49,771 bases of DNA from Cyanobacteria bacterium SW_9_44_58. GTDB lineage: Bacteria > Cyanobacteriota > Cyanobacteriia > Cyanobacteriales > Rubidibacteraceae. Under the pieces are notes generated by a model. The model was not told where the DNA came from. It was given only the letters and a program-made list of their open reading frames with translations, and did no database searches. Shown here in pieces: positions 1-49,771 of this stretch. Both the position numbers and the translations under genes were made by a program. The DNA is taken from positions 1 to 49,771 of the forward strand of contig PXPI01000053.1 of NCBI GenBank assembly GCA_003021905.1, written 5' to 3'. Positions within the stretch are counted from its first letter, which is position 1. Every line of letters begins with the position of its first letter.

Positions 1-105
1 GTGGGGTTGGGCATCGCCTCACTAAAAAACGCGAAGTCTCGGAAGCGAGATGGAGAAGCCCGCGTTCTATCCGTAGGATGAACGACGGGAGTATGTCACC
101 AAGAA
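1..105 (+). mobile_element. Possible truncated right end of an IS200/IS605-family (TnpB-type) element
   Basis: Two consecutive hairpins: TCTCG(37-41)-GAAG-CGAGA(46-50), and an imperfect stem 59-89 (CCCG..GTTC.ATCC-GTA-GGAT.GAAC..CGGG), followed by GGGAGTATGTCAC. The layout resembles cyanobacterial TnpB right ends. The coding part lies outside the window. Confidence 0.4.
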
Positions 106-111
106 TGACTC

Positions 112-414
112 ATGCTAACGCAAGAGCAATTGATCAAACAACTTCAGAAAGAATATCCTCACCTTGTCACTGAGTACGGAGTCAAAAACGTCGGCATTTT
201 TGGTTCTTATGCGAAGGGAATTCCCACAGAGACTAGTGATATTGATTTAATCATTGAGTTTGAGTATCCCATCGGTTTCAAATTCATTGAACTTGTAGAA
301 TACCTAGAAAATGTTTTTGGTAAAAAAGTGGATATATTGACCCCTGCTGGTATCCAAGCAATGCGATTAGACCAGGTTGCTCAAGATATCACCAATAGCA
401 TTGTATATGTCTGA
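112..414 (+). CDS. mntA: MNT-domain nucleotidyltransferase, MntA-like antitoxin
   Basis: Minimal nucleotidyltransferase motif GSYAKG-x-SDIDLIIEF; 100 aa; overlaps the downstream HEPN ORF. Confidence 0.85.
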   Translation: MLTQEQLIKQLQKEYPHLVTEYGVKNVGIFGSYAKGIPTETSDIDLIIEFEYPIGFKFIELVEYLENVFGKKVDILTPAGIQAMRLDQVAQDITNSIVYV

Positions 415-754
415 GCGGAGCAATCGAGAGTATTTGCACGACATTCAAGAAGCAAGTCGTCGCATTGCAACCTATACAGCGGGAATGACAGAGCAAACTT
501 TTTGGGAAGATTCAAAAACACAAGATGCTGTGATTCGCAATCTAGAAATTATTGGTGAAGCAACGAAAAATTTGACCAATGAAGTACGAGAAAGATATCC
601 TGAAATTCCCTGGAAAAGTATGGCTGGTCTTCGAGATCGATTAATACACAATTATTTTGGTGTTAACCTTGATATTGTGTGGCAGATTGTTGTCCAAGAA
701 TTGACGAAGGTCAGTTCACAATTAGAAATAATTTTAAATGAAAACAATTTGTAA
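407..754 (+). CDS. hepT: HEPN-domain RNase toxin, HepT-like
   Basis: ATG at 407 overlaps the mntA stop (ATGTCTGA); RX4HXY motif present as RDRLIHNY; DUF86-like pattern. Confidence 0.85.
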   Translation: MSERSNREYLHDIQEASRRIATYTAGMTEQTFWEDSKTQDAVIRNLEIIGEATKNLTNEVRERYPEIPWKSMAGLRDRLIHNYFGVNLDIVWQIVVQELTKVSSQLEIILNENNL

Positions 755-786
755 TCAATCGTCAGATTTAGTGCTAGAATAAATCA

Positions 787-1884
787 CTAAAAATAGAAAC
801 CATCAATCTTAATTCCTCGCTGTTCCATCATTTTGTGGAATAACGGCGTTGTTGCGGCTTGTTCCACTGACCAAACTCCCGGTTGGACAATGTCTTGATT
901 CAGTAATAATTGCGCAATGCTTCCTGCTCCCATTCCAGCCGCGATCGCGGTATGATCATGGAAGAACTGCAATCCATAAGTTTGGTCTTGACCATCTTTC
1001 TGTCCCTGCACATCAACGCAAACTGCAATTCCCACACCACTCCAAACATCAGTGACTCGCGCCATGGCTAAACTCATTTTTGATAATCCCTCAATAACCC
1101 ATGGATTTTGTAAAACTGATTTTGGTACTCTCTGAGCAACCATACCCGTTAAATCATTATAAAACTCAGGGATAGAACCAAATTTGGTAACCACTGTTTT
1201 CACTGGAAAAGACCGAGCAAGGGTATAGGTTTCAGCAACATCAAACCAATAAACATTGGCTTCTCCATAATGGGGAAAGGTGATCTGTTCTGCTTCACTA
1301 TAAGGAAGAACTTGTTGCCATTGTCCTTGAAGCCATGCCGAAAACGGGGATTGCAATCCTAAAAACGTCGTTCGCATCACTGTTAAACCAGCGCCCCCTG
1401 ACCCGGCAACCACATAATTTAAATGAATTGAATCTGTTGTCTCTAGGGTTTCTACCCCTTCCCGCGCCATTAAATTGGAAATGCCAGGAAATACACCAGT
1501 ATGTAAAATTGCCGTTACACCAGCTTCCTTGGCTTGTTCATGATAGCCGGCAACTTGGCAATGAAATGAACGATGATCGCTAACATCAATGTAATTAACG
1601 CCTTGTTCAATGCAACTTTTTAAAACCCGGCCATCACGTTTGTGAAACGGCCCTGCCCCATGAACCACTAAATCAAAGTCGGAAATAATTTCTGGTATTT
1701 TGTCTAAATTGTTCAAATTGAACTGCAAAAATGGAAAATCTTGGATAAAAGAAAAGTTGCGTCCCGTTACAGTGACTTTTGCTTGGGTTTGTTTCTGAAT
1801 ATCCTTAGCAATACAGTGACCAATATGGCCGGTTCCACCAATCACTAATACTTGTTTTGTCACAGTTGCCCCCAATAACAACAA
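787..1884 (-). CDS. Saccharopine dehydrogenase-like NAD(P)-binding protein
   Basis: N-terminal Rossmann motif VLVIGGTGHIGHCIA; 365 aa. Confidence 0.75.
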   Translation of the reverse strand: MLLLGATVTKQVLVIGGTGHIGHCIAKDIQKQTQAKVTVTGRNFSFIQDFPFLQFNLNNLDKIPEIISDFDLVVHGAGPFHKRDGRVLKSCIEQGVNYIDVSDHRSFHCQVAGYHEQAKEAGVTAILHTGVFPGISNLMAREGVETLETTDSIHLNYVVAGSGGAGLTVMRTTFLGLQSPFSAWLQGQWQQVLPYSEAEQITFPHYGEANVYWFDVAETYTLARSFPVKTVVTKFGSIPEFYNDLTGMVAQRVPKSVLQNPWVIEGLSKMSLAMARVTDVWSGVGIAVCVDVQGQKDGQDQTYGLQFFHDHTAIAAGMGAGSIAQLLLNQDIVQPGVWSVEQAATTPLFHKMMEQRGIKIDGFYF

Positions 1885-2004
1885 TTTTGAAAAGATTTGC
1901 TAAGTTTAAAAGGAAGAATTTGTAATATTACTAAATACTTATCCGCTAACGCCCCTATTTCTCAAAGTTACGTCTAAATTCAAGGAATTAATATCGAGGT
2001 TATC

Positions 2005-2706
2005 ATGCTAACTACCTATTTTTCTCCTCAACAAACATCTTCCTTTTCCAGGCAAAATCTCCAACAGCTGAAAGAAATTTGGCAAACGATTGACGCCCAT
2101 AGTTGTCCCCATCATTATAATTTTCATATGCATACTGTTTGCTCTGATGGGCAACTCACGCCAGAAGACGTGATCCAACAGGCGATCAAAATTGGCTTGC
2201 AAGGATTGGCGATTACCGATCACCATACCGTCCAGGGCTATCATATCGCTAGGGATTATCTACAAAGTTACGAAGATAATGCACCGTCGCTGCCTCAGCT
2301 TTGGACAGGCGTCGAAATTACCTCCCTGTTAATGGAGACAGACGTTCATATTTTGGGTTATGGTTTTGATCCGAATCATCCCTCGATTGTTCCCTATGGA
2401 CAAGGGGAAGAGCCGGTCGGAGGCTTAGCCCAAGCGGAAAAGGTCATTGCAGGGATTCATCAAGCAGGCGGATTGGCAGTTTTAGCCCATCCAGAACGTT
2501 ATCGCCGCCCGGCCAAAGCGTTGATTCCGAAAGCCGTTGAATTAGGAATTGACGGGGTAGAAACCTACTACGCCTATAAAAATCTCATACCTTGGCAACC
2601 GACGCCTGAACAAACCGCCCAAGTTAAAGCACTCAGCGACCAGTACGGTTTGTTTAATACCTGTGGCACTGATACGCATGGGGTGAGTTTGCTGCGTCGC
2701 GTTTAA
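2005..2706 (+). CDS. PHP-domain metal-dependent phosphoesterase
   Basis: NFHMHTVCSDGQLTPEDVI, GLAITDHHTV, LAHPERYR and CGTDTHG motifs. Confidence 0.85.
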   Translation: MLTTYFSPQQTSSFSRQNLQQLKEIWQTIDAHSCPHHYNFHMHTVCSDGQLTPEDVIQQAIKIGLQGLAITDHHTVQGYHIARDYLQSYEDNAPSLPQLWTGVEITSLLMETDVHILGYGFDPNHPSIVPYGQGEEPVGGLAQAEKVIAGIHQAGGLAVLAHPERYRRPAKALIPKAVELGIDGVETYYAYKNLIPWQPTPEQTAQVKALSDQYGLFNTCGTDTHGVSLLRRV

Positions 2707-2752
2707 TCGAGGCGACACCGAAACAAAACTCCACTCGCCTGATTGGCGCGGT

Positions 2753-4003
2753 TTAAAAACTTGATACTCTCTCCAGGACGCCCACACATTCTAAATGCTT
2801 GGTTTGCGGGAACAAATCCAATCCCACAACATCTTGCAATTGATAGGTTTCTCGACACAATGACTCCAAATTGCGGGCAAAACTCTCAGGGTTGCAACTG
2901 ACATACACTAACTGTTGCGGGGGTGATTGCAAAATTTGTTTGAGCACTTTTTTGGGCAGTCCGCTGCGAGGGGGATCAACAATTAAACTGGATTTTTCTG
3001 CCGGAAGATCTGCTAAAAACTGAGAAAGCTGATCTTCTGTTTTCCCTCGGAAAATCCGCAGGTTGTCTATGGCTAAATTTTCTTGATTTTGTTTGGCCGC
3101 TTCAATGGCTAAGAGATTATCTTCAATGCCAATGACGTGTTGGGCAAAGGGGGCACTCATTAATCCAAACAATCCCATGCCGCAATAACTTTCCAGTAGA
3201 ACTTTAGGCTGAAACTCTCGTATGGGGCGCACTACTTGTTCCACTAAGGTAGGAAGCATGGGCGTACTGCCTTGCCAAAACGCATGGGCAGGAACCACTA
3301 ATTGGTAGGTAACGCCAGTGAGGGGATGGGTTAATTCTTCCTTTAACCAAGCCACCTCCTCAGAATTGGGATTTTCGGGACCAATATACACTTCTCCCAG
3401 TTTAGTGCCCCGAATCAAAACATTGAAAATGCCTTGGTCCGTCCAACTTTGAAAATGTTCTTGACGCTGCTGTTGTAGGGCTTGATCCACACTTTCCACA
3501 CAAATGGGGCATTCTTCGTTGCGCATCATGTCCACGCCTAAAACCTGCCAAAATCCCGGTTCTCCAGGGCCATGCAACTTGATGCTGTTGCGGTAGCGAT
3601 AAGGGTTAGGAGAACCAATGATGCCTCGCAGAGGGAGGGGCGTTGCGGGATGGGTTTCGTCAAAATAGCTGGTGAGGCGAGATTCTTTGATGGCGAGTTG
3701 TTTTTCGTAGCGAATATGTTGAAACTGACAGCCGGCACAAGCCGTAAAATGTTGGCATTCCGGCGTTACGCGATCGCGACTGGGATTGAGAATTTCCACT
3801 GGCTTCAGCAGCATCCGGCGTTTCCAATTGCGAACCACTTCCCCCCGTATGGTTTCTCCAGGGATACTGCCGGGAACAACCACAGTTTTCCCTTGTAATG
3901 CGGTTTCCCCAAGATATTTATTATTAAAATGCTCAATGGTGACAGTAAGACTGTCTCCGATTTGTAATTGTTTGAGATTGACTGTGTCTTCGGATTGAAC
4001 CAT
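2753..4003 (-). CDS. rlmD: 23S rRNA (uracil-5-)-methyltransferase, RlmD/RumA-like
   Basis: TRAM-like N-terminus, CQHFTACAGCQFQH Fe-S motif, DPPRSGLPKKVL and VSCNPESFARNL. Start placed at an internal Met (4003). Confidence 0.8.
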   Translation of the reverse strand: MVQSEDTVNLKQLQIGDSLTVTIEHFNNKYLGETALQGKTVVVPGSIPGETIRGEVVRNWKRRMLLKPVEILNPSRDRVTPECQHFTACAGCQFQHIRYEKQLAIKESRLTSYFDETHPATPLPLRGIIGSPNPYRYRNSIKLHGPGEPGFWQVLGVDMMRNEECPICVESVDQALQQQRQEHFQSWTDQGIFNVLIRGTKLGEVYIGPENPNSEEVAWLKEELTHPLTGVTYQLVVPAHAFWQGSTPMLPTLVEQVVRPIREFQPKVLLESYCGMGLFGLMSAPFAQHVIGIEDNLLAIEAAKQNQENLAIDNLRIFRGKTEDQLSQFLADLPAEKSSLIVDPPRSGLPKKVLKQILQSPPQQLVYVSCNPESFARNLESLCRETYQLQDVVGLDLFPQTKHLECVGVLERVSSF

Positions 4004-4104
4004 TAATTGCCAATAGTTGCAGGATGATAGGGAAACAAAATCAAAATCTAGGGGCGAACCGGCAGTTCGCCCTTCCAGTCCAGCCAATTAACTGAAAATA
4101 CCGC

Positions 4105-4800
4105 TTAAACCGTTGCCAATTCCGGTTCTGAGTGTTTACTATTGCGAATATCCTCGATCGCGCTGGCGTAATCATTAGCTTTGAATACCGCCGAACCAGC
4201 GACAATCGCGTTCGCGCCGGCTTCTAAAACTTGCCATGTATTATTGGCTTTGAGGCCGCCGTCCACTTCAATCCAGGGATCAAGGCCACGTTCGTCGCAG
4301 ATTTGCCGCAATTGACGGATTTTAGGAACCACGCCGGAAATAAACTTCTGTCCGCCAAAACCGGGATTGACACTCATAATTAGAACTAAATCGCAAAGTT
4401 CTAAGGCATAGTCAATAAGATGCAAAGGTGTTGCTGGATTTAAAACTACACCAGCTTGCTTGCCTTGGTCTTTAATCAACTGTAGGGTGCGGTGCAAGTG
4501 GGGAGAGGCATTGTGTTCCGCGTGAACAGAAATAATGTCGGCCCCGGCTTGGGCAAAGTCGGCGACATATTTTTCCGGTTCCACAATCATTAAGTGGACA
4601 TCAAGGAGTTTATCGGTGATGGGGCGAATGGCGTTAACAACCAAGGGACCAATGGTAATGTTAGGGACAAAGCGCCCATCCATTACATCCACATGAATCC
4701 AGTCCGCCCCAGCTTGGTCAACTGCTTTAACTTCTTCTCCTAAACGACTGAAATCGGCAGATAAAATAGAAGGAGCAATAACTGTTTGTTTTTGGCTCAT
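4105..4800 (-). CDS. rpe: Ribulose-phosphate 3-epimerase
   Basis: [50 protein letters not shown]. Confidence 0.95.
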
Positions 4801-4887
4801 AGTGAGCAAACCTCAATTATTTTTTATATTTAGTGTCAATTTTAACAAAAATTGGTATAGCTCTTCGAAATCCCTGGCAAGTTTACG

Positions 4888-6483
4888 ATGAAAAAAACGG
4901 TAGTTGGCATTTTTGGCAGTCTCAGCGGGTTATGTTTAATCGGCCCCCTGTTGGCCTTGGAAGAATCTGTAGGCCCTGCCGGAATCAAGGCTTATCGTCT
5001 CCATCAACCGCCCTATAATTTATTGGGACGGAAAATTGCCATTGGACAGGTAGAAATTGGTCGTGCCGCGAAATTTGGCTGGGATAAAGCTGCTTCCGGG
5101 GATTATGTCCTGGAAGTGGCAGAAGCATTTTATCGCGATCGCGCGGCAAATCCCAACCAACACCTAGATCCCCATGCCGCGATGGTTGCAACTGTCATGG
5201 TATCTCAAGAAAAAGGGTTGCGCGGGGTAGCCCCCGAAGCTAAACTCTATAGCAGTGCTGTGGGGTCATTGCGTTACACAGACCAACCGGAAGAATGCCT
5301 GACAACCCAACATACGGCCTTACAAAACAGCGGCGATGTCAGGGCGATTAATTTCAGTTTTGGCGAATCCTTAGACCGCGACCCGCGAGAGAATGCGAAA
5401 CTAGATGGCAATGCCTTGCTCACCCGCTGTATTGACTGGTCGGCACGGGTGCATGATGTATTGTATGTGGTGGCTGGGAACCAAGGAAAAGGAGGAATTC
5501 CCATTCCCACTGATCAGTACAATGGGGTTACCGTGGCTTATAGTACGCAAAAACAGGGTAGTTATACGAAGGTCGATTTTCCCAACCTGAGTGAGCAACC
5601 GCGAGGTATTGGCCGACGCTTGATTGAAAAAGAGATTAATACCCAAGGACGCACTGGGGTGAGTTTAGTGGCCCCTGGCAATGACATTACAGTTTACCAT
5701 CCTGAACAGGGAACCGTTCGCGTTAGCGGCAGCAGTTTTGCCGCCCCGCACGTCACCGGTACCGTTGCCCTATTGCAAGAATACAGCGATCGCGTTTTAA
5801 AGGATCTAGACAAGTTTTCCGCTTCTCCGTTGCCAGCGCGTTGGAGTTTGGATAGCCGCCGTCATGAAGTCATGAAAGCGGTATTGCTGAATTCTGCCGA
5901 TAAAATTAAGAATCAAGCTGCTTCTATGAGTCGCACCCTGTATAATAAACAAAATCAGACTTGGCTGGATTCGGAGGCCTACCAAAATCCCAAACGTCCC
6001 TTAGACTTGCAAATGGGGGCAGGCCATCTCAATGCCTTCCGTGCTTATCAACAATTTAGCGCCGGGCAATGGTCTCCCGAAAAAACGGTGCCGAATCGAG
6101 GGTGGAATTATCAATCGGTAGAAACCAAAGGTTATCAAGACTATGAAATTGCCCAACCTTTAAAGGCAGGGAGTTATGCAACCATTACCTTAGCTTGGGA
6201 TCGTTATGTGGAACTCAACGATAAAAATCATAATCAACGGTTTGATCCCGGCGAAAATTTTCGCGATCGCGGTCTCAATAATCTCGATGTTTTTTTAATG
6301 CCAGTTGGCCAAGAAGCATCTTCAAAATATACTTGCGCTTCCACCAGCAATATCGACAGTGTGGAACATATTTTCTGTCAAATTCCAGAGACAGGAAAGT
6401 ACAAAATTCGTGTTCAATTTACGGAACAAACCCATCAATCGGTACAGCCTTACGGATTAGCTTGGTGGACAATTTCTGATTGA
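4888..6483 (+). CDS. Secreted S8 (subtilisin-like) peptidase
   Basis: Signal-peptide-like N-terminus; VSGSSFAAPHVTGTVALLQ Ser motif; DPHAAMVATVM likely His motif; IGQVEIGR in the Asp-motif position. Confidence 0.75.
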   Translation: MKKTVVGIFGSLSGLCLIGPLLALEESVGPAGIKAYRLHQPPYNLLGRKIAIGQVEIGRAAKFGWDKAASGDYVLEVAEAFYRDRAANPNQHLDPHAAMVATVMVSQEKGLRGVAPEAKLYSSAVGSLRYTDQPEECLTTQHTALQNSGDVRAINFSFGESLDRDPRENAKLDGNALLTRCIDWSARVHDVLYVVAGNQGKGGIPIPTDQYNGVTVAYSTQKQGSYTKVDFPNLSEQPRGIGRRLIEKEINTQGRTGVSLVAPGNDITVYHPEQGTVRVSGSSFAAPHVTGTVALLQEYSDRVLKDLDKFSASPLPARWSLDSRRHEVMKAVLLNSADKIKNQAASMSRTLYNKQNQTWLDSEAYQNPKRPLDLQMGAGHLNAFRAYQQFSAGQWSPEKTVPNRGWNYQSVETKGYQDYEIAQPLKAGSYATITLAWDRYVELNDKNHNQRFDPGENFRDRGLNNLDVFLMPVGQEASSKYTCASTSNIDSVEHIFCQIPETGKYKIRVQFTEQTHQSVQPYGLAWWTISD

Positions 6484-7286
6484 ACAGTTTTTTGCACTTG
6501 CTGTAAATATTGTTTCACAGCTTGCGCTTCTGCACCAGGTAGGGGAAAGTCTCCCAATACCTTTAATACAGTCTGATCCGTTTCTGAATCTAGCTGGACT
6601 AATGAAGAATCTAAGGGTTGGTCATATTGCCAAAACTGCTCTAAATTAACAACTGAATCAACAGAATTGACAGTCGCCTCCTCAGTTTCTGTTACCTCTT
6701 CATTTTGAGAAGAAGAGGCCTCACTTTCACTGATTTGTTGAGAAGAAGTTTCTAAACGTTGCTGGCGAATTGTTCGAATTTGGGCTAAAATTTCATCCTT
6801 GGTTCGGCCCCGCAATTGGAATAAAACAAAGGGATCTTCACTAAAGCGATCTGCCAGTTCATAATAAACGGCAGCAATGTGTTTGCAAGGATTTTTGGGA
6901 TCAGGACAACTGCAACGGGAATGAACATCGGAGAGGGAAAACGGAAACAAACTCAACCCATTGGCAATAAAGACATCTTCAATATTTTCCGGCATTTCTC
7001 CGGCTAATAATTGAGCTGAAAAAATCGCTTTTTCCGCCAAACTATGGATGACATAATCCCAATCCTCATCGCTGAACAGATCCAATTTAATCCAAAGTTC
7101 ATAGGGTTCCTCGGCAGTGCCTTGCACTTGCGCCGTTACTTTTGCTCCCTCAAAATTAATGCTAAGGATATTGCCTTCTCGGGCGTAGTTTCGCCCCCGT
7201 TCCAGGCGTTTTTTGAAGCGGTACTTTTCTAATAAGTCAAGCCATTGCAAAACCCACCATTCTCGTTTTGGCGCTTCTGCGGTCAT
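6450..7286 (-). CDS. SWIM zinc-finger protein
   Basis: CSCPDPKNPCKHIAAVYYEL matches the CxCx(n)CxH SWIM motif. Confidence 0.85.
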   Translation of the reverse strand: MTAEAPKREWWVLQWLDLLEKYRFKKRLERGRNYAREGNILSINFEGAKVTAQVQGTAEEPYELWIKLDLFSDEDWDYVIHSLAEKAIFSAQLLAGEMPENIEDVFIANGLSLFPFSLSDVHSRCSCPDPKNPCKHIAAVYYELADRFSEDPFVLFQLRGRTKDEILAQIRTIRQQRLETSSQQISESEASSSQNEEVTETEEATVNSVDSVVNLEQFWQYDQPLDSSLVQLDSETDQTVLKVLGDFPLPGAEAQAVKQYLQQVQKTVQSEIVHQANP

Positions 7287-7345
7287 AGTTGTTAGTTATT
7301 CCTTAACGCTATCCGGGATATGAGGTTCAAGGTTCATTCTAATAC

Positions 7346-7378
7346 GAAAAAAGCAGCCTGCCTTCGCGACAGACTGCT
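7346..7378 (-). terminator. Rho-independent terminator of groEL
   Basis: On the minus strand AGCAGTCTGTC-GCGAA-GGCAGGCTGCT followed by TTTTT; about 11-bp stem including wobbles. Confidence 0.85.
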
Positions 7379-7402
7379 GGGCGTTGGGAAGGCGAGGCGG
7401 GC

Positions 7403-9082
7403 TTACATCATGCCCATACCTCCCATGCCTCCCATACCGCCCATACCGCCCATGCCGCCCATGGCGGCGGATGGATCGGCACCACCACCGGCTTCTTCTT
7501 CTTGGGGTTCTTCAACAACCAAGGCTTCGGTGGTGATAATCATGCCGGCAATGGAACCGGCGTGTTGAACTGCAGAACGAACAACTTTCGCCGGGTCGAT
7601 AATACCGGCGGCAATCATATCTTCATATTCGCCGGTGAGGGCATTGTAGCCCACATTAAATTCCGTATCCCGGACTTTTTCTACAACGACTGAGCCTTCT
7701 GCACCGGCATTATCAGCCATTTGCATCAAAGGCGCATCTAAGGCATGTTTGACTAAGTCGGCACCAATGCGTTCTTCAGGGTGGGTCAGCCGATTCTTGA
7801 ATTCTTCCACTTTGGTCGCTAAGTGAATCAAGGTGGTGCCGCCGCCGGGAACAATTCCTTCTTCTACTGCCGCTTTCGTGGCGTTGAGTGCGTCTTCAAT
7901 GCGGAGTTTCCGTTCTTTCAGTTCGGTTTCGGTTGCTGCACCCACCTTAATAACCGCAACGCCGCCGGCGAGTTTTGCGATGCGTTTCTGCAATTTCTCG
8001 CGATCGTATTCGGAATCAGTTTGTTGCAGTTCGTTGCGAATTTGGGCCACTCGCTTGTCAACGTCGGCTTTGTTTTCACCGTTGGAGACAATCACTGTAT
8101 TGTCTTTATTAATGGTGACCCGGCGGGCAGTACCCAACATATCAACGGATACCGAATCCAGGGTTAAGCCCACTTCTTCAGAAATCAGCTGTCCGCCGGT
8201 GAGAACAGCAATATCTTGCAGCATTTGCTTGCGGCGATCGCCGAAGCCAGGGGCTTTAATTGCGGCAACATTGAGAACGCCCCGTGATTTGTTGACTACG
8301 AGTGTTGCTAGGGCTTCTCCTTCAATATCATCAGCAATAATGAGGAAGGGCTGTCCTTGTTTAGAAACTTGTTCTAATAGCGTTACTAATTCTTGGATCG
8401 CGCTGATTTTCTTATCGGTAATTAAAATACGGGGATTTTCAAACTCAACGATTTGCCGTTCTTGGTCCGTGATAAAGTAAGGGGAAAGATAGCCGCGATC
8501 GATTTCCATCCCCTCGACAACATCCAGTTCTGTGGTAAGAGAACTGGATTCTTCGACCGTAATAACACCATCTTTGGTTACTTTTTCCATAGCTTGGGCG
8601 ATCATCTGCCCAATTTCTTCGTCGTTTCCGGCAGAAACCGTAGCAACTTGCGCAATGCTTTCCTCTTTTTCCACAGGCTTAGCAACATTGGCAATTTCCT
8701 CGACTAGATAATTAACGGTTTTTTCAATGCCGCTACGGATGGCAACTGGGTTTGATCCAGCAGCAACGTTTTTCAAGCCATCGTGAATCATCGCTTGGGC
8801 CAGTACTGTAGCGGTCGTGGTACCATCCCCAGCAACATCATTGGTTTTAGAAGCGACTTCTTGAATTAAGCGAGCACCGGTATTTTCTAAGGGATCTTCC
8901 AGTTCAATTTCTTTGGCTGCGGTAATCCCGTCGTTTACAATTTGGGGCGTACCATACTGTTGTTCTAATAAAACATTGCGCCCTTTTGGTCCCAGGGTGA
9001 TGCGAATGGCATCAGCTAGCGCATCCACGCCTTTTTCCAGGGAGCGTCTTGCTTTTTCGTTAAAAGATACGATTTTTGGCAT
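7403..9082 (-). CDS. groEL: Chaperonin GroEL
   Basis: Full-length chaperonin with C-terminal GGM repeats ending MGMM; no groES adjacent. Confidence 0.97.
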
Positions 9083-9121
9083 CGTTGTTACTTCTCTTGT
9101 CGTCGTCCGTCTATCGTTAAT

Positions 9122-9148
9122 TTAGCACTCTCTCTAAACGAGTGCTAA
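9122..9148. promoter_or_regulatory. CIRCE operator (HrcA binding site)
   Basis: TTAGCACTC-N9(TCTCTAAAC)-GAGTGCTAA; perfect match to the consensus, immediately upstream of groEL. Confidence 0.95.
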
Positions 9149-9210
9149 GCCTTTGCCGAGTAGGGATATCCGAACGTAATTGGTTAGTTGTTCCTCCTTT
9201 GCCCGAATTA

Positions 9211-10149
9211 TCAGTAATTTTTGGCTTGGTGAATGAAAACTTGCTGCAATGAGGCTAAAAACGCCTCACAAGCACTGGTAAAAGCCGTTGTGGACTCGTA
9301 AGGGAGAACATTGCGTCCAGGGAGGATTTTACCTTGTCCATTGGGAAGAACGCGACAATAGTGTTCCATGCGTTGTTGGGGAGATTCTGACTGCCTCTCT
9401 TCGCTAATGCTAGAGGCGGAATCTCCCATTAAGACAAGCGTGGGTTGAGAAATGGACGCGATCGCGCTTTCATAATTTTTGCGCCAAAATCCTGCTAAAA
9501 AGGAAAATACTGCATGACGGGTTTCCAAATCCTGCGCTCCCGCTTTCAGCATGTTCAGCCAGTGGGAATCCACATCGTCTTCTTTGGCGAATAACTGGCG
9601 GATCGAAAATGACCATAAAAAGTTGCGGCGACGGGCATAACGATAAAAAAGGCCGCCCAGGGGAGAATTGAATAGATTCCACAGCAACTTTTGTTGCCGG
9701 CGCGATCGCGCTTCGGTAATCAGCGACAGAGGAGGCGGTCCCGCTAAAATCAAGCCGGCAATTTCAGGAGAGGGCTTTAGAGCTAGCAATTCTAGGGCAA
9801 TGGGAAAAGATGCCCCTTGGACAACCACCACCACAGGCTTTTTAATCACGGTTTCTATCAAGGTTTTTAAAGGGCCAGCAAAATCTTCTGGACCATAAGC
9901 CGCTCGCGGTAGGGCACTTTCACCACACCCTAATAAATCCGGATTATAAACGGTTTCTAAACGACCGCGCCCTTGCCATTGCTGACAAAAGCGATCCCAA
10001 AACTGTCGAGATAAGCCCACCCCAATCGGGTGAATCAACAATAACGCGACTGAGGAACTCTCATTCACGGCATGGGACTCATAAACTTCGTAGGCGCATT
10101 GATAGCCATTCCAAGTATAAAACTGAGTTGTTGTTTCTTGAGAAAGCAT
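9211..10149 (-). CDS. Alpha/beta hydrolase-fold protein
   Basis: LLLIHPIGVGLSRQFWDRF, nucleophile-elbow-like VVQGASFP, PTLVLMGD. Confidence 0.7.
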   Translation of the reverse strand: MLSQETTTQFYTWNGYQCAYEVYESHAVNESSSVALLLIHPIGVGLSRQFWDRFCQQWQGRGRLETVYNPDLLGCGESALPRAAYGPEDFAGPLKTLIETVIKKPVVVVVQGASFPIALELLALKPSPEIAGLILAGPPPLSLITEARSRRQQKLLWNLFNSPLGGLFYRYARRRNFLWSFSIRQLFAKEDDVDSHWLNMLKAGAQDLETRHAVFSFLAGFWRKNYESAIASISQPTLVLMGDSASSISEERQSESPQQRMEHYCRVLPNGQGKILPGRNVLPYESTTAFTSACEAFLASLQQVFIHQAKNY

Positions 10150-10429
10150 AAGAAATAATTGACACGTAATAACGAATTATTAGTTACTGAGCTATACTTA
10201 ATTCTATTGAGCTGAACCAGACAAGAGAGACCTAATGAAAGGATCAGTTATTATCGCATTTATTATTCGGTTAAGGTAACAAGCAATCTGGCAATAGGGA
10301 ACCCATCTTAATTATAGCTAAACAGTAAAAAATATCTTAAGCGTTTCTCTTGCTAAGTCTGAGCGTGCTATATTATTAATAATTAATTTGTACCGGTTTA
10401 AATATCGGTAACAAACAAAAGTTATCAAG

Positions 10430-10467
10430 AATCTGTAGAGACATGATAGAAAACGCCTCTACAGATT
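10430..10467 (-). terminator. Inverted repeat, likely terminator of the 10477-10917 gene
   Basis: AATCTGTAGAG(10430-10440)-N16-CTCTACAGATT(10457-10467); perfect 11-bp stem just after the stop codon. Confidence 0.55.
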
Positions 10468-10476
10468 TGAACCAAA

Positions 10477-10917
10477 CTATTCTTTTTTAATGTCCCGCGC
10501 CATATTTCTGAACATATCTAAACTAGGGTCTGACTGACGGCGTTGCTCAATTGCGGGATCATTATTAGCAGAAGCAGTGGGATTAGGAGGCGTCGGTTCG
10601 GGGGAAGATTGGAATGGCTGATTATTATTCGTTTGATCCCCGTTGTTTTTAGAAAGGGATTTTTTTTGTAAAGCAGAAACTTCTTCCACTCGCTCTTGTC
10701 CTTCTGGATTGCTTAAGGTTTTGGGAAAGCTCTTTTTACTGGTATTGGGTTGACGCATATAATCAATATCGCCATAAGTTTTCGCTTCATCTGGGTCCAG
10801 AAAAAAGGCTTTTTGGTTTTGTTGTTGGGATGGATTGTCGTTATTATTAGATTTAGATTTAGATCCAAAGAGCGTTGTAATGACAGAGCCAAATAGTTTT
10901 TTAATGAATCCGATCAT
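10477..10917 (-). CDS. Hypothetical protein with low-complexity hydrophilic C-terminus
   Basis: Intact 146-aa ORF, N-terminus MIGFIKKLFGSVITTLFGSKSK. Confidence 0.55.
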   Translation of the reverse strand: MIGFIKKLFGSVITTLFGSKSKSNNNDNPSQQQNQKAFFLDPDEAKTYGDIDYMRQPNTSKKSFPKTLSNPEGQERVEEVSALQKKSLSKNNGDQTNNNQPFQSSPEPTPPNPTASANNDPAIEQRRQSDPSLDMFRNMARDIKKE

Positions 10918-11019
10918 GAGTATTTTTTCAGTCCCTAAAAACAGGAGTTTCTAATGCTTAATCTTTTTTTAAGGTAACATAGCTTTACTAATGCTGGGAA
11001 ATCAATCGTTACTGCCTCT

Positions 11020-11886
11020 ATGACTAAGTCTGCAATTACTCCCAATCAGCTTGCTTGTTCTCGAAACGAACAGATTCGGCTTCTTGTTCTCGATATTGAC
11101 GGAACAATTGCCGGAGAATCCAATGAAGTAACTCAGAGGGTGATTAACGCCCTAGAAGCGGTTAAAGCGCAGGGAATTAAGGTAACTCTTGCAACAGGAC
11201 GCATGTATTGCTCAGCCTTATATTTTGCGCAAGCGATTGGAACCGACTTGCCAATTATCTGCTATAACGGGGCTTGGATTCAATCCCCACAAACCGAGGA
11301 TCGAGTCTGGCACTTACCGGTTCCGATTCATTTAGCAACAGAACTGCTTGATTATTGCGAAAAACCGGAATGGCGCTCCCTTCTTGATGTTCATTTTTAT
11401 TTGAACGATCAACTGTATGTGCGAGAAATAACTGAAGAAACGCGATTTTATATTGAGCGCAGTCGGATTCAAGCCAATGCTGTTGGCGATCTTCGTTACC
11501 TTTTAGATCAGGGGCCAACCAAAGTCTTGGCAATGAGCAGCAATCCAGAAGTGACCCATCGCCTGATTTCTGAAATTAAGCAACGTTATTGCGACAACCA
11601 GTTATATTTGACCCAATCCAATCCTTATTTTTTTGAAGCCTGTCATCCTGGGGCGAGTAAAGGCAAAGCACTACGCTATCTTGTGGAAGAACAATTGAAT
11701 CTCAAACCGGAAAATACCATCGCAATCGGCGATAATTTTAACGATATAGAAATGTTGAATTATGCCGCATTAGGCATTGCTATGGGAGATGCCCCAGCAG
11801 AAGTTCAAGCGCAAGCGGATTGGGTTGCCCCGAATGTGGAAGCCGATGGGGTAGTTGCTGCTTTGAATAAGTTTCTGCTGAGTTAA
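11020..11886 (+). CDS. Cof-type HAD-IIB family hydrolase
   Basis: LLVLDIDGTIAGESNEVT, TLATGRM, ASKGKALRYLVEE, IAIGDNFNDIEML. Confidence 0.92.
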   Translation: MTKSAITPNQLACSRNEQIRLLVLDIDGTIAGESNEVTQRVINALEAVKAQGIKVTLATGRMYCSALYFAQAIGTDLPIICYNGAWIQSPQTEDRVWHLPVPIHLATELLDYCEKPEWRSLLDVHFYLNDQLYVREITEETRFYIERSRIQANAVGDLRYLLDQGPTKVLAMSSNPEVTHRLISEIKQRYCDNQLYLTQSNPYFFEACHPGASKGKALRYLVEEQLNLKPENTIAIGDNFNDIEMLNYAALGIAMGDAPAEVQAQADWVAPNVEADGVVAALNKFLLS

Positions 11887-12415
11887 ATATGGAAAAGCCT
11901 TAGGAATTTGCTTGCTATCTCTCATGGGAAGAAAAAAATTGCCACAGCGTTAATTTTTATTTCCGGGAATCTGTTTGGGGATTTTTCACTTTTCCAGAAA
12001 AAAAACAGGAAAAAAGAATTAATAATTAATACTTAAATTAGTGGGACAAAACCAACTTTTAAATGACTGGCTAGATTAAGTGTTTTCCTCATATTTGTTG
12101 CGGCTTAACAGTAATTATCATAAAAGGTGATCAAGAATTAATGGTTTATGTGATATTTAGAGCAACAAATTATAGAATTTTCCGTCAAAATAAAAGTAAT
12201 ATCAAATTTTAAATAGCCAGTAGTTGTTGGAAACTGCTCCTAAATCAAATTAAATAAAGAGTATCTTGAAGATGAATAAAGCAAGTATGATTAAACAGGA
12301 AGAACATGATTATAATCAGATCAAAATGGGTGCTGATTCGCCAACATCTAGCTCACTCGAAAAATCTCCCGATTAAAAAAAACCACCGAAATCAAGCCTA
12401 CAATCGCACAAACAA

Positions 12416-12964
12416 ATGGCATCATCTCAACCGACTTATTCTGAGGGACAAGGCGAAAACGTAGAACACTCTGCACCTCCGGAAAAATTATTGGAAAACC
12501 AAACTCCAATGATTACCCTGACGCTGCTCCATCCTCAACAATCAGTTGCTGTTCAAACCTGGCGTTTTGAGCCCCAATCATCGATTAAAATTGGCCGTTC
12601 TAGAAATAATGAAGTTACCCTCTATAGTGCTGTTGTCTCCCGCCACCATGTCGAAATTCGACGTCAAGGAAAAGAGTGGGAACTCATTAGTTTAGGCTCC
12701 AATGGAACATTTTGCGAAGGAAAACGCATTCGTCGCACTCCTGTTAAAAATGGGATGGTCATTCGTTTAGCCAGTTCAGGGCCTCAAATTCAGATTGAGA
12801 TGGATATGCTCACTGAGGAGAAAAAACCATCCCTTGGCAAATCATCTCAGGGCACAGTCTCTCAGCAAAATAAACATCAAGCGGATGCGAGCGGAAAACA
12901 ATCTCGTTCCACTACACTGCCGCCAGAAGAGCTAGAGAAAGCTAAGGAAACGCAAATGGATTAA
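12416..12964 (+). CDS. FHA-domain protein
   Basis: IKIGRSRNNEVTLYSAVVSRHHVEIRRQGKEWELISLGSNGTFCEGKRI. Confidence 0.9.
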   Translation: MASSQPTYSEGQGENVEHSAPPEKLLENQTPMITLTLLHPQQSVAVQTWRFEPQSSIKIGRSRNNEVTLYSAVVSRHHVEIRRQGKEWELISLGSNGTFCEGKRIRRTPVKNGMVIRLASSGPQIQIEMDMLTEEKKPSLGKSSQGTVSQQNKHQADASGKQSRSTTLPPEELEKAKETQMD

Positions 12965-13806
12965 GTTTTTTGATTCACGGCAAAGCCCGAGTTTAATGCT
13001 TCACAAGCGGCGGTGGTAATCGTGTAAATTTGATCGTCGCTTAACGGCTTTATTGTCTTGAAACTCAATCCTGTGTTCAACCATAGCAAATACTCTATAT
13101 TGCCTGCAGGGCCACGAATTGGCGACCAAGTCAATCCGCAGGGAGTCCAACCCATTTTTTCAGTGGCAGTTATTACTTGAGCGATTCCAGTATTGTGATC
13201 TTGCGGGGAACGAACGACGCCTTTTTCCCCAACGCGATCGCGCCCCACTTCAAACTGAGGCTTGACTAATAGCACTGCTTCCCGAGGCGGCGTTAATAAG
13301 GCCCACAATGGGGCTAAAACTTTTGTTAAAGAAATAAAAGACAAATCCAGAACAGCAAAGTCAGCATAAGGGGCATTTCCATATAATGCTTCCGGTTCTA
13401 AATAGCGCAAATTCGTGCGTTCTTTTAAGATTACCCGTTGATCTTGACGCAATTGCCAGGCCACTTGCCCATAGCCCACATCAACACCATAAACTTGTTT
13501 TGCCCCTGCCTTTAGCAAACAGTCTGTAAAGCCGCCGGTAGAAATCCCCCCATCAAGACAAATCCGTCCAGTCACAGCAATATCAAATTCTGATAAAGCT
13601 TTGGCCAGTTTTTCGCCTCCCCGCGAGACATAAGGAGGCGGTTGCACCACTGTCAGAGGTGCCTCTGCATTCACAAGGATACCTGGTTTATCAATCACTT
13701 GATCGTTAACCTTCACTTCCCCGGCGCGAATCAACCGTTGGGCTTTCTGACGGGATTCACAAAATTCGCGAGTAACCAGCAGCCTATCAAGACGTTCCTT
13801 TGCCAT
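12961..13806 (-). CDS. tlyA: TlyA family rRNA methyltransferase/hemolysin-like protein
   Basis: S4 domain N-terminus (RLDRLLVTREFCESRQKAQRLIRAGEV) plus FtsJ-like domain (CLDGGISTGGFTDCLL). Confidence 0.9.
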   Translation of the reverse strand: MAKERLDRLLVTREFCESRQKAQRLIRAGEVKVNDQVIDKPGILVNAEAPLTVVQPPPYVSRGGEKLAKALSEFDIAVTGRICLDGGISTGGFTDCLLKAGAKQVYGVDVGYGQVAWQLRQDQRVILKERTNLRYLEPEALYGNAPYADFAVLDLSFISLTKVLAPLWALLTPPREAVLLVKPQFEVGRDRVGEKGVVRSPQDHNTGIAQVITATEKMGWTPCGLTWSPIRGPAGNIEYLLWLNTGLSFKTIKPLSDDQIYTITTAACEALNSGFAVNQKT

Positions 13807-13828
13807 CAGCTTTCTCCAAATTATAAAA

Positions 13829-13856
13829 ATCCCCCCTTACTCAAAAGGGAGGATTG
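13829..13856 (-). terminator. Likely petBD transcript 3' hairpin
   Basis: Imperfect inverted repeat CCCCCCTTactcaaAAGGGAGG just downstream of the petD stop. Confidence 0.45.
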
Positions 13857-13877
13857 TCAATGAACCAAAAGACTCCT

Positions 13878-14363
13878 TTAGAACAAGCCTAAAGTTAAAG
13901 ATTCTTCTAAGGGATAAGTAGCGCCAATTCCTAACCAAAGGGTAACCACAGTGCCAAATAAGAACACAGCAGTGGCTACCGGACGACGGAACGGGTTTTG
14001 GAACTTGTTGACATTCTCAATGAAGGGAAGCAGCATTAACCCTAGCGGAATGGACCCCATTGCCACAATTCCTAAAAGTTTATTGGGAACAATCCGCAAA
14101 ATTTGGAAAACCGGATAGAAATACCATTCCGGGAGAATTTCTAAAGGCGTGGCAAAGGGATCTGCCGGTTCTCCAACAACCATGGCAGGATCCAGTACGG
14201 CTAATCCCACACAAAGCCCAATTGTCCCTAAAATAACCACAGGGAAAGTATAGAGTAAATCATTGGGCCAGGCCGGTTCGCCATAGTAGTTGTGACCCAT
14301 TCCTTGGGCAAGCTTGGCCCGTAGTTTGGGATCGCTTAAATCAGGTTTTTTTAAGGTGGACAT
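13878..14363 (-). CDS. petD: Cytochrome b6-f complex subunit IV
   Basis: [41 protein letters not shown]; highly conserved 160-aa protein. Confidence 0.97.
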
Positions 14364-14415
14364 TGTTATTTTGTTCTCCTCTTGACAGTGTTAAGACAAC
14401 TTCTCAGATCGCGCT

Positions 14416-15084
14416 TTACAAGGGGCCGGAAATGCCCTGTTTACGGATCATGAGGAAGTGTAGCAACATAAAGACAGCAATGAACCAGGGTAAAACAAAG
14501 GTATGCAAGCTATAGAAACGGGTCAGTGTTGCCTGCCCGACGCTAGCATCGCCTCGAATCAATTCGACAATCAAAGGACCAACCCCAGGAATTGCTTCTG
14601 GAACCCCGGAGACAATTTTGACTGCCCAATAACCGATTTGATCCCAAGGAAGGGAATAGCCCGTTACACCAAAGGAAACCGTAATGACTGCTAGAATGAC
14701 GCCGGTAATCCAAGTCAGTTCTCGGGGCTTTTTAAAGCCGCCGGTCAAATAGACCCGGAACGTATGGAGAATCATCATCAGCACCATCATACTGGCTGAC
14801 CAGCGATGGATGGAACGGATCAGCCAACCGAAGTTTACTTCGGTCATGAGATACTGAACAGAAGAAAAGGCTTCGGTAACAGTGGGCTTATAATAAAAGG
14901 TCATTGCAAAGCCCGTTGCAAACTGAATTAAAAAGCAGGTGAGGGTAATTCCACCGAGACAGTAAAAAATGTTAACGTGAGGTGGAACATATTTACCAGC
15001 AACGTCATCTGAGATGGCCTGCACATCCAGGCGCTCATCAAACCACTGATATATTTTAGAATCCGTTACTTGTTTTGTGAACAT
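14416..15084 (-). CDS. petB: Cytochrome b6
   Basis: [38 protein letters not shown] and haem-ligand helices. Confidence 0.97.
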
Positions 15085-15611
15085 GAAGCCAGACTTCCTA
15101 GACTAAAAGCGTTATGTTTTTCTCCCCTTGACAATTTTGACATGTTTATCCTCCCTTTGCCTTTAGAATCGCTGAAGGAAGGAGGACATGGAAGGGGGAC
15201 TGATTAAGGAAATAATACCTTTTTCCTACATAAACTTTAACATAATGTCTTTAAGATTACTGAGAAGCAAGTTCTGATAGAGTGTCCGTTTTTTCCTAAA
15301 TCATGGGAATTTAATTGACTTTCTGTTTAAGATGGATCTAGTTCAGGGAAGCATAGTCACGTTAAATTAAGCCTAATAACTTAACAAAACGTAATACCTT
15401 CTCCCCCCTTGTCTTAGCTAAGCTTTCCCACCGCGTCGATTGATTGCGCGGCGTCTCAAACAGTTAGGATATAGAAGAACCGATTTTGGAATTTTATTCC
15501 ACTTTACTCATTTAAGTCTGGTTAGCCTCATTTTGGATTTAAGCAAGGTTTAGGCGCAATCGGATCTTGAAGAAACTCTGCGATTGTCTGGATTAATTAG
15601 CGTACTCAATA

Positions 15612-16862
15612 ATGAAACGTACTTTTTGGCAAAAACTGTTTACAATTATTGTGGCGGTTGGTGTTGCTTGGTTTAGTTGCACTGGCCAGGGGACAGCAGC
15701 TTACTATAACGAAGAAGAAAAGATATTTCTCCAAGCCTGGCGCATTGTGAACCAGGCCTATTTAGATGAAAGTTTTAATGATCAAAATTGGTGGTTTGTT
15801 CGCAAACGCTTCCTAAAAGACGATTTTTCCAATCGCGAGGAGACCTATCAAGCGATTGAAGACATGTTAGCCACCCTCGATGATCCTTTTACCCGCTTGT
15901 TGCGGCCGGAACAGTATCGCAGCTTGCAAGTTAATACGTCGGGGGAACTTTCCGGTGTCGGTCTCCAAATTGATATTAATTCCCAAACCAAACAGTTGGA
16001 AGTAGTCACGCCCATTGATGGTTCACCGGCGGAAAAAGCTGGGATTAAGCCGCGCGATCGCGTTTTAGCCATTGATGGGGTAAAAACCGAAGGACTCTCT
16101 CTCGATGAGGCAGCCTCTCGCATGCGGGGAAAAGTGGGAACTCAGGTGACTCTAACCGTACAATCGGGACAAGGAAAAGATGCGATTACCCGAGAAGTGG
16201 AAATTGTGCGCGATCGCATTTCCCTCAATCCAGTTTATGCCAATCTTGATGCAACTAGTGCGGAAATGCCCATTGGCTATATCCGTCTTGCCCAATTTAG
16301 TGCCAATGCTAAGGAAGAAATTGCCCAAAAAATCATTGATTTGGAAAAGCAAGGGGCGCAAGGCTTTATTCTGGATTTGCGAAATAATCCCGGCGGCTTG
16401 CTGCAAGCAGGAATTGAAGTTGCCCGATTGTGGCTGGATTCGGGAACAGTCGTTTATACCGTGAATCGCCAAGGCATGATCGGCAGTTATGGGGCAAAAA
16501 AAGAGGAAGCGGTGACAGATGCTCCCTTAACGGTGCTGGTTAACCAAGGAAGCGCTAGTGCCAGCGAAATTTTAGCAAGCGCCTTACAGGACAATCATCG
16601 CGCTAACATTGTTGGAGAAACGACCTTTGGAAAAGGGTTAATTCAGTCTCTATTTGATTTGCCCGATGATTCCGGCATTGCGGTGACAGTAGCCAAGTAC
16701 GAAACCCCGAATCATCGCGACATTAATGAAGCCGGAATTAACCCCGATTATACAGTGTCCCAGCCTTTGATTCCCTTCTCAAAGATGGGAACCCAAGAAG
16801 ATAAACAATATCAAGAAGCGGCCAAATTGTTGGCAGAAAAAACAATGGTGGCCCAAAATTAG
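15612..16862 (+). CDS. ctpA: Carboxyl-terminal processing protease (S41, CtpA-like)
   Basis: PDZ domain; S41 motifs GFILDLRNNPGGLL, NQGSASASEILASALQD, GETTFGKGLIQ. Confidence 0.92.
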   Translation: MKRTFWQKLFTIIVAVGVAWFSCTGQGTAAYYNEEEKIFLQAWRIVNQAYLDESFNDQNWWFVRKRFLKDDFSNREETYQAIEDMLATLDDPFTRLLRPEQYRSLQVNTSGELSGVGLQIDINSQTKQLEVVTPIDGSPAEKAGIKPRDRVLAIDGVKTEGLSLDEAASRMRGKVGTQVTLTVQSGQGKDAITREVEIVRDRISLNPVYANLDATSAEMPIGYIRLAQFSANAKEEIAQKIIDLEKQGAQGFILDLRNNPGGLLQAGIEVARLWLDSGTVVYTVNRQGMIGSYGAKKEEAVTDAPLTVLVNQGSASASEILASALQDNHRANIVGETTFGKGLIQSLFDLPDDSGIAVTVAKYETPNHRDINEAGINPDYTVSQPLIPFSKMGTQEDKQYQEAAKLLAEKTMVAQN

Positions 16863-18148
16863 GACTTGGTTTGCTGTAATTGTTGCAGTAACACTGAGGC
16901 AATTTTTTTCGAAGCCCCCGGTTGTCCTCTAACCGATTGGAGGCGTGCGCGGATTGACCGCCGTTTTTCCGGATGTTCCAGCCAATCTAGGGCCATTTGC
17001 GCCACCTCTTGTGGGTCTAAATTCCCTACAAGTTCGGGAACAATTTCTTCTTTTGCCCAAATATTGGGCCAAGCAAACAGGCGTTTGTTTCGCAACACCA
17101 GCCAGTTAATCAGCTTGGCAAAACTTCCCCCCAGCAAGGGAATATTGGACAAAATCCCAGGAATGCCATCCCAAGCCCGCATGGCATCCAATTGGTAGGT
17201 AGGCAGCAACACAATCATGGGAATCGCTAACGCGCCTAATTCTGCCGTATTTGCTCCCACTGTGGTTAAACAGAACGAGCATTGGGAAAGCACATCATAG
17301 GCAGGGAATTTTGTCCAGAGAAGAATTTTCACCCCTTGTTCAGTTTCTAGATACGGCAGTTCTTCGGGCACAGAAGGAATGACGAGTGTTGCTCCCTTAA
17401 GCCCAAATTGCTTGAGAAGCCGGTTATAGTTAGGATCGGCATATTGAGCAAGGGTTTCTAGCTTGAGGGTTGGGGCCACTGGAATGATAAACTGGCTTTG
17501 AGAACGCTTTTGATAAATTAATTGCGCGATCGCGATGGTTAAAGGGACCCCCTGGAGCAGTTTTGCCGGTTTGGAGCCAGGCAAGATACCGATTAGATCA
17601 GTGCCGGTTTCTAAATTTAGACCGACAGGTTGTGTATTGAGAGCAATTTGCGAATCAGCCATAATGTCACCGACGATAGTAAGTTTGTGGCGATGAGATT
17701 GAGGAGCTTTTTGAATTAAGTCGGTGTTCATCACTAAAAAGTGATCAACCCAGCAATGCCAGCGTGTTTCCCACTCGGCATAGATGATAACTGGGTACCC
17801 GAGTCGTTTACCGATGACGATGGGGAAAAATTGGTCTCCCCCTAGAAATAAGACGATCCCTTGCTCGTACCAGTTCCAGTTCTCAGCAGTTTTTCCCCAT
17901 AACAAAAAAGGGAAAAAAGCCTCAGCACTTTGAACTCGTGTGACTCCTGGAATAGCTTGGGCGATTCCTACCTCCTGCCCTGTAGCGTGAGGACAAGGAG
18001 ATAGAACCACAGAAATTCTGATTCCTAGTTGCGGAGACTGATGAGACTGCAATGCTGCGACCACTGGGCGTACCCAAGTTAAAAGTTCTCCTGGCCCGTT
18101 ACTGAGAATGAGAACGTCAACAGCATTGCTATATGACATATTATTCAA
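16859..18148 (-). CDS. LpxB-like (lipid-A-disaccharide synthase-related) glycosyltransferase
   Basis: VDVLILSNGPGELLTWVRPVVAAL; GILPGSKPAKLLQGVP; LTTVGANTAELGALAIPMIVLLPT. Confidence 0.75.
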   Translation of the reverse strand: MNNMSYSNAVDVLILSNGPGELLTWVRPVVAALQSHQSPQLGIRISVVLSPCPHATGQEVGIAQAIPGVTRVQSAEAFFPFLLWGKTAENWNWYEQGIVLFLGGDQFFPIVIGKRLGYPVIIYAEWETRWHCWVDHFLVMNTDLIQKAPQSHRHKLTIVGDIMADSQIALNTQPVGLNLETGTDLIGILPGSKPAKLLQGVPLTIAIAQLIYQKRSQSQFIIPVAPTLKLETLAQYADPNYNRLLKQFGLKGATLVIPSVPEELPYLETEQGVKILLWTKFPAYDVLSQCSFCLTTVGANTAELGALAIPMIVLLPTYQLDAMRAWDGIPGILSNIPLLGGSFAKLINWLVLRNKRLFAWPNIWAKEEIVPELVGNLDPQEVAQMALDWLEHPEKRRSIRARLQSVRGQPGASKKIASVLLQQLQQTKS

Positions 18149-18237
18149 ATAGTTACATTTTCTAAATTAACTCATGACTCCGGCAACTGCCTAGGAAAAT
18201 AGAATGCAAATTGATAATTACTCACTAAAAATCAATC

Positions 18238-18261
18238 AATCATTAATCATGATTAATGATT
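18238..18261. repeat. 24-bp perfect palindrome
   Basis: AATCATTAATCATGATTAATGATT is its own reverse complement. Confidence 0.9.
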
Positions 18262-18453
18262 CATTCTTGATCGTTGCACTTCTTGCCAAAGCGACTCGAC
18301 TTCGGCTTGCAAATGCAAAAATTTAGCTTGCTGATCGGCTTTCCTAAGAGATTGTTCTAGCTTGTTTAGCCGCAGAGTTTCCTTTTGATCCGTTACTGAC
18401 GGGGTAACGGTTTTATACATTAGCGCATTAGACATAAGATTAGCCTTTAGCAC
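18253..18453 (-). CDS. Small hypothetical coiled-coil-like protein
   Basis: 66-aa ORF, Leu/Gln/Glu-rich heptad-like C-terminus. Confidence 0.45.
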   Translation of the reverse strand: MLKANLMSNALMYKTVTPSVTDQKETLRLNKLEQSLRKADQQAKFLHLQAEVESLWQEVQRSRMNH

Positions 18454-18637
18454 TCAAAAAGATGAGGTTATATTTCCAAAGTTTTATTATAACCTAAATT
18501 ATTTTTTGATTCTGAGAACGGTATGGCAATTTTAAAACTGGCTTATTAGCCAATATTATCAACCCTTTACGACTTTTATAGGTAGCGGAAGAGACTCATC
18601 ATGTTTAAGCCTACTCATTGCAATCAATAGTGAAATT

Positions 18638-19537
18638 TCAAATTGAACTCTGTTGCATCATTTCTAAATAAATATGTTCTAAACGAATGGATTCACGACT
18701 TAAAGAATCGAGAGGAATTCCGGTAAACTTATCCATAATTGTTTTTAAGTCTTGTGCCTGTGGCAACCAAAACGCTAAGTCATTCCCATAGCGGCGAGGG
18801 GTTAATCCTAATTCTTGTCCCCGTTGAATGGCTTTTTCTTTTTCTTGAGTTTTAATCATAACAATTTCTTCCGCAGGAATTGATTTTTTTAAAGTTTCTA
18901 GGGTGCCTTCGGCGATAATTTGTCCTGATTTGAGAAGGCCAAGGCGTTGACATAATTTTTCTGCTTCGTCTAACAAATGTGTTGTTAAAATAATGGTTAT
19001 TCCTGTTTCTCGCAACTTATTAATTAATGACCAAATTTCATAACGGGTTTCGATGTCTAAGCCAGTTGTCGGTTCATCTAAAATCACTAATTCGGGATTA
19101 TGGACTAAAGCAACAGCAATGTTTAAACGACGCTGCATGCCGCCGCTGAGATTGGCAACAATACTCCTAGCGCGATCGCGCAATTGAACCGCATCTAAAC
19201 ACCAGGCAATTTGTTCTTTTCGGTGTTGTTTATTTAAACCATACAATTGGGCATAAAAATTCAGGTTTTCCTGGCAGGAAAGACTTTGATAGAGTAAATT
19301 TTGTTGAGGGGCAATCCCAATTAAGGATTTGGTTGCAGCAGAAATGGGTTGTTGATTAAATTCAATCCTACCGCGATCGCGCTCTAATAAATTACAGATC
19401 AGATTAATGGTTGTGGTTTTCCCTGCCCCGTTAGGGCCTAATAAGCCGTAAACTTCCCGGGGATAGGCAGTGAGCGTCAAATTTCGCAAGACTTCCCGTG
19501 AACCATAGGATTTACAAACGCCATCCAGTTTTAGCAC
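18638..19537 (-). CDS. ABC-2 type transporter ATP-binding protein
   Basis: Walker A GPNGAGKTTT, signature LSGGMQRRL, Walker B LVILDEPTTGLD. Confidence 0.95.
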   Translation of the reverse strand: MLKLDGVCKSYGSREVLRNLTLTAYPREVYGLLGPNGAGKTTTINLICNLLERDRGRIEFNQQPISAATKSLIGIAPQQNLLYQSLSCQENLNFYAQLYGLNKQHRKEQIAWCLDAVQLRDRARSIVANLSGGMQRRLNIAVALVHNPELVILDEPTTGLDIETRYEIWSLINKLRETGITIILTTHLLDEAEKLCQRLGLLKSGQIIAEGTLETLKKSIPAEEIVMIKTQEKEKAIQRGQELGLTPRRYGNDLAFWLPQAQDLKTIMDKFTGIPLDSLSRESIRLEHIYLEMMQQSSI

Positions 19538-19540
19538 CCT

Positions 19541-20314
19541 TTACAGTCTCCTTTCTCGCACTAACATCCCTTGATACGATAACCAACCGCCTCCAACCAT
19601 TACTAAACTAAAGATCATTAAAAATAATAGATGGGATTGCACTTGCGAGAGGGATTCTTCTTGTGCCCAAATTCCCAATAATGCCTGATTCATGTGATAA
19701 ATGGGATTAAATTTCGCAATATTGAGTAAACTTTCTGGAAACAACGATGCCGGAAGAAACGTTCCCCCTAAAATGAGTAAAGGAACCCCAAACGCAGCCA
19801 CCAAAGCATTCACATCTTCGGTGCGGCGGGCTAATTGGGTTCCCAGAATAAATCCCAAACCGACATAAGCAGCAATGCTCATTAAAATAATTAATAGACC
19901 CAACAACCAATACTGCTCAATTTGCGCCCCGAACAATGTTGCGACCAAGTACACCAGTATTCCTTGACCAATGCCAATACAGGCATGGGCAACAAAAATG
20001 CCCAGAAAATAGGATAAACCGCTCAAGGGAGAGAGGAAAAGCCGTTTTAGGGTGTGTTGTTCTCTCTCAGCAACCACTGTGGCAACACTGCCCCCTAAAC
20101 AACTAAAAAAAAGGGCTGCCCCGACAAGGGTAACTGGCGCAGCATTGGTAAAGGCTTCTGCCGTTGACAAATTGGCTCGTTCTGCCAAAATAAAGCCGTT
20201 CAGCAACAAAATGGTAATGGGGAAAATTCCCCAAAAAATCAAGCTGCGCCGTCGTCGCCCTAATTCTAATAAAATGCGCTGGGCTACTGCTATGGTCTCG
20301 CGCCAATATTTCAT
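19541..20314 (-). CDS. ABC-2 type transporter permease
   Basis: Six-TM-like hydrophobic pattern; 3 bp upstream of the ATPase gene. Confidence 0.88.
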   Translation of the reverse strand: MKYWRETIAVAQRILLELGRRRRSLIFWGIFPITILLLNGFILAERANLSTAEAFTNAAPVTLVGAALFFSCLGGSVATVVAEREQHTLKRLFLSPLSGLSYFLGIFVAHACIGIGQGILVYLVATLFGAQIEQYWLLGLLIILMSIAAYVGLGFILGTQLARRTEDVNALVAAFGVPLLILGGTFLPASLFPESLLNIAKFNPIYHMNQALLGIWAQEESLSQVQSHLLFLMIFSLVMVGGGWLSYQGMLVRERRL

Positions 20315-20342
20315 TGTGTGAGGAGTTACTGCCTGTTTTTCT

Positions 20343-22289
20343 ATGAGTCAACGTCAATCATCTAATGTTCTTTTCCGTTCGTCAATTTCTCGCCGTCGCG
20401 TCTTACAACTGTTAGGGTTGGGTGTCGCTACTAGTGCTCTGGGTTACTCCCGTATTGTGAAACCGGAACCCGCGATCGCGCAAACTAGCAATCTAACGCT
20501 TCCTTCCCAATTAAAAGAAACCAAGCGGGTCGTTGTCGTGGGCGCTGGCTTAGCCGGCTTAGCCTGTGCCTATGAACTGAGTCAACGCGGCTTTCAAGTG
20601 ACCTTATTGGAAAAATCGCCGCAACTGGGAGGGAAAATTGCCAGCTGGCAAGTGCAAGTGGGAGAAGAAACTTTCCAAATGGAACACGGCTTCCATGGCT
20701 TCTTTCCACAGTATTATAACCTCAACCGTCTCCTAGAAGAACTAAAAATTGAAGACAATCTTCACTCCCTGGAGTTTTATTCCGTTGTTTTCCGTAATGG
20801 GGAATATAACCCGGAAGTATTTCGTCCGAATCATTCGGCCTTTCCTTGGAACGTAGTAGATTTAGCCATGTCTTCCTCCAACCTGATGCGTTGGGGAATT
20901 AATTTAACTGACCCGAAACATTGGGAAGTGTTTCGAGAAATTGGCGGTTTTAAGATTCCCGATACCTTTCACCGTTTAGATGATATCTCCGTGGCCGAGT
21001 GGGTTGCCGGCAGTTTTCCCCAGGGCTTATATGATTTATATTTCCTACCCTTTGCCAAATCAAGCCTCAATGCCCCCCATCAGTTAAGTGTTGGCGAACT
21101 CATGCAGTTTTTCCACTTCTACTTTTTTGGGAATCCCGAAGGACTCGCTTTTAATGGGACCAATGACGACATGGGAACCAGTATCGTTACTCCCATTGCC
21201 CAAGCCATCGAAAACAACGGGGGAACTATCATCCCGGAAGCGGAAGTGACGCAAGTTCAGTCTCAACAGGGAAAAATCACGCAACTTCGCTATCAACAAG
21301 GAACCAGGCAACCGCAAGCCCCATTTTGGGTGGAAAAAAATCCTCACCTTAGTAATGAGAAGATAACCTATTACGGCGCAGGAGATGCTGTTTATACCGC
21401 CACCGAAGCAGGAACCGAAGCCATTTCTTTAACTTGTACCCATCAAGGCTGTACGGTTCAACGACAAGCCAACGGTCAATTCCTGTGCCCTTGTCATGGT
21501 TCTTTATTTGCCGCTGACGGTACTGTATTAAGCGGTCCTGCCCAACAAAATTTACCGCGTTTAAAGGTGGTTCAACAAGATACCAATGCTGTGCAATTAG
21601 TGGGTAAAGATAATGATAACGCCGGAGAACACAACTTAGCCGCTGATTATTTTGTCTTCGCCACCGATGTTCCTGGGGTTCAACATCTATTTTCCCTGAC
21701 TGAAGGCGATATTAGCCAACAACAACGAAATCGAATTAAGGAACTGGCAGTAGCGGATCCTTTTGCGGTGGCCAGATTTTGGTTTGATCAGGATTTTTCT
21801 TGGGAACACAGTTACTTTGCCTCCCTTTCCGGCTATCCTCTCACCGACAGCATTTGTCTTTATCACCGAATTCAACAAGAATACATTGCTTGGCACGAAA
21901 AAACTGGGGGGAGTGTAGTGGAACTTCATGCCTACTGCTACTCGGAAAGCGATTTTCCCGATCAAACTACCCTTCTCAATCACTTTGAGCGGGAACTGTA
22001 TGAAATTGTTCCCGAATTGACCACAGCCACGCTGTTGCATCGAGAATTAGTCAATCAAAAGAATTTTTCCGGTTATCCCCCAGGCAGTTACGCCAACCGC
22101 CCAGAAACGGAAACCGAAATTGCCAATCTCTTTTTTGCCGGAGACTGGGTGAAAATGCCATTTCCCTGTGGTTTAATGGAACGTGCCGTCAGTAGCGGCT
22201 TTTTAGTCGCTAACGCTATTCTCAACAAGCAAGGGTTACAGCAACGCAAATTGTTATCGGTGAAACCGGAAGGAATTTTTACAATTTAA
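20343..22289 (+). CDS. cruE: FAD-dependent carotenoid desaturase-like oxidoreductase with internal Rieske domain, CruE/CrtU-like
   Basis: Tat-like signal SRRRVLQLLGLGVATSALG; FAD motif VVVVGAGLAGLACAYELSQRGFQVTLLEK; MEHGFHGFFPQYYNL; Rieske CTHQGC...CPCHGSLFA; C-terminal FAGDWVKMPFPCGLMERAVSSG. Confidence 0.65.
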   Translation: MSQRQSSNVLFRSSISRRRVLQLLGLGVATSALGYSRIVKPEPAIAQTSNLTLPSQLKETKRVVVVGAGLAGLACAYELSQRGFQVTLLEKSPQLGGKIASWQVQVGEETFQMEHGFHGFFPQYYNLNRLLEELKIEDNLHSLEFYSVVFRNGEYNPEVFRPNHSAFPWNVVDLAMSSSNLMRWGINLTDPKHWEVFREIGGFKIPDTFHRLDDISVAEWVAGSFPQGLYDLYFLPFAKSSLNAPHQLSVGELMQFFHFYFFGNPEGLAFNGTNDDMGTSIVTPIAQAIENNGGTIIPEAEVTQVQSQQGKITQLRYQQGTRQPQAPFWVEKNPHLSNEKITYYGAGDAVYTATEAGTEAISLTCTHQGCTVQRQANGQFLCPCHGSLFAADGTVLSGPAQQNLPRLKVVQQDTNAVQLVGKDNDNAGEHNLAADYFVFATDVPGVQHLFSLTEGDISQQQRNRIKELAVADPFAVARFWFDQDFSWEHSYFASLSGYPLTDSICLYHRIQQEYIAWHEKTGGSVVELHAYCYSESDFPDQTTLLNHFERELYEIVPELTTATLLHRELVNQKNFSGYPPGSYANRPETETEIANLFFAGDWVKMPFPCGLMERAVSSGFLVANAILNKQGLQQRKLLSVKPEGIFTI

Positions 22290-22295
22290 TCTGCT

Positions 22296-23336
22296 ATGGC
22301 ATCATCTAAACAGTCTGTTCGGGAACTGGGCATTAATCCCAACCATTGGTATGCAGTTGCCCGAAGCAATGAAGTTGCGGGGCAGCCTCATGGGGTGACC
22401 CTGTGGAAACAGCCCATTGTTCTCTATCGGCAAAGCAATGGCGAAATTTGCGCCCTAGAAGACCGTTGTCCCCATCGTTTTGTGAAACTGAGTTCCGGTC
22501 AAGTGCAGGGCGACAGCTTAGAATGCGCCTATCATGGCTGGCAATTCAACAGTCAGGGACAATGTGTTTCCATTCCCTATTTAAGTGCCAAGCAAAAGTT
22601 GCCTCCCTGTCAATTGCGCCAGTATCCGGTACAGGAACAAGATGGATTTATTTGGCTATTTTTAGGCGATAGGAAACAAGCCCCAAATGTTCCGCGTTTT
22701 TCTGTGCCCGAATGGGATCATCTCAATTATATTGCCACAGTTTCCATCATTGATACCCAAGCCCATTATTCCTATCTCATTGAAAATTTAATGGATATGT
22801 ATCATGGGCATTTGCATCAAAATTGGCAAGCTTGGACAGATGCCAAGTTAGACAAAATTGAAGAAACAGAAAAACACGTTGACGGCTACTATCAGGCACA
22901 AAGTTATTATAAAATTGATAAAATTTGGTCAATTTCACAACTATTTTTTCCCGCATTAAGACAACTTCATCCTGAACCTTTGACAGTCAGTTATATTTAT
23001 CCGCATTGGGTGTCCACCCTGGGAGATGACTTCAAAATTTATTGTTTATTTTGCCCCATTCATGAAACTGCCACCCGCGCTTATTTAATCCACTTTACCT
23101 CTCTCAATGCCTTTTGGCGACTCCATAAACTTCCCATTTGGTTTCGTCGCGATTTGAAAAATGCCTTATTTGGTTCGGCGCAACACTTATTAGATGGGCT
23201 AGTGCGTCAAGATGTAGCAATGATTGAACAAGAACAACAAGCTTACTTAGAAAATCCCCATCAAAAAGGCTATGAATTTAATCCTGTTTTAGGCAGTGTT
23301 CAGCGTTTAATTCACAGACAAGTTAATCAATCTTGA
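22296..23336 (+). CDS. Rieske non-haem iron oxygenase, possible CruH-like
   Basis: Rieske CPHRFVKLSSGQVQGDSLECAYHGWQF; mononuclear iron-type region NLMDMYHGHLH; 6 bp downstream of the desaturase. Confidence 0.75.
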   Translation: MASSKQSVRELGINPNHWYAVARSNEVAGQPHGVTLWKQPIVLYRQSNGEICALEDRCPHRFVKLSSGQVQGDSLECAYHGWQFNSQGQCVSIPYLSAKQKLPPCQLRQYPVQEQDGFIWLFLGDRKQAPNVPRFSVPEWDHLNYIATVSIIDTQAHYSYLIENLMDMYHGHLHQNWQAWTDAKLDKIEETEKHVDGYYQAQSYYKIDKIWSISQLFFPALRQLHPEPLTVSYIYPHWVSTLGDDFKIYCLFCPIHETATRAYLIHFTSLNAFWRLHKLPIWFRRDLKNALFGSAQHLLDGLVRQDVAMIEQEQQAYLENPHQKGYEFNPVLGSVQRLIHRQVNQS

Positions 23337-23590
23337 ACCTCTCCCACTAAGCTCCTAATGTCGCTATAGTGGGAGATTCCTGCTTCAGACTCTTAACTAG
23401 ATCGATCCGAAGATCAACCCCCGTCAGACCGTCTCCACAAGCATTTTTAAGGTGCGCTTGCGCTCTGCGCGGGAAACCCGCGCTCAGGTCGCACCTTTTA
23501 ATGTCCACGGGCGTTCCGACCGCAGACAATCCTTCAGGTCTGCTTTCCAATGCGCGGGAAACCCGCGCTTGGGTCAGACCTCGATTTCTA
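23337..23590 (-). ncRNA. Candidate omega/reRNA overlapping tnpB 3' end and right end
   Basis: Two nested hairpin modules (23537-23580 and 23449-23497) with identical inner stem GCGCGGGTTTCCCGCGC, a GATC-TTCG-GATC hairpin (23404-23415), then the terminal hairpin 23341-23375. Confidence 0.65.
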
Positions 23591-24705
23591 ATGACTTCAG
23601 CAGCCACCACGTCACGTGGGGCTATGTACTGGCATTCAGGACAATGATGCACTCTTACATTAAGAGTCTTTTTACCTGTATGCGCTCCACACTGACTACA
23701 CTCTTGAGACGTGCCGTCTTTGTTGACTTTGCCAAAGTAAACATCACGCTTCCAACAAACCCATTGAAGGATGTTGACAAACTGACCGAAACCAGCATCA
23801 GCAGCGTGCTTAGACAGCATCCCTCTTTGCCAACTAATGAAGTTGATATCTTCAACAAAGATCATCCCTGCTCCATCGCATAATTGATGGGCTAACTTAA
23901 AGTGCCAGTCTTTACGGGCATCAGAGATGCGTTGATGAACTCTTGCTATTTTACGATTTAGTTTATGGCGATTATTTGACCCTTTCTTTTTATTCTTAAG
24001 CCTTCTTTGTAGCAATTTCAGCTTACGTTGAAGAGATTTTAAGAACCGAGGACGCTTAACCTCTAAACCATCGCTAGTAGCAACAAACTTGTCAAACCCT
24101 AAATCTAAACCTCTAGGGTGCCCATGAGGAAAGGGTTGGGGGACATCTACATCTAACTGAAGAGAGAGCATTACAAAATAACCAGAGGCTTTTCTAATCA
24201 CTCTTGCTTGTTTAATGACAAACCCTTCGGGAATTTCCCTAGACTTTCTGAATTTAACCCATCCTAATTGAGGTAATTTGACTTGATTTCCTTTTACGGT
24301 TTCTTTCCCCAATTGAGGTATAACGTAAGACCTCATTCTATACTTATTCTTAAAACGAGGGAAACCAAACCCTCTAGATTTCATATCAGAAAAAGCCCGA
24401 TCCAAAGTTCTTAAAACCTGTTGGATAACTTGAGCATTAATTGCTTTAAGTCGAGGGTTAGTTTTCTTCGCTTCAGTTAAAGCCTTTGCTTGTCTTTTGT
24501 AACTAGGATAAGGCTCATCAGGAGACATGATGTATTCCTGAACCAAAGAACAAGCATTAACGGGACACTTACGAGAATTAATCCAATCCTTTCTTTCTCT
24601 TAGCGCAAAATTCCAAACGGAACGACAAACATCAAGTGTCTGCTCAATAATGTCGATCTGTTGTTGACTTGGTTCTAGTCGGTACTCGTAAGAAAGTGTC
24701 AGCAT
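23347..24705 (-). CDS. tnpB: TnpB RNA-guided nuclease / OrfB transposase
   Basis: RuvC motifs GLDLGFDKFVATSDG, MIFVEDINFISW, PRDVVAAEVIRNRGL; zinc finger CSQCGAHTGKKTLNVRVHHCPEC. Start assigned to internal Met MLTLSYEYRLEPS. Confidence 0.9.
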   Translation of the reverse strand: MLTLSYEYRLEPSQQQIDIIEQTLDVCRSVWNFALRERKDWINSRKCPVNACSLVQEYIMSPDEPYPSYKRQAKALTEAKKTNPRLKAINAQVIQQVLRTLDRAFSDMKSRGFGFPRFKNKYRMRSYVIPQLGKETVKGNQVKLPQLGWVKFRKSREIPEGFVIKQARVIRKASGYFVMLSLQLDVDVPQPFPHGHPRGLDLGFDKFVATSDGLEVKRPRFLKSLQRKLKLLQRRLKNKKKGSNNRHKLNRKIARVHQRISDARKDWHFKLAHQLCDGAGMIFVEDINFISWQRGMLSKHAADAGFGQFVNILQWVCWKRDVYFGKVNKDGTSQECSQCGAHTGKKTLNVRVHHCPECQYIAPRDVVAAEVIRNRGLTQARVSRALESRPEGLSAVGTPVDIKRCDLSAGFPRRAQAHLKNACGDGLTGVDLRIDLVKSLKQESPTIATLGA

Positions 24706-24817
24706 TGAATTAATCAAGTCACTGAAGTTATTTAAACACAAACTTACACAACCTATTCATCTGTGTAAGGATGTCCTGACGGACTTTGTTTATTGGTCAC
24801 GATTCATGAGGGGCTGT

Positions 24818-24838
24818 CGTCTGGGGTTTCCCCAGACG
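24818..24838. repeat. Perfect inverted repeat in the left-end region of the tnpB element
   Basis: CGTCTGGGG-TTT-CCCCAGACG; 9-bp stem. Confidence 0.85.
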
Positions 24839-24913
24839 TTTATACGCCCCGTCTACCCGTTAAGCTCCTTACGTCGCTATAACGGGAGTCCTCTCGTGAC
24901 ATTAAGATAGGGC

Positions 24914-27166
24914 TTATTTTTGGGAATTCCTGACATTAGTATCCTGAAAGACTTGCGAAAAGGAAAAATCTGGGGCAGCTAAGACAAATACCGTCGAAGG
25001 TAAACCAGTCACTTTTCTTTGCATATCTTGATAATGTTGAGGGAAGGTTTCATCAGGCATTGCCATGCCTAAGAAAGAAATATCGGCATTGCGAGAGGTT
25101 TCTTGCAAAATCCGATCAAACGACCGACCGTCGGCAACAATCACTTGGGGCATGGCACTGATTCGCGATTGGGTAAGGAGTCGGTTGAGGTTATTCCGTG
25201 CCGGCAGAACTGCACTTTGGTGATTAACAACGAGTTTCAGGTAAATGTTTGCCTCTCGCCAACGGATGTCACTACGGAGTAAATCGGCTAACAGCAACAT
25301 TAATCCGCCATTGGCTTGCATACTGCCGCCCCACCAAATATCAATGCGGCGGCGTTTCCCAAATCCTCGTTCATGGTTTTCTCGGAAGATAATGATATTC
25401 CGTTTTGATTGGTGAATTTGCCTGACCATCTGGCAGTAATTATTCAGATGATAAGATGAGCTAGTATCTCCCAGTAGAATCGTATTGGGAACAATGGGTC
25501 CTAAACCATAAGTTTCAACCAGATGTTGTACGCCAGTAAAGGTATCATTTGCCATCACAACACGGACTAACGCTTGTACGCCTTTTTTATCTAAGTATTT
25601 ACGAATCCGCCGTTCCATTTGTCCTTGTTGGACTAACCCGCGAGATCCGCTTTTCAAAACACTAGAAACAGTAATTAGACCGCGTTTATGAATAAGAGAG
25701 TCCGCTAGTTCAATGAGAGACCAACGTTTACTGGGTGCCCCCGACAAAACCAAAATGTGCGGTCGCCAGTTTTTGGGGTCTTCCTCCCGGTAAGTTTGGT
25801 CCAGTTGATAAATGCCAATGCGGAGTAACGCCATCCATAGGCCGCGGCGGACATCTCCCCAACTTACTTCTAATTCGCGCCGTTGCAACCAAAAATAGAG
25901 GCTGATACTGATAATGGCAGCAACAACAGTGGCAACAGCATTAATTAAGAACATGACTGCCAAACATCCAATTGCCCCCAGCAAGGAGAGTATCCAAGGC
26001 ACCTTAAACTTGGGACGAAAGGAGGGACTTTGTAAAAACGCCTCAATGGCTGCCGAGACATTTAGCACCATATAGGTAGTCAGGAAAAACATGGTTAAGA
26101 CTGGGGCAATCAGATTTAAGTCCCCAATGCAAACTGCGGCAATGACCACTGCTAGGGTTACTGCGGTTCCCACTCGGGGTTGATCGCTAGCGCCGCTTTT
26201 TTTCCCTAAAAACCGCATCCAACGCGGCAACACTCGGTCTCGCGCTAAGGCTTGTAAAATGCGCGGCGCCCCTAAAATACTGCCTAAGGTACTGCTGAGA
26301 GTGGCCCCCCAAACGCCGAATAAAATTGCTGGGCCCCATAATGCTGTTTCTTTCATAATCAGGGGTTCTTCTAATAGGGTCGTCGCATCAGCGCGAGTGG
26401 CCATGACAATGGGGAGAATCATGTAAATCAAATACCCGGTTCCCACAGCGGCTAAGGTTCCTACCGGAATCGATTTCGTGGGATTTTTCAAGTCTCCCGA
26501 CATATTAACCCCTGCCATAATGCCGGTTACTGCCGGAAAGAAGACAGCAAAGACGTTCCAGAAGGGTTCCGAAACTCGGTCTGATGCCCCCCACATTTCA
26601 ATTTCAGTGGCTTCCACGGGTTTTCCGAAAAAGAAAGAAAGCAAGGACAGCGCGATCGCGCCCATAATCAGATACTGCACCTTGGTTGCTATATCAGCAG
26701 ATATCAGCGCGATCACAGCCACCAACACCGTTACAATCAAGGCCACATATAACTGATTCAATTGGGGAAACTGATTTACGACACTTTCGGCAAACCCCAA
26801 GGTGTAAAGGGCGACCGACAGCGCCTGGGCAAAATAAAGGGGAATGCCCACTGCCCCGCCGCTTTCAATGCCGAGGGAGCGGCTAATCATATAATAGGCT
26901 CCTCCCCCGCGTACCAGTCGATCGGTTGCGATTTCGGAAATGGAGAGGGCCGTGAGAAAAGTAATTAATGTGGAGAGGGTGACAATGATTAACGTTCCCA
27001 AAAGTCCGACATTTCCAACTATCCAGCCAAATCGGAGATACATAATAACCCCTAAAATGGTAAGGATAGAAGGGGTATAAACCCCGCCAAATGTCCCCAT
27101 TTTTTCGCGGTTTGCAGGAGAGGAGGTTGATTGTTTTCGATTGGGAAAAGGGAGTTTAAACATCAC
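24914..27166 (-). CDS. Amino acid permease / cation-chloride cotransporter-like (SLC12-type) transporter
   Basis: GTFGGVYTPSILTILGVIMYLRFGWIVGNVG, multiple TMs, long soluble C-terminal domain; 750 aa. Confidence 0.85.
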   Translation of the reverse strand: MMFKLPFPNRKQSTSSPANREKMGTFGGVYTPSILTILGVIMYLRFGWIVGNVGLLGTLIIVTLSTLITFLTALSISEIATDRLVRGGGAYYMISRSLGIESGGAVGIPLYFAQALSVALYTLGFAESVVNQFPQLNQLYVALIVTVLVAVIALISADIATKVQYLIMGAIALSLLSFFFGKPVEATEIEMWGASDRVSEPFWNVFAVFFPAVTGIMAGVNMSGDLKNPTKSIPVGTLAAVGTGYLIYMILPIVMATRADATTLLEEPLIMKETALWGPAILFGVWGATLSSTLGSILGAPRILQALARDRVLPRWMRFLGKKSGASDQPRVGTAVTLAVVIAAVCIGDLNLIAPVLTMFFLTTYMVLNVSAAIEAFLQSPSFRPKFKVPWILSLLGAIGCLAVMFLINAVATVVAAIISISLYFWLQRRELEVSWGDVRRGLWMALLRIGIYQLDQTYREEDPKNWRPHILVLSGAPSKRWSLIELADSLIHKRGLITVSSVLKSGSRGLVQQGQMERRIRKYLDKKGVQALVRVVMANDTFTGVQHLVETYGLGPIVPNTILLGDTSSSYHLNNYCQMVRQIHQSKRNIIIFRENHERGFGKRRRIDIWWGGSMQANGGLMLLLADLLRSDIRWREANIYLKLVVNHQSAVLPARNNLNRLLTQSRISAMPQVIVADGRSFDRILQETSRNADISFLGMAMPDETFPQHYQDMQRKVTGLPSTVFVLAAPDFSFSQVFQDTNVRNSQK

Positions 27167-27370
27167 GGCTGAATTGATAATTGATCAGGGATAATTGATA
27201 ATTAAGGAAAAAGGGAGTAGGGATTTGAAATGATATTGTCGGGATATTCCATGTCATGTCTTCAGTTAGAGATTAGGCCTTCTATTGAGAAAGGTTCTTG
27301 GCTCTAACCGTTGGTCAATGTCTAAATTCCCCATTTTGATAAACAAGCAGTAATAAGCAGCACAATCATT

Positions 27371-29992
27371 ATGCCGGATTCCCAGGGAAAAACGACCCCC
27401 GCCTATATGAAAAACGCGGATTATCAGCAACTTGACTACGATGAACTTACCCCCATGATGCAACATTACATCCAAGTCAAGGAGCAATATCCCAATGCGT
27501 TGTTGTTGTATCGGGTGGGAGACTTTTTTGAATGCTTTTTTCAAGATGCGGTGACTGTAGCCCGTGAATTGGAATTGGTCTTAACCAGTAAAGAAGGGGG
27601 CAAAGAAATTGGTCGGGTTCCCATGACCGGCGTTCCTCATCATGCCTTGGATCGCTATACGGCACTGCTAGTTGAAAAGGGCTTCGCGATCGCGGTGTGC
27701 GATCAAGTGGAAGATGCCGCCGAAGCTGCTGCCCAAAAGCGCATGGTGGAACGGAAAATCACCAAACTCCTAACACCAGGCACCTTAACCGAAGAAGGCA
27801 TGCTTCATGCCCGGCGCAATAATTTCCTCGCCGCCCTGGTTATTGCCGGCAATCATTGGGGGTTAGCCTACACTGATATTTCCACAGGAGAATTTTATAC
27901 CACCCAATCCCAGGACTTAGAAACGCTTTCCCTGGAACTGTTGCGTCTTCATCCCTCAGAAATTCTTTTCCCCACCAATGCCCCTGATATCGGCAGTATG
28001 TTGCGCCCAGGAGAAACTTCCGAGAGTATTCCCGAATTTCTCCCCGATCAATTCTGTTATACCCTACGTCCCCAAAGCCAATTTAGCAATGCCGAAGCCA
28101 GAAACCGGCTTTTAGAATACTTTCGGGTCAGTTCCCTGGAAGGAATGGGGTGTGAAGAACTGCCTCTTGGGGTGCGCGCGGCAGGAGGACTCGTCTTTTA
28201 TATTGAAGAAACCCAAAAAGCCCATCAAGTTCCGCTGCAAACCCTCAAAACTTACACCATCACCGATTATCTGATCCTCGACCAACAGACGCGCCGCAAC
28301 TTAGAACTAGTACAAACGGTTCGCGACGGCACTTATCACGGGTCGCTTCTTTGGGCATTAGATTGTACTTGTACAGCAATGGGAGGACGCACTCTGCGTC
28401 GTTGGCTGCTGCAACCGCTATTAGACCGCAATGGCATCACGGCCCGTCAAGACACTATTGCAGAACTCATTCGCGAAACCAATCTGCGCTATGAGTTGCG
28501 TCAATTATTGCAAGACGTTTATGATTTAGAACGGCTCAGCGGCAGGGCCGGGGCTGGTACTGCCAACGCGAGAGACTTAAAAGGATTAGCGCAATCTTTG
28601 CTGCGGCTAACCGAATTGGCCAAGTTAGCCCAACAGGGCAATTCTCCTTTTCTGCAGGCGTTACAGTCAGTTCCCCCAGAACTGGAACAATTGGGCGAGA
28701 AAATTTTAGGCTCGCTAGTAGAGTCGCCGCCGCAACATATCGGGGAAGGAGGATTAATTCGTCCTGGGGTCGATGAACAACTTGATCAAATGCAGGCTAC
28801 CCTAGAAGACGATAAAGAGTGGTTAGCCCATTTAGAAAGCAGTGAACGAGAACGAACCGGGATTTCCAAACTCAAAGTCGGGTATAACAAAACCTTTGGC
28901 TATTATCTGAGCATTCCCCGCAGTAAAGCCGATCTGGCCCCAGAAAACTATACCCGCAAGCAAACGTTAACCAACGAAGAACGGTATATTACCTCGGAAC
29001 TAAAAGAACGGGAAACGCGGATTTTAACGGCAAAAGAAGATTTAAACCGACTGGAATACGAAATTTTTATTGCCCTACGCAGCGAAGTGGGAGAACAAGC
29101 CCAGCAGATTCGGAATGTCGCCCGGGCGGTGGCAGCAGTAGATGTCTTAGCGGGATTAGCGGAACTTGCTGTCCATTATGACTATTGTTGCCCAGAAATC
29201 GTGGAAGGACGCTGTTTAAAAATTCGGCAAGGAAGGCATCCCGTTGTCGAACAAACCCTGCCGCCAGGCTTTTTTGTCCCTAACTCTGCCCAAATGGGCT
29301 ATGATGAGCAACAGGATTATCCCGATTTAATCATTCTTACCGGTCCCAATGCCAGCGGCAAAAGTTGTTATTTGCGACAAGTGGGATTAATTCAGTTAAT
29401 GGCGCAAATCGGCAGTTTTGTCCCGGCGCAGTCAGCGCAATTAGGAATCTGCGATCGCGTGTTTACCCGGGTGGGGGCAGTGGATGATCTGGCCACAGGG
29501 CAATCCACCTTCATGGTGGAAATGAATGAAACGGCGAATATTCTTAATCATGCCACTTCTCATTCCCTAGTTCTCCTCGATGAAATTGGACGGGGAACTG
29601 CTACCTTTGATGGCCTTTCCATCGCTTGGGCAGTGGCTGAATATCTGGCAACGGAACTGCAAGCCCGTACTATCTTTGCGACTCACTATCATGAGTTAAA
29701 CGAACTGGCTTCCATTCTCTCTAACGTGGCGAACTATCAAGTGACGGTCAAAGAAGTGGAAAACGAAATTATTTTCTTGCATCAAGTGCAACCCGGCGGT
29801 GCAGATCGTTCTTATGGCATTGAAGCCGGGCGTTTGGCAGGACTACCCCCAACCGTCATTTCTCGCGCCCAACAAGTGATGGGACAAATTGAAAAACACA
29901 GTAAAATCGGTTTGGGATTAAGAAAAGGCATTATCCAAAAGATGAAGGATGAAGACACTAGAATTGATCAACTCGATATTTTTGAGGCTTAA
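27371..29992 (+). CDS. mutS: DNA mismatch repair protein MutS
   Basis: [28 protein letters not shown]; Walker [38 protein letters not shown]. Confidence 0.97.
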
Positions 29993-30038
29993 GCGTTAAG
30001 CTGCGGTCTTGGTTATCGATGCGCGGTAGGAAAGCAAC

Positions 30039-30067
30039 ATTCCCCCACATGAATGATGCAGGGGAAT
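30039..30067. terminator. Terminator-like hairpin between mutS and petF (convergent)
   Basis: ATTCCCC-N15-GGGGAAT. Confidence 0.45.
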
Positions 30068-30257
30068 TGTGTTACGCTATGAACGACGCGCAATCCGCTG
30101 ACGTCCTCGATTGAGTTTCTGAAGCCTCATCGCTTCCACTTGAATTTTCCCTTCCGGGAGAAGCAGAAGCGGATGGCTCTTCGTCTGACGAGGCGGTTTC
30201 CCGGCCCCTATCAGACAAATTCAGGCGAGACAACTTGCTTTTAATGTCGCTGGCAAC

Positions 30258-30557
30258 CTAGTAGAGTTCTTCTTCTTGGTGAGTGATAATAGTGCAGTCG
30301 GAAGCGGGATAAGCGACACAAGTCAGAACGTAACCGGCTTCGATTTGATCATCATCTAAGAAGGATTGGTCGGATTGATCAACTTCACCGGATTGCAGTT
30401 TACCGGCGCAAGTGGAGCAAGCGCCAGCACGGCAGGAATAGGGAAGATCAAGTCCTTCTTCTTCTGCAACATCAAGAATGTATTCATCATCTGGAACCTC
30501 AATGGTTTCGTTGAGTCCCATTTCTTCGTTAATTAAGGTTACCTGGTAATCTGCCAT
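30258..30557 (-). CDS. petF: Plant-type [2Fe-2S] ferredoxin
   Basis: [15 protein letters not shown]...[23 protein letters not shown]. Confidence 0.96.
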
Positions 30558-30906
30558 ATTTTAGTTTCTCCTTTATAACAGCAATAATTTGGCTTTGATT
30601 TAATACTGCCTCATTTCTGATACTAAGAGATAATGTCTAATTGTACAGGGAGCATTAGAAATGAGAGAATTAATCGTTTCTTAAATAAGTAAGACTTATA
30701 TACCTTTCCTAGGTTAGAGGATTAACAAAATAAATAGCTAAAAGTTTTCAATAAGCTGTATAGTGAGGATTACAACATTTGGGAAAGACGATAATCCCTC
30801 CTGGGAATGCTCTTAAATTAGGATTAGTTATAATTATATTTAATTCAGATTTATAGATAGATTAATGAGCTTAAAAGCACGACTGCACCAGCATTTAGAA
30901 TAAATC

Positions 30907-31713
30907 GTGCGCGATCGTCATCCTTATTTTAGTAGTGGCGGACACTTCTACGTTCAGCAATATATTCGGGAGCAATTGCAACACTGGGGAACCCTAGAAA
31001 CCCATCAATTTTCTTTTCAAGGGGAAACCCACAATAACTATATTCTGAATCTCCCAGCGACTCAATCTACCAATCAAGCGCCCATTTTATTCGCCGCTCA
31101 TTATGATGGGGTGCCAGGAACTCCCGGTGCGGATGATAATGCCACAGGCGTCGCAGTGTTATTGGAATTAATTCGAGCATTTGCCAATACTTCCCTTGCC
31201 ATCCCCTTACGATTTGCGGCTTTTGATTTAGAAGAATATGGCATGGTTGGCAGCGAAATTTATGCCCAACAATTGAGCCAAAAAAAAGAAAACGTTCGCC
31301 TCATGTTTTCCTTGGAAATGTTAGGTTATTGCTGTCAAGAAACTAACTCTCAAACATATCCTGCAGGGCTGGAACGATTCTATCCCAATCAAGGAAACTT
31401 TATTGCTTTTGTGGGGAATTTCAACACCACTGTTGAAACGAGGTTTTTTAGTCGGCAAATGCGAAATAGCGGAACGCCTAGCGAGTGGTTATCAGTTCCA
31501 TTTTCCGGTACAATGCTGCCGGAAACTCGCCTAAGCGATCATTCCCCCTTTTGGGATGAAGGCTATAAAGCAATTATGGTAACGGATACCTCTTTTTTGC
31601 GCAATCCTCATTATCATCAACCTAGCGATAAAATTGAAACCTTAGATTTAGAGTTTTTAACTGGGGTTTGCGAAGGTTTAATCGCTGGTCTAAAAGCCTT
31701 TATTGAAAAGTAA
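30907..31713 (+). CDS. M28 family peptidase, 5' end possibly interrupted by an in-frame TAA
   Basis: APILFAAHYDGVPGTPGADDNATGVAVLLEL, FDLEEYGMVGS, LSDHSPFWDEGY. An ATG-initiated frame begins at 30865 but is stopped at 30901-30903. Confidence 0.8.
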   Translation: MRDRHPYFSSGGHFYVQQYIREQLQHWGTLETHQFSFQGETHNNYILNLPATQSTNQAPILFAAHYDGVPGTPGADDNATGVAVLLELIRAFANTSLAIPLRFAAFDLEEYGMVGSEIYAQQLSQKKENVRLMFSLEMLGYCCQETNSQTYPAGLERFYPNQGNFIAFVGNFNTTVETRFFSRQMRNSGTPSEWLSVPFSGTMLPETRLSDHSPFWDEGYKAIMVTDTSFLRNPHYHQPSDKIETLDLEFLTGVCEGLIAGLKAFIEK

Positions 31714-31790
31714 TTAACAAGATTTAAATTCGAAATAAATAACCAATGAAAAATAAATTAATTGAGTAAAAATCAAACTGATTCAAACCA

Positions 31791-32915
31791 ATGTATCAAA
31801 CAATTTTTCGTCCGATTTTCTTCTCTAATCAAGTTAATCCAGAATGGTTACATCAACGTATCCTTAGTTTTCTAATTTGGTTAGAAAAAAATCAAAAAAC
31901 TTTCCCTGCCAATTGGATTTTAGACAAAATTTCGACACAACATCCCTATGAAAAACCCAGACTATCGCAAACTCTTTGGGGCATAACATTTCCCAATCCC
32001 CTAGGGTTAGCTGCCGGATTTGATAAAAATGGAGTTGCTGCTAGTATGTGGCATCGCTTTGGTTTTGGTTACGCCGAGTTAGGAACAGTGACAAAATATG
32101 CCCAACCGGGAAACCGGCGACCTCGATTGTTCCGTTTGCCAGAAGATGAAGCGGCGTTGAATCGGATGGGATTTAATAATCAAGGCAGTCAAGCGGTTGC
32201 GAAATGTTTAGAAAAACAAGCAGAGAGTCGAGGTGAAATTCCTTGGGGAGTTAATTTAGGCAAATCGAAAATTACCCCTCTAGAAGAATCCCCGAAAGAC
32301 TATGTTACCAGTTTTTTACGGTTAAGGCAATGGGGGGATTATTTTGTGATCAATGTGAGTTCCCCCAACACCCCTGGATTGCGATCGCTACAGGAGAGTT
32401 CTCAGTTAAAGCTCATTCTGGAAGCCATACAAGAATACAATTCCGAACAAAAACCCATTCTTGTGAAAATTGCCCCTGAGTTAAGTTGGGATGCCATTGG
32501 GGAGGTGTTGACAATTGCTAATCAATATCAATTATCAGGGGTAATCGCGACCAATACAACCACCTCCCGGAAGGGACTTCGCACCAAAGTCCTTCCGAAA
32601 ACCGGCAATCCCATTAGCGAGGAAGCAGGGGGAATTAGCGGCAAACCGCTGCGCGATCGCGCCACAGAAGTCATTCACTTTATCTATGAACAAACCCAAG
32701 GTCAGCTGCCCATTATTGGTGTCGGCGGCATTTTCACTGCCGATGATGCCTGGGAAAAAATTACCGCCGGTGCTAGTTTGTTGCAAGTTTACACCGGCTG
32801 GATTTACGAGGGACCGCTGATGGCGCGACAGGTGCTCACCGGATTATCGCAAAAACTCGATGAACAGGGGCTTTCTCATTTATCAGAAGCGGTAGGTCTC
32901 ACTCACTATCGCTAG
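31791..32915 (+). CDS. pyrD: Dihydroorotate dehydrogenase (quinone-type)
   Basis: [66 protein letters not shown]. Confidence 0.95.
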
Positions 32916-32940
32916 TTGCTTTCAAGCATTGCCATGGAGA

Positions 32941-34869
32941 TTACTTGTTGCCAGAAGAGACCAATTGTTTTTCCGGGAGTTGCCTATATTGGGCCACAAT
33001 TCGCCGAAATTCCTCCCCTTCAATGGTTTCTTCATAAAGAATGCGATCGACTAAATGATCCATTAAATCTCGGTTTTCCCGAATCAGTTGCCGGGCCTTT
33101 TCATAACACCGAAGCGCGATCGCGCGCATTTGTTCATCAATTTTGGTGGCTACTTCTTCGGAATATTGATTGTGATTGTTCATATCGCCGCCGCCTAAAA
33201 AGACTTGGCCATGATGGCTTTCTAGTGCTAGGGGGCCCAAATCCGACATGCCGTAGCGCGTCACCATTTCCCGCGCTAAATTAGCGACCACTCTTAAGTC
33301 ATTGCTAGCACCAGCAGTTACTTCCGCATCCCCAAAAATTTCTTGCTCCGCTGCGCGGCCGCCTAAGGTAATCGTAATGCGATCAATCAACCAAGCCCGG
33401 GAGTAAAGACCGCTATCGACCATATCCTCATCAAAGCTTTGTTGGGCAAAGCCGCCCACACCCCCGGAACGAGGAATAATCGTGACCTTATTTAAAGGAT
33501 CGGAATGTTCCAGTAATGTCATTAATAGGGCATGTCCCACTTCATGGTAAGCAATGAGGCGTTTTTTCTTACTATCCAAAAGCGGACTTAAGCTTAACCC
33601 GATGGTAATGCGATCTAAGGCATTATCAATTTCCAGCGGCGTAATCACAGGCTTGAAACGGCGAGCGGTTAAAATGGCCGCCTCGTTCAAAATATTAGCT
33701 AAATCCGCCCCCGATAATCCCGGTGTTCGTCGGGCCAGCGTTTCTAAAGACACCTCTTCCGCCAATTTTTTGTTTTGAGCATGAACTTGTAAAATCCCTA
33801 AACGCCCATTGTAGCTAGGCAAATCTACGGTTACTTGCCGATCGAAGCGCCCAGGACGCATTAAAGCTTCATCCAACACATCAGCCCGGTTGGTTGCTGC
33901 AATCACAATGACGCCTGTATTCTCTTCAAACCCATCCATTTCCGTTAACAATTGATTGAGGGTTTGTTCCCGTTCATCATTGCCGCCGCCGAGGCCAGCC
34001 CCCCGTTTGCGCCCTACAGCATCAATTTCATCAATAAAAATCAAACAGGGGGCATTTTCCTTGGCTTTTTTAAATAAATCTCTGACCCGAGAGGCGCCCA
34101 CCCCAACAAACATTTCTACAAATTCCGACCCGGAAATGCTATAGAAGGGAACCCCTGCTTCTCCTGAAACAGCTTTCGCCAGCAATGTTTTTCCCGTTCC
34201 CGGAGAACCGACAAGCAATAGCCCTTTGGGAATTTTGGCGCCAACAGCAGTAAAGCGTTCCGTTTCTTTGAGGAAGGTTACCACTTCTTGCAGTTCTTCT
34301 TTGGCTTCATCGATTCCCGCTACATCATCAAATTTGACGCCGGTTTGATCTTCCACCTGATACCGAGCGCGAGATTTTCCGAAACTCATCGCTTGTCCTG
34401 AGGCTTTAGCGGAACGGCGGATAATAATGGCCAGTCCTGCCACTAACAATAAAATAAGTGCCCCATTGGCAATAATGCCTATGGTTTGGGCATTATCATT
34501 GGACGTTTTTACCGTTAGATCAATGTTGTTTTCTCGCAACCGGCTGATCAGTTCGCTTTGATCATTAAATAAGTTTACTTCCCGCGTCACCGTTTCTCCG
34601 CTCTCATTAACCACCGTTACGGTAGCGGTATCGGTTCGAGAGTCCAGGCTAACTTCTTTAATCTTTCCCTGTTCAATTTTTTCAAGGAAGTCACTATAAC
34701 TGAACTTATTGGATTTATCTTGTGCCAGAGTCGGCGAAGCCGGGAAAAAGCTTTGTAGGACCATCCAACCGGCAGCCAGGGGAAGACAGTAGCGAGAGAG
34801 GGGATTGCGTCGGGTTCGAGAGCCAAGTAAATGATTCATTTTCTTTGATTTTAGGTGCTGGAATGTCAC
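32941..34869 (-). CDS. ftsH: ATP-dependent zinc metalloprotease FtsH
   Basis: [39 protein letters not shown]. Confidence 0.96.
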
Positions 34870-34911
34870 GATAAAGGAAGAGAAGAAGTTCTAGAAAACG
34901 CCTCTGTCTAT

Positions 34912-35331
34912 TCAATTGCCGCTAAGGTGAATAACAAGATCTCGATTTTGGTCACGAGTGCGATGTTCCCATAAATAGATGCCTTGCCAAGTTCCCAACA
35001 TTAATTGTCCGCGATTAAAGGGAATTTGTTCCGAGGTTTTTGTCAGGGCTGACCGAATATGGGCTGGCATATCATCAGGTCCTTCCGCATTATGGATATA
35101 AAGGCTAGTATCTTCGGGAACAAGTTTTTTAAAGAAGTTGGATAAATCTGTTAAAACGTCAGGATCGGCATTTTCTTGAATAATTAAACTCGCTGATGTG
35201 TGGCAGACAAAAACTGTGCATAATCCGTTTTCGATACCGGATTGACCCACAATTGATTCCACTTTTGAAGTAATTTTATGTAAGGATTTGCCAGTGGTTG
35301 TAACAGTTATTTTTTTTTGATGGTGATTCAT
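34912..35331 (-). CDS. YjbQ family (UPF0047) protein
   Basis: CTVFVCHTSASLIIQENADPDVLTDL...LGTWQGIYLWEHR. Confidence 0.88.
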   Translation of the reverse strand: MNHHQKKITVTTTGKSLHKITSKVESIVGQSGIENGLCTVFVCHTSASLIIQENADPDVLTDLSNFFKKLVPEDTSLYIHNAEGPDDMPAHIRSALTKTSEQIPFNRGQLMLGTWQGIYLWEHRTRDQNRDLVIHLSGN

Positions 35332-35346
35332 AAATAGATAATTAAT

Positions 35347-35577
35347 TTATTCTTGTTCTTGATTATTTTCTTCTTGTTCATTATTATTTTCTTCCCAAGG
35401 CGAATCATAATTGCGCCAAGGCAAAATTGGATTATTGGGTAAATTTTCAGTTAAAACGGTAACATTATCCATATCAGGATCAGGAAGCTTGAACCCTTCT
35501 TCATGCTCTTGATTCATTTCTTTTTCAGCATCCTCGTTCTCCTGATTGGGATAATTGTTTTCAGGTTCAGTACTCAT
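35347..35577 (-). CDS. Small highly acidic hypothetical protein
   Basis: 76-aa Glu/Asn/Gln-rich ORF with core LPNNPILPWRNYDSPWEE; close operon spacing. Confidence 0.55.
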   Translation of the reverse strand: MSTEPENNYPNQENEDAEKEMNQEHEEGFKLPDPDMDNVTVLTENLPNNPILPWRNYDSPWEENNNEQEENNQEQE

Positions 35578-35579
35578 AG

Positions 35580-36221
35580 CTAAAACTCAGGAATATCAAA
35601 ATTGGAACGATAGTAAAGCGATAAAACGTGTAACGTAATAACGACTACAATTCCAAACGTAGAATAAGCGGCATAAGTTAATGATTTCGATTTATCGTCC
35701 AGCCTTTGCTTATTTACATTATAAGTCTCTACCAGGTTGACAATAATCTGTAGCTGATAGTTGGTTTTGGATAGATTAAGATAACGTTCCACAACTTCTA
35801 CATTTCCCAAGTTTGGCGTAACTGCTACTTGACGCGGTAAGAAAGCGCTCAGCAATAAGGCAAATGTGATCATAAAACCAACCATTTCCGCAACACTGAA
35901 AACACTGGGAATTAAAATCAGTTTGGAAATAGCAAGCGCAATTAGTAACCCGCCGCTATTTACCGCAAATAGAATGTTCAGCTTGGTCGTTAACAATTGG
36001 CTTTGCTGGTGTTGCTGTTCAATCACCCGCCGAATATCTTCTAAAGCCAATCCGATTGTCGCTGGATCGCTTTGAGAAGATTGATCCTCAGAGGAGTAAT
36101 TTTTCTGTTGATCGCTTTGATCGGTTTGTATTTTGTTTGGTAAGGCTTTGGCTACCGATTCTGGAAGGTCTTGCGAAACCGCAGTAGAGTCAGGCATTGC
36201 ACTTGTCATGGGAATTATCAA
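35580..36221 (-). CDS. Hypothetical membrane protein
   Basis: Disordered Ser/Gln-rich N-terminus then two hydrophobic segments and a C-terminal TM; abuts the flanking ORFs. Confidence 0.6.
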   Translation of the reverse strand: MIIPMTSAMPDSTAVSQDLPESVAKALPNKIQTDQSDQQKNYSSEDQSSQSDPATIGLALEDIRRVIEQQHQQSQLLTTKLNILFAVNSGGLLIALAISKLILIPSVFSVAEMVGFMITFALLLSAFLPRQVAVTPNLGNVEVVERYLNLSKTNYQLQIIVNLVETYNVNKQRLDDKSKSLTYAAYSTFGIVVVITLHVLSLYYRSNFDIPEF

Positions 36222-37310
36222 TTAATTTTTGACGCTGGAAAAGTAATCGACAATTGTCCTGGCAATTGTTTCTGTTCCGTCAGTCGCCACTGTTTCCTCA
36301 CTGCAGGGCGGTTGGGGCGCTTCTTTTAAAAATCCCCAATCTCCTTCAAAAAAGGTTGTCGGAGAGAGAATTTGATGATATCCATAATTTTCAATTCCCT
36401 TTAATAGCAATGGCGACTCAGCAAACCTTTCCCGACGCAGAGAGACAATGGCCGCTCCCACACGCAAAGCTTCAGAAAAGGTACTGTATCCCGGCTTGGA
36501 AATCACTCGTCCGGCAATGGGCATCAAATCGAGAGGACGATAGTTGTTATCGCTGATTTTAAGCAAATTGAGATAATCCGGGGCTTGCTGATCGAAGGTG
36601 ATAAATTGCCAGTCTGTAAAGTATTGTAAATTTTGATAAGGGATTTTGTGTAATCCCAACCCCCCAAATGAGAGAAGTGCAGTTTTTTCTTTGGGCTGAG
36701 TCAGATTAAACTGTTGCCGAATTTCCTCAGCGTCCCATTGAGGAACGCCTCCCGTTAATCCCACATCGGTGATGTTAGGAAAAGCCTTCATCGGTTCGTG
36801 CATGGGAAGACGAAAGATGCGATCGCTGTTGGCATAGCCCTCACTCATCCAATCGGCAAGATGAGTAAATTCTTCCCCCCAATCGCGGTAAATAAAATCC
36901 CAGCCAAAATTGCTAATTGACCAACAAGGCACTCCCGCTTGTTTAGCGATTTTCCCGGCTAAGGCGGGAATGTCAGCAATCACTAAACTCGCCCCTTGAT
37001 TGGTAATAAAATCCGCCTCTTGTTGAATAATTCGATCTTGGTTGTCTCGAAGTTTTTCTAATTCGTATTTTGTTGCCTCTAAATCCATCTGGATGCTGTC
37101 GCTTTGGACAACTCCCACATCCAGGGCGCGATCGCGCTGTAAAAACTCTCCTGAAACATAAGATTTAAGCAGCCACTGAGGAACCGTGGTAACAAAAATC
37201 GGGAGCAATTCCGGCAGGAGGGCTTGGGCCGCGGCAGTCACTGAGGCGGCGCGCACGGCATGACCAAATCCGTGACTGGTGATGGCAACATAAACAACAG
37301 GACGCGACAT
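36222..37310 (-). CDS. Glycosyltransferase-like (GT-B fold) protein
   Basis: VAITSHGFGHAVRAASV N-terminus, LLSFGGLGLHKIPY, VISKPGYSTFSEALRVG. Start placed at an internal Met. Confidence 0.65.
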   Translation of the reverse strand: MSRPVVYVAITSHGFGHAVRAASVTAAAQALLPELLPIFVTTVPQWLLKSYVSGEFLQRDRALDVGVVQSDSIQMDLEATKYELEKLRDNQDRIIQQEADFITNQGASLVIADIPALAGKIAKQAGVPCWSISNFGWDFIYRDWGEEFTHLADWMSEGYANSDRIFRLPMHEPMKAFPNITDVGLTGGVPQWDAEEIRQQFNLTQPKEKTALLSFGGLGLHKIPYQNLQYFTDWQFITFDQQAPDYLNLLKISDNNYRPLDLMPIAGRVISKPGYSTFSEALRVGAAIVSLRRERFAESPLLLKGIENYGYHQILSPTTFFEGDWGFLKEAPQPPCSEETVATDGTETIARTIVDYFSSVKN

Positions 37311-37492
37311 AAAACAAGAACCTGTGAATAATGGATCACTATTAATGTAACTGCTTTTTCTCTCCTGCTTAGCATTCAAATCTAGCGAGTGTCTTGATTT
37401 GTCCAGTAATGGAGATCCGCGATCGCGCTTGTCGTTTCTTCGTCCGCATTAATTGGTTCTAAATCTGTTACTAATACGGAAAAAATATCTTC

Positions 37493-37732
37493 TCATTCCC
37501 CTTCTCGATACAACACTTGCAATTGCACCTGCGATCCCGCATCTTCTGAATCCGGTTCCATCCCAATTACTTCCACTGTTTCGTTTTCCCACAAGACTTG
37601 GAACGGAAAATTGATCTTGTTTTCCAAATAGTAATACCAGCACAAAGCTTGTTCTTCTTCAGTATAAGCATCCACAAATACCTCTCGACTAATCCGCTTT
37701 TCTCTTGCTGGATCGTATTCTGTATTAGCCAT
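37493..37732 (-). CDS. Conserved-looking hypothetical protein
   Basis: 79-aa ORF with protein-like content (ADAYTEEEQALCWYYYLENKINFPFQ-type region). Confidence 0.6.
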   Translation of the reverse strand: MANTEYDPAREKRISREVFVDAYTEEEQALCWYYYLENKINFPFQVLWENETVEVIGMEPDSEDAGSQVQLQVLYREGE

Positions 37733-37810
37733 TTTTTCCCTGAATTATTGTTAATTATTTATTGAATTAAACGCTTATTAATACCAGTCGAAATGTTGTT
37801 AAAATAAACA

Positions 37811-38122
37811 CTAACTTAAATCCTCGTTAAGGATTTTTCTTTCTGCTAAATACCTAATAACTTGTTCAGCACTCATGAGACGTTTGAGAATAACTTGACC
37901 AATTGAACTAGAGGCATTCTCTTCTTGATTCGGCGCTAATACTTCTACCATTAATACATCATCTTCGACTTCGTATAAGACAAATTTTTCCTCATTTTCA
38001 ATTAAACAAATAGGTAAAGCTTGCAAATAAGGCTCTCTCCTTCGGGCATTACTATCCCAAAGTCCGCCAAATTCCCAAATTCGACCAATTTTCCATCCTT
38101 CAGTCAAGAAAAAATACTTCAT
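37811..38122 (-). CDS. Hypothetical protein
   Basis: 103-aa intact ORF. Confidence 0.5.
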   Translation of the reverse strand: MKYFFLTEGWKIGRIWEFGGLWDSNARRREPYLQALPICLIENEEKFVLYEVEDDVLMVEVLAPNQEENASSSIGQVILKRLMSAEQVIRYLAERKILNEDLS

Positions 38123-38166
38123 GCTTATCTAAGTACTTAATTGCCCGCGATCGCGTTTATGACCTA

Positions 38167-39375
38167 TTATTCTACTAAGCGAATAAACTTTTCCTTCCCA
38201 ACTTGTAAGGTCTTGCCAATTAATTCTTCTTTTGTATTAAATTCAGCATTGATATCCGTAATTTTTTCGCCATCTAAGCGCACAGCACCTCCTTTAATTT
38301 GTCGGCGTCCTTCACCGCTGCTTTGACATAACCCGCTGACATTTAAAATATAAAAAAGTTTTACCGGAAAATTTAGTTCTGAAATACGATATTCCGGGAC
38401 AACTTTTGCTTCACCGGATTGCCCGGAAACCAAACTTAAGGCCGATTTTTGGGCTTGTTCAGCAACGTCTTTTCCATGATAGTGACTGGTAACTTCCAAG
38501 CCTAATAATTTTTGGCATTCGCGAGGATTTTCCGGTAAATTATCTAACGGTAAGTTGGTGAGAAGTTCAAAATAATTTCGAATCTGATTATCGGGTACTT
38601 TTTCTAATTTGGAATACATACTCAAGGCATCTTCTTTTAATTTCACATAATTATTCAGAGATTTCGACATTTTCTGAACGCCATCAGTGCCAATTAAAAT
38701 CGGCATTAATAACCCAAACTGAGGCCGTTTGTTAAAGTAGCGCTGCAAATCTCTCCCTACGGCAATATTAAATTTTTGATCCGTCCCCCCTAATTCCACA
38801 TCTGCCTCTACTGCCACTGAATCATAGCCCTGCATCAGCGGATACATGAACTCATGCAGATAAATGGGTTGATCGTTTTCGTAGCGTTCGGCAAAGCCTT
38901 CTTTGGCTAACATTTGTCCCACCGTCATCGTGGCTAATAATTCTAAAATTTGCGTTAAATCTAACCCTTTTAGCCATTCCGAATTGTAGCGAATTTCTAA
39001 TCGGCCGGGTGTTTCAAAATCTAGAATCGGACGCAATTGATCCAGATAGGTTTTGGCATTGGCTTCCACTTCTTGAGGCGTTAAATGTTTTCTGACTTCC
39101 GATTTGCCAGTGGGATCGCCAATTTGGGCAGTAAAATCGCCGATAATTAAAACGGCTGTATGTCCGGCATCCTGAAATGCGCGAAGTTTACGAACCGGAA
39201 TGCTATGACCCAAATGAATATCGGTTCCGGTGGGATCAATCCCTAATTTAACTCGTAAAGCGCGATCGCTGTGGAGAAGACGCTTTTCCAAATTTTCGTC
39301 AGGATTGTCTGATTCAGGCTGATGGGGGAAGATTTCAGTTGTACCGCGATAAAGCCAATTAAAATCTGAAGACAT
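38167..39375 (-). CDS. tyrS: Tyrosyl-tRNA synthetase
   Basis: [33 protein letters not shown]-terminal S4 domain. Start assigned to an internal Met. Confidence 0.95.
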
Positions 39376-39538
39376 GGAAGTTTTGTCAGGTTGATAAAAT
39401 TGCCGTTTGCTTATTTTAAAGAAAATCACGAAAAATATAGCACCGAAAGCGCGATCGAATCAAAGATAGAGTGCCCCTTTGGGTCGATGGAAGGGTAAAA
39501 TGGAATGCTGATTGAGACAAGCTAAGGACTTGCAATCA

Positions 39539-40096
39539 ATGATTTCTACCAACGACTTTAGAACGGGTTTAACCATTGAACTAGAAGGAACAGTCTGGCG
39601 TGTTGTGGAATTTCTTCACGTTAAGCCTGGCAAAGGATCAGCATTTGTGCGGACCAAATTAAGACATGTCCAAAGCGGCAACGTTGTGGAACGGACCTTT
39701 CGGGCTGGTGAAACAGTTCCCCAAGCCACCCTGGAAAAACGGACAATGCAATACATTTATCAACAAGGGGAAGAGTTGGTTTTTATGGATATGGAATCCT
39801 TTGAAGAAGTTCCCATTTCCCCAAAACAAATCGGCGATCGCGCCAAGTACATCAGTGAAGGGATGGAAGTCGGCGCCATTTATTGGGAAGGCAACCTCTT
39901 AGAGGTGGAAATCCCTAACACAGTGGTTTTAGAAGTAACTGATACTGATCCCGGCGTTAAAGGGGATACGGCGACCGGCGGCAGTAAACCGGCCACAGTG
40001 GAAACCGGTGCCCAAGTTATGGTTCCGCTGTTTATTTCTGTCGGCGAACGGATTAAAATTGATACCCGTAATGACACTTATGTTGGCCGGGAATAA
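39539..40096 (+). CDS. efp: Elongation factor P
   Basis: [44 protein letters not shown]. Confidence 0.96.
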
Positions 40097-40162
40097 TTTA
40101 GATTTGTCTGACGCTAACTCACTTGGGAAAATAAGATGACAACTGTTGAATAGGATATATGA

Positions 40163-40645
40163 TTGGTGTCAATAGACTTTAACGAAATTCGTGAACTCCT
40201 AAATGCCATCTCCCAGGCAGATATTGCGGAATTCAGCCTCAAAAACGAGCAGTTTGAGCTTACTGTTCGCAAGGGGCTATCGAATGTTTCCACTGAAACT
40301 ATCGTCCAACCGACTCCTCAACAACCGCAATCGCAACCTGCAACCGCGGAAAGTTCCTCTTCCCACGAGGAAACAACTGCGCCTGCATCTGATCAAAGTG
40401 AATGGGAAGAAATTACCTCTCCCATTGTTGGAACGTTTTATGAAGCACCGGCGCCTGGGGAAGCACCTTTTGTGAAAGTCGGCGATCAGATCCAGGCAAA
40501 TCAAACAGTTTGCATTGTGGAAGCTATGAAAATCATGAATGAAATTGAAGCCGAAGTTTCAGGAGAAGTTATGGAAATCACTGTCAAAAATGGGGAACCT
40601 GTTGAGTATGGGCAAACCCTCATGCGAATTAAGCCAGATCAATGA
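40163..40645 (+). CDS. accB: Biotin carboxyl carrier protein of acetyl-CoA carboxylase
   Basis: Biotinyl motif CIVEAMKIMNEIEAEVSGEV; Pro/Ala/Ser/Gln linker. GTG start at 40166 is an alternative. Confidence 0.95.
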   Translation: MVSIDFNEIRELLNAISQADIAEFSLKNEQFELTVRKGLSNVSTETIVQPTPQQPQSQPATAESSSSHEETTAPASDQSEWEEITSPIVGTFYEAPAPGEAPFVKVGDQIQANQTVCIVEAMKIMNEIEAEVSGEVMEITVKNGEPVEYGQTLMRIKPDQ

Positions 40646-41293
40646 TTAAAGTTGATAATTGGCTTTAAATTTCTCTCGGGTTAGGGGTTGAGGAATATAA
40701 AGTCCTTCTCCCCCTAAATACTCTAACGGTTCACCTTGGACTTCCAGCCATACGTTGGCTTCCGGATCAAGACTAGTGGCAGTGTAAACAATTTGTCCCA
40801 CGCGACCCATCATGGAAGCACTTCCCCCACCGAAAGCAAATTCTTGGGAAAGGTCAATGTGAATGCCATCTTCTTGGAAAGTGACGCTGCGCAGTTTGGT
40901 GCCTTCGGGAATGGTACTGGTATAGTTAGGTTCCTGAATATTTCCTTCTAACAGGCTTTTCAGGGCTTTTTCCACCGCAACATTCGGTTGCTGCGCTTCC
41001 ATCGCCATGGATGTTGCTGCTAAATCCAACCGATTATCCGTAACTTTCAACCAATAGATTTTTGCTTGTATTTGTTGTGGATTTTTTTTCACAGGATCTT
41101 GTTGATCTTGCGATGGATCTTGTTGATCTTGCGATTTCGGCTGTAGAAATTCGGGAACCCAGGGAGGTGCTTGTTCCCCCCTAGTCGCGGTCCAACCCCA
41201 CCATGCAGCAACGCCGCCTGCAATGATGAAGACACTAGAAACGCCGGCAATTAATCCCGTTGAAAACCGATAACCTTTTTTTCGCTGTTCCAT
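40646..41293 (-). CDS. GerMN-domain protein with N-terminal TM anchor
   Basis: Hydrophobic anchor; Gly/Met-rich and VGQIVYTATSLDPEANVWLEVQGEPL region. Confidence 0.75.
   Translation of the reverse strand: MEQRKKGYRFSTGLIAGVSSVFIIAGGVAAWWGWTATRGEQAPPWVPEFLQPKSQDQQDPSQDQQDPVKKNPQQIQAKIYWLKVTDNRLDLAATSMAMEAQQPNVAVEKALKSLLEGNIQEPNYTSTIPEGTKLRSVTFQEDGIHIDLSQEFAFGGGSASMMGRVGQIVYTATSLDPEANVWLEVQGEPLEYLGGEGLYIPQPLTREKFKANYQL
41094..41135. repeat. 21-bp tandem repeat x2 in the GerMN gene
   Basis: GGATCTTGTTGATCTTGCGAT repeated exactly, encoding SQDQQDP twice. Confidence 0.9.
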
Positions 41294-41671
41294 AGTAATC
41301 TTTTAGTCAATAGGTAGTTATTCATTGAGGAGGAATAAGGGAAAGAACTGTTCCAGGAAAGTCTTCCCTACTTGTTTGCAGCTTTACTTGCAATGGGGAC
41401 AAACGCTGCTCATTCCACCTCATCCTTTTCTATCTTTAATTGTAAGAGTCTTCATTAAATCTTGAGTTTGTTTCAAGGAGGTCAATAAAAGCATAAGCTG
41501 ATTTGCGGCCTAAGTGCTCTGACTCAGGCCAATTATACAAGTTCCCGATCAGTTATCAACCTGCTGTAGCCGTTAGTGAATTTTTTCCTTTATTATCTTG
41601 GCATTTGTTCTCGCCGCCAAAATAAAATTAGTGCCCTCTCCTCAACTGATGAATCAAAGCGATAATTAGAG

Positions 41672-42658
41672 TTATTGATAATTCGCTTGTTGGGAACGAT
41701 ACTCTTCCTGTTCCATTGCTTGGGCAGTAGCAGCTTTGCTGGCTTGGGCTAAATAGATTCCTGTCAGAACCACAGCAAACCCTAACCAAGTGGTGAGAGT
41801 CAAGTGTTCTAAAAAGATAAACCAGGCTAAAATTGCGCTCACAATGGGTTCTAACAGTAGAAAGAGGGAAACAAAACTTGAGGAAAAGATATTCATACTA
41901 TCAGCAACTAACCGTTGCCCTAAGCCTTCGCTGATTAAACCTAAACCAATGACCGCTAACAAAGCCGTTTGTGTGGTGGGGAAAAGTTGACCTTCTGCCA
42001 GCAACGTAATCGGAATTAAAATGACACTGCCCACAGCGCAACGCCACAGAAGAATGGTAGTAGCTGAAAAGCGCAATCGCAGTTGTTCCACAATTAAAAA
42101 ATAGGTACCAAGAAAAACTGCCGACAATAGGGCATAAACATCTCCCATTAAAGACCCCTCCGCTGCCCCGCTTAAATCTTCGATGCCAAGGGTGATTGCC
42201 CCAGCAACAGCAATGCTCATTCCGACCAAAAACTTAGAATCAAATGTTTTTTCTAAAAAAAGCCAACTTCCCAATGTCGTGAAAATGGGCGTCAGATTAT
42301 TGAGCAATACACTTTTTGCCACCGTGGTATATTGCAGAGAAATTGCCCATAAAACTAGGGAAATGGTCGCGATCGCGCCTACTGATCCCAATAAGATCCA
42401 TTGTTTGCTGGTAATCGGAGATGCTTCTTCCTCCTTCTGAGTCGGCGAGAAATTTTCTGTTACAAATTTCCCAGTGCCAAAACAGATAAAAAAAACAAAT
42501 AGACGATTAAAAACCGTTCCATTGGGCCCTAGTTCTGTTTCACTAAGACGGATAAAAATGGGCGCAAAGGAAACTGCTAGTAATGCCAAACCCAGCATCA
42601 GAAAGGCGATGAGGAAAGGACGACTAATTTTAGGCAATGGCATGAATTTTTCTGGCAT
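41672..42658 (-). CDS. EamA/DMT family transporter
   Basis: About ten hydrophobic segments; EamA-like repeats. Start at internal MPEKFMPLPK preferred. Confidence 0.85.
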   Translation of the reverse strand: MPEKFMPLPKISRPFLIAFLMLGLALLAVSFAPIFIRLSETELGPNGTVFNRLFVFFICFGTGKFVTENFSPTQKEEEASPITSKQWILLGSVGAIATISLVLWAISLQYTTVAKSVLLNNLTPIFTTLGSWLFLEKTFDSKFLVGMSIAVAGAITLGIEDLSGAAEGSLMGDVYALLSAVFLGTYFLIVEQLRLRFSATTILLWRCAVGSVILIPITLLAEGQLFPTTQTALLAVIGLGLISEGLGQRLVADSMNIFSSSFVSLFLLLEPIVSAILAWFIFLEHLTLTTWLGFAVVLTGIYLAQASKAATAQAMEQEEYRSQQANYQ

Positions 42659-43304
42659 AATTATTCTATTACTCAGGTAGATAAGGAAGTTCCCTGATAA
42701 ATTCCCACCTGCGTTATCTTTGCTGAAGCTCGGGAAAGCAAACAGTGTAATAGAGTACAGAATGTCAATTCCGGGCAAATGGATCAGCAATATGGCAGAA
42801 AAATGACGCACTCTGTGAGAAGACAGAGACCCAATCAGCATCCTGATTAGAAAGATGAGTCTCGTTGAAGCCAGTCAGTGATTAACGAAGCCTGAACAGT
42901 TGAAAAAAGTGAAGTATTGCTCAACCTTAGGTTTTCCTGGGGGTTAGCAGATGTTGCAATATTTAAAATTTTCCCGTTGTTCTTGATACACTTCTTAACA
43001 ATTTCCCTAATGAACCCCGAAACGTTTTACTCTAAAAGCTGACCCATGTCTTATATACAGATGTTTTCTCAAACGTCTTTATCGATATGATGCTTTTGGG
43101 TGATAAAAATATAGGTAAATCGTTCATTGTCATGAAAGCTAGGGAGCAAACTGCTAAAACGACACAAACCTTAAATATATATGCCCTTTGAGAAAAACGC
43201 TTATACTCTCAATATTTGCCCTCAATTCTAGAAATGACGAACGATTTCTCCAATTATCATCCTTGGCGAATGTTTAAGACAGTAACTGTTGTGACAGGAG
43301 ATAG

Positions 43305-46577
<3,273 letters not shown>

Positions 46578-46608
46578 TTCTTCCTTGCCGGTTGCGTAAC
46601 TTTCCTGA

Positions 46609-46630
46609 AGCCCCCTTTTCATAGGGGGTT
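46609..46630 (+). terminator. apcE-apcA intergenic hairpin (terminator/attenuator)
   Basis: CCCCCT-TTTCAT-AGGGGG immediately downstream of the apcE stop. Confidence 0.6.
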
Positions 46631-46941
46631 GTTCACGTTAGTTACATTTTTTCATACCAACTCCTGAAAGCTGAAAGGCTTAGAGTTGAGTGGCGCGATC
46701 GCGCGATACCTTCTCTAAAATTCCCTCTCTTTTCTTTGAGAGAAGTGACTAAATGAGGAGAAATATTACAAAATATAAAAAACTTCCATGAAACGTGAAA
46801 AAAATATCGCAAAATAAATCCGAGAAGGTTGTTAGAATAGCAAGGCTATCCATTTGTTGCTTCTGTTCTCAGTATGGCAACAGGGAACACCAGTCTGAAC
46901 CAAATTCAATATCAAATTTATCCGTTGGAGGATTTTGAAAC

Positions 46942-47427
46942 ATGAGTATCGTCACGAAATCTATCGTGAATGCCGATGCTGAAGCTCGTTATCTGAGCCC
47001 CGGCGAATTAGACCGCATTAAAGCGTTTGTCGAAGGTGGTGATCAACGCCTTCGCATCGCTCAAACTCTTACCAGCGCCCGTGAGCGGATTGTTAAGCAA
47101 GCTGGCGATCAACTTTTCCAAAAGCGTCCTGACATTGTTTCCCCTGGCGGAAACGCTTATGGAGAAGAAATGACCGCAACTTGTTTGCGCGATATGGATT
47201 ACTATCTCCGTCTCATTACCTATGGTGTAGTTGCAGGTGATGTTACCCCTATCGAAGAAATTGGTCTAGTTGGCGTACGTGAAATGTACAACTCTCTCGG
47301 CACTCCTATCAATGCGGTTTCTGAGAGTGTCCGTTGCATGAAAGATGTTGCTTGCTCCATGATGTCTGCTGAAGATGCAGAAGAAGCAGGCTCCTACTTC
47401 GATTACGTCATTGGCGCAATGCAATAG
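46942..47427 (+). CDS. apcA: Allophycocyanin alpha subunit
   Basis: [30 protein letters not shown]...[13 protein letters not shown]. Confidence 0.97.
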
Positions 47428-47503
47428 GCTTTCTGTCTCCGAATCACAATTACTTGTTAATCAAACACAATCAATAAACTGAACATAGGAAAGGAAAATA
47501 ACG

Positions 47504-47989
47504 ATGCAAGACGCAATTACCTCCGTCATTAACTCGGCTGACGTACAAGGAAAATACCTTGACGACGCGGCAATGGAAAAGCTCAAAAGCTATTTCCAAA
47601 CCGGTCAACTGCGCGTTCGGGCTGCCAACATTATTAGTGCCAATGCCGCTAACATTGTCAAAGAAGCAGTGGCTAAATCTTTGCTCTATTCCGACATTAC
47701 CCGTCCCGGCGGCAATATGTACACCACCCGTCGTTATGCAGCTTGCATCCGCGACTTAGACTACTATCTCCGCTATTCCACCTACGCGATGCTAGCCGGT
47801 GATCCTTCTATTCTTGATGAGCGCGTTCTCAATGGCTTAAAAGAAACCTATAATTCCTTAGGTGTGCCCATCAACGCAACTGTCCAAGCTATTCAAGCGA
47901 TGAAAGAAGTCACAGCAGGTCTTGTTGGTCCTGATGCCGGTAAAGAAATGGGCGTTTACTTCGACTACATCTGCTCTGGCTTAAGCTAA
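47504..47989 (+). CDS. apcB: Allophycocyanin beta subunit
   Basis: [31 protein letters not shown]...[13 protein letters not shown]. Confidence 0.97.
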
Positions 47990-48174
47990 CGCGGAAATGC
48001 CTGAGATAATCAATTGATAATGACTTCAGTTCGGGTAGTGGCGAGTGAGTGCTAGGGGGTTTAAGACTTATCTAATTAAACAGCAAAAGATAGGTTTTAA
48101 TGATCTAGTATTGACTTGCTAACTCCCGAACAAAGTGTGTTTAAAGGAATAATAAATTTTGGAGTTTATAAACC

Positions 48175-48378
48175 ATGAGAATGTTTAAAGTGACTGCTTG
48201 TGTGCCGAGTCAAACTCGGATTCGTACACAACGGGAATTACAAAATACTTACTTTACGAAACTGGTTCCTTATGAAAACTGGTTTAGTGAACAACAGCGC
48301 ATTATGAAAATGGGCGGCAAAATTGTTAAAGTGCAATTAGCTACTGGGAAACCAGGCACCAATACCGGTTTAATGTAA
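48175..48378 (+). CDS. apcC: Phycobilisome core linker L-C 7.8
   Basis: MRMFKVTACVPSQTRIRTQRELQNTYFTKLVPYENWFSEQQRI; 67 aa. Confidence 0.96.
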   Translation: MRMFKVTACVPSQTRIRTQRELQNTYFTKLVPYENWFSEQQRIMKMGGKIVKVQLATGKPGTNTGLM

Positions 48379-48389
48379 AATGTCATTCT

Positions 48390-48415
48390 CCCCCTTTTCG
48401 ATTCAGTTAAGGGGG
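48390..48415 (+). terminator. Hairpin after apcC
   Basis: CCCCCTT-N12-AAGGGGG. Confidence 0.6.
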
Positions 48416-48617
48416 TAGCAGTACTTTAAGTATTTCTTTCTATATTAAAAAAATCATTTTTTTAAAGTTAAAAGTGTAATTAATTATTTACTAACAATAA
48501 ACGCATTAATTCATTCTTAATATTAACAATTAATACTTTTATTTTTTCCTAACAATTGAGTTTCATGTTAAGTAACGTTTACCGTTAAGCTACACTAAGG
48601 CAATAAATAGTGATTTC

Positions 48618-49118
48618 ATGGACAGGAGGCAACTATTGCTAGACGAGAAAGCGAAAAAAACCATACTCCGCAAAATTCCCCACGGACTCTATATTTGTGG
48701 TGTTAAAGACGGCGAAGAAGTCAATGGCTTTACCGCAAGTTGGGTAATGCAAACCTCATTTAAGCCTCCTTTAATTATTAATTGCGTTCGGCAAGACTCT
48801 GGTTCTCACGCCATGGTCAAAAATAGCGGCGTTTTTACACTAAGTTTTCTTGACAGTGAACAAAAAGACGTTGCCGCTAAATTCTTTAAACCACAGCGGC
48901 GGGTTGGCAATAAATTGGCCGATGTTGAGTTTTATCCCGGCGAAGAAACAGGGTGTCCCATCATTAAAGATACATTAGGCTATGTGGAATGTCAGGTTGT
49001 TGATTCTGTTGAAAAAGGGGATCATACGATTTTTGTCGGAGAAGTAATTGGTGCAGGCGTTCACCGAGAAGGGGATGCCCTTTTATTGGAAATCACAGGC
49101 TGGCAATATGGAGGATGA
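48618..49118 (+). CDS. Flavin reductase-like FMN-binding protein
   Basis: ILRKIPHGLYICGVKDGEEVNGFTASWVMQTSFKPPLIINCV. Confidence 0.85.
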   Translation: MDRRQLLLDEKAKKTILRKIPHGLYICGVKDGEEVNGFTASWVMQTSFKPPLIINCVRQDSGSHAMVKNSGVFTLSFLDSEQKDVAAKFFKPQRRVGNKLADVEFYPGEETGCPIIKDTLGYVECQVVDSVEKGDHTIFVGEVIGAGVHREGDALLLEITGWQYGG

Positions 49119-49157
49119 CAGATTGCATCGATAATGAATTAGGGAGAATTAATTGCG

Positions 49158-49511
49158 ATGCCGTTAATTAAAGTTCATACCTCTGTTGCTAAACCTGAAG
49201 CTAGCCAAGTGGACAATTTACTGAAGACTTTATCCAGTAAATTGTCGAAACATGTAGGAAAGCCTGAATCTTTTGTCATGACAGCTTTCCAGCCCGAAAT
49301 CCCTATGACGTTTTCCGGAACAACAGATCCCGTTTGCTACATAGAAATTAAAAACGTGGGCAGGATGAATCCTGATCAAATACAAGCGATGAGCAATGAT
49401 TTTTGTCAAGAGGTAGAGACTCATTTGGGCGTTCCTGCTAACCGCACTTATATTGAATTTGCTGAGGCAAAAGGTGCAATGTGGGGTTGGAATCGTTCTA
49501 CCTTAGGTTAG
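49158..49511 (+). CDS. MIF/phenylpyruvate tautomerase-like protein
   Basis: Pro directly after Met (MPLIKVHTSV), C-terminal TYIEFAEAKGAMWGWNRSTLG. Confidence 0.88.
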   Translation: MPLIKVHTSVAKPEASQVDNLLKTLSSKLSKHVGKPESFVMTAFQPEIPMTFSGTTDPVCYIEIKNVGRMNPDQIQAMSNDFCQEVETHLGVPANRTYIEFAEAKGAMWGWNRSTLG

Positions 49512-49518
49512 TCTCATT

Positions 49519-49535
49519 GGGGGGAAGTTTCCCCC
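49519..49535 (+). terminator. Hairpin after the tautomerase gene
   Basis: GGGGGGAAGTTTCCCCC, 8 bp past the stop codon. Confidence 0.5.
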
Positions 49536-49685
49536 TAGCTTAGAGATAGTAGAATTAACTATGAACTACGCACAAGCCAAAGCAAGTTGAGCTTGTGGTT
49601 CCTGACGCTTCATCGCTCCCTCTTAATTACTTCTTCTGAACTAACCATAGGAGGATAGCTCTACGTCTAAAGAGGCCGCACCCCT

Positions 49686-49722
49686 ATAGAATTCGATACA
49701 GAATTCTATTTGATTTTTTATC
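49686..49722 (+). terminator. Orphan intrinsic terminator-like hairpin
   Basis: ATAGAATTC-GATACA-GAATTCTAT followed by TTGATTTTTTA. Confidence 0.55.
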
Positions 49723-49771
49723 AGAATCAGTCCTTCCTGTTATCGGATTAAGTGACCAATTTTGTGATTCT

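Follow-up and report, generated by a model that had tools for sequence, protein, structure and literature searches.

The window, that is, the whole stretch of 49,771 nt analysed here, belongs to a Halothece-like cyanobacterium and carries a tnpB gene on its minus strand; the identification of tnpB, part of the original prediction, is borne out by the Pfam domains OrfB_IS605 and Cas12f1-like_TNB and by RuvC and zinc-finger motifs. The nearest named relatives of the encoded TnpB come from a Halothece MAG (84-87% identity), followed by other cyanobacteria. No tnpA was evident among the ORFs surrounding tnpB. The right end of the insertion sequence (23333) lies directly against the 3' end of a gene for a Rieske-type oxygenase (22296-23336), whose TGA stop (23334-23336) falls within the IS end. 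No relative yielded a clean empty site for the IS as a whole; in the only relative that has both genes flanking the IS (G040), they are separated by about 1 kb of other sequence. The features at the 3' end of tnpB are as follows.

23347..24741, minus strand: tnpB ORF, 464 aa, with RuvC and zinc-finger motifs present; beyond about residue 377 its tail overlaps the RNA
23536..23581, minus strand: M1, a 46-nt palindromic element inserted before the P1 hairpin (covariance model, 73 bits)
23503..23527, minus strand: P1 hairpin GTCTGCGGTCGGAACGCCCGTGGAC, between M1 and M2; also found in homologues without the elements
23450..23496, minus strand: M2, a 47-nt copy of the M1-type element with an imperfect middle stem (46.7 bits), in the linker between P1 and core
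23333..23447, minus strand: conserved omegaRNA core, 115 nt, ending in TTCAA, with covarying stems in 34 homologues
23341..23375, minus strand: terminal right-end hairpin (arms 23341-23349 and 23367-23375), carrying the tnpB TAG
23313..23332, minus strand: putative guide segment GATTGATTAACTTGTCTGTG, adjoining the right end and placed by the TTCAA end

The last RuvC aspartate lies at about residue 377 of 464, which gives a tail of about 87 codons rather than the 75 or so originally estimated; the reading frame stays open across all hairpins, as had been noted, and its TAG (23347-23349) sits within the terminal hairpin. This long open frame is not unusual, since tnpB of this clade normally reads into the core: in 48 of 65 homologues the stop lies at least 51 nt beyond the core start. 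The presence of an omega/reRNA at this position, also predicted from the window, is supported by an alignment of 34 cyanobacterial right ends, in which a structured, covarying core overlaps the 3' end of tnpB and the right end; the GATC-TTCG-GATC hairpin and the terminal hairpin are both present. Both modules lie upstream of this core, and the core boundary coincides with the start of M2. Rfam gave no match, neither for the whole window at the gathering threshold nor for 23300-23650 at E<=1. In the omegaRNA of ISDra2 the scaffold comprises 116 nt, the 5' region of the RNA (-231 to -117) is processed off and not needed, and the C-terminal domain of TnpB is dispensable for cleavage (PMC10097598). 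The RNA described here resembles it in overlapping the tnpB 3' end and in the length of its core (115 vs. 116 nt); it differs in that inserted palindromes lengthen the leader, outside the portion that ISDra2 requires. Two elements without tnpB, C31 (L007, genome G000, approximately 1484-1830) and C49 (L008, genome G000, 1-180), have kept the full omegaRNA core together with M2; C31 also contains left-end-like sequence within about 350 bp, which makes it a MITE-like derivative and a possible source of guide RNAs in trans.

The palindrome GCGCGGGAAACCCGCGC occurs exactly at both 23467-23483 and 23552-23568, and the earlier judgement that this is no chance repeat holds: the observed recurrence is far above the expectation from dinucleotide-shuffled windows, which contain on average 0.11 matches with up to three mismatches allowed. 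Among other exact 17-mers repeated within 200 bp, the window contains only those of a tandem repeat near 41.1 kb, a 21-bp direct repeat (GGATCTTGTTGATCTTGCGAT) at 41094-41135. The predicted outer stems were recovered as well, GGTCTG/CAGACC at 23537-23580 and AAGGTGCG/CGCACCTT at 23449-23497, and RNAfold of 23337-23600 (minus strand) yielded -116.2 kcal/mol (z = -6.6, well below shuffled sequences) with M1 and M2 folded as described. The repeat is a real structural module. The outer stems are not unrelated, as had been assumed; AGGTCTG and AGGTGCG are covarying versions of one consensus, AGSTNNG, and since both belong to a single covarying family, they do not mark the pair as a matched duplication for this particular RNA.

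Definition of the repeat by the exact 17-mer proved too narrow, since the inner tip is its most variable part, and a structural model was required. The family consensus is AGSTNNGAYC..inner palindrome..GNAAGCNNASCT, a nested palindrome of 46 bp that keeps a constant framework on either side of the inner palindrome (AGSTNNG A(C/T)C ... G(A/C/G)AAGC NNASCT); from the outside inward, an AGSTNNG/CNNASCT stem of 7 bp is followed by an internal loop, a middle stem of 4 bp, an inner stem of 7 bp and a 3-nt loop. The inner-stem sequence is freely exchanged among copies, with the tips changing in pairs. Across 18 copies, 98.1% of the cells were paired, and 12/18 pairs had both-sided changes (0/500 shuffles); the corresponding values for a set of 9 copies were 98.1% and 11/18. 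As a caveat, two-sided changes in a DNA palindrome can stem from one templated event and are by themselves no proof of a role in RNA. Among 50 copies at distinct sites, 46 are exactly 46 nt long. MITEs combine terminal inverted repeats with a fixed target-site duplication; here the ends are inverted, and identical 2-bp flanks were found at 12 of 50 sites (4.2 expected), so that target-site duplication is visible as a statistical excess only. The inner palindrome GCGCGGGTTTCCCGCGC also occurs under another outer stem, of the GGGAT..ATATCC type, in several genomes of family f20 (L164, L165, L167-L169, L172, L174, L177); these copies possibly represent a second repeat family that shares the tip.

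The two modules do not always occur together. Both are present in the window, L130 and L182; L131 and L180 have M1 only, L051 lacks M1, and L144 lacks both. A search with the tnpB end of the window in its own genome retrieved related pieces carrying one module or the other, an M1-type module in C95 and M2 in the tnpB-less elements C31 and C49. These combinations indicate that M1 and M2 were gained separately. Local duplication of one hairpin within the tnpB of the window, followed by divergence of the outer stems, could account for the 19-nt identity of the two tips, which takes in the flanking T and A positions; yet there are relatives with either module alone, the outer stems of each site exactly match copies elsewhere, and the tip is the exchangeable part of the element, which makes such a duplication very improbable.

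Copies of the element are dispersed well beyond this locus; all copy numbers from the covariance model searches are lower bounds. At least about 28 strong copies were found in five genomes of the same genus. Within the order, 28 of 293 genomes had matches at E<=1e-5, and in one other genus each of five genomes contains at least 18-20 copies. The inner palindrome, too, was found in other genomes, also away from tnpB. About 20 of the 28 strong copies in this genus lie within tnpB or tnpB derivatives, at several differing sites that include the M1 site, the M2 site, other tnpB families and the tnpB interior (L229, L231, L232, L235, L237); this concentration could reflect a role there. Outside tnpB, in-frame copies occur in a DDE transposase (L239, L240), in an ORF with a weak HTH match (L238), in another that lacks a Pfam family (L228) and in an unnamed ORF (L226, L227); a weaker, nested copy is in frame in a DUF5615 gene (L241). 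The element in L241 (G132 C16, approximately 946-1015) bears extra inserted sequence. Sampled copies in the other genus are mostly located outside long ORFs, some within ORFs.

Several comparisons document insertion. The orthologue of the L228 ORF in G040 lacks 45 nt precisely at the element, and the DDE transposase, once the 16 residues of the insert are taken out, can be aligned from end to end with copies in many genomes; in DNA alignments with two of those copies, the gap fell at the element. Elements are nested in elements in L184, L187 and L230. M1 in G132 C66 is identical to M1 of the window over 46/46 nt, within flanking tnpB sequence of about 50% identity. Insertion into an ORF usually preserves the frame, because the net gain of 48 bp (46 plus about 2) amounts to 16 codons, and no stop occurs in the frames seen. 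Within tnpB, 47 of 65 homologues have a spacing of only 56-66 nt from zinc finger to core, so that the module is absent from most of them; in the Halothece group the spacing amounts to 63, 112 (where the core match is shifted by one base), 159 and 207 nt, the larger values corresponding to 63 plus one, two and three times 48. Exceptions are L021 (125 nt) and L050/L132 (158 nt), where the insertions of 62 and 95 nt are not multiples of three; in L021 and L050 the ORF ends early while the core is intact, a pattern that fits a dispensable tail.

These observations also bear on the possibility that the modules are conserved as protein, in other words that the C-tail extension of TnpB is selected for its peptide and the palindromes are a by-product. 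An open frame spans both modules, and in most homologues tnpB likewise reads into the core, as noted above; copies in other genes nevertheless use different frames and the opposite strand, resulting in unrelated peptides, the inner tips vary freely in pairs, and L021 and L050 terminate early. No single peptide is conserved, since more than one frame of the insert is used, and either strand; already contradicted by these differing frames, selection for the peptide is hardly credible.

The paired module had been proposed as a variant omegaRNA scaffold. This proposal found no support: most homologues lack the module, it lies outside the 115-nt core, and its 46-nt unit is dispersed in frame in unrelated genes and also nested within itself; a special scaffold module was rejected in view of both distribution and position. 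M1 and M2 could still constitute a functional omegaRNA module of this clade, involved in 5'-end protection, processing or TnpB binding, with the dispersed copies as escapees. Such a function would agree with the maintenance of the stems by covariation, with the retention of both modules in the window, L130 and L182, with their joint occurrence in L115, a member of another genus, and with the location of most copies of this genus at tnpB. We consider it unlikely, since the module is missing from most homologues that share the core and is positioned outside the latter, copies are found in unrelated genes and, in another genus, at many places other than tnpB, the corresponding 5' region of ISDra2 is dispensable (PMC10097598), and the same linker is elsewhere occupied by unrelated hairpins.

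In other cyanobacteria (L065, L081, L087, L128, L119, L120) the linker between P1 and core is filled by unrelated hairpins of about 45-50 nt, several of which share an apical GGTTTCC or GGAAACC motif. In L115, a Crocosphaera locus with a 56% identical TnpB, both modules are present with the same outer stems as in the window, and the linker holds the element in opposite orientation; the same omegaRNA linker is thus filled by the element in both orientations, in different genera. Conceivably, the palindrome is drawn to tnpB 3' ends, where its hairpins would serve as a variable leader influencing the processing or stability of the omegaRNA, and is possibly moved by hairpin-recognising machinery of the IS200/IS605 type; we regard this as rather doubtful. 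Insertions at both sites are probably tolerated by protein and RNA because they fall in the poorly conserved C-tail of TnpB and in the leader upstream of the 115-nt core; a segment with this double use, as C-tail of the protein and as leader of the RNA, is one where insertions would naturally survive.

The family, its dispersal, its insertion in frame, the empty counterparts, the nesting and the position outside the conserved core are established. M1 and M2 are probably (roughly 0.83) two copies of a small mobile palindrome that has repeatedly invaded the doubly tolerant tnpB C-tail and omegaRNA leader. A non-autonomous palindrome, presumably mobilised in trans by some activity, would have entered the tnpB 3' end twice and at separate times, as M1 before P1 and as M2 in the A-rich linker between P1 and core; the insertions may be near-neutral in the protein tail as well as in the RNA leader. 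Inner tips may have been swapped through palindrome-templated repair or gene conversion, and additional copies would arise through transposition of the host tnpB element, tnpB-less derivatives included.

Among known systems, the Rickettsia palindromic elements (RPE) are dispersed palindromes of about 150 bp that are present in many copies and in frame in unrelated ORFs (PMC10969869). The element described here likewise occurs in frame in unrelated ORFs; unlike RPE, it measures 46 bp, is found in cyanobacteria, is read on either strand and in several frames, and in this genus lies mostly within transposon genes. The small dispersed repeats (SDR) of cyanobacteria, associated with the name of Elhai (2008), are very small mobile repeats with a shared fold and nesting, found in minitransposons and reportedly 21-27 nt long. 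The present element, too, inserts into its own copies, and these share a fold and show compensatory changes; its length of 46 nt sets it apart. SDR are cited in PMC4390886 and PMC3733652. GTAG/CGTC-tagged REPs, short palindromic repeats in many copies, have been reported from cyanobacteria as well (PMC3733652); the present element differs in ending with AGSTNNG/CNNASCT, without a GTAG/CGTC tag, and in residing inside ORFs in this genus. It is probably a small mobile palindromic repeat that acts much as RPE do and resembles SDR, with a size that fits neither. A limited literature search yielded no description of the element or of palindromes inserted in omegaRNAs, which leaves its undescribed status unproven.

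A hairpin that lies within an omegaRNA region is not necessarily part of the guide-RNA structure, and the present case corrects a plausible misreading of this kind. In-frame insertion of palindromes, best known from Rickettsia, also takes place in cyanobacteria and with a much smaller unit; the exchange of tips under a conserved outer stem, the nesting, and the empty counterparts in sequenced relatives open its mode of spread to testing. As regards practical use of cyanobacterial TnpBs, the results suggest that the scaffold can be trimmed to the 115-nt core.
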